From Alcanivoracaceae bacterium (GTDB lineage Bacteria > Pseudomonadota > Gammaproteobacteria > Xanthomonadales > Marinicellaceae), in NCBI GenBank assembly GCA_016744455.1, contig JADGEI010000020.1, forward strand, positions 1 to 64,000: DNA of 64,000 bases, written 5' to 3'. A model generated the notes under the pieces. It was not told the DNA's origin and searched no databases. It saw nothing but the letters and a program-made list of their open reading frames with translations. This document shows, one piece after another, positions 1 through 64,000 of this stretch (positions are counted from its first letter, which is position 1; the number at the start of each line of letters is the position of its first letter). Position numbers and translations under genes: made by a program.

Positions 1-188
1 AAATAAGCTAATCGGAATAGGGAAAAATAGATAAATAATGTGATTTTTGCAGAAAATCAATAAAATCAGAGAAATTTAAGATTCAAGCAAAGGTCTCTAA
101 TAGTAATAATAAAAATTTCATAAGCGAGTTTTGTTTTTAAATAGCAAGTAAGAGAGCTTGTATGATTCATGTAACGCGCTAAAAAGTT

Positions 189-242
189 GTAAAAACCCTC
201 ACTCTGCAGTCCAATTTATTGTTAATAGCCAGCTATTAGACT
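189..242 (-). repeat. dispersed intergenic repeat, copy 1
   Basis: Read on the minus strand, 242-219 matches 18538-18561 at 21 of 24 positions, with only transitions differing. Both copies are followed some 20-28 bases later by a GGGTTTTTAC/GGTGTTTTTAC block. The core is an inverted repeat (TAATAGC-TG-GCTATTA here, TAATAAC-TG-GTTATTA in copy 2) in which both arms change together, so pairing is kept. The nature of the element is unknown. Confidence 0.5.
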
Positions 243-421
243 TCAAATTGTACCTTGACTGGAGCTTTTCCCATTCTTTTTCCCACTATCACAGAATTGT
301 GCAAAGCTTTCTATAAACTATTCTATTGTTGAAATGATTGGAAAGGAAGTAGTTTAATGCGTTAATCTATGTAATCACACTTCTATGTACATTTTTTACT
401 TCACTCATAGTATTAAGCTTT

Positions 422-439
422 AAAACCAATAATTATTGG
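422..439 (-). terminator. weak terminator-like palindrome at the end of the mscS-like gene
   Basis: Positions 426-439 form the palindrome CCAATAATTATTGG. On the minus strand it is followed by TTTT at 425-422. It contains the stop codon of the mscS-like gene. The stem is AT-rich and the T run short, so this is tentative. The rest of 1-432 has no convincing gene; it holds one copy of a dispersed structured repeat at 189-242. Confidence 0.3.
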
Positions 440-1617
440 CTTTTGCTTTCAGATGTGTAATTTGACTTAGGCATTTCTTTGATATACACATCTTGTTTGC
501 TGTAAGGTATTTCGATATTTTCTTGATTGAAACGTTTGTATACTGCCATCATTAAACTGTGAGTGACTCGGCCTTTGAGAACGGGTTCATCTATCCATAC
601 CAGCAGTTCAAAATCTATGCTTGATGGGCCGAATAGGCGCATGCGGACTCTTGGATTTGGTGTTGAACACACGTTGTCAGCATTAGTACCAATGTCTTCT
701 AAAACGTTGCAAACCAGATCAAGGTCAGTACCATAGGCAACACCAACTTTTATACGCAAACGTTTCTTTTCCCAACGACCGCCAGATTCATTTTTGATTT
801 TGGCATTGCCAATAACGGCATTGGGTACGGTAATTTCAACATCATCTCTTGTGAGTATACGTGTTGAACGAATACCAACATTGGTGACCATACCGCGTTC
901 ACCTGAATCAAGTACTACAAAATCACCAACTTTGTAGGGAGTGTCGGCAATGATAAAAAAACCTGAGAATAGATTTGATAGGGTGTCTTTCGCAGCAAAA
1001 CCAACAGCAATACCGATAACGCCAGCGGATGCTAACCATGCGGTTGGGTTTATGCCCCAAATTAACAGGATAAAATAGGAGCCTGCAGCTACTAATGCAA
1101 GTTTACCAATAAGGTCAAATAAAGGAACAGTTTTACGTTGAATCATTTTGAATCTGTTGCGTAAATCACTAAGTACTTGCAGTAATAGTTTTAGTATTTT
1201 AAATCCACGGGTCATCCACATGAAGACGATTAAGGTCAGTATTATCCGTACCAAGTTGCTTTTAAAACTAGTACTAATGTCCAATGATTTAGTGGCAACA
1301 ATTAAAAACAGGTAAAATACAGTGAGAAATATTGGCCTTTTAAGTAACTCAACTAAATGGTCATCGACGAGAGTACGTGTCCGCTTTGTGACTTGTGTGA
1401 CGCTGCGTATTATGATGAATTGAATTATTTTCCCAACGATATAACCTATGCATGCAATGATGACAAATTTCAACATGGGAATTGATTGAAGTTGATTCCA
1501 ATAGGGTTGCCATGTTTCTGGTAGGTAATCAGCAAAATTACCAATCAGGTTGGTCACTTCTACAACGGGTTGGTTGCCTGCTTCTTCAACAGGAGCTTGG
1601 GTGTTTGTTTTAGTCAT
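433..1617 (-). CDS. MscS-family small-conductance mechanosensitive channel
   Basis: Predicted inner-membrane channel that opens under membrane tension to release solutes during osmotic downshock. Several hydrophobic helices precede the MscS pore region, seen as the GVIGIAVGFAAKDTLSNLF stretch (Gly/Ala-rich pore helix followed by the NLFSG bend). The beta domain follows (KVGDFVVLDSG, IRSTRILTRDD, VPNAVIGNAKIKN) and then an alpha/beta C-terminal domain. At 394 residues it is longer than E. coli MscS (286) because of extra N-terminal helices. I place the start at the ATG at 1617 rather than the TTG at 1623. No clear Shine-Dalgarno is visible, but a TATAAT lies six bases upstream of the ATG, so a very short leader is possible. 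It appears to be a single-gene unit. Confidence 0.92.
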   Translation of the reverse strand: MTKTNTQAPVEEAGNQPVVEVTNLIGNFADYLPETWQPYWNQLQSIPMLKFVIIACIGYIVGKIIQFIIIRSVTQVTKRTRTLVDDHLVELLKRPIFLTVFYLFLIVATKSLDISTSFKSNLVRIILTLIVFMWMTRGFKILKLLLQVLSDLRNRFKMIQRKTVPLFDLIGKLALVAAGSYFILLIWGINPTAWLASAGVIGIAVGFAAKDTLSNLFSGFFIIADTPYKVGDFVVLDSGERGMVTNVGIRSTRILTRDDVEITVPNAVIGNAKIKNESGGRWEKKRLRIKVGVAYGTDLDLVCNVLEDIGTNADNVCSTPNPRVRMRLFGPSSIDFELLVWIDEPVLKGRVTHSLMMAVYKRFNQENIEIPYSKQDVYIKEMPKSNYTSESKSQ

Positions 1618-1930
1618 GATCAAATTATACTAAAGAGGTTCGTAGAGTTCTATAGTTAATTATTTCCTTATGTTAATTTTGATGGGTTAATTTGATAAGA
1701 ACTTTAGTAAAGATTTAGATTATACTGAGAATGTATGAAGTCTAGATACTATATGTTTGAATGTTTTGCACAATTTATAAAACAATGCGCTGGAATGTTG
1801 AAAAAATCATTTAAGACTGATTTCTTAATCAAAATAGTTTTTTTCTCTATTGTCCCAGAGTATGGTAAGAATCTCTGTCATAATAAACTAAAGAATTACT
1901 AATATATAACTAATTACAATTCTTAATACC

Positions 1931-2548
1931 ATGCCTGCAATCGCCCATTTAATTAAACTAATCTTATTACTAGCCCAAGTTCCTCTCTATATTAAAGCGA
2001 TTTCAAAAAAGAAGAAAACAATTAAATCTATTGGGTTGCGTGATTTTAAAAGAAAAAGTTTCATTATCTTAAAAAAACTCTACCGATTTAAAAGCATTGG
2101 CAAATTACCTTTATTCAATAGAATTAGTAATTTTAAAATTGGTGTGTATAAAGGGCATAAAGTTGGTATGTTTAAATACAATAACTCAATCGTAATAATT
2201 ATTTCTATGAAGAATAAATTACCTAAGTTTTTGTTGAGGCCAAAGAGTTTTAGGTATGCTTTAATGCGTTGGCTTCATAAAAAAAAAGAGGTTCAGACCT
2301 TCTCATATAATTCGACAAGTAGTTTTGTTTTACTAGCTGAAGACAAAGATAAGTTTACGGTTGCAACTCATTTTAATTCACAGGTCATACGTTATTTTTC
2401 CTATACCGAAGATATTTGGGTTGAATCGGATGGTTACAATTTGTTAATTTATAAAAAAAATGAGTTCTTATATGATGGAAGCAAGTTGGATGGTGTCTTA
2501 ACTCGTGCAGTAGAAATTAAAAATATTTTGGGCGCTGGTGAAAGTTAA
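1931..2548 (+). CDS. hypothetical basic protein with N-terminal hydrophobic segment
   Basis: I do not recognise this 205-residue protein with certainty. The N-terminus (about residues 4-24) is hydrophobic and is followed by a strongly Lys-rich stretch, as in a membrane-anchored protein with a cytoplasmic body. The C-terminal half has a pattern (FTVATHFNSQVIRYF, then ESDGYNLLIYKK, then a final helix) that recalls bacterial proteins with a DUF3137-like core; that is only a resemblance. ATG start at 1931 without a visible ribosome site. The flanking intergenic regions (about 300 bases on each side) suggest it is transcribed alone. Confidence 0.6.
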   Translation: MPAIAHLIKLILLLAQVPLYIKAISKKKKTIKSIGLRDFKRKSFIILKKLYRFKSIGKLPLFNRISNFKIGVYKGHKVGMFKYNNSIVIIISMKNKLPKFLLRPKSFRYALMRWLHKKKEVQTFSYNSTSSFVLLAEDKDKFTVATHFNSQVIRYFSYTEDIWVESDGYNLLIYKKNEFLYDGSKLDGVLTRAVEIKNILGAGES

Positions 2549-2587
2549 TACCCCTTTGTTACTGTTTTTTCTCGATAGATCATGCCG

Positions 2588-2620
2588 AATTAGGATTTTA
2601 CTTGGTTCTAAATCCTAATT
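2588..2620. terminator. 11-bp inverted repeat, possible terminator
   Basis: AATTAGGATTT (2588-2598) and AAATCCTAATT (2610-2620) are perfect inverted arms around an 11-base loop, 40 bases after the stop of the 1931-2548 gene. There is no T run, so a classical intrinsic terminator is uncertain. Two more hairpins follow in the same gap: GGCAT-N3-ATGCC (2788-2800) and CAGGG-N10-CCCTG (2802-2821). No gene is visible in 2549-2855. Confidence 0.35.
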
Positions 2621-2855
2621 ACTTACCTTCCAGAATATCTGATGGTTATTAAAATCAACAAGATTATTAGGTGATTAATTGTTTAGTCAACTACTCATTT
2701 GGAGTATTAAACACAACATTTTGTATCAGAAGGTTCTTTACTCTATTTAAAATATGGAATAGGAAAATAGTGCATAGCTTTGGGTAAGGCATGATATGCC
2801 ACAGGGCTAAATTTATCCCTGCGGCTTTAATACTTTTGTAAGGTACGTATTAATA

Positions 2856-3305
2856 TCAGCTAGTGTGAAGTAACCGGTATTGAATGATAGCTGCAATTAA
2901 TTCATCTACAAAGCCTTTTTGCTCCTCGGTCAATACGGCTCTAATTTCTTTCTTCATCTGCTCTTTTAGGATGATAACCTGTGTTATTAGTTGACCTTGT
3001 TTTTCAGCAATTGTGTTGACATAGGTTTCATCAAAAAGGTTAACTCCACTGGTATTAAGGATTAAGTCTTTGCGATTATTTACCATGGAACTAGCTTTTA
3101 AGGCAACCCTTGGTAAATAATCAATCAGTACCGAGCGTACCTCAGATTTTTGCACTGTGGTTAAATTAAAGTCATCTGCCAGTGCTGATATTTCATTGAT
3201 AATATTCAATGCTCTGTTTACCATGCTGTCTCTGGCTTGTGCCATTTGTCCAGCACTTATTACAAATAGAGCTATGATAATAAATGTTAAGTATTTGAGT
3301 TTCAT
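2856..3305 (-). CDS. Spy/CpxP-like periplasmic protein with LTxxQ motifs
   Basis: Exported protein of 149 residues. An N-terminal signal peptide (hydrophobic core about residues 6-18, likely cleaved after AQA) leads into an alpha-helical body. Two LTxxQ-type motifs are present, LTTVQKSEV (about residue 48) and LTEEQKGFV (about 125), the hallmark of the Spy/CpxP/ZraP family. Relatives act as periplasmic chaperones or as inhibitors of envelope-stress sensor kinases. The start has a good AGGAG. It lies 20 bases after the Gly-rich secreted gene on the same strand, and both are divergent from an OmpR/EnvZ-like system, an arrangement like cpxP next to cpxRA. Regulation by that system is inference, supported by repeats in the divergent gap. 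Confidence 0.75.
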   Translation of the reverse strand: MKLKYLTFIIIALFVISAGQMAQARDSMVNRALNIINEISALADDFNLTTVQKSEVRSVLIDYLPRVALKASSMVNNRKDLILNTSGVNLFDETYVNTIAEKQGQLITQVIILKEQMKKEIRAVLTEEQKGFVDELIAAIIQYRLLHTS

Positions 3306-3325
3306 TATTATTCTCCTGTGATGGT

Positions 3326-3892
3326 TTAGTTACCAGTTGGACACTTTATTTCTTGTCCAGAACTGTTGTAGCATTTCTGTGTATGATTAACACTACCTGT
3401 GTTTGAATCGTAAGTGGTGTTACCATTATAGGTGTTTCCAGTACTTGAAGATGTTGCCGTGGTTGACCTTGCTCCAGCTATACCGCCACCCTGAGAACGA
3501 CTAAAACCACCTGTAGTTGCGGCATTACCATTTACACCAGTTGCAGCAGCACCGCCTTGATAATCGACATTACCTGAACTATCAGCGGTAAATCCACCTG
3601 CACGTATACCGCCACCGCCATTTGGACCTTTCACTGCTGTAGTGCCACCACCTGCTGCCTGCCCTTGGCCGTTGGTAGTCGTACCACGTGCTCTGGCAAA
3701 TCCACCACCATTTTGGCCTTTTGTTGCTGTAGCATTAGCAGTTGTTACGCCCCCATTGGCATTTTGAGTTGCGCCTCTTGCCTTAAATCTTCCCGCTGCG
3801 TTAGCTTCACTGATAAATAAAAAAAATAAGATGGTAGTGGTAAATAGTAAGGCAAAAATTAATCTAGCTTTATTGTTAACTGGTTGATTCAT
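3326..3892 (-). CDS. secreted Gly/Thr/Asn-rich low-complexity protein
   Basis: I chose the internal ATG at 3892 (188 residues) over the one at 3925, because AAGAG lies just upstream and the protein then begins with a conventional signal peptide (basic N-terminus, hydrophobic core, cleavage near ANA). The mature part is nearly all Gly, Ala, Thr, Asn, Ser and Gln, with imperfect repeats around GGG-x-A-R-A-R-G-T-T. It ends in a small Cys-containing segment (CYNSSGQEIKC), possibly one disulphide. Such proteins are often cell-surface or matrix material, but I cannot name a family. It is the first gene of a pair with the Spy/CpxP-like gene. Confidence 0.7.
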   Translation of the reverse strand: MNQPVNNKARLIFALLFTTTILFFLFISEANAAGRFKARGATQNANGGVTTANATATKGQNGGGFARARGTTTNGQGQAAGGGTTAVKGPNGGGGIRAGGFTADSSGNVDYQGGAAATGVNGNAATTGGFSRSQGGGIAGARSTTATSSSTGNTYNGNTTYDSNTGSVNHTQKCYNSSGQEIKCPTGN

Positions 3893-3938
3893 GTTGTTCT
3901 CTTTTGTTTTTTTAAGAGCTTGCATTGTTGCAATTGAT

Positions 3939-4007
3939 TGTAATAAGCATATTTCAAAACTGTAACAAAATGTAATAATCGATTAATAACTGTATTTTTT
4001 GTTACAA
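3939..4007. promoter_or_regulatory. tandem TGTAAYAA repeats: candidate OmpR/CpxR-type binding sites
   Basis: The divergent gap between the secreted pair and the response regulator gene holds TGTAATAA (3939-3946), TGTAACAA (3961-3968), TGTAATAA (3971-3978) and an inverted copy TTGTTACA (4000-4007). The central two are GTAAC-N5-GTAAT, exactly ten bases apart. That matches the spacing at which OmpR/PhoB-family winged-helix dimers bind, and resembles the CpxR box GTAAA-N5-GTAAA. Autoregulation and control of the divergent genes is inference. Confidence 0.5.
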
Positions 4008-4037
4008 TTGAATGCTTGTAAAAGAGAAAGATGATTA

Positions 4038-4751
4038 ATGGTGAAAATTCTAGATGTATTAATTGTTGATGATGACTTGAAGTTACGCGTACTATTAAAA
4101 AAATATTTAATAGAGCAGTCCTTTGATGTCACAGATGTAAGCAATACAAAAGAAGCTGAAGTTTTGATGCAGTCACATAGGTTTGATGTGATGATTCTTG
4201 ATATGATGATGCCTGGGGAAAATGGCTTGGATTTTTGTAAACGTTTACGCTTAAGTACTAGCGCTATTCCAATTATCATGCTATCAGCTCGTGGAGAAGA
4301 TATAGATAAAATAATTGGTTTGGAGATGGGGGTTGATGATTATTTGTCAAAACCTTTCAATCCTAGGGAGTTGGTTGCTCGGATTAAAGCGATACTAAGA
4401 AGGCCACAAATTGATCAATCGAGTCAAGCACAGGAAACTTATCAAGTTGGTAGTTTTAAATTTGATTTGATTAAAAGGCATTTGATATCAGCTTCTCAAG
4501 AACTTGTTGCCTTAACGACTACAGAATATGACTTAATGAAAGCTTTTGTAGAGAATAAAAATATCCCACTAACTCGTGATAAGATTATGCGAATTTTACA
4601 TGCAAAAGAGTATGATATATTTGATAGAAGCATTGATGTGTTGGTTTCTAGGCTAAGAAAAATTATTGAACAAGATGTTAGTAAACCTCAATTAATTAAG
4701 ACAGTTTGGGGTGTTGGCTATGTGTACGTAGATGATGAGCTAAATATATGA
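4038..4751 (+). CDS. OmpR-family response regulator
   Basis: Two-component response regulator of 237 residues. The receiver domain (about 5-120) has the acidic pair D11/D12, the phospho-acceptor D55 (ILDMMMPGENG), S83 and K105 (DDYLSKPFNPREL). A winged-helix DNA-binding domain (about 135-230) ends in RLRKIIE and VWGVGYVYV. The GEDIDKIIGLEMGVDDYLSKPFNPREL block is closest to OmpR itself. ATG at 4038 with AGAGAAAG upstream. It overlaps the next gene, a sensor kinase, by ATGA, so the two are co-translated. The divergent Spy/CpxP-like gene suggests an envelope-stress role (inference). Confidence 0.93.
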   Translation: MVKILDVLIVDDDLKLRVLLKKYLIEQSFDVTDVSNTKEAEVLMQSHRFDVMILDMMMPGENGLDFCKRLRLSTSAIPIIMLSARGEDIDKIIGLEMGVDDYLSKPFNPRELVARIKAILRRPQIDQSSQAQETYQVGSFKFDLIKRHLISASQELVALTTTEYDLMKAFVENKNIPLTRDKIMRILHAKEYDIFDRSIDVLVSRLRKIIEQDVSKPQLIKTVWGVGYVYVDDELNI

Positions 4752-6037
4752 AAACTATTTTTAAATCTACTTATGCCCAACTTTCTTTGATGTTTGGTGT
4801 GTTATTGTTGGCTAACTTTATCATTATCGTACTAGCTATGCGGCAGATAACGTTTACACCCGCTGCAAAACAAATGGCAACGCAGCTAAGTATGCAAGTC
4901 GATGGTTTGAAACCCTTATTAAAAGATAAAAATTTTCAGCAAGCAAAACAATTATTGACACAAGTATTTCCTTCTGGTGATGTGATTGTTGAAGAAAATC
5001 CTCAAGCCCAAGAAATGCCAAACTTAAAGTTTTATCAAGCATTTAAACATAAATTGTTGTCCCAACATATCTCTCATGTGAAATGGCTTGAGGGACAAAT
5101 CAATGAAAACTCTCATTCTATGCTATGGATTAAACCCGCATGGAAACAAGACTATTGGGTAGGAATTACTTTTCAGCCTTTTATTAAAAAAGTATCACAT
5201 ATGTTTTTTTTACTATTGCTGGGGCTTATTTTGTTAAGCTATCTAGCGGCCTATTTTTTCAGTCGTTATATGCTTAAACCATTTAGACAATTAGCTGATA
5301 TGGCATCTGATATCGTCGAGGACAAAGAGAGTCCGTCAATAAAAGGTACTACTGAAGTTGAAGAAATTAGTCAAATAGTCAGAATTTCAGCAGAAAAAAT
5401 TCAACAACTTAATAAGGAAAAAGAACTATTGCTCGCTGGTGTTTCACATGATTTACGTACGCCATTGGCACGCATGCGATTGCAAGCTGAATTTTTAAGC
5501 GATAACAAAACGAGAGGCGACTTTGTACAAGATATTGAAGAAATGGATCAGATTATTGCTGACTTTGTTACTTATGTGCGTTCAGGTACTATCGAGGAAT
5601 TTCAAAAGGTGGAACTATCTAGCTTTATTCAATCGTCAATTGAGCCATTTTCTCAACATGGTAAACCAATAGAATTTAATCCAGCAACAAAGCCGATAAA
5701 CCTTTGCGTCAAGCCATTAAGTTTTAAGAGAATGTTGAATAATATTTATGAAAATGCATTTAAATACGGAGCTCCACCTGTTGTGGTATCATTTACAGAA
5801 AATCAGAATAGTATAAGCGTATGCATTGTTGATCATGGTAAAGGCTTATGTGAGACTCTATTGACCACAATTTTTCAACCATTCGTTATGGCACAAACCA
5901 AAAACAACGCCTATGGTTCGGGATTGGGGTTGTCAATCGTTCAAAAACTAGCAGAGCATAATAATGCAGAAGTCTACGCAAAAAATAAAACGGATGCAGG
6001 TTTACAGGTTTGTATTGTCTTTCCCTTGGAGAGTTAA
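4748..6037 (+). CDS. EnvZ-like sensor histidine kinase
   Basis: Inner-membrane sensor kinase of 429 residues, cognate to the regulator just upstream (ATGA overlap). TM1 is about 14-31, a periplasmic sensor segment about 32-150, TM2 about 152-172, then HAMP. The dimerisation helix carries GVSHDLRTPLARMR with H234 as the phospho-acceptor. The ATPase domain shows the N box (NNIYENAFKYG, about 331-341), DHGKGL (362-367) and GSGLGLSIVQ (390-399). The H-box sequence is very like EnvZ. The last 36 bases overlap the convergent kinase gene, leaving no terminator space. Confidence 0.93.
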   Translation: MKTIFKSTYAQLSLMFGVLLLANFIIIVLAMRQITFTPAAKQMATQLSMQVDGLKPLLKDKNFQQAKQLLTQVFPSGDVIVEENPQAQEMPNLKFYQAFKHKLLSQHISHVKWLEGQINENSHSMLWIKPAWKQDYWVGITFQPFIKKVSHMFFLLLLGLILLSYLAAYFFSRYMLKPFRQLADMASDIVEDKESPSIKGTTEVEEISQIVRISAEKIQQLNKEKELLLAGVSHDLRTPLARMRLQAEFLSDNKTRGDFVQDIEEMDQIIADFVTYVRSGTIEEFQKVELSSFIQSSIEPFSQHGKPIEFNPATKPINLCVKPLSFKRMLNNIYENAFKYGAPPVVVSFTENQNSISVCIVDHGKGLCETLLTTIFQPFVMAQTKNNAYGSGLGLSIVQKLAEHNNAEVYAKNKTDAGLQVCIVFPLES

Positions 6038-8752
6038 AAACGCAGTGTAATTAGCATAGGCACCTTTAGTTTTTTTATGGTCCTCACCATAAATGTTTGT
6101 AAAGGACTTTACCGTTTTTAGGTGGTGCTCATTGGCTAGCTTATTTTCCATCATTTTTGAATATACTTTTGCCATTTCTTGCATTAAACGAGGGTGATTA
6201 GGGTTGTTTTCAGCAATTAGTTTTTTCTCAAGAATAATTTTGTATTTTTCAATTGCCTGGGCAAATTTACCTTGTTTAAAATATATTTGAGCAATAGTAA
6301 AATAAGCACCACTTATTAAAGGGTTTTTGTCGTCTAAATGAGTGATAGCATTATTCAATGCATCTGTTGCTAAGAGTTGAGCCTCATCTAGCCTGTTAAG
6401 AAAGGCCAAAGACTTGGCTAATGTTTGTTGTGAGTAAATGGTGGAATCATGAGTGCTTCCAAGTTTTTTAAGTTGAATAGTGTAGACTTCTCGTGCAGTT
6501 TGCTCAGCTTCATTATATCTTTTACTTGCCAATAATAATGCAGAAAGGTTTGTTTTCAATTCTAAAGTGTCTGCATAGTCGGCACTTTGTTCTTGTTCAA
6601 ATATAGAGACTGCTTTGTACATCAGTTCGATTGCTTGCGGAAAATCTCCCGTTTGATAAAAAAGAACGGCTAGCAAATTATAAGATGAGGCGGTCTTAAT
6701 GCTATTGTTACCAAATACTTTTTTGTGAATTTCATGTGCTTCTTTTGCTTGCTCCATCGCTAAATCCATCTTTCCTTGATAGCGTGAGACACCAGAAAAT
6801 TGCACTAATGCAGAAGCTAATTCTGGATGAAATTCTCCAAGGATTACACGTTGTTGCTTGATGAGTTTATCCCAACCTGCTTGTGCCATATCTAATTCGC
6901 CAATATCTGTATAGAGTGTATTTAAGTCGCTTCTTAAGCCCATACCTAAAGAGCTGGTTTGATCAAGTTCTGGGTCTTTTAAAATATTTTCAAGTAGTGT
7001 TATTCCTTGCTTCGGTTTTGATTGTAAAAAGAGAAATTCTGCCATAAGTCTCATGGATAATAATTCTTCGTTTTTATCTAGGTTACTAATATTTAAAGCA
7101 ATTGCTTTATTAAGATTATCTGTTGCCAAATTAAATTTAGATTCATTGGCTTGGACTTTTGCGAGAATTCTGTAAAGTTTTGCTTTGTCATATCCAGATT
7201 TAATTGTTTCAAATTTTACATTACTGAGTATTTTGTTTAGTTCATGCCAATTTGCAGCGTTACTAAGAAATTGCGCTTGATAGGCAAGTGATTTAGTGTT
7301 AGAAGGGTAAATTAATAATGATTTTTCCAAGAAATCGGCGGCTTTTTGCGCCTGACCAATCTGTCCATAGGCAATGCCAATTGTTTGCAATAATTCAAAT
7401 AGTATTGGTTTATCTAGGTTGCTTTTTTCTATTCTTTTTGCCGTTGAGTTTAAGATATCTTCTGCTGTTATAACGCTTCCTTTTGCATAATCAGGATTTG
7501 TTTGGGCGTATGCATCCAACATGAATTGTTTTACTTGATTGGCTTTTTCAGCTTCTATTTTAATTTGTTTGTATTGTTGGAAGCCTAAAATTGATCCTAC
7601 GACCAAAAACACCATAAAAGAGACCATGGTAGCGAAAAGCGCTGCACGTCTTTTGGAAAATTTCTGAATACGGTAGACTAATGATTGAGAGGTTGCATTG
7701 ACAGGTTTGTTGGCTAAATAATTCGTAAGGTCATCAGCAAATGATTGCATGGATGAATAACGTTTATCGGGGTTTTGTTCTAAGGCTTTTCTTAATATGT
7801 TTTTTAAATCTTTGCTGCAATTCAGCTGTTTGAAAATAGTATCTAAATAGGCTTCATCATTGGCACATGACTTAATTAAGCGATCTTTTGGTAAAGGTTC
7901 TGTCTCTACTAATAAATTTAAGGCAACAACAGCAAGTGAGAATATATCAGCTTTGACCGTAATTTGCCCTGAATTAATCTGCTCAGGTGCGGCGTAACTC
8001 GGGGTTAAAGCCATAAGGGTGGTTTTGTTACCTGAGATGTCATTATTAATCAATTTTGCTATGCCAAAATCAACAATTTTTAATTCCTTGTTGCCATTTA
8101 TTAGTATGTTGTCAGGTTTCAAATCACGATGAATAATCAAATTAGCATGAGAATAGGCCAAGGCATCAGCACATTGGCAGATCAACTGTATTTTACTATT
8201 CACTCCAAGAGTGTTTTGCTGACAATAATCATCTAGAGGTTGTGCATTTTCAATTAATTCCATTACCAAATAGGTAATGCCATCTTCTGTTTTGCCTCCA
8301 TGTAACAGCTTTACTATATGAGGGTGAGATAGTCCGGCAAGTATTTTTTGTTCATTGATAAAGTGAGTGAGTAACTCTTGAGAATTATCTCGTGGTGCAA
8401 AAATTTTTATGGCAACTTCGGTTTGTTGTTCTATATTGATGCGTTTAGCTTTAAATACCTGTGACATGCCACCATGACCGAGTTCTTCCAATAGCTCATA
8501 TTCATCTAAGCATTGTCCGCTTTTAAAGTTTTGTGCTGAATTGAAGTCTACGTTGTATTTTACTGATATTTCATCAGCATAATATTGAGAGGCTTGAGAA
8601 CCAGCATTGATAAGCGTAATGACGGCATCTCTTACGCTTTGTGTAATATTTTTTATACCATATAAATGTTCTAAAGCTTGTTTTGGTGAAAACTCTGAAA
8701 TTTCCGCATAAACCTCACTGGCTTGTTTCCATATCTCCGTCTTGTTGTTCAT
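6002..8752 (-). CDS. membrane Ser/Thr protein kinase with C-terminal TPR domain (module 1)
   Basis: Hanks-type kinase of 916 residues. After an N-terminal helical segment (1-80), the kinase domain has a Gly loop at 91-99 (LGHGGMSQVF), ATP-binding Lys K116, catalytic HRD at 208-210 (IIHRDLKPDNIL), DFG at 228-230 and APEQ near 255. One transmembrane helix (about 369-391) separates it from a roughly 500-residue TPR-rich region, predicted periplasmic. It follows a sigma factor gene whose end overlaps the kinase start by 38 bases, so the pair is one operon. AGAGAA precedes the ATG. Role by context: membrane signalling coupled to the sigma factor; the ligand is unknown. The end overlaps the convergent histidine kinase gene. 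Confidence 0.88.
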   Translation of the reverse strand: MNNKTEIWKQASEVYAEISEFSPKQALEHLYGIKNITQSVRDAVITLINAGSQASQYYADEISVKYNVDFNSAQNFKSGQCLDEYELLEELGHGGMSQVFKAKRINIEQQTEVAIKIFAPRDNSQELLTHFINEQKILAGLSHPHIVKLLHGGKTEDGITYLVMELIENAQPLDDYCQQNTLGVNSKIQLICQCADALAYSHANLIIHRDLKPDNILINGNKELKIVDFGIAKLINNDISGNKTTLMALTPSYAAPEQINSGQITVKADIFSLAVVALNLLVETEPLPKDRLIKSCANDEAYLDTIFKQLNCSKDLKNILRKALEQNPDKRYSSMQSFADDLTNYLANKPVNATSQSLVYRIQKFSKRRAALFATMVSFMVFLVVGSILGFQQYKQIKIEAEKANQVKQFMLDAYAQTNPDYAKGSVITAEDILNSTAKRIEKSNLDKPILFELLQTIGIAYGQIGQAQKAADFLEKSLLIYPSNTKSLAYQAQFLSNAANWHELNKILSNVKFETIKSGYDKAKLYRILAKVQANESKFNLATDNLNKAIALNISNLDKNEELLSMRLMAEFLFLQSKPKQGITLLENILKDPELDQTSSLGMGLRSDLNTLYTDIGELDMAQAGWDKLIKQQRVILGEFHPELASALVQFSGVSRYQGKMDLAMEQAKEAHEIHKKVFGNNSIKTASSYNLLAVLFYQTGDFPQAIELMYKAVSIFEQEQSADYADTLELKTNLSALLLASKRYNEAEQTAREVYTIQLKKLGSTHDSTIYSQQTLAKSLAFLNRLDEAQLLATDALNNAITHLDDKNPLISGAYFTIAQIYFKQGKFAQAIEKYKIILEKKLIAENNPNHPRLMQEMAKVYSKMMENKLANEHHLKTVKSFTNIYGEDHKKTKGAYANYTAFLTLQGKDNTNL

Positions 8753-9314
8753 GTTTTCTGTTCTCTTTTGATAATGCCATAATTAATGTGACTGCTTGTT
8801 TCCAGATTCGCATGACTTGTCTTTCGGATTTGTCGATTACTTGGCTAATTTCTTTAAATGTGAGGTTAAATAGTAATTTGTATTCCAATATTTCGCTGTA
8901 TTGTACATTAATTCGTTCAATCTTTTTGAGAAGTAGGTCTATTTCTATGAAGTCCATATCTACATCACTATCACCTTGAATTAAGCTATAGCTTTTTGTG
9001 GTTGCTAGATGTTTCCTTTTGTTACTTGATTTTGCACGGATAATATCAATCAATAATAATCGCATGCTTTTGGCTAAATAGTTTAAGAAATGGCGTTTAT
9101 TGGATAGATCAATAGAATTTTGGTTGCTTAGTTTAATATAGCATTCATTAGCAATAACTGTTGGTGTAATGGTTTCACCTGTATTGAGGCGGCTAATTTG
9201 ATGGTATGCAATCTCCTTTATGTCTGTATATAACTGTGAATATACTTCATCAAGCAAGTGCTTTTCACCGGCTTTAATTTTGTCTAGTAAAATTGTAATT
9301 TTTTGTTGTTTCAT
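8715..9314 (-). CDS. ECF-like RNA polymerase sigma factor, PF07638 type (module 1)
   Basis: Alternative sigma factor of 199 residues. Region 2 is recognisable as TPTVIANECYIKLS...KRHFLNYLAKSMRLLLIDIIR, with the PTxIxNExYxKL and RRxxLxDxxR signatures of the Sigma70_ECF group found next to Ser/Thr kinases. Region 4 is the helix-turn-helix LTFKEISQVIDKSERQVMRIWK. The gene extends 38 bases into the kinase gene, which implies coupled translation. No anti-sigma gene is next to it, so the kinase is the likely controlling partner (inference). Upstream is a 150-base divergent gap toward a beta-helix secreted protein. Confidence 0.88.
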   Translation of the reverse strand: MKQQKITILLDKIKAGEKHLLDEVYSQLYTDIKEIAYHQISRLNTGETITPTVIANECYIKLSNQNSIDLSNKRHFLNYLAKSMRLLLIDIIRAKSSNKRKHLATTKSYSLIQGDSDVDMDFIEIDLLLKKIERINVQYSEILEYKLLFNLTFKEISQVIDKSERQVMRIWKQAVTLIMALSKENRKHEQQDGDMETSQ

Positions 9315-9400
9315 CTTACTATCATATTCTATTTATCATTTAGCTAGTATCGTTAATTTAATTTTTTCATTAATTTATATGTCATAAATAAAATAATTAA

Positions 9401-9435
9401 TCCGTATTACTTAAATATGCACACAGATTTGTGTG
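9401..9435 (+). promoter_or_regulatory. upstream region of the beta-helix gene: shared motif and palindrome
   Basis: TCCGTATTACTTAAATAT (9401-9418) resembles a sequence found upstream of three other secreted-protein genes in this window. It is followed by the inverted repeat CACACA-N4-TGTGTG (9420-9435), 29 bases before the ATG. The first could be a promoter and the second an operator; neither is proven. Confidence 0.35.
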
Positions 9436-9464
9436 AAATTATTTTAAAAATTTAGGTAAATATT

Positions 9465-10160
9465 ATGAAAAAATTACTAATTTTATGTCTATTAAGCATA
9501 ACAAATTTAACTTTGGCCGACAATGGGGTTTATGCTGTCAATGATGTATGCAACGGTTTTGGATGCTTTCCTGGTGATACAAGTGGTTTTCCAATCACAA
9601 TTACTAATTCAGGAAGTTATCGACTGACTTCAAACTTGGTATCTTCATCTACAACAGATAACGTAATCGAAATAACAGCAGATAATGTTACTTTAGACCT
9701 CAATGGTTTTTCTATCATTGGACCACGAACTTGTACAGGTGATAATGATACATTGGCTTGTACAAATTCTGGTATGACAGCCAGTGGTGTTGTTGCAAAC
9801 GGGAGGAAAAATATTGTTGTGAAAAATGGAATTACTCAAGGTTTTGATACTGGTGTTTCATTAACCAGTAGTGGCCAACGTGGAAACACTGTTCATCATA
9901 TTAACTCTAGTCAAAATGAATTTGGTATAACACTCATCAATGGAGTAATTAGTGATTCAGTTGCTAACAGAAATTTAAACACAGGATTCAGTAATGGACT
10001 TTTTGGCGCATTGATTATTAAAAACAGCTATGCAAGTGGCAACGCCCAATTTAGCGCTATTGCAATAACGTGTAGCAATGTGTTTTTCATCAACAATGCT
10101 GATGATAATTGTGTTAGGTACACCAATGAAAGCACTTGCGGTACGTCGGCTTGTCCTTAA
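9465..10160 (+). CDS. secreted right-handed beta-helix protein
   Basis: Exported protein of 231 residues with a clear signal peptide (about 1-18). The body reads as short beta-strand turns (VIEITADNVTLDLNGFSI, NIVVKNGI, NTVHHINSS, GVISDSVANRN), typical of single-stranded parallel beta-helix proteins related to pectate-lyase folds. No catalytic residues are recognisable, so enzyme function is not claimed. It ends in CGTSACP and lacks the Phe-x-x-Gly-Phe-Glu tail of its neighbour. It is divergent from the module-1 sigma factor, and the next secreted gene follows 11 bases after its stop, so the two probably form an operon. Confidence 0.72.
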   Translation: MKKLLILCLLSITNLTLADNGVYAVNDVCNGFGCFPGDTSGFPITITNSGSYRLTSNLVSSSTTDNVIEITADNVTLDLNGFSIIGPRTCTGDNDTLACTNSGMTASGVVANGRKNIVVKNGITQGFDTGVSLTSSGQRGNTVHHINSSQNEFGITLINGVISDSVANRNLNTGFSNGLFGALIIKNSYASGNAQFSAIAITCSNVFFINNADDNCVRYTNESTCGTSACP

Positions 10161-10171
10161 GGAGAGTTTTA

Positions 10172-10978
10172 ATGAATAAAATAATTAGTCAATCGATTTG
10201 GTCGATTGCGTTAATTCTTGGTTTATATGGTAGTACTGCACAAGCACAGTTTGTTGCGCCTTATTTGGATGCATTAGAATTTAACTCAGATGTTGATTTT
10301 CAGTCAGCGTTTGATATAGATCATAATGATGTTATTTTAGTTGATCCATCATTTGGAACTTCTAGCAATATTACACCAGCTATTATTAGCTCTGTTAGAG
10401 GCGCTGTAGTTGATGGTTACCACAAGGATGCTGCAGGCTTGAAGTATTTTTCATTTGATGTAGATACTATCGTTAATGGCTCTAGTGTTTTAAAAGGTGA
10501 TATTTTAAGATGCGTCGATGCAGCGTGTATGGATTTTATTCTAGTACATGATTCAGATGTAACCAATACAATACATATTAATATTAATGCTTTTACTTTT
10601 GATCCTGAGAATGACGAATTAATTTTTTCAATTGATAATAATGCAACCATTGCAGGGACACCTTATTTGTCATCTGACTTAATTAGGTTTGACGGTACAA
10701 ATTTTTCTCTTGAATATGGCCCTTTTCTTGATGTGTTTTTATTGCATAACAATGTTGATGGTTTGTCTATGATTGATGCCGATCAATTTTTAGTAAGCTT
10801 TGCTAACAACAGTAAACGTAATGATATATATAAGGTTAATACAACGACTCAAACATGGAATCTTGCGTATACACCATTTAATGATGTCAGTTCTTTTAAT
10901 CACATTAACGTCAGTTCCTTAATGGTGCATACCCAAGATGTACCTGAATTACTATTTTCTGATGGTTTTGAAGATTAG
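10172..10978 (+). CDS. secreted protein with C-terminal GFED tail
   Basis: I place the start at the ATG at 10172 (268 residues), because GGAGAG sits just upstream and the product begins with a normal signal peptide ending near AQA. The body is beta-rich with alternating Asp and hydrophobic residues (DILRCVDAACMDFILVHDSDV) and has no family I can name. It ends LLFSDGFED, the short tail shared by many exported proteins in this window. A strong intrinsic terminator follows 44 bases after the stop. It is likely co-transcribed with the beta-helix gene upstream. Confidence 0.75.
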   Translation: MNKIISQSIWSIALILGLYGSTAQAQFVAPYLDALEFNSDVDFQSAFDIDHNDVILVDPSFGTSSNITPAIISSVRGAVVDGYHKDAAGLKYFSFDVDTIVNGSSVLKGDILRCVDAACMDFILVHDSDVTNTIHININAFTFDPENDELIFSIDNNATIAGTPYLSSDLIRFDGTNFSLEYGPFLDVFLLHNNVDGLSMIDADQFLVSFANNSKRNDIYKVNTTTQTWNLAYTPFNDVSSFNHINVSSLMVHTQDVPELLFSDGFED

Positions 10979-11021
10979 CTATAAAGGTAGTCTATAGATG
11001 GGCTAACAATAAGGAAAACAA

Positions 11022-11046
11022 GGGTGAATTAATTTCACCCTTTTTT
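11022..11046 (+). terminator. rho-independent terminator
   Basis: GGGTGAA (11022-11028), a five-base loop and TTCACCC (11034-11040) are followed directly by six T residues. It ends the secreted-protein operon and insulates ruvA. Confidence 0.85.
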
Positions 11047-11103
11047 ATGTCTAAAACTTTATGGATAGTGTAGAATCTGTTTGATTAAATACAAGATGTA
11101 AAA

Positions 11104-11721
11104 ATGATTGGTAGAATTAAAGGAACACTTATACAAAAAGATCCTCCTATGATGTTGGTGGATGTCAATGGTGTAGGTTATGAAATAGAAGCACCTATGC
11201 GTGTTTTCTTTGAATTGCCAGAAAATGGAACAGAAGTAACAGTTATTACCCATCTATTGGTACGTGAAGACGCACAAATTCTGTATGGTTTTAATAACTT
11301 GGGGCAACGTGAACTCTTTCGTAAATTATTGAAAGTTAATGGTATAGGAGCTAAATCTGCCTTGGCTGTTTTGTCTACTATGTCTACGGATGAGTTTGTT
11401 GGTATGATTCAATCCCAAGATGTCAGTGCCATTATTAAAATTCCTGGTGTTGGTAAAAAAACTGCACAACGTCTTATCATTGAAATGCGTGATAAGTTGG
11501 GTGGTGTCGCTAGCAGTGATATTTCATTGCCCGGAAATGGTGCCCAGGCTTCCAACCTTGGCAATATGCCTGCCAGTGCTCAATCCGAAGCATTAGTCGC
11601 CTTACAGTCCCTCGGTTTTAAACCTCAAGAAGTTAATATGCTAATTAAACGAGTCGCTAAAGATAACATGACAGCTGAAGAGATCATTCGTCTATGCTTG
11701 CAACACAAGGGAGCATCTTAA
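11104..11721 (+). CDS. ruvA: Holliday junction branch-migration complex subunit RuvA
   Basis: RuvA tetramers bind four-way DNA junctions and load the RuvB motor. This 205-residue protein has the N-terminal OB fold ([31 protein letters not shown]), two helix-hairpin-helix motifs ([17 protein letters not shown] and [19 protein letters not shown]) and the C-terminal three-helix domain that contacts RuvB ([17 protein letters not shown]). It overlaps ruvB by one base. No ruvC lies upstream; a terminator and a secreted-protein operon occupy that position instead. Confidence 0.97.
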
Positions 11722-12761
11722 TGGGATTTGATAATGAAAATGAAAGGTTGATTTCTGCTGATTATGAGAATAATCAAGAAAGTTTGATAGAAGCCAGTAT
11801 TAGGCCTCAAAACCTAGAGCAATACATCGGACAATTGCCTCTAAAAGAACAAATGTCATTGTTTATTGAAGCCACTAAAAGGCGATCTGAGGCGCTGGAT
11901 CATGTTTTGGTATTTGGCCCTCCAGGTCTAGGTAAAACCACTATTGCCAATGTTATTGCTAATGAATTAGGTGTTTCTATGCGTTCAACATCGGGACCAG
12001 TAATAGAAAAAGCTGGCGATTTAGCTGCTCTATTGACTAATTTACAACCACATGATGTGTTGTTTATTGATGAAATCCATCGATTATCTGCAAATGTCGA
12101 AGAAATTTTATACCCTGCCATGGAAGATTTTCAAATTGATATCATGATAGGAGAAGGACCAGCAGCACGTTCTATCAAATTAGATTTGCCACCTTTTACC
12201 TTAATTGGTGCAACCACAAGAGCGGGATTGTTGACCTCGCCATTGCGCGATCGGTTTGGTATTGTACAAAGATTAGAATTCTATAATGTTAAAGAACTCA
12301 CTGAAATAGTTTCACGGTCTGCAAAAATTCTCAACATTCATACCCATAGTGATGGCTGCATTGAAATTGCACGAAGAGCCAGAGGTACACCACGAATTGC
12401 CAACCGTTTATTACGTCGTGTACGTGATTATGCCGAAATCAAAGGCGATGGTAGCATTACCGCTGAAATCGCTAATAAAGCATTGACCATGTTACAAGTA
12501 GATAACAATGGTTTGGATGAAATGGATAGGCGTTTATTAAAAACGCTGGCCGAACAATTTGACGGAGGCCCTGTTGGTATCAACTCGCTGGCAGCCGCAT
12601 TAAGTGAAGAGCGCGGTACATTAGAAGATGTAGTCGAACCTTATTTAATTCAACAAGGCTACGTCATGCGCACCTCACGCGGCAGACAAGCCACCAAAAA
12701 AACCTGGCAATGGCTAGGGCTAAAACCACAACAAGCTTTGATTGAAGACATGTTTGAGTAA
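11721..12761 (+). CDS. ruvB: Holliday junction helicase motor RuvB
   Basis: AAA+ ATPase of 346 residues that drives branch migration with RuvA. The ATG at 11721 shares a base with the ruvA stop and has GGGAG upstream. Visible elements are Walker [10 protein letters not shown] (about residues 54-62), Walker B DEIHRL, sensor 1 around [16 protein letters not shown] with its arginine finger, and a C-terminal winged helix ([20 protein letters not shown]). Normal family length. No terminator is visible after it. Confidence 0.97.
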
Positions 12762-12780
12762 AAACCACTTCGCCTGAATC

Positions 12781-12825
12781 TGTCATTCCAACCGAGCTTA
12801 AGCGAGAGCAGGGATCCAGGGTTTT
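12781..12825. repeat. short intergenic repeat-like element
   Basis: The stretch just after ruvB (TGTCATTCCAACCGAGC, then GCGAGAGCAGGGATCCAGG) is more GC-rich than its surroundings. It resembles the TGTCATTCC...GGGATCCAGG type of short interspersed sequence common between bacterial genes. The resemblance is from memory. No second copy is seen in this window. Confidence 0.35.
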
Positions 12826-12879
12826 AACAAAATCAAAATTATTTCTCGCAGAGAGAAGATTAAAAGGCATTACAATAGA

Positions 12880-13050
12880 ATGTTTTTTATGCTTACAATA
12901 ATTATTAATATTGTTAGATTAAATGAAGATAATAAGTCATATACACATATTTATGAAGAGCAATTTAATTTCAAACTTGGAACAAATAATTTTGAATTTG
13001 AATACGAAAATGGAAATTATGAAATGTTTGCTGGATATTATCTAAAATAA
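12880..13050 (+). CDS. possible small protein of 56 residues
   Basis: Open frame from ATG 12880 (a second in-frame ATG lies three codons on) to TAA 13048. It encodes a short hydrophobic start followed by an acidic, aromatic-rich segment (TNNFEFEYENGNYEMFAGYY). No ribosome site is clear and no family is recognised. It sits in accessory DNA between ruvB and the ribbon-helix-helix pair and may be a gene remnant. Confidence 0.25.
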   Translation: MFFMLTIIINIVRLNEDNKSYTHIYEEQFNFKLGTNNFEFEYENGNYEMFAGYYLK

Positions 13051-13118
13051 AAATTAAATGTTGAATTTCCGTATTTTTATAGTAAAACGTGCAAATTTGT
13101 AATAGGTTAAATTATAGT

Positions 13119-13147
13119 GTATTATCATTATAATACGTGTTATAATG
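13119..13147 (+). promoter_or_regulatory. overlapping palindromes: probable operator with TATAAT
   Basis: Two overlapping perfect inverted repeats lie 27-55 bases before the next gene: GTATTAT-N4-ATAATAC (13119-13136) and CATTATAA-N6-TTATAATG (13126-13147). The second contains a TATAAT (13141-13146). Paired palindromes over a -10 box upstream of a ribbon-helix-helix gene are typical of autorepression; that function is inference. Confidence 0.55.
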
Positions 13148-13173
13148 TTTTTAAATAAATAAAGAGCTAATGT

Positions 13174-13443
13174 ATGACTGCAAAAACTGAAAGAGTAACA
13201 ATATTAACTACGCCTGATTTTAAAAGCTATTTAGTAGAACAAGCAAAAAAACTAGAGGTAAGTGTATCAGAATTAATTCGATTAAGATGCAATGATGATT
13301 CTGTGCCTAGTAATGATGAGGCTTTATTAAAAGAGCTTGTTATTCAAAGCAAACAAGCTATTGTGAAAGCTAATTCATCTTTAGATAAAGGCCTAAATGA
13401 CATGTCTGAAACACTAACATACTTAAAAAAGCAAAGGGCGTGA
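13174..13443 (+). CDS. ribbon-helix-helix (CopG-like) DNA-binding protein
   Basis: Small protein of 89 residues. The N-terminus ERVTILTTPDFKSYLVEQAKKLEVSVSELIR has the beta strand, helix, turn and helix of the MetJ/Arc/CopG fold, followed by a C-terminal helix. AAAGAG precedes the ATG. One base separates it from a small coiled-coil gene, so the two are an operon. The arrangement (autoregulated RHH protein plus tiny partner) resembles plasmid or toxin-antitoxin pairs, but the partner is not a recognisable toxin. Confidence 0.7.
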   Translation: MTAKTERVTILTTPDFKSYLVEQAKKLEVSVSELIRLRCNDDSVPSNDEALLKELVIQSKQAIVKANSSLDKGLNDMSETLTYLKKQRA

Positions 13444-13444
13444 A

Positions 13445-13636
13445 ATGAGTTTATTAAAAGATGCAATCAGTTCAATGAAAGAAGTTATCTTGTTATCAGA
13501 TAAAGTTGAAAGGGTTGGCAAAGAGTTAACCGATGTATCAATAGAATTAAGAAATCATGGCGATAGACTTATTAGGCTTGAAACGCTAGTTGAGGTTGCT
13601 AAATCTCGAAACAATATAATTCAAGACAAAACTTAG
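13445..13636 (+). CDS. small coiled-coil protein, partner of the RHH gene
   Basis: 63 residues, almost entirely helical with heptad-like spacing (LLSDKVERVGKELTDVSIELRNHGDRLIRLETLVEVAK). No signal peptide, membrane helix or catalytic motif. It begins one base after the upstream stop. I do not recognise a named family; proteins with a similar RLIRLETLVE ending occur as short partners in accessory regions (from memory). Function unknown. Confidence 0.55.
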   Translation: MSLLKDAISSMKEVILLSDKVERVGKELTDVSIELRNHGDRLIRLETLVEVAKSRNNIIQDKT

Positions 13637-13656
13637 GCGATTGTTTAAAAAAATAT

Positions 13657-14384
13657 ATGAATCAAATTAATAACATAAATTCACGTGATATGATGTTAAA
13701 TGAAAAGTGTATTATAAGAATAGCAGCAATAATACTATTTTTGCTGCTCCCACTAATTAGCAGTGCTAATAATTGGGAGTATAAGCTCGAAGATGCAATG
13801 ATTGAGAAAGTGGATGATAAGGGTAAAAAATCCATTCTATAGATACGCTAGTATTAGACAGCTAATTAAGCCGCATCTCTAATCATGCAAAAGAATACCC
13901 TCCAAAGTTTAAAAGTAAAGAAGAGCAACAAGAAATTGTTACCAAGCTAGAACAGATTATTGGATTGCTCAAAAAAATAAGCAAAAATAATCAGGAGAGC
14001 CCTGAATTCTTAGTAAGGACCGCCTTTGCTAATAGCATGGGGAATAATGTAGGTTTGAAAGGGTCTGCTGAAAAATCTAGGAGCTATTACAAAAAGCTCT
14101 TAAATATTGCGCCTGAGAACCCTATTGCCAATTATCAATAGGGCATGTTTCTTTCAGGAACTAAGAAGTACCATTTTGATAGCGTTCCTTATTTAGGAAG
14201 AGCGTTGGAGCTAAAACAAAATGATGCTCAATATACACTTGGACTTCTTTATTTCCATCAAGGTAATAAACAAATGGGTATGGAAATACTTCAAAACTAT
14301 TCCAAGGACAATCCGAATAATTGCCAAGTAAAAAAAATTATTAAAGCAATTAAATCAGGTGGGCTTAAGTTTGAGTCAAGCTAA
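13657..14384 (+). pseudogene. broken secreted TPR-like protein gene
   Basis: The 5' part (from ATG 13657 or the ATG a dozen codons later) encodes a signal peptide-like segment (RIAAIILFLLLPLISSANN) and stops at 13840-13842. The reading continues in another frame after a shift near the A run at about 13825-13830. That frame has in-phase stops at 13863 (TAA) and 14139 (TAG). Between and after these stops the translation is coherent: a Lys-rich helical region, then YYKKLLNIAPENPIANYQ, stop, and GMFLSGTKKYHF...ALELKQNDAQYTLGLLYFHQG, which looks like TPR or Sel1-type repeats. One frameshift and two nonsense codons mark it as decayed. Confidence 0.7.
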
Positions 14385-14408
14385 TTTATTTAAAAAGTAA
14401 ATACAAAT

Positions 14409-14436
14409 AATACAAAGGACGAGAAATACAAAGGAC
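14409..14436. repeat. 12-bp direct repeat
   Basis: AATACAAAGGAC occurs at 14409-14420 and again at 14425-14436. It lies in the 287-base gap (14385-14671) between the pseudogene and the large FG-GAP gene, which contains no gene that I can support. Confidence 0.4.
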
Positions 14437-14574
14437 AGTCTGAGGTGCTACCAATTTAATGGGCACTTAAGTTAAATTACATAGAAAAACCCAATAATTT
14501 CATTAATTTTCAAACATAAAAAAATCATAAAACTTCTTGTTTTTCGCTAAAAACCTACATAAATATCAGATCTA

Positions 14575-14609
14575 AGGACATCCTCAGTACTTCCTCAGGA
14601 CATCCTCAG
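14575..14609. promoter_or_regulatory. three CCTCAG repeats at 11-base spacing
   Basis: AGGACATCCTCAG occurs at 14575-14587 and 14597-14609. CCTCAG alone occurs at 14582, 14593 and 14604, exactly eleven bases apart, so all copies face the same side of the helix. The last lies 62 bases before the ATG of the FG-GAP gene. An activator or repressor array is plausible but unproven. Confidence 0.4.
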
Positions 14610-14671
14610 AGTTCAACATGGTTTTTTTTCTAAAATAGAAACCTTAAATTATCACCTATTAGGAAAAAACA

Positions 14672-17600
14672 ATGTATTGTATAAATTCAATATTCAAACA
14701 GTCTAAAAAAGTTGTTTTCATGTCATTTATTGCCCCTGTGTTTCTGTGTTTTACTGCAGCTGCAAGTTATTTCAATGTACCGAATAATTTTGTCGCAAGC
14801 CAGCCAGAAGTTGTAGCCCAAGTAAGTAACAATTTTAATGCAGTGGAAAACTCAGTTAATGACATCAGTAGATTTACTGCTCTTGATGGTTTAGTTGCGA
14901 ATAGGCAAACAGATATAACAACTCAACAAAACACTATAACGGCACAGCAACCAAGTCAGATTAAAATGACCAGCCAACAAGTTAAATCAGGAAAAATACC
15001 AGAGGGTCTTACGAAGGGTGAATGGCAAAGCATCCAAACACAGATGAAGATGAGTAAATATCAAGCTTATCCAACCGAATATGGGGGTTATCAGTCAGCT
15101 AATCCAGCCAATGGTTGGCAAATAAATTATGGTCTGGATGGTACCACCACCTTAACCCCCTATAATAACAGTGCTGAGGATTTTCACATCTCTTTACGCC
15201 TTAACTCTGTCTTTTATCAGTCATATAAACCTGATGACTCACATAATTTTGTTCAACCTACCAATATCAATTTCAACCATGACCGCCTGAATTATCACTG
15301 GAATGATAACATAACCGAATACTGGATAAATTCTGAGCAAAAACTGGAACAGTGGTTTGAGATAAAACAACGCCCTGAAAATCATTATGGCCGTGCCGGC
15401 CACCGTTTAGAACCCAATCTCTTGCAAGTACAAATGACTCTAGACACAGATCTACCAGTGAATTTATACAATAATCAACTGCGTATCGGTACAGTCATCT
15501 ATGACCAACTCAAAGTATGGGATGCCAGTGGAAAAAGAATCACCGCCCATTTGGACTTGCAAGGAAAGCACCTTAATGTATTGATGGACGATGAATCTGC
15601 CATTTATCCGCTGACCATAGACCCCAGTTTTACCCAGCAAGCTTACCTTAAAGCTTCCAATTCAGCCGCGTCTAGTAACTTTGGGTCATCGGTATCAATC
15701 TCACAAAATACCTTGGTAGTTGGGGCACCACGTGAGGGTTTAAATTCTTCAGGAGCGGTTTATGTTTTTGTTCGCAATGGCACAATATGGACTCAGCAAG
15801 CTTATCTAAAAGCTGCTAGCCCAACGGCGAATGATTTTTTTGGGGGATCGGTTTCGATTTTCTTTGATACTCTGGTTGTTGGGGCCTCTGGAGAGGACAG
15901 TAGTGCAACCGGTGTGAATGGTAATGAGACGGATAACGCAGCGTTCGATTCAGGTGCGGCCTATGTGTTTGTTCGCAATTTTGGGGTTTGGTCTCAGCAG
16001 GCGTATTTAAAGGCCTCAAACACCGATGGAGGTGATATGTTTGGTGGTTCAGTGTCTTATTTCAATGAAACGGTTGTGATTGGTGCCTCTCAAGAGGCCA
16101 GCAATTCCACCGGCGTCAATGGCGGGCAGTCTAACAATACTTTCACTGAGTCCGGTGCGGTTTATGTGTTTGTTCGCAATGGAAGTAGCTGGAGTCAGCA
16201 AGCCTATTTAAAGGCATCCAATACAAACGCTTTTGATTTATTTGGAAGGTCTGTATCTTACTCAAATGAAACCCTTGTTGTTGGGGCCTCTCGTGAGGAT
16301 AGCAATGCCACTGGGGTCAATGGCAATCAAAACAGTAATTTACTCAGTGATTCTGGCGCAGCCTATGTATTCGTTCGTAATGGTACAATTTGGTCGCAAC
16401 AAGCTTACATAAAAGCCTCTAATACAGGGTTTGGTGATGCTTTTGGATCAGATGTGGCGATATTGAATGATACCTTGGTGGTTACAGCGGCAAGCGAGGA
16501 CAGTAATGCCATTGGGGTTAATGGGAATCAGAGCAATAATTTAGCAGAAGGTTCAGGCGCGGTTTATGTGTTTGTTCGCAATGGCACGACATGGTCCCAA
16601 CAGGCCTATTTAAAAGCCTCGAATACTGATAGTGGTGATGGCTTTGGCGGGTCTTTATCAATTTATTTTGATACACTATTGGTTGGTGCTCCACGTGAAG
16701 ACAGTAACACCATTGGGGTAAATGGCAATCAGAGTAATAATTCAGCAGCTAGTTCTGGTGCAGCTTACTTGTTCGTTCGCAATGGCACGACATGGTCTCA
16801 ACAGGCTTATTTAAAAGCCTCAAACACAGATGCTGGCGATGGGTTTGGGCAATCAGTAACCCTCTCGGAAAGACGCCTGATGGTTGGAGCCCCTGGTGAA
16901 GCCAGTAATGCCAGCGGGGTGAATGGCAATCAGGGTGATAATTCTACGAGTTTTGCCGGTGCAGTCTACGTAAGGGATCTTACCTATACTGTCGGCGGAA
17001 CTGTCACTGGTTTAGCCGTTGGTAACAATGTGACCTTGCAGAATAATGGGGCAGATAGTTTAACCATCAGTGCCAATGGCGCATTTACTTTTCCAACCGC
17101 CTTGCCTGGAGCAACCAACTATGCGGTTACAGTCTCAAGCCAACCTACAACACCCAATCAAACTTGTAGCCTCAGTAATGACAGTGGTACAGTCACAAAC
17201 TTAGATGTAACTGATGTAACGGTCACCTGTGTTAGTAGCCTTAGCATAGGTGGTCAAGTCAATGGTCTGGCAAGCGGCAACAGCTTGATACTGCAGAATA
17301 ATGGAGCAGATAACTTAACCATCAGTGCCAATGGTGCATTTACTTTTTCAACACCTTTGACTGATGGAGACACTTACGCGGTTACAGTATCGAGCCAGCC
17401 AACCACACCTAATCAAGTCTGTACCATTAATAACAGCAGTGGTGTCGCAAACTCAGATATCGATGATATTATGGTGAACTGCAATACTGAGCCCACAGTA
17501 GTATCAGATGTTTATACCATGACTGAAGACAGCTATTTGGAAGCCGCAGATAAGGATGGTCAAGATACCCCAGATCCCAATGACAACAGTGTCTTGGTTA

Positions 17601-18457
17601 ATGACTCAGACCCTGAATCTGATCAGTTGTTTGTAGTTACCAAGGGATCTTTCACTGCAGGAGGTATTGGTGGTTTAATTAACATGTTTGATAATGGCAC
17701 TTTCAATTACGAACCACCTACTGATGCATTCGGTACGGCGACTTTTGATTATGAAATCAGTGATGGGCATTCGATTATGCAGGCCCAATTGGTTATTAAT
17801 GTGTTGCCAGTGAATGATGCGCCGAGCTTTACCTTGGCAGGCGATGTAGTGCTGGCTTTACCTGATTTTATCGGTAATCCATTTGAAATAAGTGGCTTTA
17901 TCACAGGTTTTGATCTGGGTCCTGCTAATGAGTCAAACCAGGTAATTGACCAGTATGAAGTGTTAATTCTGTCAGATTCGAACAACATTGTTAATACAGT
18001 AACAGTCAAAGACGATGGATTGTTGAGTATTGAATTTACCACTAACATAGGAGTGGCTTTGATTGATGTAACTTTGCAGGATGATGGGGGTACTGCTCTA
18101 GGTGGGGTAGATAGGTCACCAGTACAGTCATTTTTTATTGCTTTTAATGATGAGATTATTTTTACCAATGGATTTGAGGAGGCTGGTAATTTATTGGTTT
18201 TGAAGCGTTTGATACAAATAAAAACAGCCACAGTAAATCTTGATGCCCCACGCTATGATGCTTCTGCTGATGCCATAGAATTTTATGGAGAGTGGTTTTA
18301 TTTGCACGGTGATTATCAGAGTTCAGGCAAGCTTGATACCTTTGATCGCTGGCTCAAAGAGGTGCTGGTATACAAAGCTCCTTTTATTGATTATGACCAC
18401 GATGGTATTGAGAATTACTTGGATCAACAGCCTTTTATAAATAGAACTATATTGTAA
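14672..18457 (+). CDS. large secreted protein: seven FG-GAP repeats, beta domains and an internal GFEE motif
   Basis: 1261 residues with AGGA before the ATG and a signal peptide-like N-terminus. Residues about 90-320 form an N-terminal domain ending in IYPLTIDPSF. Seven FG-GAP repeats follow (about 320-765), each with WSQQAYLKASN, FGxSVS, LVVGAxxEDSN, VNGNQSNN and SGAAYVFVRNG. Seven blades match an integrin-alpha-like beta propeller. Then come two roughly 80-residue beta repeats (VGGTVTGLAVGNNVTLQNNG) and a cadherin-like segment (NDSDPES...FDYEISDG...VLPVNDAP). IIFTNGFEE (about 1162-1170) is the tail motif that ends other proteins here, but 91 residues follow it, including the possible calcium loop DYDHDGIENYLDQ. 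Probably extracellular or surface bound; the binding target is unknown. Confidence 0.82.
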   Translation: MYCINSIFKQSKKVVFMSFIAPVFLCFTAAASYFNVPNNFVASQPEVVAQVSNNFNAVENSVNDISRFTALDGLVANRQTDITTQQNTITAQQPSQIKMTSQQVKSGKIPEGLTKGEWQSIQTQMKMSKYQAYPTEYGGYQSANPANGWQINYGLDGTTTLTPYNNSAEDFHISLRLNSVFYQSYKPDDSHNFVQPTNINFNHDRLNYHWNDNITEYWINSEQKLEQWFEIKQRPENHYGRAGHRLEPNLLQVQMTLDTDLPVNLYNNQLRIGTVIYDQLKVWDASGKRITAHLDLQGKHLNVLMDDESAIYPLTIDPSFTQQAYLKASNSAASSNFGSSVSISQNTLVVGAPREGLNSSGAVYVFVRNGTIWTQQAYLKAASPTANDFFGGSVSIFFDTLVVGASGEDSSATGVNGNETDNAAFDSGAAYVFVRNFGVWSQQAYLKASNTDGGDMFGGSVSYFNETVVIGASQEASNSTGVNGGQSNNTFTESGAVYVFVRNGSSWSQQAYLKASNTNAFDLFGRSVSYSNETLVVGASREDSNATGVNGNQNSNLLSDSGAAYVFVRNGTIWSQQAYIKASNTGFGDAFGSDVAILNDTLVVTAASEDSNAIGVNGNQSNNLAEGSGAVYVFVRNGTTWSQQAYLKASNTDSGDGFGGSLSIYFDTLLVGAPREDSNTIGVNGNQSNNSAASSGAAYLFVRNGTTWSQQAYLKASNTDAGDGFGQSVTLSERRLMVGAPGEASNASGVNGNQGDNSTSFAGAVYVRDLTYTVGGTVTGLAVGNNVTLQNNGADSLTISANGAFTFPTALPGATNYAVTVSSQPTTPNQTCSLSNDSGTVTNLDVTDVTVTCVSSLSIGGQVNGLASGNSLILQNNGADNLTISANGAFTFSTPLTDGDTYAVTVSSQPTTPNQVCTINNSSGVANSDIDDIMVNCNTEPTVVSDVYTMTEDSYLEAADKDGQDTPDPNDNSVLVNDSDPESDQLFVVTKGSFTAGGIGGLINMFDNGTFNYEPPTDAFGTATFDYEISDGHSIMQAQLVINVLPVNDAPSFTLAGDVVLALPDFIGNPFEISGFITGFDLGPANESNQVIDQYEVLILSDSNNIVNTVTVKDDGLLSIEFTTNIGVALIDVTLQDDGGTALGGVDRSPVQSFFIAFNDEIIFTNGFEEAGNLLVLKRLIQIKTATVNLDAPRYDASADAIEFYGEWFYLHGDYQSSGKLDTFDRWLKEVLVYKAPFIDYDHDGIENYLDQQPFINRTIL

Positions 18458-18537
18458 ACTATATAGTTGAGACCTTTACATAACTATGTGGCGAAAGAAA
18501 AATAATTCAAAATCAGTCAGATTGAGGCGTGAAATGC

Positions 18538-18628
18538 AGTCTAATAACTGGTTATTAGCAAGTTTCACAACGAAAAGCTGATTAATTTGGGGTGTTTTTA
18601 CTCGTCGCACAAGTCGTGCAAAGGTCTC
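18538..18628 (+). repeat. dispersed intergenic repeat, copy 2
   Basis: Second copy of the element at 189-242, in the opposite orientation. It contains the perfect inverted repeat CTAATAAC-TG-GTTATTAG (18541-18558), then GGTGTTTTTAC near 18591, and GCAAAGGTCTC (18618-18628), a string also present at 87-97. The whole gap 18458-18891 has no supportable gene. Confidence 0.5.
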
Positions 18629-18775
18629 AAGTTATTTCTATATATTTAACAGGAGTAGTAAGTTAATCTAATAACCCGATTCTAAAATAGATACTATTGA
18701 GCAAATATTGATTTCTAGATACAGGGTTGTCTTCGTTGCACCTTCGACTCGCCCTTCGGGTTGCTACGCATGGCA

Positions 18776-18795
18776 AAACGGCTATCCTGCCGTTT
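18776..18795. repeat. GC-rich hairpin in intergenic DNA
   Basis: AAACGGC-TATCCT-GCCGTTT is a perfect 7-bp stem inside a stretch (about 18730-18810) that is clearly more GC-rich than the flanks. It resembles a small palindromic interspersed element, possibly imported. No coding frame is convincing. Confidence 0.4.
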
Positions 18796-18845
18796 GGTCC
18801 CGCGTTCGCAAGTATGAAAAAGGGTTTTTAGTCCTAAAATACAAC

Positions 18846-18866
18846 CTATGGAGTTTCAATCCATAG
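18846..18866 (-). terminator. possible terminator after the hydrolase gene
   Basis: CTATGGA (18846-18852) and TCCATAG (18860-18866) form a perfect 7-bp stem with a seven-base loop, 26 bases beyond the stop of the minus-strand hydrolase gene. Only a short ATTTT follows on the minus strand, so termination strength is uncertain. Confidence 0.45.
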
Positions 18867-18891
18867 TCGTTAAGTACCTATTAATCAAAAA

Positions 18892-19527
18892 CTAATCGAG
18901 TGGCTTAATCGTTTCATTGGTTAAAAATTGGCTTATGGTTTGATTGACATTTTTATGGAACAATAAGCGAAAATGGTTGGTGTTTTCGCATGTGTGGGTA
19001 TCAATCCAATCGGCTTGGGTTTCGTGTAGTGCAACTGTGCCATCGTTGGGCTTTGGTAGCTTTGTTACCAATCGAGAGATGCCTATGCTGTTTGATGTAC
19101 CTGCTATCATATAAGATTCGCGAAAGACTTGTGGATCGACCACACCATTTTCTAACGGTTCAGTAGCATGTTTCAGCATCCATGAAAACCACTTACTTTT
19201 ACCCATAGCTTTAGCCGCTTGAGAGCCATTGACAGGTGAACCTAACATGATGAGCTTTCCTGCTTTCCTTAATGTCGGTAAAGTACGCATGGATAGAATA
19301 CCACCCATGGAATGAACAACTAAATGAACAGATTTTTCTTGGCGAGAATTAACAAATGCCTGTAACTTTTGCATATTGAAAGCAAATGGCTTTGAGGTGG
19401 TTCTGTATCCAAAACGGTAAACTTTGTATCCTTGTTTTTGTAGATGCTTAGCAATAAAGCCAAACGTCCAACGGCTCATCCATAAGCCATGGACTAACAC
19501 AACGGCTTGTTGTGCTTTATTCTTCAT
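18892..19527 (-). CDS. alpha/beta hydrolase, lipase-like
   Basis: Alpha/beta-hydrolase fold protein. I use the ATG at 19527 (211 residues), which has GAGGAAG immediately upstream, rather than an ATG 42 bases further up inside aspS. HG appears as [10 protein letters not shown] (oxyanion region) and the nucleophile Ser in VVHSMGG. The acid is probably Asp in PNDGTVAL and the base His in ENTNHFRLL, so a full triad is visible. There is no signal peptide, so it is probably cytoplasmic. It resembles the small YhfG/PGAP1-like lipases of Gammaproteobacteria; the substrate is unknown. It overlaps the end of aspS by 11 bases and is likely co-transcribed with it. Confidence 0.82.
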
Positions 19528-21307
19528 CTTCCTCGGAGTCTTCAATTTCAGGATAAATCGCCTGAACATGGGCTTCAGCCAATTGACTGGCAGGAATATC
19601 TGATGGTGCGGAAGTTAATGGGCAGATAGCAGAAGATGTTTTTGGGAAAGCAATGACTTCTCGAATGGATTCAACACCACACATTAATGCTGCCATTCTA
19701 TCCAGTCCTAAGGCGATTCCACCATGTGGAGGACAGCCATACTGCAAGGCTTCTAGTAAGAAACCAAACTTAGCTTCAGCCTCATCTTTGCTAATTCCTA
19801 ATAATTCCAATACTGTTGACTGAATGTTTTGTTGATGGATACGAATCGAGCCACCACCCATTTCGACACCATTCATGACAATATCATAGCCTTTTGAAAT
19901 AGCTTCGCCTGGATTTTCTCGTAGTTCATTCTCATCACAAATTGGAGCCGTAAATGGATGGTGTAAGGCATCCCAACGTTTTTCATCATCATTGTATTCA
20001 AACATAGGAAAATCCACAACCCACAATGGTTGCCAGCCTTCTTTAACCATCTCTAAATCTTTTGCCACTTTTAAGCGTAATTCTCCCATGTATTGACTGA
20101 CAGTTGTGTAATCACCAGCACCAAAGAATAATAAATCACCATTTTCAGCGTTAGTTTTTTTGATGATGGCATTTAATGAATTATCATCTAAGAATTTTAC
20201 AATTGGTGATTGTAGGCCTTCACGGCCATTTTCCTTGGCATTGACTTTTATCCAAGCTAATCCACGAGCACCGTATCGGGCAACGTAGGGAGCATAATCG
20301 TCAATTTGTTTGCGAGACATTTTACCGCCTTCTGGTACTTTTAGTATTGTAACACGTCCATTGGGATCATTTGCAGGTGTTGAAAAGACCTTGAATTCTA
20401 CATTTTTGACAGCATCAGCGACATCGACTAGTTCTAAATCGATACGTAAATCTGGTTTATCCGAACCATACTTACTCATGGCATCGGCATAAGTCATGCG
20501 AGGAAAGGGGTTGACCAAATCTACATCTAATACTTTTTTATAGGTTTCACGAATCATGCCCTCAGCCATGTTCAAGACATCTTCTTGATCGACAAAAGCC
20601 ATCTCGATATCGAGTTGGGTAAATTCTGGCTGTCTATCGGCACGTAAATCCTCATCACGGAAACAACGCGCAATCTGATAATACCTATCCATTCCAGACA
20701 TCATTAAGAGTTGTTTAAATAGTTGAGGTGATTGGGGTAAAGCAAAAAATTTGGCTTGTTGTACACGTGAAGGCACTAAGAAATCTCGTGCACCTTCTGG
20801 CGTTGCTTTGGTTAAAATAGGTGTTTCCATATCTAGGAAATCCATAGAGTCCAAATAGCCACGTAAGGCATGGGTAAGTTTGCTGCGAAGACGCATGTTT
20901 TTTTGCATATCTGGGCGACGTAAATCCAAATAACGGTGCTTTAATCGAATAGCTTCACCGGCATCTTCATCCAACATGAAAGGCAGGGGTTTTGATTTGT
21001 TTAATACTTCGTATTTATCTACCACCACTTCAATCTTGCCTGAGTTTAAATTGGTATTTTCTTGCCCTTCTGGGCGGTTACGTACATGTCCTTTCACATG
21101 CAGGCAATATTCATAACGTGCATCTTCTGCTATTTTAAAGGCTTCTTCATTGTCTGGTTCAACCACTACTTGCAATATCCCAGAATGATCTCGTAAATCA
21201 ATAAATATGACTCCACCATGGTCACGGCGTTTGTCTACCCATCCACAGACTTCTACCTGTTGATCTAATTTTTGTTCTGTAACATTTCCACACAGATCAC
21301 TACGCAT
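19517..21307 (-). CDS. aspS: aspartyl-tRNA synthetase
   Basis: Class II aminoacyl-tRNA synthetase of 596 residues, the usual bacterial length. The N-terminal OB anticodon-binding domain ([24 protein letters not shown]) precedes motif 2 ([29 protein letters not shown]), the bacterial insertion domain, and motif 3 ([16 protein letters not shown]). AGGAAGAG precedes the ATG. It charges tRNA-Asp with aspartate. Whether it also charges tRNA-Asn cannot be judged here because gatCAB and asnS are not in view. Confidence 0.97.
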
Positions 21308-21474
21308 TTAACTCTTCCTACTTTTACAATTTATTCGAACAGGCAATTTTACTGGTTCTAACGTGTTTTTATAGTTTTTTAGGTTTAAAACTAACAAAAA
21401 TATGATATTGGGTAGTAAAAAGTTTTAGATATCTCTGCTATACTGAATAGACCATGATTTAAGGAAAACGACTT

Positions 21475-24400
21475 ATGTACACAAACTTTAACAATAAATC
21501 CCTATTAGGCCTATTATTTCTTATTTTTATTGCCATGACAAATGCAGTTTGTGCCAAAGAAATACCACAACAACTCGAACAATGGAAAGACTGGGTGAGC
21601 TATAAACAAGAGTATAATAATTGCCCTTACTTTTACAACAATCAGGCAAAATCATCACATGTATGTGCGTGGCCAAAAAAACTTAAATTAACCATTAATA
21701 ACAATCAGGCACAATTTCAAATACGCTGGGAAATCTTACAAGACAGTTGGGTTCCATTACCAGGTGATAAAAAATCCTGGCCACAAAATGTTGTAAGTAA
21801 TAACAAAAAACAAGTGGTGCAAAGGTCGAATAATCATCCAAGAATATACTTAGAAAAAGGCAGTTATAGTATTACAGGTCAATTTAAATGGGAAAAAAGA
21901 CCGGAATCTATAAGCATTCCTGTAGAAATTGCTGGTATAGATTTAAGTGTAGATGCCAAGCGTATAAATTTCCCTCAAAGGAAAGGGAAAAGTTTATGGT
22001 TGGGAGAAACACGTGAATCGAAAAAAACAGAGTCTAATAAGACAGAAATTTATGTCAATCGTTTGATTATTGATGGCCATCCTATGTCGATGTTAGTAAA
22101 TATGCAGGTGTATGTTTCAGGTTCAGCACGCAATGAAAAGTTAGGGAAAATTGGCAATGAATTATTGCAAGTTAACTCTATTGAAGGTGAAATTTCATCT
22201 TATATTGATGGTGATGGTTACCTGTGGGCGCAATTGAAACCAGGAAGCTGGAAAATAGATATGAGTTTTACAGTGCTCAATTGGCCCGAAAAAATCAGCT
22301 TTAATCCTGAAGGTGATTTTTGGCCCAATCAAGAGGTTTGGGCTTATCAAGATGATAAAAATATTCGCCTGACACAAATTAAAGGGGTAAGCCCGATTAA
22401 TCCTGAACAATCTGACACCCAATGGGATGAAGTGCCTAATTATTTAATCAACTCTGGTGATGTCTTTGAAATTAATGAAACAAAGAGAGGTACACTTAAC
22501 CAAAATGCGCAACTTGACTTAAATCGGACCATTTGGTTGGGGTTTGATGGAGAAGTGTATCGTAGCAGAGATCAAATTTCTGGTCAAAAACTGGATACTT
22601 GGCGCCTAAATAGTGTCGATGGTTACAAATTGTTAAGTGCAAAAAACAATGATGAAGACCTGCTTATCACTCTTTCTGAAGAGGATGAACAAGGAATTGA
22701 GTTGCGAACACCAGAAATTAACTTAGAGGTGAATGGAGAGTTTGGTGCAAGCATCAAAAATACCATTAATCCTTGGCAAACACGTTTTGAATCTATCCAA
22801 TCAAAACTTTATCTACCCTATGGATATATGCCGTTTGCTGCTGTTAGTGTTGACAAAACTCATGGTGTTTGGTTAGAAAAATGGAAATTATGGGATATAT
22901 TTATTGTTATGTTATTAACTGTATTTTGTTATAAAGCTATGGGCGTTAAATCAGCAGTTGCAGCGCTATTTACTTTGGTTTTGGGTTACCATGAGCTCAA
23001 TATGCCACTTATAGCTTGGGCTAATGTGGTGTTAGTCATTGCATTAATGTCTGTTTTGAATAATGGCAAACTTAAATCAATGGCTCAATCTTATAGTTAT
23101 ATCAGTGTCATAACCTTGTTGGTTGTCCTGACACCTTTTATTATTAATCAAGTCAGGCTAAGTATGCATCCGCAATTAGAAAGTCGTTTCAATCAAAGCA
23201 TCAATTGGTCTGCTGTGAAAAAATCACCGCCAAATGCAATGAAAAAAAAGTTACCGCAACTCAATAAATCGTATCAGCAATCCTATAGTAATCGAGTTCC
23301 TCAACAGGAAGCTTTAGATGAAAAAGAAACATTAGATAGAATTGTGGTAACAGGTTCTCATATAAGAAATTCTGATTTAATCAACCGTTATCAAACTGGA
23401 AGCATTCTACAAGCGGGAAAGGGTGTGCCGCAGTGGAGCACTAATAGGGTTTCACTGCAATGGGATGGTCCAATTAACACTCAACAAACTTATAAATTGT
23501 TGGTTGTGCCGCCTATACTAAGGGTGGTTTGGCGCTTATTGTTGGTATTCTTTTCTTTGTATTGGTTGGTCTTATTGTTGCAACGTTTAAAAACAACTAG
23601 AGCAAAACCATTAAATACCGCTACAAAAACCGCAACGGCAATGGTGTTTTTGGTTATTTTTGTTCTGTTACCTCAAGCTCATGCACAAGATTATCCATCA
23701 CAGGCTATGTTAGATGAATTACAACAAAGGGTTTACCAAGAGTACCCTTGCAAAAACAATTGTGCTTCATTGAATAAAAGTGAAGTGTTGGTGGATAAGT
23801 ATAAGTTGTCGATGAATCTAACTATTCACGCTTTTGAAAATGTTATTGTGGCCTTGCCATTTTCTAAGGATTGGCGAGTGGAAGAAATTAGTATTGATGG
23901 TAGTATTGAGAAAAGTAAAATCCATCATAAAAATATTCCATGGATTAAGGTTGGTAAAGGCATAAATCACGTCAAGATTACAGGACTCATTGCTAACCGC
24001 ACGAGTGTATCTATCCAATTCCCTATGAAGACGGGAATAATTTCTGCACAAGCAAAGGGGTGGCAAATAGCAGGAATCGACGGTACGATTTTAAATAATA
24101 ATACCTTACAACTTATATCAACTAAACAGCAATCAGGCTCAGATGAAGAGTCAAAAACAACAGATATTCAGCCATTCGTACATGTTACGCGTTCAATTAC
24201 TTTTGATGATGATTGGTATGTTAATACATTAGTAGAACGATTGGCGCCTACTAAAGGCGTGATAAATGTCGCGATACCAATGATTGAGAATGAAAGCCCA
24301 ACCACCGAAGTTAAGTTTGATGAACAAGGCAAAATTATTGTGAATTTAGATGCCACACAATACGAATACAATTGGCTATCTCGAATTGATCGTACTCCAG

Positions 24401-25560
24401 AAGTGGCTCTCATTGCAGCTGAAAATGACTACTATTTGGAAACATGGAAAATTTTATCTTCGCCTCAATGGAATGTCGAAATAACAGGTTTGAGTATAGT
24501 CTCATCACCCAATGTGTTAGATGAGTTAGATGATTACTTTACCCACATCTACAAACCACGACCAAATGAAAATCTTAATATCAAAATTTCAAGACCAAAA
24601 CCGTTAGCAGGAGATATAGTTTCAATTGAATCAGTAGATAATAGGTATACCGTCGGTAAAAGAGCCACTAAAGTTAAAACGAGTATTCATTATCGAGCAA
24701 CACAGGGAGGAAATTTTAAAATTTTACTTGATGAATTGGCAGACGTTAATAGTGTTGCTTATGATGGTGTAGAGTCGAGCCTTACCACTGATAAGGGGGT
24801 TGTTGAAGTTGGGTTTTTACCAGGTGCTCATAAAGTAGTTGTGGATTGGCAAATGAGTCAGTCACTAGGTCTGATTGCTCAGACACCATCTATCCAATTG
24901 GAAAATAGCATGGTTAACATCAATCAATCAATTAACATTCCAAGAAGTCGCTGGGTTTTTTATGGCTATTCTAAGGGGTTTGGACCTGCATTTTTGTATT
25001 GGGGAGAATTTATATTCTTTACAATCTTGGCTTTTTTCTTGGCACGGCTTCCTTTATCCATACTGAATTTTTGGCAATGGCTAGTTTTGGGATATGCATT
25101 TGGTACGGTTTCATGGTTTGCTTTTGGTGTTGTGACTTTTTGGTTGTTTTTTGTTGGTTGGAAATCTCAAAATCCAAATCATGCAATCAACCTCAAAAAT
25201 ATACTAATGCAATGGGCAACTGTCATTATAACTTTTATTGCTATTTCTGTCTTTATCGGTTCTGTCGCCTTCGGATTGCTGTCATACCCACGTATGGGAA
25301 TCATTGGCCAAGGTTCGTCCGTCAATAGTCTACACTGGTTCTTAGATGCCCATCAAAACCAATTGCCAGCAATCACTATAGTCAGTTTACCTATATGGTG
25401 GTATAAAGCCATTATGCTAGTTTGGTCTATATGGGTTAGTTTTTCTTTGTTAAATTGGTTGAAAAAATTGATTGGTTCTTTAGACAAAGACTTGTGGTGG
25501 AAAAAAACAAAATCTAAACCCTCTATTAAAAAAGGTGAAAATAAGAAAGGCTCTACATAA
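21475..25560 (+). CDS. large multi-domain envelope protein with internal TonB-box-like segment
   Basis: I do not recognise this 1361-residue protein as a named family. A signal peptide (about 1-27) leads to a beta-rich periplasmic region (to about 470). About four membrane helices follow (about 478-570), then a periplasmic loop, another helix (about 685-705), a hydrophobic segment ending AHAQ (about 723-742), a second beta-rich domain, and a C-terminal cluster of helices (about 1175-1340). In the loop, residues 618-635 (LDRIVVTGSHIRNSDL) closely resemble the TonB box and plug start of TonB-dependent receptors. AGGAAA precedes the ATG. It is divergent from aspS and convergent with a kinase gene. 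A scaffold or transport-coupling role is only a guess. Confidence 0.75.
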   Translation: MYTNFNNKSLLGLLFLIFIAMTNAVCAKEIPQQLEQWKDWVSYKQEYNNCPYFYNNQAKSSHVCAWPKKLKLTINNNQAQFQIRWEILQDSWVPLPGDKKSWPQNVVSNNKKQVVQRSNNHPRIYLEKGSYSITGQFKWEKRPESISIPVEIAGIDLSVDAKRINFPQRKGKSLWLGETRESKKTESNKTEIYVNRLIIDGHPMSMLVNMQVYVSGSARNEKLGKIGNELLQVNSIEGEISSYIDGDGYLWAQLKPGSWKIDMSFTVLNWPEKISFNPEGDFWPNQEVWAYQDDKNIRLTQIKGVSPINPEQSDTQWDEVPNYLINSGDVFEINETKRGTLNQNAQLDLNRTIWLGFDGEVYRSRDQISGQKLDTWRLNSVDGYKLLSAKNNDEDLLITLSEEDEQGIELRTPEINLEVNGEFGASIKNTINPWQTRFESIQSKLYLPYGYMPFAAVSVDKTHGVWLEKWKLWDIFIVMLLTVFCYKAMGVKSAVAALFTLVLGYHELNMPLIAWANVVLVIALMSVLNNGKLKSMAQSYSYISVITLLVVLTPFIINQVRLSMHPQLESRFNQSINWSAVKKSPPNAMKKKLPQLNKSYQQSYSNRVPQQEALDEKETLDRIVVTGSHIRNSDLINRYQTGSILQAGKGVPQWSTNRVSLQWDGPINTQQTYKLLVVPPILRVVWRLLLVFFSLYWLVLLLQRLKTTRAKPLNTATKTATAMVFLVIFVLLPQAHAQDYPSQAMLDELQQRVYQEYPCKNNCASLNKSEVLVDKYKLSMNLTIHAFENVIVALPFSKDWRVEEISIDGSIEKSKIHHKNIPWIKVGKGINHVKITGLIANRTSVSIQFPMKTGIISAQAKGWQIAGIDGTILNNNTLQLISTKQQSGSDEESKTTDIQPFVHVTRSITFDDDWYVNTLVERLAPTKGVINVAIPMIENESPTTEVKFDEQGKIIVNLDATQYEYNWLSRIDRTPEVALIAAENDYYLETWKILSSPQWNVEITGLSIVSSPNVLDELDDYFTHIYKPRPNENLNIKISRPKPLAGDIVSIESVDNRYTVGKRATKVKTSIHYRATQGGNFKILLDELADVNSVAYDGVESSLTTDKGVVEVGFLPGAHKVVVDWQMSQSLGLIAQTPSIQLENSMVNINQSINIPRSRWVFYGYSKGFGPAFLYWGEFIFFTILAFFLARLPLSILNFWQWLVLGYAFGTVSWFAFGVVTFWLFFVGWKSQNPNHAINLKNILMQWATVIITFIAISVFIGSVAFGLLSYPRMGIIGQGSSVNSLHWFLDAHQNQLPAITIVSLPIWWYKAIMLVWSIWVSFSLLNWLKKLIGSLDKDLWWKKTKSKPSIKKGENKKGST

Positions 25561-25569
25561 GCTTTTCTA

Positions 25570-25585
25570 CTTTTTAATTAAAAGG
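25570..25585. terminator. AT-rich palindrome between convergent genes
   Basis: CTTTTTAATTAAAAGG lies between the stops of the envelope protein gene and the module-2 kinase gene. It is symmetric with T runs on both strands, so a weak bidirectional terminator is possible. Confidence 0.3.
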
Positions 25586-25606
25586 AGTAACGTGTATCGA
25601 TAATAC

Positions 25607-28348
25607 CTAAGGAAGGATTTTGATTAATTCTTTGTAGATAGCATCAAAATCATCAGGGTTTTGATAATATTTTGATAGTAATGTATTTTTAAGGTCGATA
25701 GATTCCTGAAACTGTTGGTTTGCTTGGTATGCATTGATGAGTAATAAAGCAATTTTTTTATGGTAATGACTATTGTTGATTACAACTGGAATGGTTAACA
25801 AAGGTTTCAATTCAATAATAGCAAGATTGCTTTGTTGGTTTTTTAGGTAGTTCTCGGCAAGAGTGGCTTGAAGGCCTACTGTTATTGAAAACTCTTCCCC
25901 TAAAAACTTTTTACTTCTTATCAATGCTTTTTTGCCTATTGAGATGGCATTACTGTAATTGCCAGTCAAGCTATAAGCTTTACAAAGGCTCAATGCAACA
26001 TAGAGTGTTGCTTGGTGGTTTTCTCCCAATTGTTGTAATTGTGATTGGTATAATGGCAGGAGTATTTCAATAGCTTTTTCACCTTGCTGTGCTTTGATTA
26101 AATAGACTGATAATGTTGTTTTTACCTGATTAGTTTCAAAATGATTTTTGCCGAATGTTTTTTCATAAACAGTGATGACTTGCTCTAATGTTGAAATTGC
26201 CTGCTGAATATTGTTTTCAATAAAGGCAATTTGCGAAATAAGTAAGTCAACATGAGCGCTAAGCATATGGTCTTTTCCAAAACTGCCTAGCGCTATTTTT
26301 TGGGCTAAAGCAGCATACTTTTTTGCATTTTCAATGTCATTCGTAGCTTTTAGAGTAAAACCATATTGTAAATAGGATTGAGCTACTATCGGGTGTTTTT
26401 TACCATACAGTTTTATTTGCTTGTTGATAACTTCTGTATATATATCCTTGATTTTTTGATAAGGTGTTGGGTTGATATTTGTGAGTGTGTCAGCTAGTAA
26501 TTTTAATAATTGGCTACTTGATGTAGATAATTCACCAAATGTTCTATGACTTAATGATAGTGTATTTTTAAGGGTTTTTACTGCTTTTTCAGGCTCGCTT
26601 TTATCGGTTAAAATGTGTGCTAAAATTATATTTCCTTGAATTACTTGTGGTATTAACTTTTGCTTAGTAGCATCTGAGATTGCTTGATTGACAATTTTTA
26701 TGGCATCGTCAAACAGGCCTTGTTTATTTAATAATTTGACTTCAATGTGCTGAAGTTGTAATGATTGAGGCTTTGATAAGCTTGTTATGTTTTTTAGTAA
26801 AGCAAGCATTTGGATTTTGGTTTTATCAAATAAGTTTTGAGCTAAGTAAAGCTGAGCCAAACTCAATCGTGCATCGTAATTATTATGATCTGATGCGATA
26901 GCTTTTAAAAGTAGTTTTTCTGCTTGGTAATATTCACCAACTTTGGCCAATGCTGTGCCAATAGTTTGTTCAAGAGAAGAAGTGAGTAAAGGGTCTTGTA
27001 ATGAAGTTTCTTGTATCTTAACTCTAGCATTTATTAAAAACTCTTTGACTGACACATCTTTACCTTTAGTAGTGTCAGGATCACTGGCTTGGATTGATTC
27101 TAATAAAAAATTGGTTACTTGATTTGCTTTCCTTGCTTCATATTCTGCAATATTCATTTGGCTAAACATAGCCAATAATGAAAAAACAATGGCTGATAAT
27201 AAAACAGTGACAAAAAATGATGATAAAGGGTTTCTTTTTATGAATTTTTTAATTAGGTAAAGTTTTGTTGACCTTGTTGCTGTAACAGGTCTTGATGATT
27301 GCCAGTTTTGCAAGTCATGTTTTAACTCTAATATGGATTGGTATCTGTCATTAGGTTTATAAGACAATCCTTTTTTTATGATATTTGCTAAATCGGAATC
27401 AATTTTTGATTGGCTTAGTTGTTTGTAGAAGCGAGCTTGAATAATCGAATAATCATAACTATCCTCGTGTAGGTTTATTAATGGTTTCTTCTCTGTTAAC
27501 AATTCTAACAATAGGGCACTGAAAGAATAAATATCACTACTAATAGTGATTATTCCCTTTTGGACTTGCTCTGGTGATGCGTAACCAGGTGTATAAATTT
27601 CCTTATGTGTTGAGCCTTTTTTGTTTCCTTCTATTTCAGTAATTGTAGCAATGCCAAAGTCAACTAAATAAGGCGTTCCTTGCGAATCAACTAGGACATT
27701 ACTGGGTTTTACGTCTTTATGGACAACCAGTTGTTGATGAGCATAGTTTATGGCACTGGCTACAGGTGTTATTAAGTTAATTATTTCGTTACAGGTTAAT
27801 TTTTGCTGTCTACAATACTTGTCAATTGTTTTGGTGTCCTCGACGTATTCCATGACCAAATAAGGTATGCCATCTTTTGAGATTCCACCATGATGAAAGG
27901 AGATAATATTTGCATGATTTAGTTTAGATAAGGTTAATTGCTCTTGATTAAAAAGTACTTTTAATGATTCATTTAAATTTTGAGAGTTAGTTGACAGTAG
28001 CTTTAATGCAACGTGTTTTTGAATGGAAGTAGTGGTTCTTTTGGCTTTGTATACGTGCGACATACCACCTCTTCCAATTTGGCATAAAAGAAGATAGTCC
28101 CCAATGGTTTTGCCAGATAAATCAGGCATCTTATTCAAGGTACTGAAATAGGACAAATCTGCATTATCTATGGATGTTGACTCTATGGCCTGAGCTTTAA
28201 TTAATCGTTTTAAAATAGCTTTTACAGAGGTAGAAATATCACTGTCACTATCCACTTGTTGCAATGTTTTTGGTATGGGTTTGTCGATGTATTTTTCAAA
28301 CAACTCATAAGCAAGTTGCCAATCTTCTACTGTAAACTGTTTAGGCAT
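25607..28348 (-). CDS. membrane Ser/Thr kinase with TPR domain, HKD catalytic loop (module 2)
   Basis: Hanks-type kinase of 913 residues, similar in plan to the module-1 kinase: N-terminal helical segment, Gly loop IGRGGMSHVY (91-100), Lys K116, DFG at 230-232 and SPEQ near 258. One membrane helix (about 375-393) precedes a long TPR region to the C-terminus. The catalytic loop reads VVHKDVKPSN (H210, K211, D212), so the usual Arg of HRD is Lys. Such kinases usually do not need activation-loop phosphorylation. The ATG shares a base with the stop of the upstream sigma gene (TAATG), so the two are tightly coupled. Confidence 0.87.
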   Translation of the reverse strand: MPKQFTVEDWQLAYELFEKYIDKPIPKTLQQVDSDSDISTSVKAILKRLIKAQAIESTSIDNADLSYFSTLNKMPDLSGKTIGDYLLLCQIGRGGMSHVYKAKRTTTSIQKHVALKLLSTNSQNLNESLKVLFNQEQLTLSKLNHANIISFHHGGISKDGIPYLVMEYVEDTKTIDKYCRQQKLTCNEIINLITPVASAINYAHQQLVVHKDVKPSNVLVDSQGTPYLVDFGIATITEIEGNKKGSTHKEIYTPGYASPEQVQKGIITISSDIYSFSALLLELLTEKKPLINLHEDSYDYSIIQARFYKQLSQSKIDSDLANIIKKGLSYKPNDRYQSILELKHDLQNWQSSRPVTATRSTKLYLIKKFIKRNPLSSFFVTVLLSAIVFSLLAMFSQMNIAEYEARKANQVTNFLLESIQASDPDTTKGKDVSVKEFLINARVKIQETSLQDPLLTSSLEQTIGTALAKVGEYYQAEKLLLKAIASDHNNYDARLSLAQLYLAQNLFDKTKIQMLALLKNITSLSKPQSLQLQHIEVKLLNKQGLFDDAIKIVNQAISDATKQKLIPQVIQGNIILAHILTDKSEPEKAVKTLKNTLSLSHRTFGELSTSSSQLLKLLADTLTNINPTPYQKIKDIYTEVINKQIKLYGKKHPIVAQSYLQYGFTLKATNDIENAKKYAALAQKIALGSFGKDHMLSAHVDLLISQIAFIENNIQQAISTLEQVITVYEKTFGKNHFETNQVKTTLSVYLIKAQQGEKAIEILLPLYQSQLQQLGENHQATLYVALSLCKAYSLTGNYSNAISIGKKALIRSKKFLGEEFSITVGLQATLAENYLKNQQSNLAIIELKPLLTIPVVINNSHYHKKIALLLINAYQANQQFQESIDLKNTLLSKYYQNPDDFDAIYKELIKILP

Positions 28349-28908
28349 TATAAATCTTGCTTTAATGTCAAAATAAAGGATTTAGTCATCTTCCATTTAC
28401 GCATAATTGTACTTTTAGATACATTTTGAATTTCGGCAATTTCAGTTAAGCTATGCCCTGAAAAAAACTTTAATACGGCTAGTTCAGATAAGCTAGGGTT
28501 GATTTTATCCAGTTTGTTGATAATGGCATCTAAATCTAGCAATTCAAAATTTATGTTGTCCTCACCAATTAGACTTGTTAAGGGCTCGTCACTTTTTATA
28601 CCCGATCTCTTGTGGCGATAATTTTGCTTAACTCGATCAACTAGGTACTGACGCATACATTTGGCAATTGTGAAAATAAAATGCTTCCTGTTCTGAAAAG
28701 ATAGTTCATTGGGTTTGCTTAATTTCAAGTAACATTCATTTACCAAAACCGTAGGCGTAATGGTTTGCCCCACATTGAGTTTATATAACTGCATATTGGC
28801 AATTTTTTTTATTTCTGGATACATTAGTTCAAAGACTTTATTTAAGCTGTCTTTTGAACTACTTTCAGAAGATAAAATTTGTGTAATCTGATCTGATATT
28901 TGATTCAT
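28348..28908 (-). CDS. ECF-like sigma factor, PF07638 type (module 2)
   Basis: Sigma factor of 186 residues from the ATG at 28908. A GTG at 28983 would add 25 residues, but alignment with the other sigma factors here supports the shorter form. Region 2 has ITPTVLVNECYLKLS and RKHFIFTIAKCMRQYLVDRVKQ; region 4 has HSLTEIAEIQNVSKSTIMRKWK. The stop overlaps the kinase start. A 9-base inverted repeat flanks its upstream region, and the module-3 kinase is transcribed divergently from the same 138-base gap, so modules 2 and 3 may share control (inference). Confidence 0.87.
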   Translation of the reverse strand: MNQISDQITQILSSESSSKDSLNKVFELMYPEIKKIANMQLYKLNVGQTITPTVLVNECYLKLSKPNELSFQNRKHFIFTIAKCMRQYLVDRVKQNYRHKRSGIKSDEPLTSLIGEDNINFELLDLDAIINKLDKINPSLSELAVLKFFSGHSLTEIAEIQNVSKSTIMRKWKMTKSFILTLKQDL

Positions 28909-28911
28909 AAT

Positions 28912-28993
28912 ATTTGGGAAGTGTAGCACAATTGATGCAATAATACCTGAACCACATTTAGAATTTAATGCAGTGTTGGTCACATTCCCAAAT
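28912..28993. promoter_or_regulatory. 9-bp inverted repeat in the divergent control region
   Basis: ATTTGGGAA (28912-28920) and TTCCCAAAT (28985-28993) are perfect inverted copies 64 bases apart. They sit between the divergent module-2 sigma gene and module-3 kinase gene. They could be two half-sites for a looping or dimeric regulator; unproven. Confidence 0.35.
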
Positions 28994-29046
28994 GAAAAAT
29001 AAATTTTCCTTTGCTAAGAATTAAGCACTAAGATATTATATGATGA

Positions 29047-31668
29047 ATGAATAAAGAAATTTGGAAAAGAATTGAAGTTATCTACGATAAAGCAGTAAAT
29101 GTAGAGCAAAAAGACAGGGAGAAACTTGTACAGTCCTTGACTGTAGATGAGCCTGAGATTTACAGTCAAGTCATGAACATGCTCAAATCGATTGATGAAA
29201 CATTTATGGAAAAATACCCTGGTTTGATTTCTGAAACAATAGATAAAGCAAATCAAGAACTGTCTTCAATTTGCCATTTTAAAATCATTAAAAAAGTTGC
29301 TACAGGTGGGATGGGGCGTGTCTATTTAGCCCAGTCTATGCAAAGCGATGTCACTATTTTTGTTGCACTTAAAACCATTCGCGTTGAACTGATTAATAAA
29401 GAATTAGAAAAAAAATTTCAAAATGAAAAACAAATACTCGCCCGATTAAAACATAAAAACATTGCCAGTTTAGTTGATGCTGGTATTTCAAAAGATAAAA
29501 TTCCATATATCGCAACAGAATGGGTGGACGGTAAAAATTTGATTAATCACTGCCACAGTACTCAACTTGATATAAAGCCTCGATTAATGTTATTCCAGCA
29601 AGTGTGTTCAGCCGTTTCGTTTGCCCATAACAAGCTTGTCATACACCGCGATCTAAAGCCTGACAATATTTTGGTTGATAGCAATAACCAAGTGAAACTT
29701 TTAGATTTTGGTATTGCAAAAATCATAGGTGATAATCATACAACTAAAACTCAAACTCAAATTTATACCCCAGATTATGCTGCTCCTGAACAGATTAACG
29801 GAGAGCTATGTACATTAGTGACAGATGTTTATTCATTAGGAGTTGTCCTATTTGAATTGTTGACTGAAAAAAAACGATTTAATTTAGTAGGTTTAAGCGT
29901 AGCTGAGAAAATACAATCTATTTGTAATCCGAAAGCAATTGATCTTAAGTTGATACAAACCAAGTTACCTTATGCAAAATCACAAATTAATTCTACTTTA
30001 ATCACTATTATCAATAAGGCTATGCATGTTGATCCAAATAGGCGATACGAAAGTGCATCTGCTATGTCTGAAGATGTTGAAAATTATTTAAGTCATCGTC
30101 CAATTAAGGCAATGAAAGATAGTTTAATCTATAAAATTAAGATGTTTGTTTTGCGGAATCGAGTTGCTAGCTTTTTGAGTACGGTCGTATTGATAACATT
30201 GCTAATAGGATTTTATACCAATAATAAACAAATCAAATTAAAACTACGAGAAGCTGAAAAAACTCAAATTACTGTAGAGTTTTTTAAAGATATGCTTAAA
30301 CAGGCTTCGCCTTCTCAAGGTGGTAAAACAAACTTGACAGTTCGGAGAATGTTTGAGTTTGGGGTTGATAAGTATGACTTGGATTCAATTAAAGACCCTT
30401 ACATTAAAGCTGAATTGGCCGCACAGATAGGGCAGATTTATGGTGATTTGGATAGCTTTGATGCTATGCTAAAGTACACTAATATAGCGATTTTTTATTA
30501 TAAAAATAATCTGCATGATGATGAAAATGCTAACACATATTTAAATTTAGCCAATAGAGTTACATATACCTATATGCGAATGAGTGAGTACGAAAAGGCA
30601 GGTGGTTATCTGAATATTGCTTTACAAACAGTAGAAAGTTTTAACCTCAAGGCCAAAAACTTAGCAAGGTCTTATATTTATTATGGAGAAATATACATTG
30701 ATAGAGACAATAATAAATCGATGGAATATTTAAATAAAGCTGAAGACTTAGCATTAGCTCATCAAGTAAATAGTGAAATTGCTTATGCTAATTACAATAA
30801 GTTTTCATTGTTTTATGATACCAATTCAAGTCAAGAGGCAGAAAAATATTTGGATAATGCTCAGTTATATTTTGAAAAAGACAATCAAACAAAATTTAAT
30901 CCAGGATTGATGCAAACTCTTAGTGCTCGGGCAGATTGGTTAAGTAAAAATGGAAAATTAAGTCAAGCCGAAACTATTTATGACAAAGTTAATCATTTAT
31001 TTATAGAAACATTTGGCAACCCGGATTATGTCTCAACTTCAAATCGAATCAATAATTTTAATAAAATGGGGGATTTTGCAGCATGTTTAAAATATTTAAA
31101 AATAACGGACAAAATATTTGCAGATAATAAATTAACCAAAAACCTTGATTATTATTATTTACAATACATGAAAGCCATCACCTTTATAGAAGTAAAGGAG
31201 TACGATAAAGGGCTGGTTTATTTGAGTGAAGTTAACAATTATTACACCAAAATTTTACCTAAAAATCATAAAATATTAAGCATTATAAAAATGAGATATG
31301 CTGAATTTTATTTAAAATCTGATAAGCAAGATAAGGTTCTACGAATGAAAACTGAGATAGATGAATTTCTAAAAGGTGACTTATCAAATGCATTGAGACG
31401 TATGGCATTAGTTAATTTGGCCAATTTCAGCTTATACTGGGGTAATTATGTTGATGCCGACAACTATTTTTCCCAAGCGGTTATTTTGTTAAACAAAGAA
31501 AAGGCTAATCAGGAATATTATTATTGGCAAGTCATGACTGGAATGACCTTGGCAAAAGTTAAATTAGGCAGTATCGCCCATTTAGAACAGTTTTACCAAA
31601 ATAAACAAAAGCTATTGGATAAGGTGACACATAATGATTGGTATAATTCATTTTATTCAATTGATTGA
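29047..31668 (+). CDS. membrane Ser/Thr kinase with TPR domain (module 3)
   Basis: Kinase of 873 residues. The N-terminal segment (1-75, MNKEIWKRIEVIYDKA) is the short domain often found before ECF-associated kinases. The Gly loop is VATGGMGRVYLA (84-95), lacking the first canonical Gly. K109, HRD at 200-202 (VIHRDLKPDN), DFG at 220-222 and APEQ near 246 are present. A membrane helix at about 373-390 is followed by TPR-like helices. Its sigma factor follows 20 bases after the stop, so kinase precedes sigma, the reverse of modules 1 and 2. A truncated close relative lies at 34435. Confidence 0.87.
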   Translation: MNKEIWKRIEVIYDKAVNVEQKDREKLVQSLTVDEPEIYSQVMNMLKSIDETFMEKYPGLISETIDKANQELSSICHFKIIKKVATGGMGRVYLAQSMQSDVTIFVALKTIRVELINKELEKKFQNEKQILARLKHKNIASLVDAGISKDKIPYIATEWVDGKNLINHCHSTQLDIKPRLMLFQQVCSAVSFAHNKLVIHRDLKPDNILVDSNNQVKLLDFGIAKIIGDNHTTKTQTQIYTPDYAAPEQINGELCTLVTDVYSLGVVLFELLTEKKRFNLVGLSVAEKIQSICNPKAIDLKLIQTKLPYAKSQINSTLITIINKAMHVDPNRRYESASAMSEDVENYLSHRPIKAMKDSLIYKIKMFVLRNRVASFLSTVVLITLLIGFYTNNKQIKLKLREAEKTQITVEFFKDMLKQASPSQGGKTNLTVRRMFEFGVDKYDLDSIKDPYIKAELAAQIGQIYGDLDSFDAMLKYTNIAIFYYKNNLHDDENANTYLNLANRVTYTYMRMSEYEKAGGYLNIALQTVESFNLKAKNLARSYIYYGEIYIDRDNNKSMEYLNKAEDLALAHQVNSEIAYANYNKFSLFYDTNSSQEAEKYLDNAQLYFEKDNQTKFNPGLMQTLSARADWLSKNGKLSQAETIYDKVNHLFIETFGNPDYVSTSNRINNFNKMGDFAACLKYLKITDKIFADNKLTKNLDYYYLQYMKAITFIEVKEYDKGLVYLSEVNNYYTKILPKNHKILSIIKMRYAEFYLKSDKQDKVLRMKTEIDEFLKGDLSNALRRMALVNLANFSLYWGNYVDADNYFSQAVILLNKEKANQEYYYWQVMTGMTLAKVKLGSIAHLEQFYQNKQKLLDKVTHNDWYNSFYSID

Positions 31669-31688
31669 ACTAAGGATAATATTAAACA

Positions 31689-32249
31689 ATGAAATCAGCA
31701 CAAATTACTGAAATATTAAACAAAGATAAAATTGATAATGATACATGGAATCAAATTTTACCCATTGTTTATAATCAGCTAAAAGTCATTGCTCGCAAGG
31801 TGAAGCACGGACATAAACAAGACCAAAACCTTAATACCACATCCTTAGTGCATGAAGCCTATATGAAGATGCAAAACCATCAAGGTTTAAATGTACAGGG
31901 TACCAAGCATTTTTACCGTTTGGCAGCTATGGCAATGCGACAAATTTTGGTGGATACTGCCAGATCTAACCTAAGAGTTAAAAGGAAAAAAGATGATGAG
32001 ACTGATAGACAACTAGAGCTACATCTTGAAATAAACTACCAAGTGACATCACCACAGGAAATTATAGATATAGATAAAGCTTTGGTTAACCTAGAAAACC
32101 TCGACCCAAGGTTGGCTGAAATTGTCGTTTACCATTTTTATGGTGGTTACACTTTTGAACAAATCGGCGAGATGCTTGATTTATCAAAAAGAACCATTAT
32201 TCGTGATTGGAAAAAGGCCAAAGCTTTTATATTTTCTCAGCTAGGTTAG
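31689..32249 (+). CDS. ECF-like sigma factor, PF07638 type (module 3)
   Basis: Sigma factor of 186 residues. NTTSLVHEAYMKMQN and GTKHFYRLAAMAMRQILVDTAR are the classic signatures of this group (TIGR02999-like). Region 4 is YTFEQIGEMLDLSKRTIIRDWKKAK. It lies directly downstream of the module-3 kinase, with which it forms an operon. Its last four bases overlap the convergent FG-GAP gene, which is a plausible target (inference from position). Confidence 0.9.
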   Translation: MKSAQITEILNKDKIDNDTWNQILPIVYNQLKVIARKVKHGHKQDQNLNTTSLVHEAYMKMQNHQGLNVQGTKHFYRLAAMAMRQILVDTARSNLRVKRKKDDETDRQLELHLEINYQVTSPQEIIDIDKALVNLENLDPRLAEIVVYHFYGGYTFEQIGEMLDLSKRTIIRDWKKAKAFIFSQLG

Positions 32250-33757
32250 TCTTCAAAATTATTCTTAAATATTACATCATTGTAATAATAAATGTAGGCT
32301 GCACCTACTTGTGAACCATCATCATTATTTGCCCCAGTACCAAAATCCGCAGAAAAAACACCTGCTGAAGTGCTATCTTCAAATGGCGCTCCAGTAATAA
32401 TTGTATTGTTTGATATTCCCACAGAATAGCCAAAAAAATCAAACTCTGTGGGATTGTATGCAGAAACAATTTGTTTCTCCACCCAGTGATCTGTTTCGAA
32501 TTGATATACAATTGCTGCACCACCATTAGCAGTTGCACTGGCACCTATGGTAAGAAAGTGTGCACCAACTATGGCTAAATCTTCATGCATATCTACAGTA
32601 AAACCTACTTGGCCACTGTTGTTGGCAGAAATTATCTGGCCGTTATCCCAAATCGATCCTGTGCGTGTAAAGAAAATAATTCTACCACTATTTGGGTCCA
32701 TCATGGTATCTACTTCAGGTGCTCCAATGACAATTTTATCACCATCAATGGCACAAGAATAACCAAATTTGTCATTTTCATTAAGTAAACGGTCTTTTAA
32801 ATAAGTTTGTTGTGACCAGTTAGTTCCTGTGCGAGTAAAAACATAGGCTGCACCTGCGTTCTCTGAACCATTGCTAGCTTGTGCTCCACTGCTGTCCTCT
32901 CCAAATGCTCCAACTATGACAGTACCTCCAGAGACATCAACTGACCAACCAAAACGGTCGTCTTCATCTAGATTGGACGCTTTTAAATAATCTTCTTCAA
33001 CCCATGTATTGCCTGTGCGTGCATAAATATATGCAGCACCAGATCTAGAAAGTGACTCATCTAAAGGGTCGCTTCCATCGCTTGACTCACCATCAGCACC
33101 AACAATAATCGTATCACCATCAATGGCAATAGAGTGGCCAAAGTTAGCGCCTATTTTAGTATTAGAGGGTTTTATGTCAGCTTGTTGACTCCATGTACTA
33201 CCAACTCGTGTAAATACATAAACTGCTCCAGATTGGGGGGCGTTATTGTTGCTAGCTGGTGGATTGATGCCTGTAGCTTCGCGATTATCACCAGGAGATC
33301 CAACAACTAATGTGTTTCCATCAATAGCCAATGACCTTCCAAAATCAATTTCAAAATCTATGTGAGAAGGTTTGATGTATGCTTGTTGTACCCATTGGTT
33401 ATTGTCACGTACAAATACATAAACTGCGCCCGAATTTATAGTATTGTCACTACCATTGCTAGTATTTACACCAGTGGTGTCACTGGCCTCATAATAGGCT
33501 CCGACTACAACTGTGTCTCCAGAAACAGCAACTGCCCAACCAAAACGATCTTCATTATCAGGGTTAAATGACTTTATGTAAGAGTCCTCATTGGTGATAA
33601 GGTCTCTTATAGCTTTTTGTTCATTGATAATGGTATTTTTAATGTCAATCCATTGGCCGTTGTTTATCTCATTAACACCATTTGCATTGCTTACTTGAAT
33701 GCTATTGGAGACAAGTAACGCAAAGCCTAGCATGGTTTTATTAATGATATTGTTCAT
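32246..33757 (-). CDS. secreted seven-repeat FG-GAP protein with NFED tail
   Basis: 503 residues from the ATG at 33757, chosen over a TTG 12 bases upstream because GGAGA sits in front of it. Signal peptide about 1-26. Seven FG-GAP repeats cover most of the protein (FGWAVAVSGDTVVVGA, FGRSLAI, FGHSIAI, FGWSVDV, FGYSCAI, VGFTVDM, FGYSVGI), consistent with a single seven-bladed propeller. The protein ends DVIFKNNFED, a variant of the shared tail. It faces the module-3 sigma gene with a 4-base overlap. The lipoprotein gene lies 65 bases upstream on the same strand. Likely extracellular or surface bound, partner unknown. Confidence 0.85.
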   Translation of the reverse strand: MNNIINKTMLGFALLVSNSIQVSNANGVNEINNGQWIDIKNTIINEQKAIRDLITNEDSYIKSFNPDNEDRFGWAVAVSGDTVVVGAYYEASDTTGVNTSNGSDNTINSGAVYVFVRDNNQWVQQAYIKPSHIDFEIDFGRSLAIDGNTLVVGSPGDNREATGINPPASNNNAPQSGAVYVFTRVGSTWSQQADIKPSNTKIGANFGHSIAIDGDTIIVGADGESSDGSDPLDESLSRSGAAYIYARTGNTWVEEDYLKASNLDEDDRFGWSVDVSGGTVIVGAFGEDSSGAQASNGSENAGAAYVFTRTGTNWSQQTYLKDRLLNENDKFGYSCAIDGDKIVIGAPEVDTMMDPNSGRIIFFTRTGSIWDNGQIISANNSGQVGFTVDMHEDLAIVGAHFLTIGASATANGGAAIVYQFETDHWVEKQIVSAYNPTEFDFFGYSVGISNNTIITGAPFEDSTSAGVFSADFGTGANNDDGSQVGAAYIYYYNDVIFKNNFED

Positions 33758-33781
33758 GTGTTTCTCCAAAAAAATTTGTTT

Positions 33782-33812
33782 GTTAATTTATAAGTACAAT
33801 AGATAGATCAAA
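33782..33812 (-). promoter_or_regulatory. candidate promoter region of the seven-repeat FG-GAP gene
   Basis: On the minus strand, TTTGATCTATCTA (33812-33800) is followed by TTGTACTTATAAATTAAC. The first block resembles TTTGTCCTATCTA upstream of the 39907 gene. A TATAAGTACAA string here (33789-33799, plus strand) recurs at 54950-54960 before another FG-GAP gene. Shared control is possible but unproven. Confidence 0.3.
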
Positions 33813-33822
33813 CTGGTGGCTA

Positions 33823-34344
33823 TTATTTTGTTAATTCTTCAATGACTGCTTGGGCCACTTTAATGGTTATATCTTTATCTCCACTTCGGGTGTTCCAATT
33901 GATGGTTCCCAACATAAAAGAATTGTTCCCCGATAGAATAGAGATTTTATAGTTGTTGTTTCTTTTGTAATAAATAGCTTTGTCACCAACCCCAGCAATT
34001 TTCTCTTGCTCTTTGTAAAAACTAATAACTTGTTCTTCAAGAGCATAATGTGTCATTTCAGTAATTCCTACCATTTTCAGATCTAGCGCTGTGCCTAATT
34101 CTTTCAGCTCTAAGTCAACCTGATAATCAGTGCCTTCAATTTTAAATGACACACTACATTCACGGTACTCTTCATCTGACGACTTTATCGCTAAGCCCTT
34201 GATTTCTTTGATACTTGACTCTACTGCATTGATCAAAATACCGTCACATAAATTGGATGAACTAGAATTGTTGTTGGATTGTCCGCATGAAATTAGAAAT
34301 GTAACTGCAAAAATTAAAATTGTTTTGTTTATTTTGTGAAACAT
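33823..34344 (-). CDS. putative lipoprotein
   Basis: 173 residues from the ATG at 34344 (AGAG upstream). A longer frame from 34479 overlaps the kinase remnant and lacks a signal. The N-terminus MFHKINKTILIFAVTFLISCGQ is a lipoprotein signal with lipobox LISC; the residue after Cys is Gly, compatible with outer-membrane sorting. An Asn/Ser linker follows, then a domain with two Cys (LCDGILINAV, YRECSVSF) and KIAGVGDKAIYY. The Cys pair and the GVGDKA motif resemble DUF3558-like lipoproteins; this is a weak resemblance. Confidence 0.65.
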   Translation of the reverse strand: MFHKINKTILIFAVTFLISCGQSNNNSSSSNLCDGILINAVESSIKEIKGLAIKSSDEEYRECSVSFKIEGTDYQVDLELKELGTALDLKMVGITEMTHYALEEQVISFYKEQEKIAGVGDKAIYYKRNNNYKISILSGNNSFMLGTINWNTRSGDKDITIKVAQAVIEELTK

Positions 34345-34434
34345 AATTTTCTCTATTGGTTGTTTGTTAATGGTTAATACGGCAATTACACCAATGTGGT
34401 GACAAGTATATAAAAATAAGATAATATTATTATC

Positions 34435-34817
34435 ATGAATAAAGAAATGTGGGGACGAATTGAAGCCGTCTATGATCAAGCGCTACAGCTTGAGGAAAAA
34501 GACAGGCAGTTGTTAATAAAAGAAAGTGCGGCGGGTGATGACAGCATTTATCAACAAGTCATCAAAATGTTAAAATCAGACATGGGTTTTATGGAAGACT
34601 ATCCAGGGCTAGTTTCAAATACTGAGCAACTATCTAACAAAGAACTGGCTTCATTAGCCCATTTTAAGATCATAAAAAAATAGCAACAGGGGGCATGGGA
34701 AGGGTTTATTTAGCCCAATTGATGAATTCGGATGTTATTATTCACATGGCGTTAAAGACGATTCGCATAGAATTAATTAACCAAGACTATTATCTTAATG
34801 CTTATAAAAAGCATTGA
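34435..34817 (+). pseudogene. truncated, frameshifted Ser/Thr kinase remnant
   Basis: The first 82 codons closely match the N-terminus of the module-3 kinase at 29047 (MNKEMWGRIEAVYDQALQLEEKDR versus MNKEIWKRIEVIYDKAVNVEQKDR). One base is missing from an A run (34674-34680), giving a stop at 34681. In the next frame the match resumes as IATGGMGRVYLAQLMNSDV...ALKTIRIELINQD, then ends abruptly in unrelated sequence and a stop at 34815-34817. The rest of the kinase, membrane helix and TPR region are gone. It is the debris of a kinase duplication. Confidence 0.85.
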
Positions 34818-34828
34818 AAATAAAATAA

Positions 34829-34855
34829 TTTATCTACTAGATAAACAAAATTTTT
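34829..34855. terminator. bidirectional terminator-like hairpin
   Basis: TTTATCT-ACT-AGATAAA (34829-34845) is followed on the plus strand by CAAAATTTTT, and on the minus strand by AATTATTTTA. A second stem, AATGCTT-N5-AAGCATT (34797-34815), overlaps the end of the kinase remnant. It sits between convergent units. Confidence 0.4.
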
Positions 34856-36650
34856 AATTTTGGCAAACTGGGTCACCACAACTGTATACTTTTAAATTTC
34901 CATTGGTATTATCTTGATAGCTTATAATCGGATTGCCATCAGCACTGATAGCAATACTGTTGTATCGCCCAACATCACCAGCTGTATCTAAAGCGACAGG
35001 TGTGTTGAATGCTGAACAACTTTGGTTGATACATTTAACTATTTTTAAATTATCATTGGTACTATCATAATAACTAACAATCGGATTGCTATCAGCACCT
35101 ATAGCTATATTTGTATGGAACCCAACACCGTCAGCTGAGTCCAAAGTGACTGGTGTCTTAGATGCTGAACAACTTTGGTTTAGACATTTAATTATTTTTA
35201 ATGCACTATTGGTGCTATCCCGATAACTTATTATTGGATTGCCCGCCGAGCCGATTGCGATGTTAGTATACTCTCCTACAAAGCCAGTTGAGTCTATGGC
35301 GAGTGGTGTAATGGTTGCTGAACAACTAGGGTTGCTGCATTTAACTATTTTTAAATTACCATTGCTACTATCTAAATAACTTATAATCGGATTACCATCA
35401 GCACCGATGGCAATGCTAGAATCTTCCCCAACATCACCTGCTGAGTCTAAGGTAACAGGTGTATTGGTTATGGAGCAACTAGGGTTGTTGCATTTAACTG
35501 TTTTTAAATCATCAAAACCAGGAGCATAATAACTAATAATTGGATTTCCATCAGTGCTAATGGTGATGCTGGTATCTCTACCTACTGAGCCAGCTGAGTC
35601 TATTGTGATAGGCGTATTGAATGTTGAACAACTAGGGTTGCTGCATTTAACAATTTTTAAATTAGTATTACTAGTATCATAATAACTAATGATCGGGTTG
35701 TTATCAGCACCGATGGCAATGTCAGAATGTACTCCAACAAATCCAGCAGAGTCTATTGTGACAGGTGTATTGAATGTTGAACAACTAGGGTTATTACATT
35801 TAACTATTTTTAAATTACCATTGCTGCTATCATAATAACTAATAATCGGATTGTTATCTACACCGATGGCAATGCTGGTATCTCGCCCAACATCACCAGC
35901 TGAGTCTAGGGTATTCGGCGCACCAATTGGCATGCGTGCACAAACCACATTGCCTGCTTGTGAGATGCTGGTGAGGTATTCTGGAAAGATACAACTGCCA
36001 TTTATGCGTTGTTGTATTTCTGTATCATCTATATCAACGGCCTTAAGTGATCCATCAATCACTCTTTTTGAATTAATACTGTTATTGGCTATTTTTTCAA
36101 AAGTAACACCGTCTGTGATGATTTTATCGGTGGTAACACTGTTATCGGCTAATTTAATGTCAGTGATACTGTTATTAACTATTTTTGATGTGGCTACACT
36201 GTTGTTAGCCAATTCAGATGCAGTTACCGTACCATCTTGAATTTCTACACCGCTAATTGCATCCGCACTGACAAATTGTGCATGAATAGCATACGGAGTG
36301 GACGTCACTTGTTGGCGAGGCAACAACTTTTGAAATGGGTTTACTGAACCGTTGGGTTTTACATTAATTTCTAACCAAACCTTATCGCCTAAAAACACAT
36401 CATCAGGGAAATTAATATTGGCAGTAAATACACCATCGGTTACATTGATTGTGGGTGAGTCGATTGTAACTGTACTTAATACATTGCCTGTGCCATCATC
36501 CTCGCTATCATAGGCTACAAATTTAAAATCAAAATCACCATTGGCTGGTGCACTGTTAAAAATTAATTCACCTTGGTAGGTAAATTCGTTGTCAATTTGG
36601 GCATAAACATTAATCGTTATAACCAGTAACAATACGCTAATATTTTTCAT
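34854..36650 (-). CDS. secreted repeat protein with seven 50-residue Cys-containing repeats
   Basis: 598 residues. Signal peptide about 1-17 (ending VYA). The N-terminal domain (about 18-130, FTYQGELIFNSAPANGDFDFKF...TSTPYAIHAQ) is the kind that precedes repeat regions in bacterial surface proteins. A linker of short repeats follows (VATSKIVNNSITDIKLADNS, about 140-205). Then come seven repeats of about 50 residues: TLDSAGDVGxDTSIAIGADGNPIISYYDSSNGNLKIVKCxNPSC. Each has a Cys pair (CxxxxC) and seven copies suggest a closed propeller stabilised by disulphides. It ends CGDPVCQN without the GFE tail. Its ATG overlaps the stop of the upstream small gene (ATGA). Confidence 0.75.
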   Translation of the reverse strand: MKNISVLLLVITINVYAQIDNEFTYQGELIFNSAPANGDFDFKFVAYDSEDDGTGNVLSTVTIDSPTINVTDGVFTANINFPDDVFLGDKVWLEINVKPNGSVNPFQKLLPRQQVTSTPYAIHAQFVSADAISGVEIQDGTVTASELANNSVATSKIVNNSITDIKLADNSVTTDKIITDGVTFEKIANNSINSKRVIDGSLKAVDIDDTEIQQRINGSCIFPEYLTSISQAGNVVCARMPIGAPNTLDSAGDVGRDTSIAIGVDNNPIISYYDSSNGNLKIVKCNNPSCSTFNTPVTIDSAGFVGVHSDIAIGADNNPIISYYDTSNTNLKIVKCSNPSCSTFNTPITIDSAGSVGRDTSITISTDGNPIISYYAPGFDDLKTVKCNNPSCSITNTPVTLDSAGDVGEDSSIAIGADGNPIISYLDSSNGNLKIVKCSNPSCSATITPLAIDSTGFVGEYTNIAIGSAGNPIISYRDSTNSALKIIKCLNQSCSASKTPVTLDSADGVGFHTNIAIGADSNPIVSYYDSTNDNLKIVKCINQSCSAFNTPVALDTAGDVGRYNSIAISADGNPIISYQDNTNGNLKVYSCGDPVCQN

Positions 36651-36928
36651 AATATTTCCTCAAAACCATTTTTAAACATCATATCCTCTCTAATAACAGG
36701 TTTTTTTGTCCAAAAGCCTCCCGTTAGCGAAAAGGCGCCTCCAGAAATAACTGAACTTGCATCAGCCTGCCCAATGGTTCCAGCCACAGCAAAATCTCCA
36801 CCTGATGAATTTCCACCACCTGCATCAATACTTGATTTTTTAATATTGAATTCACCTCCTGACTGGGCGTATGATATTGCTGATGTTATCAGTAATAACA
36901 GGCATAAATTTCTAAATTTAATTTTCAT
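36647..36928 (-). CDS. small secreted Gly-rich protein with GFEE tail
   Basis: 93 residues from the ATG at 36928 (AAGGAAC upstream). Signal peptide about 1-22, then GGGNSSGGDFAVAGTIGQADASSVISGGAFSLTGGFW, a short Gly-rich module I have seen in other bacterial exported proteins. It ends MMFKNGFEEIL. The GAGGAA that encodes the two Glu of the tail lies just before the ATG of the following gene and serves as its ribosome site, so the two genes are translationally coupled. It is divergent from the module-4 kinase. Confidence 0.7.
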   Translation of the reverse strand: MKIKFRNLCLLLLITSAISYAQSGGEFNIKKSSIDAGGGNSSGGDFAVAGTIGQADASSVISGGAFSLTGGFWTKKPVIREDMMFKNGFEEIL

Positions 36929-36960
36929 GATTTGTTCCTTTTCATCGTTCTTAAGTAGGA

Positions 36961-36990
36961 TATACAAGTTATATGAGGTAATAGGACAAA
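36961..36990 (-). promoter_or_regulatory. candidate promoter of the small GFEE gene
   Basis: Minus strand: TTGTCC (36989-36984), a 17-base spacer and TGTATA (36966-36961), 32 bases before the ATG at 36928. The spacer starts TATTACCTCATATAACT. The TTTGTCCTAT start and the ATAACT end recur upstream of the 39907 gene. Confidence 0.4.
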
Positions 36991-37066
36991 GAGGTTTAAA
37001 TTAGTTTTTATCAGTATTCTTTTAAATGAAATGTTAAACTATTAGAAAAATGGCTTTAAAAACCCA

Positions 37067-39811
37067 ATGACTGATAAAAAAGACATCAAAAATAAAATAT
37101 CCAATGTGATCGATTCATTAAAGGATTTAGATACTTTGGGAATTGAAGGGCAGATAGATGATGAAAATCAATTGTTCGATTATTCAAATTTATTGGCCAA
37201 TATTTCAGACAACCCTGCCATGGCAATTGGTGCTGAAATTGGTCATTGGAAGATAAAAAAATTGATTGGCACTGGTGGTATGTCAATTGTGTATTTGGTT
37301 GAGCGCAATGATGATCAATTAAATCAACAAGCGGCGTTGAAGATTATCCCAAATGGTCTCGCTAACAAATCAATGATTGATAGGTTTACTCGTGAAAGGC
37401 AAATACTTTCTGATCTTAACCATCCAAATATTGCACAATTGTATGATGCAGGAGTTACTGATCAAGGTCTGCCTTGGTTTGTCATGGAGTATATTCAAGG
37501 CGAAGATATTATTAGCTATGCCGAGAACAACCAACTCAATATAGATCAACGTATCTATCTTATTAAACAAGTATGTGATGCTTTAGCATATGCACATGCA
37601 CATGGTGTCGTTCATCGAGACATTAAACCAACCAACTTAATGGTTGATAATGATAAAAATATTAAGTTACTTGATTTTGGAATTGCTTCATCGAAAGAAC
37701 AACAATCATTAACTATGACTGGAGCTGTTATTGGTACACCCGGTTACATGTCTCCAGAACAAGCCAAAGGTTTAAGCGCTGAAATTGATAGGCGCAGTGA
37801 TATATTCTCTTTGGGAGTATTACTGTATAAATTAATTAAACACGACATGCCTTTCCAAGCTGAAAGCATTTCTGAAATTTCTTATAAAATTATTCATGAT
37901 GAACCAACCCTTTTAGGTAGTCAGATTCCTATAGAATTACAAGCCATAACATTTAAATGTTTAGAGAAGAAAGTTGAAAATCGCTATGCTTCAGTTAAGC
38001 AGTTACAAACAGATTTAGATGCCTATTTAAACGGCGATGTGGTTTCTGCTAAAAAAGTAACTCTAATTGGGCGATTGTTTAAGAAGATTAAAAAACATCC
38101 TATTTACAGTACATTTATATTTGCCGCAATTGTCTCTACTATCTTGGGTATTAGTTATGGAATATACCAATCATTTGACTCAATTAAAAATTTACAAGTT
38201 TCAGAAAAATATTTGGCAAAGACCCAAGAGTTAAAAGCAAGAATTAGGCGCAGTCACATGATGCCTCTGCACGACATAGAAAGTGATTACTTAGTTGTTG
38301 AAAAAGAAATTAAAAAATTACAAGAAGGTATAGAGAACAGTGATATCGATCATTCAGGGCTAAGCTATTTTGCCCTAGGTGAAGCCTATTTCAATATGAA
38401 GGGTTTTACAAAAGCACTCGAATACTTCCAAAAAGCTGAAGATAAAGGATGGCAATCAAATGAATTAAACAGTGGTCTAGGATTTGCTTTGTTGGCTCGC
38501 TGGACAAAAGAAAAAAAGAAAGCCAATGCCATTGTTGATAAAGATGAAAAACAACTATTTTTAGATAAACTCAAAGCTGAAACATTTACACCGGCCATCG
38601 CATATTTAAAAAAAGCGCAAGAAGGTGCAACAGATGTTAATTTCTTAGCAGCACGATTGGCTTATGTTGAAAAAGATTATGACAAAGCTCTAGAATATGC
38701 AGATAAAGAAATCTTAATAAATCCTTGGCATTATGAAGCGCTGAGATTGGCATCAGAAATATACTTATTTAAGTTCAAATCTGTGGGCCGTGAAAAAGGT
38801 TATGATGTGGCTACAAAATACTTGGATTTGAGCAATGAAAAACTAGAACAATCTATTAAAATAGGTCGATCAGATCCTTATAATTACACATCAAGATGTA
38901 CCAATTCAAGCATAGATGTTCAAATTCAAATGATGTTAAAGCTTGAAGAACCATTGCTCAAAGCCTTTGATAAAGGAGTTGAATATTGCAGAGGCGCTTT
39001 AAAATTAAAGCCCCTTGCGCACTCTCCATGGTCAAGTTTAAATATTTTATATACGACAAAAGCACGGTTACTAGAATCACAAGACAAACCGACAAACAAA
39101 CTCTATCAACAAGCATTAGCAATAACAGAGGAAGGGTTAAAGGTTAATCCTGAAGATTTTTATTTGTTGAGTTATAAAATTAAGCCGTTAATTAAATTAG
39201 CTGATTTTGCTATTAAGCAAGGGCAAGATCCGAATGATTATTACCAACAGGCCATGCAGTCAGCAAAGCTTGCTATAACTATTAACCCAGATCATGCAAA
39301 TATCTGGACTGAATTAGCAAAGCTACATAATAATCAAGCCGATAACTTTGTCGTATTGCATAAAAACTATAGTGAAGCCGAAAAGCATTATCATCAAGCC
39401 ATAGAATCCTTTGAAAAAAATAGATCAATAGACCCATCCATTGATGCGTTGTTAAATATTGCTGAAGTTGAATACAGTCTGCATCAGTTGAAATTATTAC
39501 AAGCATCTCCTGTGGATGCGATTAACTTTTTAGAGAAATCTGTTGAACACAGAATAGGTGCTTTGCCCTTGCGAATGGTTTATTTTGATAAAATATTGAA
39601 AGTGTTAGAGTTACAAATTGAATTAATTGTGTTGAAACAAAATCATTTGCAGAATCTTGATGAAGATGTTGATCAAGCACAAGCTTATATTAAATCTTTG
39701 TGTGATTTGCCTGAAATTAAAATTGAAAATCAAGACCAAATAAATAAGCTATCAAAAATGTATGTCACTCAAAAATGGCTTATTCAAGAACAGATTAACC
39801 AATGTGGCTAA
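37067..39811 (+). CDS. membrane Ser/Thr kinase with TPR domain (module 4)
   Basis: Kinase of 914 residues. Gly loop IGTGGMSIVYLV (67-78), K92, HRD at 183-185 (VVHRDIKPTN), DFG at 203-205, and GTPGYMSPEQ near 223-232, a more canonical activation segment than in modules 1-3. A membrane helix is at about 346-367. The C-terminal half is TPR-like (ALEYFQKAEDKGWQ, ALEYADKEILINPWHYEALRLA, HYHQAIESFEKNRSIDP). A beta-helix secreted protein gene lies between it and its sigma factor, suggesting that target and regulators share an operon (inference). Confidence 0.88.
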   Translation: MTDKKDIKNKISNVIDSLKDLDTLGIEGQIDDENQLFDYSNLLANISDNPAMAIGAEIGHWKIKKLIGTGGMSIVYLVERNDDQLNQQAALKIIPNGLANKSMIDRFTRERQILSDLNHPNIAQLYDAGVTDQGLPWFVMEYIQGEDIISYAENNQLNIDQRIYLIKQVCDALAYAHAHGVVHRDIKPTNLMVDNDKNIKLLDFGIASSKEQQSLTMTGAVIGTPGYMSPEQAKGLSAEIDRRSDIFSLGVLLYKLIKHDMPFQAESISEISYKIIHDEPTLLGSQIPIELQAITFKCLEKKVENRYASVKQLQTDLDAYLNGDVVSAKKVTLIGRLFKKIKKHPIYSTFIFAAIVSTILGISYGIYQSFDSIKNLQVSEKYLAKTQELKARIRRSHMMPLHDIESDYLVVEKEIKKLQEGIENSDIDHSGLSYFALGEAYFNMKGFTKALEYFQKAEDKGWQSNELNSGLGFALLARWTKEKKKANAIVDKDEKQLFLDKLKAETFTPAIAYLKKAQEGATDVNFLAARLAYVEKDYDKALEYADKEILINPWHYEALRLASEIYLFKFKSVGREKGYDVATKYLDLSNEKLEQSIKIGRSDPYNYTSRCTNSSIDVQIQMMLKLEEPLLKAFDKGVEYCRGALKLKPLAHSPWSSLNILYTTKARLLESQDKPTNKLYQQALAITEEGLKVNPEDFYLLSYKIKPLIKLADFAIKQGQDPNDYYQQAMQSAKLAITINPDHANIWTELAKLHNNQADNFVVLHKNYSEAEKHYHQAIESFEKNRSIDPSIDALLNIAEVEYSLHQLKLLQASPVDAINFLEKSVEHRIGALPLRMVYFDKILKVLELQIELIVLKQNHLQNLDEDVDQAQAYIKSLCDLPEIKIENQDQINKLSKMYVTQKWLIQEQINQCG

Positions 39812-39824
39812 AGAAATTCAGCCA
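39805..39824 (+). terminator. weak hairpin at the end of the module-4 kinase gene
   Basis: TGGCT (39805-39809) and AGCCA (39820-39824) pair around a ten-base loop and are followed by an AT-rich stretch without a strong T run. It may reduce read-through to the next gene. Confidence 0.25.
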
Positions 39825-39846
39825 TTAAAAATTTAAAGTCATATAA

Positions 39847-39880
39847 TTTGTCCTATCTACATTAAATAACTGTATGTATC
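39847..39880 (+). promoter_or_regulatory. candidate promoter of the beta-helix gene
   Basis: TTTGTCCTAT (39847-39856), then CTACATTAAATAACT, then GTATGTAT. This is the same layout as upstream of the small GFEE gene at 36961-36990, which contains TTTGTCCTAT and ATAACT. It lies 35 bases before the ATG at 39907. Confidence 0.4.
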
Positions 39881-39906
39881 TGTAACTCTTTATTTAGGTT
39901 GGGATC

Positions 39907-41664
39907 ATGCATATAAGATTTATAGTATTAATAGTCGCTCTTTTTAATTTTAATTCAAGTTATTCATTTGTCACTGTAGGAGCTGTTGGCTGCGATGAAA
40001 CGAATATTATTGATGCATTGAACAGCGGAGACAGCGAAATAAGATTGGTCAAAGGTAACTATACTACTAATTTTACAATTAATACCACTATGGAAATAAT
40101 TGGTGGGTACGCATCTTGCGCTGCGGCTAATGCTAATACACCACCAACTGATAAAACTTTTATTTTTGCAAGTAATACAATGGGCCCATCAGTGATAAAA
40201 ATAAACTTAAACAATACTTTTGTTCAGTTTAGTAATTTATATATTACTGGTGCTAGAAAAGATGCCAGTGTATTCAATGGAGGTCATGGTATAGAAGTGG
40301 TTGGTACGTCAGGGATGGTAACTATTGAAAATTCATCAGTTGTTGATAACCGCAGTGATAAAGGTGGCGGCGTTTTTGTTTCGAGTAACAATGCTTCTCA
40401 TGCTAAATATATCAACATTTCGGATTCTGTAATATTTGGTAATAATGCTATCGGGTTTTCAGCAGGCAATGGGTTTGGCGGTGGAATTTATTGTTCGGGT
40501 TCAAATACATTTGTCTATATATATGGAGAAACAGAAGTATCTAACAATTATGCTGAAAATGGTGGTGGAATAGCAGCTGAGCATGGGTGTCAAGTAAGAG
40601 TTTCATCAGGAATAGACGTTAGTAGCAGTTCAACCAAAAGAGGTGTGATGAACAATAATGCTCTCATTAATGGAGGGGGAGTTTATTTAAATGACAATGC
40701 AAACTTTTTTTTAGATCCAACATTTACAGGTGAGTTTGGAGTCTATGCAAGTAGCACAAAACCTGCTACTTTAGCTTTTAATACGGCTGGATTAAATGGT
40801 GGAGGAATATATGCTAAACTTAATTCAAGGGTATCTATTAAAGATTCTTTAATTCATGCTAACTCAGCAATTGATGGAGGCGGTGTTTATTTAACGATTG
40901 GATCATATATGGAAACTTCTTTTTCAAGGCTGGGTTGCTGGAGTCCTGGCTCATGTATGGTGATAAGTGATAATACCGCAACTAGCACTACACCCATTGG
41001 CCACGGAGGAGCTGTCTATATAAGTAATCCAGGAATTGGCTCATCATTTTCAAGAACTCTTTTTTATGGAAATAGAGCAGACTCGGGAACTGTTATGTTT
41101 TTACAAGGACTACCAGGGGTCAATGATTTTTATGTTACAGTAAGCGGTTCAACTTTATATAACAATGGTGATGATGGTAATGGTAGCTTCGCAGACTATA
41201 ATGTCTTCCAAGTTACAAATAACAGCAATTTACAAATCAACTACTCTACAATCGTAGACAATGATATCAATGATATTACAGCTGTTATTAGAAACTCAAA
41301 CTCAAAAGTCAAACTTATACACTCAATCATTCACAACAATGAAAATGTAATTAAAGAATTTTCAGCCCTTGAAACCCAAACTTCTTGTTTAGTTGTTAAC
41401 GAAAACACTAGTGTTTCAGGTGGCAATATTTACGTGGAAGATCCTGGGTTTGTTAACCCAAATGTTAATGATTATCATTTGAACTCAGATTCTTTTGCAA
41501 TTGATCTTTGTGAATATTCTGGACTTGGTAATTTATATGATTTCGACTCTGAATTAAGAGGCCTTGATATCTTTTCTGTAATGAATATCGAAGGCACTTA
41601 TGATGCAGGTGCAGATGAGTACAACGACCATTTAGCCATTTTTAAAAGTGGATTCGAATATTGA
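39907..41664 (+). CDS. secreted beta-helix protein with SGFEY tail (choice-of-anchor Q-like)
   Basis: 585 residues. Signal peptide about 1-20, followed by VTVGAVGCDETNIIDALNSG, a typical opening of polymorphic beta-helix surface proteins. The body is a series of parallel beta-helix turns rich in N-N-A-x-x-x-G-G-G (GGGVFVSSNNAS, GGGIYCSGSN, GGGIAAEHGC, GGGVYLNDNA). It ends with the RGLD...GTYDAGADEY motif that closes such domains, then HLAIFKSGFEY. It lies between the module-4 kinase and sigma genes and is probably located at the cell surface. No catalytic residues are evident. Confidence 0.8.
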   Translation: MHIRFIVLIVALFNFNSSYSFVTVGAVGCDETNIIDALNSGDSEIRLVKGNYTTNFTINTTMEIIGGYASCAAANANTPPTDKTFIFASNTMGPSVIKINLNNTFVQFSNLYITGARKDASVFNGGHGIEVVGTSGMVTIENSSVVDNRSDKGGGVFVSSNNASHAKYINISDSVIFGNNAIGFSAGNGFGGGIYCSGSNTFVYIYGETEVSNNYAENGGGIAAEHGCQVRVSSGIDVSSSSTKRGVMNNNALINGGGVYLNDNANFFLDPTFTGEFGVYASSTKPATLAFNTAGLNGGGIYAKLNSRVSIKDSLIHANSAIDGGGVYLTIGSYMETSFSRLGCWSPGSCMVISDNTATSTTPIGHGGAVYISNPGIGSSFSRTLFYGNRADSGTVMFLQGLPGVNDFYVTVSGSTLYNNGDDGNGSFADYNVFQVTNNSNLQINYSTIVDNDINDITAVIRNSNSKVKLIHSIIHNNENVIKEFSALETQTSCLVVNENTSVSGGNIYVEDPGFVNPNVNDYHLNSDSFAIDLCEYSGLGNLYDFDSELRGLDIFSVMNIEGTYDAGADEYNDHLAIFKSGFEY

Positions 41665-41777
41665 TATACTGAGGGTTTTTCAACTAACTGAGGCGATTTT
41701 AAAAGGAAAGACTAAAAAACAAAACAGAGAGAATGAATTAAAAACATTGCTTAAGTAGCCAAAAAAGAGATAATTTT

Positions 41778-41804
41778 ATTAACTTTATTAACTTTATTAA
41801 CTTT
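41778..41804 (+). repeat. three perfect 9-bp tandem repeats before a sigma gene
   Basis: ATTAACTTT is repeated three times without mismatch, ending 13 bases before the ATG of the module-4 sigma factor. No Shine-Dalgarno is visible between the repeat and the start. Slippage could alter promoter spacing or translation. Confidence 0.6.
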
Positions 41805-41817
41805 ATCTTTTTTCGCT

Positions 41818-42384
41818 ATGCCAAGACTATTAGAAAAATTTAATCCTCAAGAAATTACCTTGTTAATTGGCAAGGCTTCATCTGGTGATAATGGCGCAAT
41901 GGATAGTTTGATGCCACTTATTTATCCTGATTTAAAACGTATAGCATCCGGTATTCGTCACAAACAAATGGTGGTTTCAAAGACACTCAACACAACATCA
42001 TTGGTTAATGAAGCGTGGTTGAAGCTCAACAAATATGGCATTAAAGCTGAAAGCCGAAAGCATTTTTTTTGTATTATTGCAAAAGCCATGCGGCAAATAC
42101 TGGTAAATTCAGCCAAAGAAAAACTCTGTTTAAAAAGGGATGCTAAAAAGTTGACCTTGGATGTGTCTAATCTCGCGACTGAATCAGAGGCTCAATTTAT
42201 GTTGAAACTAGAAGAAATCATAAAATCTATCGAAGAATCTCATGGCCGTTTGGCAGAAGTTTTTCAATTTAAGTATTTTTTAGGTTTTTCAGAAGTTGAA
42301 ATTGCCGAAACCTTAGATGTGAATATTCGAACCATACGCCGTGATTGGTTGACAGTTAAAAAAATCATACAAGAAATTATTTAA
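41818..42384 (+). CDS. ECF-like sigma factor, PF07638 type (module 4)
   Basis: Sigma factor of 188 residues. LNTTSLVNEAWLKLNK and RKHFFCIIAKAMRQILVNSAKEKL mark region 2; SEVEIAETLDVNIRTIRRDW marks region 4. ATG at 41818 agrees with the start of its paralogues but has no visible ribosome site; three 9-bp repeats lie directly upstream. It is 153 bases after the beta-helix gene, and the FG-GAP gene at 42429-44855 is convergent. Confidence 0.88.
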   Translation: MPRLLEKFNPQEITLLIGKASSGDNGAMDSLMPLIYPDLKRIASGIRHKQMVVSKTLNTTSLVNEAWLKLNKYGIKAESRKHFFCIIAKAMRQILVNSAKEKLCLKRDAKKLTLDVSNLATESEAQFMLKLEEIIKSIEESHGRLAEVFQFKYFLGFSEVEIAETLDVNIRTIRRDWLTVKKIIQEII

Positions 42385-42428
42385 CCATACTAAGCCATGT
42401 TATACCCCAATCCCGATATTGAAATAAG

Positions 42429-44855
42429 CTAGTCCTCAAACCCATCCCCAAAAACAAACTCAACGTTGAAGGTATAAACCGATCCAGAATCTGTACCGCT
42501 GTCATTGTCTTGATAAGCAGCAATCAAGGCATTGTCATCAGATAGACTCACAGACCAACCATACAAATCAGAGTTTGCGCCATCACTTGCTAGGTATTTC
42601 TTCGTTTCCATCCAGGTATTGCCATCATAATCAAATTGATAAGCGGCACCTGAATTGGTATCATTATCATCATCTAGGTGTGCACCAATCAACGCTCTAT
42701 CGTTATCCAAGCTAACCGAGATTCCAAAGTTATCGGAGCTAGAACCGTCTGACGCGAACAATGTCACTCCACTCCACATATCTGAACTGCTATCATAGTC
42801 ATAAATATATGCCGTTCCTGTAGTTGAGTTATTTAGTCCTCGTCCGTTACTGGCACCAACTACTGCTCTGTTGTTTTCTAAATCCACTGATCTTCCAAAA
42901 AAACCATTTGTAGAAGGGTTGGGAATTTCTAGTTTAGTTTCAATCCATAAATCATTGACAGCATCGTAATCATAAATATAAGCAGCCCCAGCTCTACTAA
43001 AACCACTTATAGTATCGTCTTTAGTATAGGCTCCCACTATTGCCCTATCTGCAAATAAGTTCACAGAAAACCCAAATATATCATCTAACTGTCCATCGGA
43101 AGGAATGAGTTTATCTGTTAGTTGCCATGTGCCATTGAGTTCATAAACATAAACTGTTCCAGATTTAACCCCGTTCTCACTATCAAAATAAGCCCCAACC
43201 AAAGCTCTGTCACCAGACAAACTAACTGAATAACCAAACTCATCGTTGAGTGAAGCACTATCCAAAATAACTGTTTCTGTCCATGTAGTGCCGTTGAAAT
43301 CAAAAATATAGGCAGAACCAGTACTTTCGAACGCGATTCGATTAGAGCCAATAATTGCCCTATCACCAGATAAATCAACCGACATGCCAAAATTGATATC
43401 TGTTACAGAACTTAATAATTTCACGGGTGAAGACCATTGGCCATTAACGAAATCAAAAATGTAGGCTGCACCTGCATCTGATCCATTGTCATCATCCAGT
43501 GGCGCTCCAATCAAAGCGCGGTTTCCATCTAAGCTAATCGCATAACCAAAATTATCCTCAACTGCACCTTGAGTCACGATCTTTTGACTTTGTTGCCAAG
43601 TACCATTTAAGTCAAATACATAGACTGCTCCAGATTGAGACCCGTTATTACTGTCATTAAAATTTCCAACAATGACTTTATCGCCTGACAAGCCCAAAGA
43701 AGAAGCAAAGAAATTGTTAGTGGTAATATCATCGGCTGAAATTTCTTGGGTAAATTCCCATATTGTTAATGTCGAATTAAAATCGTAAATGTACGCGGAG
43801 CCCGTAGCACTCCCTGTGATTTCACCATCTCTTGCGCCTACAACTATGCGGTTGTTTTCTATGCTTACTGATGTACCGAACCTATCTGCAAGTGCAGCAT
43901 CCGGTGCCAACAATTTAGTCTCAACCCACATTGAGCCATCATGTGCATACACATAAGCAGAACCTGAAGCATTAAAATTTTCATCGGTTTCATTTGCCCC
44001 AATTAATACTTTGTTATTTGAAAGACTGACATCAGTCCCATATTTATCGGCATCTGCTCCATCGGATGCTAAAAATTGTTTTGTCTGTGACCATGTGTCA
44101 GTTACAAATTCAAATAGATAACCAGAACCCGTTTCTATGGCATTATTATTGTCATAAAAATTGCTAGCGCCCACCAATGCTAGGTCGCCATCTAAGCCTA
44201 CAGAATTACCAAAGTTATCTCCTGAAGAACCATTTGTGGCAATCAATATTGCTGACTCTAGCCAACTAGCCCCATTGTAATCAAAGACATAAGCGGCTCC
44301 CTCGTCATTAATAACATCGTAACCCGTTGCTCCAATTAAAACTCTATTGTTGGACAAACTAACAGAAGAACCAAAAAAGTCCGAACTACTTGCATCAGTG
44401 GCGATTAGTTTTTGAGTAAATTCCCATTCACCATTATTAAGGTCATAAACATAAACCGCGCCAGATTGATTGGTGCCAAATACACTATCGAATTTATCAG
44501 TAATTACAGCTCTATCCCCTTCAAGGCTAACCGCAGTGCCAAAACTATTGCCCGCATCTAAACCATTAGGGAAGAAAAGCTGTGTTTCATTCCACGTAGT
44601 TCCATCATAATCAAAAATATAGGCAACCCCATGTTCTAATGCTGAGGGTGAACCAATCAATGCCCGAGTGCCATCGATTGATACACTTTCTCCAAATCGT
44701 GCCCCATCTCCACCAACTCCAGCAGGCGTAGGTAATAGCTTAGATTCACTAATGAACTCTTGTAAAAGTGCAAGCCTGTTATCATCTGTTGTATCTTTTG
44801 CAACTGATGCAAAAGACAAGAGTGAAATTGTTATAATGATTATTTTGTTTTTCAT
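42429..44855 (-). CDS. secreted fourteen-repeat FG-GAP protein with GFED tail
   Basis: 808 residues, AAAGGAAA before the ATG. Signal peptide about 1-19. Fourteen FG-GAP_2-type repeats fill the protein (FGxSVSLxxxRALIGAxxDDDNGxxSGAAYIFDYDGxxWxET), enough for two seven-bladed propellers. Repeated DDDN and DYDG loops may bind calcium, as in integrin-alpha propellers. It ends NVEFVFGDGFED. It is convergent with the module-4 sigma gene and probably transcribed on its own. Confidence 0.87.
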   Translation of the reverse strand: MKNKIIIITISLLSFASVAKDTTDDNRLALLQEFISESKLLPTPAGVGGDGARFGESVSIDGTRALIGSPSALEHGVAYIFDYDGTTWNETQLFFPNGLDAGNSFGTAVSLEGDRAVITDKFDSVFGTNQSGAVYVYDLNNGEWEFTQKLIATDASSSDFFGSSVSLSNNRVLIGATGYDVINDEGAAYVFDYNGASWLESAILIATNGSSGDNFGNSVGLDGDLALVGASNFYDNNNAIETGSGYLFEFVTDTWSQTKQFLASDGADADKYGTDVSLSNNKVLIGANETDENFNASGSAYVYAHDGSMWVETKLLAPDAALADRFGTSVSIENNRIVVGARDGEITGSATGSAYIYDFNSTLTIWEFTQEISADDITTNNFFASSLGLSGDKVIVGNFNDSNNGSQSGAVYVFDLNGTWQQSQKIVTQGAVEDNFGYAISLDGNRALIGAPLDDDNGSDAGAAYIFDFVNGQWSSPVKLLSSVTDINFGMSVDLSGDRAIIGSNRIAFESTGSAYIFDFNGTTWTETVILDSASLNDEFGYSVSLSGDRALVGAYFDSENGVKSGTVYVYELNGTWQLTDKLIPSDGQLDDIFGFSVNLFADRAIVGAYTKDDTISGFSRAGAAYIYDYDAVNDLWIETKLEIPNPSTNGFFGRSVDLENNRAVVGASNGRGLNNSTTGTAYIYDYDSSSDMWSGVTLFASDGSSSDNFGISVSLDNDRALIGAHLDDDNDTNSGAAYQFDYDGNTWMETKKYLASDGANSDLYGWSVSLSDDNALIAAYQDNDSGTDSGSVYTFNVEFVFGDGFED

Positions 44856-44909
44856 TTTATTTCCTTTGATTTCGTGCAGGGTTTTTTATCATAATAGTAT
44901 GTTTCATTA

Positions 44910-45677
44910 TTATTTCCTGTAATCTTCTAAAGTCTTTTTTTCTAAAGTCGATTCGTTTTCTGTGTTTGCATTCTGTGAAATATCATTAAACAGTGAATCA
45001 TAAACTGCATAATTGGCACAAAATATAACGGGCATAGCGACAAACAATCCCAACACAACGGGTATGATGGCAACAATGATTAAGACTACTACCATGAGGG
45101 AATAGACTACTAGCGGCTTAATGTTAGCGATGACGGTTTTTAAACTGAGTTTAAGGGCATCAATCGCTGGAAGATTTTGTAGACACACAAGTGGTACACT
45201 CAGCGATAAAGCAATAGCCCAAACATAACTTATTAGCACACTTAATACCTCATCTAATGAACCGTACTGTCTAAAGCCTGAAGAATAGTGATTTCCTAAG
45301 AATATCTGTAAATTACTGCCGGGCATGTTTTTAAAAATATAGGTCAGAGCAATGATCGCAATACCCATCAAACCAATGATAAATACCTGTTTTCTAGTAT
45401 GCTCAGTTTTCAAAGCTGAAAATAGACCCATAAAAACAATATTTTGGCCTTTGTGAAATTTATCCAAAGTGAGGTAAATTCCACCAAATAAGATAGGCGT
45501 AATGATCACTCCGATAAAACGCCCAACGGGAAAGTAATTAAATAATCCAACAATAACAATGGTTGCGAGCATGATAAGCAACCAAGTAATCGCATTGTTT
45601 TTAAAAATATCCCAGCCTTGTTTAAGCCAATCAATTCCAATTGTGTTATTGGTAATATAGTTGTAGTGTGTTTTCAC
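44910..45677 (-). CDS. BPSS1780-like multi-pass membrane protein
   Basis: 255 residues with about six membrane helices. The opening GIDWLKQGWDIFKNNAITWLLIM is characteristic of BPSS1780/DUF2189-type inner-membrane proteins of Gram-negative bacteria, whose role is unknown. A short charged tail (ENESTLEKKTLEDYRK) ends the protein. It lies 18 bases after the GFED beta-helix gene on the same strand and is probably co-transcribed with it. Confidence 0.7.
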   Translation of the reverse strand: MKTHYNYITNNTIGIDWLKQGWDIFKNNAITWLLIMLATIVIVGLFNYFPVGRFIGVIITPILFGGIYLTLDKFHKGQNIVFMGLFSALKTEHTRKQVFIIGLMGIAIIALTYIFKNMPGSNLQIFLGNHYSSGFRQYGSLDEVLSVLISYVWAIALSLSVPLVCLQNLPAIDALKLSLKTVIANIKPLVVYSLMVVVLIIVAIIPVVLGLFVAMPVIFCANYAVYDSLFNDISQNANTENESTLEKKTLEDYRK

Positions 45678-45695
45678 TTATATTCGGGCATGTTA

Positions 45696-47495
45696 TTAAT
45701 CTTCGAAACCATCACTAAACATTTCATTCGGTTTTTGGACTTCATCAGCGCCAATATCATAGGGTCCAAAATTATTTGTTTTATTGACATCTATACCACG
45801 CGATTCAAAATCTATGTCTGGTAAATTGCTGTGGTTGGCAAAACAATAATCGACAGCAGGTGAATTTATAGGGTCAATACGGTAGTTTGAATCAGCAATG
45901 AACATAGGGTCTGCTACCGTTGAGAAAAAACTTGAGGTTGCGCTTGCATCTTCATACACTATTGTGCAATCAATGCTAGCCAAAGCTGAGAATAATCCAA
46001 AAACCGGCTTATCAAATGACAAGCTATGAGGAGAGACTATTGATGTTGCCATTCTAGCTGTATTGCCCAATGAGTTCTCCATACGGAACAAAGAGAAAGT
46101 CACCTCGTTATCTGCAATAGTAGAGTGATAAATATTAAAAATTGCTCCATCAACTAACCTACTTAAAAACTTGGTTGTTGTAAATGTGTTATCTAAGTGT
46201 AATACAGTGCCGCCATTATTAGCGATTACACTAGAATTCATATTTGTTATACTATTAGCGCCTATACCGTATAAAAACGGACTATAACCCAAATGATTAA
46301 CAAACTGTGTATGCTCAATATTCACTGTTGAATTGTTATTGTATATTGCTCCGCCTTCTCCTCGCCCAATAGACCCTGCTAGGCCAGGGTAATTCCCATC
46401 AAACAAATTACATGACCTTTGATCCCAACATTCTTTAGTCAGTCTTTTTACGTTTAATGTAGCACCATCACTGACATAAAAACCACCACCATTACCTGCG
46501 GCAAAAAGTGTTTGATCCTTGTTTGTTCCTGCTTTATTGCCTTGGATTTCCCCTGCATATATTGACAACTCTGTACCAACACCAGAGATGTATGCGCCAC
46601 CACCATCAAATAATGACTTGTTGTTATTTAAAATAACGGGAGAAATATTGTTACTTTTACAACCAAACAAATCACATTCTTCGTGTCCATATAGAATAAC
46701 TTTTGCTCCATTATCTGCATAAATTCCTCCTCCGTTTTGTGAGGCTGTGCTTAAGTGGATACCGGCATAAGTTTTTAAGTTACATCCATTAGTTAAGAAG
46801 GCCCCTCCACCATTTATTGCTGAGTTATTAGCAATTAAGCTATTTTCATCGAACTCAATGATTGGTTTCAAACCACTTCCAGTGTGATTACAGTATAAAC
46901 CACCACCATCATCAGCTTCATTTGTTGAAATTGTTGTATCGAAAGCAAAAAGATTGGTTCTAGTGCTAGAGGCTAATATGCCAATACCTCCACCAAACCT
47001 TCCAAAGTTATTATGAATGAAGGAATTTCTAAGAACAATTTGAACACTTGCGCCGAAGGCTAAAATTCCACCTCCTCCTAATGTATTTGATGTGCCTCCT
47101 GTTATATCAAGCCCTGTGAGATTTACACTATGAAATACTGTGTCCCCAAAAATCCTTATAGTTGATTGAGTATTGGTTGAACCATTAATAATTGATTTGG
47201 CATTTGGGTTGCGTATACCATTAGCAGCATCAGCACAGGTAGCAAATCCACCGATTATGCTTATGTTTCTATCATCTATAACAATGTTTTCATTGTATGT
47301 TTCTGAATTAACAATGTGGACAGCTGAAAAGTTTGAATCAATTCCATCTTGTATTTTTGCCGTTCCTGTTGTAATGTCACAAGTGCTTCCAACAGAGCCA
47401 ACTGTGATTACGGTTACTCCATTAATAGTTTGGGTTGTTGCAAATGCATTTATCGAAAGTAATAATGTTATTGCCATTAAATTAAAATTATTCAT
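45696..47495 (-). CDS. secreted beta-helix protein with GFED tail (choice-of-anchor Q-like)
   Basis: 599 residues. Signal peptide about 1-19, then VITVGSVGSTCDITTGTAKIQDGI, a polymorphic beta-helix opening like that of the 39907 protein. Many GGGxxx turns (LGGGGILAFGA, FGGGIGIL, DGGGLYCNHTG, NGGGAFLTNG, GGAIYNNN) show the beta-helix. It closes with SRGIDVNKTNNFGPYDIGADE and the tail NEMFSDGFED. AGAGATAA precedes the ATG. It is a paralogue of the 39907 protein. The membrane protein gene downstream is probably in the same transcript. Confidence 0.8.
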   Translation of the reverse strand: MNNFNLMAITLLLSINAFATTQTINGVTVITVGSVGSTCDITTGTAKIQDGIDSNFSAVHIVNSETYNENIVIDDRNISIIGGFATCADAANGIRNPNAKSIINGSTNTQSTIRIFGDTVFHSVNLTGLDITGGTSNTLGGGGILAFGASVQIVLRNSFIHNNFGRFGGGIGILASSTRTNLFAFDTTISTNEADDGGGLYCNHTGSGLKPIIEFDENSLIANNSAINGGGAFLTNGCNLKTYAGIHLSTASQNGGGIYADNGAKVILYGHEECDLFGCKSNNISPVILNNNKSLFDGGGAYISGVGTELSIYAGEIQGNKAGTNKDQTLFAAGNGGGFYVSDGATLNVKRLTKECWDQRSCNLFDGNYPGLAGSIGRGEGGAIYNNNSTVNIEHTQFVNHLGYSPFLYGIGANSITNMNSSVIANNGGTVLHLDNTFTTTKFLSRLVDGAIFNIYHSTIADNEVTFSLFRMENSLGNTARMATSIVSPHSLSFDKPVFGLFSALASIDCTIVYEDASATSSFFSTVADPMFIADSNYRIDPINSPAVDYCFANHSNLPDIDFESRGIDVNKTNNFGPYDIGADEVQKPNEMFSDGFED

Positions 47496-47671
47496 GTTTA
47501 TCTCTATGATTTTGCTTTAAGTTAGAAATTAATATAGAACCAGTAAACAAACCAACTTCAATTGCTGATGTGCAATACGTGCTTAAATATAAATACGACT
47601 ATATTTCCAAAAAGGTGTCAATTTTTTTTATTCATTAGTGTTGTCATTCAAAGACCCGTAATAATGACTAA

Positions 47672-47692
47672 TTACACATGCAAAAAGTGTAA
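47672..47692. promoter_or_regulatory. inverted repeat before the YdbS-like gene
   Basis: TTACAC (47672-47677) and GTGTAA (47687-47692) are inverted copies nine bases apart, ending eleven bases before the ATG. A possible operator or leader hairpin. Confidence 0.3.
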
Positions 47693-47703
47693 ATTAAGGT
47701 AAA

Positions 47704-48183
47704 ATGAAAAACATGAAAAATTTAAATTTAAAACAGCAAGAACTGAGTTATTTAAAATTAAAACGTATTATTTTAACTGTAGTCTTCGCTTTAATTATTG
47801 TGGGCACAAGTATCTCTTTGCTCTTTAGTCCATTGAGTTTATGGCATATCATTTTGATTGAATTGATTTTTTTTGTCTTGTATGCACTTGTGTATATTTA
47901 TCAAGGAGCTTACTATCGTAATTTTAGCTACGCCATGAATGATTTTGGCTTATATATTAACCGAGGTGTTTTTTGGCGAAAGAAAATCATAGTCCCTCGT
48001 AACCGTGTGCAACATACAGATGTCAATCAAGGGCCAATTGAACGGAAATTTAAACTGGCAGAACTGATCGTTCATACAGCAGGAACAAGAAATGCTTCGG
48101 TAAACCTGCCTGGGGTTTTATTTGATTATGCAGAAGAATTACGAGAGTCATTATCTTTTGATGAAAGTAATGATGCTGTATGA
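47704..48183 (+). CDS. YdbS-like membrane protein with bacterial PH domain
   Basis: 159 residues. Two membrane helices (about 24-45 and 48-66) precede one bacterial PH domain (bPH2/PF03703): YAMNDFGLYINRGVFWRKKIIVPRNRVQHTDVNQGPIERKF, then a VHTAG strand. It overlaps the next gene by ATGA. This is the arrangement of ydbS-ydbT in Bacillus and of similar pairs in Proteobacteria. The pair is thought to protect the envelope against antimicrobial compounds; that is family knowledge, not shown here. Confidence 0.82.
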   Translation: MKNMKNLNLKQQELSYLKLKRIILTVVFALIIVGTSISLLFSPLSLWHIILIELIFFVLYALVYIYQGAYYRNFSYAMNDFGLYINRGVFWRKKIIVPRNRVQHTDVNQGPIERKFKLAELIVHTAGTRNASVNLPGVLFDYAEELRESLSFDESNDAV

Positions 48184-49718
48184 GTGAAAACAAAGAAGCT
48201 TTAGAGCTGGCTGTAGAAAACGGCACGAGATTACATAAGTTTTCACCGATTTTCATATTAATCTACGTCATTAGGAAATCAATAATACCTTTAGCCTTAG
48301 GTGTTTTTACTTACGGAAGTTCCAATTATGCTAAAACACTTGTTATTGCTGCGGGTATCTTTATTGCTTTCTTTGCCATATTACAATACTGGTTTTATCA
48401 CTATTGGTTAACGGAAGAAAAAATTGAAATTAAAGAAGGAATACTTTTTAAGAAAAACCGCAAAGTGCCTTATACACGCATCCAAAATGTAAATGTAGAA
48501 CAAAATATTTTGCAGCGATTTTTCAAGGTGGCCACATTGCAATTGGAGTCAGCATCAGGTGGTAAACCCGAAGCTGTGATGCGAGTGGTAAGTCTTGATG
48601 TGGTTGAAAAAATTAAAGCCAAAGTAAAAGCGGCAAGTAATCAGAGTGCTTTAAATAAATCTGTGACAGAGGGTGAGGACAAGAGTCTGGAAGAAAACCA
48701 GTTTTTACATGATATACCAACTAAAGATGTTATTAAATATGGTATTATTTCGCAAAAAGGCATGTTTTATGGCGCTATACTTTTTAGTTTCATGGCACAG
48801 AATCAGATGTTTGTTGCAGCCTTCACTAAATACTTAAATATACTCTACAAGATTCCAGATTTTTCCAAAATCACACTTGCAGAGGGTTTTGTATATGTAG
48901 CAATCGTAGGCATCGCATTATTTGTTTTCTTACAATTGATGTCAATTCTTTGGGCATTAATGAAATTTTATCAATTTAACATTGAGAAGCATGATGATCG
49001 ATTACAAGCGCATATGGGGTTGATATCCAAGGTTTCTGCAACAATACCATTAAAGAAAATTCAACTTTACCGGATTACGGAAAATCCATTGCACAAATAT
49101 TTCAAAGCACAAACTATTGGGATTGAAACTGCGGGTGGTGTTAATACTGATCAAAGTGGGATTGTTATGCGTTGGTTGGCACCTTATATCAAAAAAACTA
49201 AGGTTAAAGGGTTTATTCATGAAATTGAATCAAAGATTAAATTAGGTTCGGTTGACTGGAAACTCATACCTCAACGTGCATGGAAGCGCGTATTTAAACG
49301 GACGATTTTTGTGTTAGGACTATTTACCTTGATTCTTCTGGCACTTAATTTTATTCCTCAAATACAAATAAGGTTTTATGCATGGATTATCATTGCTCTG
49401 TTGGTACCTATGGCTTACATCTATTCTAAAGCTTACGTAAAGAAGACGGCCTATTTTTGCAATGATGATATCATCTGTTTTAAAAGTGGTGTATGGTTTG
49501 GTAAACAAAGTTTTGTCAAAATTAGCAAAATTCAAACCATAGAAATTCATGAATCACCTTTTGATAGAAGAAACAACATGGCTACCTTAGAAATTGATAC
49601 TGCTGGATCAAATATCTTGCTACACCATGTGCAAATACCCTACTTAGCAATGCAAGAAGCAATAGACTTGAAAATATTTCTTGAGGATAAACTAAAAACA
49701 ACAGAGTTCGACTGGTAA
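48180..49718 (+). CDS. YdbT-like membrane protein with repeated PH domains
   Basis: 512 residues with several membrane helix pairs (about 22-62, 195-265 and 375-420). Each is followed by a bPH2-type domain: WLTEEKIEIKEGILFKKNRKVPYTRIQNVNVEQN (about 80-115), LQAHMGLISKVSATIPLKKIQLYRITENPLHKYF (about 273-305), and DIICFKSGVWFGKQSFVKISKIQTIEIHESPFDRR (about 430-465). Three PH domains is the usual YdbT design. It is translationally coupled to the YdbS-like gene and likely forms a complex with it. 156 bases separate it from the ABC operon. Confidence 0.82.
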   Translation: MSENKEALELAVENGTRLHKFSPIFILIYVIRKSIIPLALGVFTYGSSNYAKTLVIAAGIFIAFFAILQYWFYHYWLTEEKIEIKEGILFKKNRKVPYTRIQNVNVEQNILQRFFKVATLQLESASGGKPEAVMRVVSLDVVEKIKAKVKAASNQSALNKSVTEGEDKSLEENQFLHDIPTKDVIKYGIISQKGMFYGAILFSFMAQNQMFVAAFTKYLNILYKIPDFSKITLAEGFVYVAIVGIALFVFLQLMSILWALMKFYQFNIEKHDDRLQAHMGLISKVSATIPLKKIQLYRITENPLHKYFKAQTIGIETAGGVNTDQSGIVMRWLAPYIKKTKVKGFIHEIESKIKLGSVDWKLIPQRAWKRVFKRTIFVLGLFTLILLALNFIPQIQIRFYAWIIIALLVPMAYIYSKAYVKKTAYFCNDDIICFKSGVWFGKQSFVKISKIQTIEIHESPFDRRNNMATLEIDTAGSNILLHHVQIPYLAMQEAIDLKIFLEDKLKTTEFDW

Positions 49719-49847
49719 TCTAGAGGAATGTGGGTATTATCAGATAGATTGAATTGCCCAGTTTTTATTAAAAATTAGTAATAATTGCTCTTTTATTTCG
49801 TCACATAGTCTTGTTAAGAACATGCAGATTAATAATAGGTGGAACTA

Positions 49848-49871
49848 ATGACCACAATAACACTCAGATAG
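49848..49871 (+). CDS. possible leader peptide (MTTITLR) in front of the ABC operon
   Basis: ATG at 49848 has a strong AGGTGG at the right distance and encodes only seven codons before TAG at 49869-49871. The ABC ATPase ATG follows four codons later in the same frame and has no ribosome site of its own. Either this is a leader or uORF that couples translation, or an original N-terminal extension was cut by an amber mutation. Confidence 0.4.
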   Translation: MTTITLR

Positions 49872-49874
49872 CTA

Positions 49875-50540
49875 ATGATAAAAATAAATAAACTGACCAA
49901 AGTTTTCAAAACCCAAGGGGAAACAATAACGGCACTGGATGCTGTGGACTTACATATTAAAAAGTCAGAATTTGTGGCTATTATGGGGCGATCAGGTTCT
50001 GGTAAATCAACATTGCTTAATATTCTTGGTTGTATGGATAAATCTACTTCTGGTGAATATTTACTGTCCGATCAAGATGTTAGTCAACTTAATGATGATG
50101 AGCTTTCAAAAATCCGTAACCAACGTATCGGTTTTGTTTTTCAAGGGTTTCATTTGTTACCTAGATTAAGTGCTTTAGAGAATGTTATGTTGCCATTGCG
50201 TTATACAGGTGTGAATTTAACGGATGCAGGTCGAATTCGCGCAGAAAAACTCTTAATAAAAGTTGGTTTGAAAGATCGTATAAATCATATGCCAAATCAA
50301 ATGTCAGGAGGACAAATCCAACGTGTAGCGATTGCACGCTCATTAATCAACGATCCTGATATATTGTTAGCAGATGAACCTACTGGTAATTTAGATAGTA
50401 CTATTTCTGACCAAATAATGGATTTGCTCATTGAACTCAACAAGTCTGGACAAACTATTGTTATGGTGACACATGAAGATGATATTGCTGAGCATGCTAA
50501 TCGGACGATACATTTCTTAGATGGAGCAATTGTTAAATGA
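49875..50540 (+). CDS. ABC transporter ATP-binding protein, MacB/LolD type
   Basis: 221 residues, the ATPase of an exporter. Walker A is GRSGSGKST (38-46), the Q-loop Gln is Q90 (FQGFHLLPRL), the signature is MSGGQ (143-147), Walker B is ILLADEPTGNLD (163-174) and the switch His is H200. The short ATPase without a fused membrane domain is typical of LolD, MacB-like and FtsE-like systems. It overlaps the first adaptor gene by ATGA and is first in a five-gene operon. Translation probably depends on the small upstream frame. Confidence 0.93.
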   Translation: MIKINKLTKVFKTQGETITALDAVDLHIKKSEFVAIMGRSGSGKSTLLNILGCMDKSTSGEYLLSDQDVSQLNDDELSKIRNQRIGFVFQGFHLLPRLSALENVMLPLRYTGVNLTDAGRIRAEKLLIKVGLKDRINHMPNQMSGGQIQRVAIARSLINDPDILLADEPTGNLDSTISDQIMDLLIELNKSGQTIVMVTHEDDIAEHANRTIHFLDGAIVK

Positions 50541-51496
50541 AAATATTTATTTGTTTACTGATGTCATTGATGATTAATTTTGATTCCTATGCACAGATTA
50601 TTTATGTAACAGGTGAGTTAGAGTCAAGAAATACCCAGCACATATTAATGCCGTTAGTTCCATCGTTTAACGGGAAAGTTAGTGAGATGGCACCTGAAGG
50701 GTCGTTCGTGAAGGAAGGCGATTTTTTGGTTGGTATTGATGGTGCTTCATTAGATAGTCAATTAATCGCTCAAGAAGAAGAGTTAATGACTTATACAGCA
50801 ACAGCAAAAAAAAATGCAGTTGAGTTTAAAATACAATTAAATACTGCTCAGATTGCTTATGAGAGCGCAAAAATCAATTTTAAAATAGCTGAAATGCAAG
50901 CACAAACCCCTGTGGATTATATCGGAGAACTTAAGTACAAACAAAATCAACTACAATTAAAGAACGCTGAAAAAGCTTATAAAAAATCAGTCAAAGACTT
51001 AGAAGAACAAAAAGTTGTAATTGCCAACGACAAAAAGAAATTTAAATTAGGTATTGTGCAAAAGCAAAAGAAACTTAAATATTTACAAAGCACTTTGGAA
51101 GGTTTTAATATTACGGCAAAACAAGAGGGTTATATTGTTTATGCTGCCCACCCCTGGACAGGTGAAAAAATTCAAGAAGGTGACCAAGCGCAAACAGGAT
51201 TTAGGCTGATGAGTGTTTCTCAAAACAATAACATGCAAATAGTTGCAAGCATAAATGCTATAGATGTACCCAGGTTATCTATTAATCAAACAGTGACAAT
51301 TAAGTTTGATGCTTTTTTAGAAAACTCTTACTCAGGAAAATTAATAGAATTATCGTCGGGTGGTTCTGATAAACAGGTTTGGGGTGATGCTCTTTATTAT
51401 CAAGCAACAATAGAAATTACAGATGCGGTGCCTGACGATTTGCTTATTGGAATGAGTGCACAATTGGCTATTAAATTAGAGGAGAAAGTACAATGA
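50537..51496 (+). CDS. HlyD-like periplasmic adaptor, first of three
   Basis: 319 residues. Signal peptide about 1-19 (ending SYA). A lipoyl-like half (PLVPSFNGKVSEMAPEGSFVKEGDFLVGIDG), a long alpha-helical hairpin (about 75-195, Lys/Gln/Glu-rich), the second lipoyl half (ITAKQEGYIVYAAHPWTGEKIQEGDQ) and a beta-barrel domain (AINAIDVPRLSINQTVTIKFDAF). This is the membrane fusion protein layout. It probably connects the inner-membrane permease to an outer-membrane channel; no TolC-like gene is in the window. ATGA overlap on both sides. Confidence 0.85.
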   Translation: MKIFICLLMSLMINFDSYAQIIYVTGELESRNTQHILMPLVPSFNGKVSEMAPEGSFVKEGDFLVGIDGASLDSQLIAQEEELMTYTATAKKNAVEFKIQLNTAQIAYESAKINFKIAEMQAQTPVDYIGELKYKQNQLQLKNAEKAYKKSVKDLEEQKVVIANDKKKFKLGIVQKQKKLKYLQSTLEGFNITAKQEGYIVYAAHPWTGEKIQEGDQAQTGFRLMSVSQNNNMQIVASINAIDVPRLSINQTVTIKFDAFLENSYSGKLIELSSGGSDKQVWGDALYYQATIEITDAVPDDLLIGMSAQLAIKLEEKVQ

Positions 51497-52473
51497 TAAA
51501 AACAATGATTTTATACATTGCTGTAGTTATAACGAATATTAGCTATGCTGCTGATGAAGTTAAAATATCCGGCGAATTAAAAGCCATGGACACTGATAAT
51601 TTTTCTCCGCCAAGAGTAGAAGGGGTTTGGCAGTATACAGTTTCATTTATGGCAGAAGATGGCTCTGTGGTTAAGCCAGGTATGCCAGTATTGATGTTTA
51701 AAACGGATGACATAAATAGAAAGCTTATTGACTCTCAAGGACAGTTAGCTATAAAACAAAGTGAAGTGAAAAACAATAATGCCAATGAATTAGAAAGCTT
51801 TGAAAAAAAAGCCATTGCTATCGAAGAGAAAAAGATGCAGCTAGAAAAAGCGCAAAGAAAAGCAGAATTGCCACGAAGTGTTTTAGCAAAAAATGATTAC
51901 CAAGAAAACCAGCTAAGGCTTGAGCTAGCTAAGAAACAATACAATTCATCACAATTGGATTATGAATTACATAAACAAAAAAGCAAAACGGAAAAACAAA
52001 TACTAGAAACAAAAATAAATAAATTAAATGCTGAAATAACACAATATACTGCATCAATATCTAGCATGAAGATGTTCGCTAAAGCAGAAGGAATTGTTAT
52101 GCATAAAACCAATTGGCAGGGTGAAAAATACGCTGTTGGTGACACTATATGGGGCAATAGACGCGTGGTTGAAGTGGCGAACTTAAATAAGATTATTGCT
52201 GAAATTAAAATTGCAGAGAACGATATTAAACATGTTAAGCTTAATCAGAAAATCAAGGTTAAGTTGGATTCTTTGCCTGACAAGGAATTTAATGGTTCGA
52301 TTATAAATATTTCTAAAGTAGTACGAATCAAATCAAAAAATCAGCCCAGTAAAGTTTTAGAGGCGACAGTTGAAATTGACGATGTTGATACGGAAGTGAT
52401 GCGCCCTGGGATGCGGTTAAATGCAACACTAAATTTAGATAAGTCTACAAACTCTAAAAGCGGAAACCCATAA
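51493..52473 (+). CDS. HlyD-like periplasmic adaptor, second of three
   Basis: 326 residues with a signal peptide (about 1-19). Same layout as the first: lipoyl half (VSFMAEDGSVVKPGMPVLMFKTDD), helical hairpin rich in Lys and Glu (about 75-190), second lipoyl half (MFAKAEGIVMHKTNWQGEKYAVGDTIW) and beta barrel (KIAENDIKHVKLNQKIKVKLDS). It is diverged from the first, so the two are not a recent duplication. ATG overlaps the previous stop, and its own stop overlaps the next start (TAATG). Confidence 0.85.
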   Translation: MIKTMILYIAVVITNISYAADEVKISGELKAMDTDNFSPPRVEGVWQYTVSFMAEDGSVVKPGMPVLMFKTDDINRKLIDSQGQLAIKQSEVKNNNANELESFEKKAIAIEEKKMQLEKAQRKAELPRSVLAKNDYQENQLRLELAKKQYNSSQLDYELHKQKSKTEKQILETKINKLNAEITQYTASISSMKMFAKAEGIVMHKTNWQGEKYAVGDTIWGNRRVVEVANLNKIIAEIKIAENDIKHVKLNQKIKVKLDSLPDKEFNGSIINISKVVRIKSKNQPSKVLEATVEIDDVDTEVMRPGMRLNATLNLDKSTNSKSGNP

Positions 52474-53684
52474 TGAAAAATTTATTTGTGTTGCTGCTTA
52501 TTTTCATATTGTCAGGTTGTGAAAAACAGGAAAATAAAACACCAGAATTGCATGTAATAAAATCTGAAACAGTATTTAGCCTGGTTGCCCAAGGCGAGTT
52601 AGAAGCAGTAAAAGCTACACCCATTACTGCTACAACATCATCAAGAAGGCCTCAAACTATCGCTTGGATTGCTGATCAATATTCACTAGTGAAAAAAGGC
52701 GATGTTATTGTCCAGTTTGATGGTGTTTCTTTTCAAAATGAGATGGATGCTGCTGAGTTTGAGTTGGTTAAACTTAATTATTCGCGTTTACAAAAAAACC
52801 GTGAGCTAGATAACTCTCTTGCTGATTTTAATAATGAAAGTGATGTGGTAGATTTTGAATATGTTATGGCTCAAAAATTCAACATTGATAATCCTATGTT
52901 GTACACCAAAATAGAAATGATTGATGCATCAGATAACGAAGAGTTTTTAGAAGCAAAATCAAATTATATTGATAATATGTCATCTCACTTTAAAGGCAAG
53001 TCTGATTCTGAAGTCGGTTTAATTAATTCAAAAAGCCAAATGCAGAAAGCCAAAGTAGAGATGAATCAAGCGAACCTAGATCAATTAGAGATATTAGCTC
53101 CACACGATGGTATTGTTGTTTTAAAAAAAGGTTGGGATGGTTCATTGCCACAAGCTGGCAAGTCTGTGTTTCCAGGGATGGGGTTGGCATCAATTCCAGA
53201 TCTATCATTGATGAAAGCCAAAATATTTGTGCCTGAAATAGAAGCAGTTGGATTAAAAAAAGATCAAAAAGTAGATATCAAATTACACGCTTTTCCTAAG
53301 CTAAAATTTACAGGTGTTATTAGTATGGTTAGTAAGTCAGCACAACCAAAAAAACGCAATAATCCAGTTAAATTTTTTACCGTTACAGTGACCATTAATG
53401 AAAAAGATGAAGCCATTTTGTTGCCAGGGCAGAGGCTAGATGCAACTATCTATACTACTGAAAAATCTGAAAACATTGTAGTTCCTATACAAACCATTTT
53501 TCGTAAAAACGGTAAGAGTTGGGTTTACCATAAAACAGCAAATGGAGATTACCGCAAGAAAGATGTGATGACAGGTATTTGCTCAACCAGTCAATGCATT
53601 GTAGAATCAGGGTTGTCTGAAGATGACATTATTGCATTAATAGAACCTATTAAAGAATCATCTAAAGACAAGGAGAAAAGTTAA
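52473..53684 (+). CDS. HlyD-like adaptor lipoprotein, third of three
   Basis: 403 residues. The N-terminus MKNLFVLLLIFILSGCEKQ is a lipoprotein signal with the lipidated Cys at residue 16. The body has lipoyl halves around VQFDG and LAPHDGIVVLKKGWDGS, a shorter and less regular hairpin region, a beta barrel (FVPEIEAVGLKKDQKVDIKLHAF) and a membrane-proximal domain (VVPIQTIFRKNGKSWVYHKTANGDYRKKDV) that the other two lack. It is therefore the most complete MacA-like adaptor. It precedes the permease gene directly. Confidence 0.87.
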   Translation: MKNLFVLLLIFILSGCEKQENKTPELHVIKSETVFSLVAQGELEAVKATPITATTSSRRPQTIAWIADQYSLVKKGDVIVQFDGVSFQNEMDAAEFELVKLNYSRLQKNRELDNSLADFNNESDVVDFEYVMAQKFNIDNPMLYTKIEMIDASDNEEFLEAKSNYIDNMSSHFKGKSDSEVGLINSKSQMQKAKVEMNQANLDQLEILAPHDGIVVLKKGWDGSLPQAGKSVFPGMGLASIPDLSLMKAKIFVPEIEAVGLKKDQKVDIKLHAFPKLKFTGVISMVSKSAQPKKRNNPVKFFTVTVTINEKDEAILLPGQRLDATIYTTEKSENIVVPIQTIFRKNGKSWVYHKTANGDYRKKDVMTGICSTSQCIVESGLSEDDIIALIEPIKESSKDKEKS

Positions 53685-54914
53685 ATGCGAGTTCTATTCT
53701 ATCAAGCACTGAATGAAATGATGCACCATAAACTGCGCACTTTGCTTACCCTATTAGGCATGGTTTTTGGTGTAGGTGCTGTTATTGCAATGCTGAGTAT
53801 TGGCGAGGGTGCAAAAGTTGAATCTACAAGGTTGATTGAATCTATGGGCCTAAGAAATTTAGTCATTAATGAAAAGCAAAACGATGTAGAAACCCGAAAA
53901 GAAATACGTAAAAATTCTATTGGATTAAGCTTGAATGACATGCGTGCAATTTCTGGTTCCTTGCCTTTTGTTACAGAACACTGTGCTGAAAAAAATATCA
54001 ATACCTATTCATTGTTTTCAAAAAACACCTCATCTGATAGTTCTGTAATGGCAATCTCTGCAGATTGTTTTAAAATGTCAAATTTAAAAACTCAAAGCGG
54101 TAACCTTTTCACAAATGAAGACAATGCTTCTAATAGACAAGTGGCAGTAATAGGAGCAGAGGTAGCAGGAGCATTATTTCCAAAAGAAGATGCGATTGGT
54201 AAGTTGATTAAGGTAAACCATTTGTGGGTTGAAGTTATTGGCGTATTAAAACAACAAAAACTCAGTAAAAAAGAAATCCAAGGTATAAAATTAGGCGCAG
54301 AGCATAATCGTATATTTCTTCCTTTGTCGACAGCACATAAACGTTTAAAAATCCCAGAATTAGAAAGCCAAGTCGACAGTATCCGTGTAACTATCGATGA
54401 AACAATAAAACCACAAATTGCAGCATTAGCAATAGACAGATTACTCAAACGTCGTCATGGAAATGTTGATGATTTTGAGATTGTTGTTCCTGCATCATTA
54501 TTAAATCAACAGAATAAAACGCAAAAGATATTCACTATAGTCATGTCTAGTATTGCAGGTATTTCATTACTTGTTGGTGGAATAGGTATAATGAATATCA
54601 TGTTAGCAACCATACTTGAACGCACCAAGGAAATCGGCCTGATGCGAGCACTTGGAGCCAGAAAATCAGATATTAAAAATCAGTTCTTGGTCGAATCTGC
54701 GACCATTTCAGCAGTAGGCGCATTACTTGGCATTGTCATGGGCGTAGCACTATCATTTATGATCCAATCTTTTGCAGATTGGCCTGTTCAATGGTCTTTT
54801 TCTTCTATAATTTTAGCTGTAGTTGTGTGCCTAATTACGGGTGTTGGTTTTGGTTATTATCCAGCTAAGAAAGCCGCAGAATTGGATCCTATATTGGCTT
54901 TACAAAAGAATTAA
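53685..54914 (+). CDS. MacB-like ABC transporter permease (FtsX fold)
   Basis: 409 residues. TM1 is about 18-42 (KLRTLLTLLGMVFGVGAVIAM). A large periplasmic MacB_PCD domain follows (about 45-275). TM2 is about 282-308, TM3 about 335-358 and TM4 about 370-392, ending with GYYPAKKAAELDPILALQKN, a signature of MacB and LolC/E relatives. GGAG lies before the ATG, which directly follows the previous stop. With the separate ATPase it forms a type VII (mechanotransmitting) ABC system. Such systems move substrates from the periplasm outward; the substrate is unknown. Confidence 0.92.
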   Translation: MRVLFYQALNEMMHHKLRTLLTLLGMVFGVGAVIAMLSIGEGAKVESTRLIESMGLRNLVINEKQNDVETRKEIRKNSIGLSLNDMRAISGSLPFVTEHCAEKNINTYSLFSKNTSSDSSVMAISADCFKMSNLKTQSGNLFTNEDNASNRQVAVIGAEVAGALFPKEDAIGKLIKVNHLWVEVIGVLKQQKLSKKEIQGIKLGAEHNRIFLPLSTAHKRLKIPELESQVDSIRVTIDETIKPQIAALAIDRLLKRRHGNVDDFEIVVPASLLNQQNKTQKIFTIVMSSIAGISLLVGGIGIMNIMLATILERTKEIGLMRALGARKSDIKNQFLVESATISAVGALLGIVMGVALSFMIQSFADWPVQWSFSSIILAVVVCLITGVGFGYYPAKKAAELDPILALQKN

Positions 54915-55042
54915 TTGTTTAATTAACTCTTATTTATTAGGTTTTGAACTATAAGTACAACTTTTTGCGCTAAATGTACAAGTCATTGTTTATTAGTTAG
55001 CTTTATAATTAATCAAATTATTGATTTTCTATGGAGAGACTG

Positions 55043-58000
55043 ATGAACTTTTTTAATAAAACCATCGTTGTACTTGTTTTTTCGCTAATATTACAACTCC
55101 TGCCTGCTAACCAAATAATGGCAGCTATCGATGACGATGAGACAAATAGCTCATTTCAAAACAATTCTATCAAACAAATCAAGGCAGCTGCACAAGAGGC
55201 AAAATTAATCGTATCTGAAGTTTTTACCAATGATCGTTTTGGACAATCTGTCAGTTTATCTGGAAATCGAGCAGCAATTGGTGTTGAAAACGACGATTTC
55301 ATGGGCAGTGGCTCTGGCTCGGTATTTATGTATGATTTTGATGGTTTAAACTGGGTAAAGTCTCAAAGGTTAATTGCCAGTGATGCCAGTACCGGCGACC
55401 ATTTTGGGGCTTCCCTCAGTCTTTCTGCTTCAGGTACTCAAGTTGTTATTGGCGCACCTAGTGCAGATACCGAGGGCCGAGTTTATGTGTTTGAACACAA
55501 TGGAATAAGTTGGGTTGAGACTCAAATATTAACCCCTACAAATGCAAATGTTGTAAACCCTTCTTTCGGCGAGTCTGTGAGTTTATCAGTAGGCCGTATA
55601 TTGATAGGTTCTCCACTTGATAATGAACTAAATGAAAACAGTGGAGCAGCTTATATCTTTGATTATGACAATATGAATAATATTTGGATTCAAAGTCAAA
55701 AATTGAAAATTTCAGGGCTTTCTCTTCATGCTAGACTTGGCTCTAGTGTTAGCTTATTTGGATTTGCAGCTGTTATTGGTGCAAAAAATGAAGAAAGTAA
55801 TGGTGTTAAGGTCGGTTCGGCTTATGTTTTCAATTTGAATATGAACAACAACATGTGGGAAAACAATCAAAAAATTATAGGAGATGGTGTTGTAATTTTT
55901 AGTGGTTTTGGTAGTTCTGTTAGTATGTATAGCACCCAAATGGCGATAGCAGCACCAAGAGAAGACAATAATAAGGGCTACGTATACACTTACCATTTAG
56001 ATAATGGAACATGGATGTTTACAGAAAAATTATCATCAGGTGAAGAGTTAGCAGATAACTTTGGTAGTTCAGTCAGCCATGCAAACAATAGAGTTATCAT
56101 TGGAGCAAGGAATGATGATGATCCTGTTTTTGGAGTGAATAATTTAGGGTCAGTGCATATATTTGACTACGATGCTGTCAACGATGATTGGAATGCAACA
56201 CAAAAATTAACACCTGAAGACGGTGGTAATTTCAATAAAGTATTTGGAAACTCAGTAGCAATAGATGTAAACGACCCTGACCAAATACTCATTGGAGCAA
56301 ACGGCGATGATGAAATGGCTACTTCTTCTGGCTCTGCTTATGTGGTTAAATTAGAAATGATCAACTGGGTAGAAGAGCAAAAACTTAGTCAAGCAGATGG
56401 TGCTGTGGATGATAGATTTGGAAATTCTGTTAGTATTTTTGGTGATACAGCTGTTGTTGGAGCATCTCAAGACAAGGATATGGGAATTAATTCCGGTGCT
56501 GTTTATTTGTTTGATTATGTAGACAGTAATTGGATATTCGGTCAAAAACTGTTTGCCAGTGATGCTGATACTGGAGATTTTTTTGGGTCTGCAGTAAGTT
56601 TAGACAATACGCGTTTGATTGTAGGTGCCCGAGGAAAAGATGATAATGGTAGTTTTTCAGGAGCTGTTTATGAATATAACCATGATGGCAATAACTGGGT
56701 TGAGAGTCAAATAATATTAGCTACAGATGGAGAAAGTGGGGATATTTTTGGTAATTCATTACAGCTATCTGGAGACAGAATGATAATTGGTGCGCCAGGG
56801 GATGACATTCCATTTTTTTCGGGAGCAGGTTCTGCCTACATCTATGATTATGATTCTATTAACCAAGAATGGAATGAAAGCCATAAATTAATTGCATCAG
56901 ATCCTCAATTTAACCATGATTTTGGCATAAGTGTTGATGTTGATGGAGACAAAGCCTTGATAGGTGCTTGGAGGGATGATGATAATGGAAGTACAGCCGG
57001 TTCAGCTTACATGTTTCATTTCGACAGTTTAAACAACAATTGGGTACAACAACCAAAATTTATTCCCCTTGGAATTAATGCCAGTGATCAATTTGGCTTT
57101 GGTGTGAGTTTGGAAGGGGATTGGGCTGTGATTGGGGCACCAGATAAGGAAGATGATGCTACGGGATCATTAAAAATAGGTTCGACTTATATTTATAACT
57201 ACGTCAATCCAAATTGGGTCAACACGCAAAAAATTACAGCTGGAATCAATGCACAACATTTTGATGATTTTGGGCATTCTGTTAGTATTTCAGGGAATCG
57301 CATTCTCGTTGCAAGCAAGGGAGACAATGAAAATGGAGCCAACGCTGGTGCAGCTTATGTTTATGAATTCAATGGAGTGAACTGGTTCCAAAATCAAAAA
57401 CTAACTGCAAATGATGGTGCGGCAGGTGACTTCTTTGGATCAAGTGTGGCAATTTCTGGCAATAAAACCTTAGTCGGAGCAACTGGTGATGACAATAATT
57501 GGATTGATGATGGCGCAGCTTATATTATTAATGTAGCAGAAAGGTATGATTTAAGCATCAATGTTTCAGGTCTTGCACAGGGTAATAATGCAACATTTGT
57601 TAACGGAAATGATACACTGACTATTACATCAGATTCTCAACAAATATTATCAAACCTGGCTGATACCGCGAGTTATGATGTCATAATAACAAATCAACCG
57701 ACTTTTCCTAATCAAGTTTGCCACTTTGATGACTCAGGAACAGATACAATAACCGGAACAATAACAGGCAACGATGTAGTGCTTGATGTGACATGTACAA
57801 CGGTTCAATATGAATTAAGTGTTAGAGTATCTGGCATTGCAGCAGGTAATAGCATTGAAGTGACCAATAATCTTGGAGATAATTTGGTTTTGGATACCAA
57901 CAATGAAACTAAAATCTTTCCCACTAAAATTGATCACCGTGCTAGCTTCACAATTAGTTTGGTTTCAGCACAGCCGACTACACCAAACCAAACGTGCGAT

Positions 58001-58351
58001 AATGTAACTAGCATCATGAACGGTGATGTTCTAAGGTATATTTTTTGTAGAACCAATCAATATTCAATAGGCGGAAATGTAAATGGTTTGATTACCGGTA
58101 ATGAACTGGTATTGGAAAATAGTATAGGTCCTGCTTTAACCATCACCACAGACGGCGGCTTTACATTTCCAACCAAACTAGATGACGAATCTCTATATAC
58201 AGTGAACATTATAGGCCAACCCAGAACACCTCATCAAACATGCGAAATCGCCAACGCAACAGGGCAATTGGCAGGAAATGATGTGACTAATGTGTCAATT
58301 AATTGTATAGTTTCTCCTGACCTTATTTTCCATAACGATTTCGAGAATTAA
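55043..58351 (+). CDS. secreted fourteen-repeat FG-GAP protein with beta repeats and DFEN tail
   Basis: 1102 residues from the ATG at 55043, which has GGAGAG upstream (a first ATG at 55031 overlaps that site). Signal peptide about 1-28. Fourteen FG-GAP repeats (about 60-830, FGxSVSLxGxRxxIGAxxDD...AYVFDYD) suggest two propellers. Three roughly 85-residue beta repeats follow (SGLAQGNNATF, SGIAAGNSIEV, NGLITGNELVL), each ending at a conserved Cys; the 14672 protein has two related repeats. It ends SPDLIFHNDFEN, a variant of the shared tail. It lies 128 bases after the ABC exporter operon and 2 bases before the DUF302 gene. Confidence 0.87.
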   Translation: MNFFNKTIVVLVFSLILQLLPANQIMAAIDDDETNSSFQNNSIKQIKAAAQEAKLIVSEVFTNDRFGQSVSLSGNRAAIGVENDDFMGSGSGSVFMYDFDGLNWVKSQRLIASDASTGDHFGASLSLSASGTQVVIGAPSADTEGRVYVFEHNGISWVETQILTPTNANVVNPSFGESVSLSVGRILIGSPLDNELNENSGAAYIFDYDNMNNIWIQSQKLKISGLSLHARLGSSVSLFGFAAVIGAKNEESNGVKVGSAYVFNLNMNNNMWENNQKIIGDGVVIFSGFGSSVSMYSTQMAIAAPREDNNKGYVYTYHLDNGTWMFTEKLSSGEELADNFGSSVSHANNRVIIGARNDDDPVFGVNNLGSVHIFDYDAVNDDWNATQKLTPEDGGNFNKVFGNSVAIDVNDPDQILIGANGDDEMATSSGSAYVVKLEMINWVEEQKLSQADGAVDDRFGNSVSIFGDTAVVGASQDKDMGINSGAVYLFDYVDSNWIFGQKLFASDADTGDFFGSAVSLDNTRLIVGARGKDDNGSFSGAVYEYNHDGNNWVESQIILATDGESGDIFGNSLQLSGDRMIIGAPGDDIPFFSGAGSAYIYDYDSINQEWNESHKLIASDPQFNHDFGISVDVDGDKALIGAWRDDDNGSTAGSAYMFHFDSLNNNWVQQPKFIPLGINASDQFGFGVSLEGDWAVIGAPDKEDDATGSLKIGSTYIYNYVNPNWVNTQKITAGINAQHFDDFGHSVSISGNRILVASKGDNENGANAGAAYVYEFNGVNWFQNQKLTANDGAAGDFFGSSVAISGNKTLVGATGDDNNWIDDGAAYIINVAERYDLSINVSGLAQGNNATFVNGNDTLTITSDSQQILSNLADTASYDVIITNQPTFPNQVCHFDDSGTDTITGTITGNDVVLDVTCTTVQYELSVRVSGIAAGNSIEVTNNLGDNLVLDTNNETKIFPTKIDHRASFTISLVSAQPTTPNQTCDNVTSIMNGDVLRYIFCRTNQYSIGGNVNGLITGNELVLENSIGPALTITTDGGFTFPTKLDDESLYTVNIIGQPRTPHQTCEIANATGQLAGNDVTNVSINCIVSPDLIFHNDFEN

Positions 58352-58353
58352 CC

Positions 58354-58800
58354 ATGAAAAAATCAATAAATATTTTAGCCGTCCTTTTTGTTAGTAACCT
58401 TGTTTTTGCCGACAATGGACTCATCACATTAAAAAGCAACCACACTGTCAAAGAGACTGTTAAGCAATTGAAGCACGCTTTAAACACAAAAGGCATGACT
58501 ATCTTTGATACGATTAATCACAAAAAAGGTGCAAAAGGTGTAGGCAAAAAATTACGCCCAACTACAGTCGTTATATTCGGCAACCCAAAAATTGGCACAC
58601 CTTTAATGCACTGTTCTCAAACTATGGCTATAGACTTACCACAAAAAGCCTTGATTTGGAAAGATGTAGACGGAACGGTTTGGTATAGCTATAATGATCC
58701 ACACTATCTAGCTCAACGTCATAATATAAAAGGCTGTGAGAAAGTATTGAATAAAGTGACTAATGCGTTAGCAAACTTTGCTAACGCAGCAGTTAATTAA
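58354..58800 (+). CDS. secreted DUF302 protein
   Basis: 148 residues. Signal peptide about 1-19 (ending VFA). The DUF302 pattern is clear: VKETVKQLKHALNTKGMTIFDTINHKKGAKGVGKKLRPTTVVIFGNPKIGTPLM, then MAIDLPQKALIWKDVDGTVWYSYNDP. The molecular function of this family is not settled; members are often periplasmic. It begins two bases after the FG-GAP gene and is likely in the same transcript. Confidence 0.85.
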   Translation: MKKSINILAVLFVSNLVFADNGLITLKSNHTVKETVKQLKHALNTKGMTIFDTINHKKGAKGVGKKLRPTTVVIFGNPKIGTPLMHCSQTMAIDLPQKALIWKDVDGTVWYSYNDPHYLAQRHNIKGCEKVLNKVTNALANFANAAVN

Positions 58801-58855
58801 TGAATAAAAATTTACTCTATATTGATTGGAATAGTACGGCCTGATGTTTGTGGTG

Positions 58856-59686
58856 TTATTTGAGATGATTGGAATGATATTTTAAATGATCTTCAATAAA
58901 AGTAGCAATAAAAAAATAACTATGATCGTAACCACTTTGCATTCTTAATATGAGTGGATGGTTAAATTCTTTGCATACACTTTCTAATCGTTGTGGTTGT
59001 AAGTATTCTTCTAGAAACTCATCATTTGTGCCTTGGTCAATAAATAAAGGAATTCTTTGTGTTGCGGTCTTTATCAATTCACAGGAGTCGTACTGTTGCC
59101 AAGATTCAAAATTATTACCCAAGTAACCTTTTAAGGCTTTTTGCCCCCAAGGCGTTCTTGTAGGAGCGACAATGGGTGAAAAGGCACTAACACTTTGGTA
59201 TTGGCTCGGGTTTCTAAGAGCTAATATTAGAGCACCGTGCCCACCCATTGAGTGCCCTGAAATACTTTTCTTGTCAGTGACATTAAAGTTTGATTCGATA
59301 ATCACGGGCAATTCCTGGTATACATAATCATACATATTGTAATGTTTTGTCCATTTTTCTTCAGTGGCATTGACGTAAAAACCAGCGCCATTTCCAAAAT
59401 CATAACTGTCATTTTCACCTTTAATACCTAAGTTTCTAGGGCTGGTGTCCATTGTAACAATTACGATACCAAGTTTAGCGGCCATACGTTGAGCACCGGC
59501 TTTAATAACAAAATTTTCTTCTGTACATGTTAAACCTGAAAGCCAATAAAGTACGGGTAGTTTTTTGTCGTTGACTTGTTTTGGTAAAAATACTGAAAAG
59601 ACCATGGGTGCATTGTTGATTTTTGAATCATGCTTGTAGGTTTCTTGTGAACCCCCAAATAATTTATACTTGCTTATTAATTTCAT
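58856..59686 (-). CDS. fghA: S-formylglutathione hydrolase
   Basis: Esterase-D family serine hydrolase of 276 residues that splits S-formylglutathione to formate and glutathione, the second step of formaldehyde detoxification. Visible are the LPVLYWLSGLTCTEENF oxyanion region, the nucleophile in GHSMGGHGAL, the acid region (FIDQGTNDEFL) and the His in SGYDHSYFF. Full length. It starts one base after the stop of the dehydrogenase gene, forming an operon with it. Confidence 0.95.
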   Translation of the reverse strand: MKLISKYKLFGGSQETYKHDSKINNAPMVFSVFLPKQVNDKKLPVLYWLSGLTCTEENFVIKAGAQRMAAKLGIVIVTMDTSPRNLGIKGENDSYDFGNGAGFYVNATEEKWTKHYNMYDYVYQELPVIIESNFNVTDKKSISGHSMGGHGALILALRNPSQYQSVSAFSPIVAPTRTPWGQKALKGYLGNNFESWQQYDSCELIKTATQRIPLFIDQGTNDEFLEEYLQPQRLESVCKEFNHPLILRMQSGYDHSYFFIATFIEDHLKYHSNHLK

Positions 59687-59687
59687 A

Positions 59688-60815
<1,128 letters not shown>

Positions 60816-60825
60816 TTAAAAAACT

Positions 60826-60854
60826 AGGATAGATTAAGCGCTTGAAAATTTCAA
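60826..60854 (-). promoter_or_regulatory. sigma-70-type promoter of frmA-fghA with overlapping palindrome
   Basis: Minus strand: TTGAAA (60854-60849), a 17-base spacer, then TATCCT (60831-60826), about 29 bases before the ATG. The palindrome TTGAAAATTTCAA (60842-60854) covers the -35 box and could be an operator. Confidence 0.55.
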
Positions 60855-60922
60855 TCAATGAAAGAGAAGTTTCAATATTTATAAGCTATGCTCAATACAC
60901 TAATTAATACTTTAATAATAAC

Positions 60923-61126
60923 ATGTCCGATAATTGGGAGTTGCCTGATGTGGTTTTATATCCCACTTGTAGTGGCACATCAATCGCCATGACTGAAGAA
61001 GAAACTGCTAAAAACTTGAGTCAAGTATGGAAAGAAAAATACTGGTTGATCTGTCCAAAAGCTGCTGCTTGTATGGCAACATTGAAACCATTATCTCAGC
61101 ATGGTAAGATCAAAAAGAACGATTAA
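60923..61126 (+). CDS. possible small Cys-containing protein
   Basis: 67 residues from ATG 60923, divergent from frmA. Three Cys (PTCSGTS, LICPKAAACM) and a Lys-rich end; no signal peptide. No ribosome site is clear and no family is recognised. The Cys residues might bind metal or respond to aldehyde stress, but this is speculation. It may not be a real gene. Confidence 0.4.
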   Translation: MSDNWELPDVVLYPTCSGTSIAMTEEETAKNLSQVWKEKYWLICPKAAACMATLKPLSQHGKIKKND

Positions 61127-61169
61127 ATAGTGGTGTTTAATACAGGCTCCTTTGAAAAATATTTACCTG

Positions 61170-61225
61170 ATGACAGGCATTTATTGTAAAAATATAATAT
61201 AAATCTAAGGCTTGTCACAAACAAG
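61170..61225 (+). promoter_or_regulatory. promoter and possible operator of the XRE gene
   Basis: ATGACA (61170-61175), a 17-base spacer and TATAAT (61193-61198) form a good sigma-70 promoter. Just downstream, CTTGT-CACAA-ACAAG (61211-61225) is an inverted repeat where an autorepressor could bind. The 5' leader would be about 60 bases. Confidence 0.5.
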
Positions 61226-61265
61226 TCAGGTTAATGGCGTGGTCATATTCCTGGAAATATTTACT

Positions 61266-61826
61266 ATGGAAACCACCCTGAAAATAGAGAAGCAAATGAT
61301 AGTTAGAAAACTGAGGCTAAAAAAAGGTTGGTCACAAGAGCAACTGGCAGAATTGACAAATTTAAGTGTCAGAACAATTCAAAGAGCTGAGCGAGGGCAA
61401 AAACCAAGCTTAGAAACAGCAAGATCATTGGCGGCGATATTTGAGGTGGATATTTCAACATTTAATATAGGAGTGAATACCATGAATAGCATAAATAATA
61501 ACGAAGAATCAAACCAAGTTAGTCTTGGATCAACAAACGATTTAAAAAAAGAACCTCAGAATGCAGGATTGAAAAATGATGAGCAACAAGCAATAGAATA
61601 TGTCAAAGGCATTAAAGAATTTTATAGCCACTTAATTCTTTATATTGTATTTGGTCTTGTGGTTTTTGTATTTAAAAGCCAAACTAAAGTAGAATTTTTC
61701 TGGCCATTTATTGGCTGGGGAGTTGGGGTCATTGCTCACGGTTTAATGGCTTTTGAAGTGATTAATTTCAAAATGCACAAATGGGAAAAAAGAATGATAG
61801 AAAAAAAATTGGGTCGAAAACTTTAA
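61266..61826 (+). CDS. XRE-family regulator with C-terminal membrane segments
   Basis: I use the ATG at 61266 (186 residues; TGGAAA upstream) rather than a TTG at 61212. The helix-turn-helix is at residues about 12-62 (VRKLRLKKGWSQEQLAELTNLSVRTIQRAERGQKPSLETARSLAAIFEVD). A polar linker follows. Two hydrophobic helices (FYSHLILYIVFGLVVFVF and FFWPFIGWGVGVIAHGLMAF) with a short basic tail match the bacterial 2TM domain (PF13239). It is a membrane-tethered transcription factor of unknown target, probably autoregulated. Transcribed alone. Confidence 0.8.
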   Translation: METTLKIEKQMIVRKLRLKKGWSQEQLAELTNLSVRTIQRAERGQKPSLETARSLAAIFEVDISTFNIGVNTMNSINNNEESNQVSLGSTNDLKKEPQNAGLKNDEQQAIEYVKGIKEFYSHLILYIVFGLVVFVFKSQTKVEFFWPFIGWGVGVIAHGLMAFEVINFKMHKWEKRMIEKKLGRKL

Positions 61827-61831
61827 TTTAG

Positions 61832-61860
61832 GAAAAAAATGGCTAAATTAATTTGGCCAT
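61832..61860 (-). terminator. rho-independent terminator
   Basis: On the minus strand, ATGGCCAAAT, two bases, ATTTAGCCAT (one G-T pair) form a 10-bp stem followed by seven T (61838-61832). It ends the minus-strand GFE-tailed remnant. On the plus strand the same stem lies just after the XRE gene. Confidence 0.7.
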
Positions 61861-61930
61861 TAAACTTATTGAGCCCAAAATACAGAGATGTATCTTGGAC
61901 TCATTAAGAAGAGCTTAAATGTTCAGTAGA

Positions 61931-62581
61931 TTATTCAAATCCATTGCAAAATAACTCTTGAGGCGCTGTAAATATTGCTTGAGTTATTTTATCTGAGTCA
62001 ACTGTTAATTGACAGTTAGCTCCTTGGCCTTGACAGGCATCTTCCCAGTGATCAAATATAGCGATATTGTTATCTGCGATGGTAATTAGAGTGACAGATC
62101 TTCTATCAAGATAAGTTCCTTCACATATTGCCCCACAGTTAATCTCAGGAATACCAGATTCAACATGTCCTGGACCAACACCACCAGTACTAACGGTAAA
62201 TTTTTCGATGAATACCGCGTCTGTTTCAATTAATCCATTAATTTGTATGTTACACACTGATCCAAACCCTGCACAAGCACTAATCCATTCACCAAATACA
62301 AAACCAGCTTCAGGAGTTGCTGTTAGTTTTACTGTTTTGCCTAGTTCATAGGCCTCAACACAATCGACTCCACATGAAATTCCTGCTAAATTTGAAACAA
62401 CGGTTCCTAGTCCAAACTTTGAGACTATTAAGTTACCAAACTCTGGCCTTTCGAATGCACCTTTGTCGCTATCAAAGCCTAGAGAAATAGCATCATTATT
62501 AATTGTACGCGCACGCCTATCTAGATCAACTCCAACAACATCATCTGCGCATTGATCTAAAGCAGGAGAGTCTTCAGCATT
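61931..62581 (-). pseudogene. 5'-truncated secreted protein remnant with GFE tail
   Basis: An open frame of 216 codons runs from just after an in-frame TAA (62584-62582) to the stop at 61931. No ATG is near its 5' end; only a GTG at 62257 could start a shorter product. The upstream part, SPALDQCADDVVGVDLDRRA...LGFDSDKGAFERPE, is the closing motif of a beta-helix (choice-of-anchor Q) protein whose N-terminus is missing. Two divergent InlB B-type repeats follow (VKLTATPEAGFVFGEWISAC, VTLITIADNNIAIFDHWEDAC), then the tail PQELFCNGFE. The signal peptide and beta-helix are lost. The HIT gene stop lies 26 bases upstream, marking the junction. Confidence 0.65.
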
Positions 62582-62610
62582 TTATTCGATAATTCCAATA
62601 TGGAAATCGA

Positions 62611-63015
62611 TCAAATAAGAGCCGCAAGGTGTTTTTGTATCTTGGCTGTCTGTTTTTGACTATAGGCAATAAAAGGATATTCATTACCCCAAACCACATT
62701 TGGCCAGCAGGCATCACTAGCCTTTCTTCCAATCACATGGATATGCAGTTGTGAGACGATGTTGCCGATGGCTGCGGTATTCATTTTTTCGGCTTTAAAT
62801 TCGGTTTTGAGGTATCTAGAAATGTTTTTGATTAATTGATTTAAAGACAGTTGCTGGATTTTTGTAAGTTCATAAACTTCTAGTTTATTGGTAATGGGTA
62901 CAATTATCATCCAAGGAATGGTGGCATTTTTATGGAGCAATAAGTGGAATGCCTCCCTTTGCATTAAATAATGGCAGTCATTTTTTAGTTGTTGATTGAG
63001 TTTGAAAGATGGCAT
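62611..63015 (-). CDS. HIT-domain protein
   Basis: 134 residues, nucleotide-binding HIT fold. The motif is SQLHIHVIGRKASDACWPNVVWG: two His of the usual H-x-H-x-H are present but the third position is Ile followed by Gly-Arg, as in a known proteobacterial subfamily (LHxHVIAR...WPxPVWG). Members are predicted nucleotide phosphohydrolases or transferases; activity with the altered motif is uncertain. No ribosome site is clear before the ATG at 63015. Confidence 0.82.
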   Translation of the reverse strand: MPSFKLNQQLKNDCHYLMQREAFHLLLHKNATIPWMIIVPITNKLEVYELTKIQQLSLNQLIKNISRYLKTEFKAEKMNTAAIGNIVSQLHIHVIGRKASDACWPNVVWGNEYPFIAYSQKQTAKIQKHLAALI

Positions 63016-63248
63016 TAACGTGTTTAGATGAAGAATGTGTGATAATTTACCTTAAAAAAGCGTAATTTGGCAATATTATATGAATTGTAACCAAAAATAG
63101 TGATTGTAATAGAATTCAACAGCTGTGTGTTGACCTAGTTAGATTTGCTGGCTTTGGTGTGTTTGTTTCAGTAACTTTAGTAAAACATAGTAAAAACCAG
63201 AAAAAATAGTAGAATTACAGGTGATATTATAAAAAATGTGAATTAGCG

Positions 63249-64000
63249 ATGAATTGGTTGAAAATTTTAGTCTTGGTTTTTATGAGTCATGTGGTTTTAG
63301 CTATTCCTCCAGATGCCAATATTAACGATGTGGTATTAAATGAATTGTTATTCAATCCACATGATTTAAGCCCTACAACAAATTTAGGCCAAGACTGTAA
63401 TGGAGATGGAACACCTGGTCAAGATGGAAATTCAGCATCAGATGCTGGTGATGAATTCGTTGAATTTTATAATAATGGAATAACTGATGTTGACCTAGAG
63501 GGTTATTGTTTAGCCCATGATTTAGTTGTTGCTCTAGGCGCAATACCAGACGATGAAAGTAGGTGGTTGATTCCTAGTGGTATTATTGTACCAGCAGGTG
63601 GCTTTGTCCATATATGTGGAGATGATAATGGCCCCGGTATTGGGTTTAGTAACCTTGATGCTCAAGGAGATGAAATTCATCAATTTGCAAATTCCGGTTC
63701 AGGTGCTGGGCGATCTTTTGCCTTATACCAGCCTACTACCGCAGGTGATTGTGGCTCTGGGGTTGCTACAGTCATTATTTCTACGGCTCTTGCTGCTGAT
63801 GATGAATCAGCTGGTGAATCGCGGTTGAGGTGCTTTATAGATGGTACAAGTCCACTAGGATATTATGACAATGCTAATGGTGATTTCTATACTCCTTCAC
63901 CAGGAGAAGCTAACTGTACTGTTGCAACACCTGTTTATTTAAACCATATCGCATTTAATAACCAAAACATTCAATGGCAAACCAGTTTGGAGTTTAATCA
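63249..64000 (+). CDS. secreted lamin-tail-domain protein, 3' part outside the window
   Basis: Open from ATG 63249 to the window end (250 codons, no stop). Signal peptide about 1-18 (ending VLA). The lamin tail domain (LTD, PF00932) is clear: DVVLNELLFNPHD, an insert with DCNGDGTPGQDGNSASD (calcium-loop-like), EFVEFYNNGITDVDLEGYCL, and RWLIPSGIIVPAGGFVHIC. LTD proteins are often extracellular, sometimes joined to nucleases. Whether it carries the GFE tail cannot be seen. The 233 bases between it and the HIT gene hold no other gene. Confidence 0.78.
   Translation, partial: MNWLKILVLVFMSHVVLAIPPDANINDVVLNELLFNPHDLSPTTNLGQDCNGDGTPGQDGNSASDAGDEFVEFYNNGITDVDLEGYCLAHDLVVALGAIPDDESRWLIPSGIIVPAGGFVHICGDDNGPGIGFSNLDAQGDEIHQFANSGSGAGRSFALYQPTTAGDCGSGVATVIISTALAADDESAGESRLRCFIDGTSPLGYYDNANGDFYTPSPGEANCTVATPVYLNHIAFNNQNIQWQTSLEFN

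Follow-up and report, generated by a model that had tools for sequence, protein, structure and literature searches.

On balance, a short segment of a 1361-residue inner-membrane protein, encoded in the stretch of DNA analysed here (64,000 nucleotides, the window), appears to be a TonB box that is used as a portable short linear motif outside receptors; its host would then be a putative TonB client or regulator. We observed the box in a hypervariable linker, conserved at the protein level and shared with unrelated envelope proteins. TonB is viewed as the power cable of outer-membrane receptors, hijacked by bacteriocins and phages, and the known TonB boxes belong to outer-membrane receptors or bacteriocins. 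The gene and its features are listed in window coordinates; the topological assignments are predictions.

21475..25560, + strand: 1361-residue inner-membrane protein with signal peptide, two large periplasmic regions and about 10 TM segments (ORF, hydropathy)
21475..21558, + strand: signal peptide region, residues 1-28 (KR-rich start, hydrophobic centre at residue 18)
21556..22893, + strand: first periplasmic region, residues 28-473, conserved (alignment and hydropathy)
22897..23145, + strand: TM1-TM4, centres near residues 484, 502, 519 and 548 (averaged hydropathy)
23146..23493, + strand: periplasmic loop, residues 558-673, which holds the hypervariable linker with the motif (hydropathy, linker comparison)
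23326..23379, + strand: TonB-box-type motif ETLDRIVVTGSHIRNSDL, residues 618-635 (DNA translation, profile, receptor-trained matrix)
23332..23355, + strand: core box L620-D-R-I-V-V-T-G627 (fits tLDXVXV, with I for the first V, and the core L..[VI].[VI][TS][GA])
23386..23436, + strand: conserved RY-x-QAGKGVPQW element, about 20 residues after the core (invariant Q646, G648, P652, W654)
23515..23685, + strand: TM5-TM6, centres near residues 690 and 728, with a KR-rich cytoplasmic turn between them (averaged hydropathy)
23686..24984, + strand: second periplasmic region, residues 738-1170 (averaged hydropathy)
24988..25452, + strand: C-terminal TM bundle (averaged hydropathy)

The topology was derived from averaged hydropathy and K/R counts over 27 aligned orthologues (alignment A1). 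Because KR-rich turns flank it on both sides, the loop of residues 558-673 was placed in the periplasm, a prediction from composition; hydropathy, K/R counts and the hypervariable linker together predict a flexible, exposed periplasmic segment for the motif. At E ≤ 10 the protein matched no family of either Pfam or NCBIfam. A Plug domain (PF07715) was detected neither in the window protein at E ≤ 10 nor in the 27 orthologues at E ≤ 1, and the Pfam comparison of the same proteins returned no barrel family; in place of a 22-strand outer-membrane barrel about 10 hydrophobic TM segments are predicted. The identity of a TonB-dependent receptor (TBDR) was rejected for this protein, which has the TonB box but neither Plug nor barrel family. 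A CreD-like inner-membrane protein was discarded by Pfam comparison only, CreD not being among the matches of the window protein and the 27 orthologues. The sequence-only reading had located the motif between membrane helices of a protein devoid of a β-barrel, and the TM4-TM5 loop agrees with this.

A PDB sequence search gave nothing below E = 0.9. AF2 models were computed from a two-row alignment (window and L069, a homologue at 31% identity from Thalassocella blandensis that was recovered in a single-sequence scan). The first periplasmic region was modelled with poor confidence (pLDDT 42.5); the second was β-rich at pLDDT 53.4, and in Foldseek its model gave TM-scores ≤0.22 in all rows listed (oligosaccharyltransferase subunits, M1 peptidases and others), too low to count as a match. 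No neighbour gene was conserved across 46 wide loci, the window included, and therefore gene context supplied no functional hint. The product of the next gene in the window (25607-28348) resembles a serine/threonine kinase and is rich in repeats in its C-terminal half; similar ORFs are found elsewhere in the window. Homologues of the 1361-residue protein turned up in 43 of the 151 relatives; at the level of the order 117 of 398 genomes had one, and at that of the class 55 of 369. The order is probably Lysobacterales/Xanthomonadales, and the family Marinicellaceae. The gene is patchy: among ten other genomes of the window's genus a single one (G007) carries it. A gene remnant was seen in G014 (C28:15381-15808), where the match is confined to the first ~60 and the last ~90 residues, which lie roughly side by side as though the part between them had been deleted.

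The motif ETLDRIVVTGSHIRNSDL is located in the hypervariable periplasmic loop between TM4 and TM5. Residues 618-635 had been named correctly beforehand; the string quoted for them, LDRIVVTGSHIRNSDL, comprises residues 620-635. The TonB-box consensus of Xanthomonas campestris (Xcc) is given as tLDXVXV in the available part of its source (PMC1790865); the window reads TLDRIVV, with I623 in place of V, followed by TG. When run against the window's genome, a 22-residue motif profile (A2), which includes the window segment itself, matched this segment at E = 2.4e-9, with a TBDR alongside at 1.3e-9. With a matrix built from TBDR boxes alone the window linker scored 29.3 bits, and the best of 14,900 shuffled linkers 14.0 bits. 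Thus, the description of the segment as a near-standard start of a TBDR was borne out. The label 'plug-like' did not hold for this protein: a Plug domain is missing, the plug-like half is weak, and downstream of SHIRNSDL the sequence passes into the family's own RYQ..QAGKGVPQW element.

We then cut the linkers from 150 of 151 deduplicated orthologues and removed one duplicate, which left 102 from the order and 47 from other orders of the class. From TM4 to the QAGxGxPxW element the linker is hypervariable, A/P-rich and fast evolving. In an unsupervised alignment of 27 sequences VTGSR was the sole run of residues above 50% in this variable stretch. The core L..[VI].[VI][TS][GA] was found in 59 of the 102 order linkers, against a mean of 0.1 and at most 2 in 500 rounds of shuffling, and in one of the 47 linkers from other orders; 43 order linkers were without it. 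The receptor-trained matrix, built on 31 training segments of which a few were still out of register, placed 68/102 order linkers and 2/47 others above a 1% shuffle threshold. An earlier run, with a noisier training set and the window counted twice (L061), gave 49/103 and 2/47 at the same threshold. The distance from the end of the core to QAG had a median of 19 residues (interquartile range 18-20). As the linkers share ancestry, these counts demonstrate non-chance, not a number of origins. A/P-rich, fast-evolving linkers might be expected to produce a chance or low-complexity resemblance. The counts refute this, since 59 cores face 0.1 expected and the window segment has the profile E-value given above (segment included in the profile); we regard such a resemblance as practically dismissed.

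Absence of the motif from close homologues had been named in advance as the finding that would tell against it. This did not occur: of the 9 orthologues in the window's family that keep the linker, counting the window's own, 8 have the motif at E ≤ 1e-3 (G000, G007, G012, G021, G023, G027, G028, G032). One close relative, the G025 orthologue (L005), has lost it. From this loss and from the 43 order linkers without the core it follows that the box is not essential everywhere. Many distant relatives retain LxxVxVT[GA] while RIxRxD is lost, which points to a TonB box rather than a plug.

The wording of the box follows the receptors of its lineage. Two receptors of the window's genome read EELDRVVVTGSRIRRLDLE and VELDRVVTTGTHIRATDLE, respectively. 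The second shares the histidine of the window's SHIR, as do the G007 orthologue (SHIT) and, within the genus, a β-propeller lipoprotein (THIK) and a macroglobulin (THIT); arginine stands at this position in other receptors of the genus. Receptors of the sister genus g3 have the form EEQGKITVTGSRIKRSD, and an orthologue of the 1361-residue protein there reads e.g. IEEQGKITVTGSRIKRAD. In general, TBDR boxes of the same genus are close or identical in wording to the box of the 1361-residue protein. In G012 the motifs of orthologue and receptor were identical at 16 of 18 residues, yet only 6 of these 16 were encoded by the same codon. Codon agreement between orthologues and receptors of g3 was 0.45 within the same genome (8 pairs) and 0.40 across genomes (92 pairs). 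In the window's genome the nearest receptor motif (L031) shares 11/18 residues and 8/11 of those codons, a higher match on a smaller number. Codon agreement in g3 is about as high between genomes as within them and so gives no indication of recent gene conversion. By the G012 codons the box is not a recent copy of a receptor gene. The box is conserved at the protein level while its codons drift.

How might the box have reached the linker? In two orthologues (L219:2550-2657 and L223:2781-2888) it is followed by plug-strand-like residues such as VETASPVLTIDR. Sixteen linkers were long enough for a plug-strand test, that of the window being too short; the score after the box was reached in 0/500 shuffles each for L219 and L223 and in 1/500 for L082. 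Given the plug-strand residues behind the box in L219 and L223, capture of receptor gene 5' ends is plausible as its source, with subsequent selection on the box. New copies of the box may thus come from a captured receptor-gene start and may afterwards be kept by selection. The same plug-strand residues, together with the fact that some orthologue linkers are without a recognisable box, would also suit a mere relic, i.e. a receptor 5' end pasted into a tolerant linker and now drifting. We consider this unlikely. A drifting relic is at odds with protein-level conservation under drifting codons without a clear same-genome codon excess, with the constant place of the box ahead of QAG and with retention of the same tag in several families. 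Hence, the 'relic of fusion' proposed earlier is possible as an origin; as the whole story it fails, the box being kept while codons drift.

The tag is not restricted to receptors and to this inner-membrane protein. A search of the 33 family genomes with a degenerate EQGKI(T/M)VTG pattern gave 31 sites; these were spread over 18 genomes, all of g3, and the reversed pattern gave 0 sites. Thirty of the 31 sites came with a locus. By reading, 20 were TBDR N-termini, 5 orthologues of the 1361-residue protein, 2 YfbK-type vWA lipoproteins, 2 anti-sigma-like single-TM proteins and 1 an alpha-2-macroglobulin lipoprotein. Six of the 20 receptor sites were checked and all six had Plug; most look like one receptor group and are not 20 independent cases. 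Thus, in g3 the pattern is common to receptors and to four unrelated non-receptor families. Searches with profile A2 gave a similar picture. In six genomes of the order it matched orthologues of the 1361-residue protein in 6/6, plus receptors, and in two of the six also YfbK-type and anti-sigma-like proteins; one match, the lipoprotein start L288, had no significant Pfam match and was assigned by context. In the 33 family genomes we counted 85 rows at E ≤ 1e-3: 8 orthologues of the 1361-residue protein, 6 YfbK, 8 anti-sigma-like proteins, 1 macroglobulin and 2 β-propeller lipoproteins (PF09826); the remaining 60, of which a sample was checked, were mostly receptor-sized or receptor-like. As a specificity control, 76 of 80 phylum genomes had no match at E ≤ 1e-3.

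YfbK N-termini that were chosen regardless of the motif contained [VI]TG[ST] in 7 of 29 parsed loci (of 30), and 6 of these 7 fall among the 12 of the window's family. The window's genome has an operon (L294, G000:C40:534000-540000) of a YfbK-type vWA lipoprotein, an ECF sigma factor and an anti-sigma-like single-TM protein. The anti-sigma-like protein carries the box-like HELDNIMVTGLRKSD (A2 E = 1.6, not significant alone), and the YfbK has a degenerate form only. In complete anti-sigma-like linkers the position of the box wanders between 56 and 141 residues from the C-terminus. In two genera an alpha-2-macroglobulin lipoprotein (L368:2242-7989 and L415:814-4488) has the box in the stretch that separates its A2M_BRD domain from its A2M domain, worded as in the respective genus. 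In two β-propeller lipoproteins of the window's genus (L409:1653-3653 and L410:1380-3362) it lies just ahead of the propeller. Two further proteins, both without a Pfam match, were noted: a 255-residue periplasmic protein with a box right after the signal peptide (L289:3556-4320, G323) and a 170-residue lipoprotein with DKITVTGTHL and a weak profile score of E 0.027 (L418:1191-1700, G026). Taken at the sequence level, the segment would be a lineage-tuned TonB box common to several non-receptor envelope proteins and not a one-off decoy.

The pattern would also be explained by any periplasmic factor other than TonB that reads the N-termini of receptors. The box could be the recognition site of another periplasmic hub, such as a protease, chaperone or assembly factor, with TonB not being the reader. 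The hosts have in common only exposure in linker-like envelope segments, the box wanders in the anti-sigma-like linkers, and the two macroglobulins bear it where the protease-bait segment lies. The best-conserved part, LxxVxVT[GA], is however the type of box proven by mutation in the receptor DdvT: in its IIVT box V42A and T43A each reduce uptake and the double mutant abolishes it, as stated in the accessible part of the report (PMC6874591). In addition, the window's genome has 8 TonB_C and 13 Plug matches, and each of the four genomes tested holds 7 to 8 and 13 to 37, respectively. We rate another hub as rather unlikely.

A TonB decoy or sponge deserves mention as well. There, the box would limit the supply of TonB or compete with box-bearing bacteriocins, and the host would not be energised. 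The inner-membrane side, the placement in a loop and the same tag on several proteins are compatible with this, and TonB boxes do occur in non-receptors, namely in colicins and related bacteriocins (PMC11658791, in the part available). But a conserved host of 1361 residues is needless for a decoy, which makes this quite improbable. Bacteriocins are secreted weapons that use TonB for entry, whereas the hosts of the box described here are resident envelope proteins.

A genuine TonB-contacting segment, as also proposed in the sequence-only reading, would be the best reading of the motif; for contact with ExbD, offered there as well, nothing spoke for or against. It resembles the TonB boxes of TBDRs (Xcc tLDXVXV, DdvT IIVT) in its core, its periplasmic exposure and its linker-like context. 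It differs from them in its host, a multi-pass inner-membrane protein that has neither plug nor barrel, and in its internal position instead of one at the mature N-terminus. FecR-type anti-sigma signalling with TonB-dependent transducers is comparable to the operon of the window's genome in the ECF sigma factor and the single-TM partner. Unlike in FecR systems, the anti-sigma-like partner itself bears the box, and the partners tested had no Pfam match, hence no FecR match. Force transducers of the vWA type, with a fold related to YfbK, have been linked to TonB/TolA-type motors; this is a motor box on an inner-membrane-tethered vWA protein, i.e. another route than a TonB box, and the phrase 'TonB box' is absent from the main text of that paper as far as it was available (PMC12204202). 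Among the papers listed in a PMC literature search was no report of a TonB box in YfbK, a macroglobulin or such an inner-membrane protein.

With the segment as a TonB box, the following mechanism can be envisaged. The C-terminal domain of TonB, which is anchored in the inner membrane, would take up the box as an additional β strand, in the manner known from receptors. TonB might then dock on, or pull, the 1361-residue protein via ExbB/ExbD, and the protein would be a TonB client or a sensor of free TonB. We know of no precedent for TonB pulling on an inner-membrane protein. Points against are the 43 order linkers without the core, the box-less close relative, the degenerate YfbK of the window's own genome, the insignificant score of its own anti-sigma-like protein and the patchy distribution of the gene.

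A further step, possible though not probable in our view, is that TonB is a general periplasmic hub in this order. One shared, co-evolving box would dock receptors as well as this inner-membrane protein, the vWA lipoproteins, the anti-sigma-like partner of the ECF sigma factor, the macroglobulin traps and the β-propeller lipoproteins. In this case, the sigma/anti-sigma-like operon would sense the free, energised TonB that is left by the receptors. If true, the circle of TonB partners would grow, with a receptor-type box kept in an inner-membrane protein and at least four further non-receptor families; the motif search would be a direct route to more partners, and a simple hypothesis would be at hand for how the cell senses its demand for TonB.
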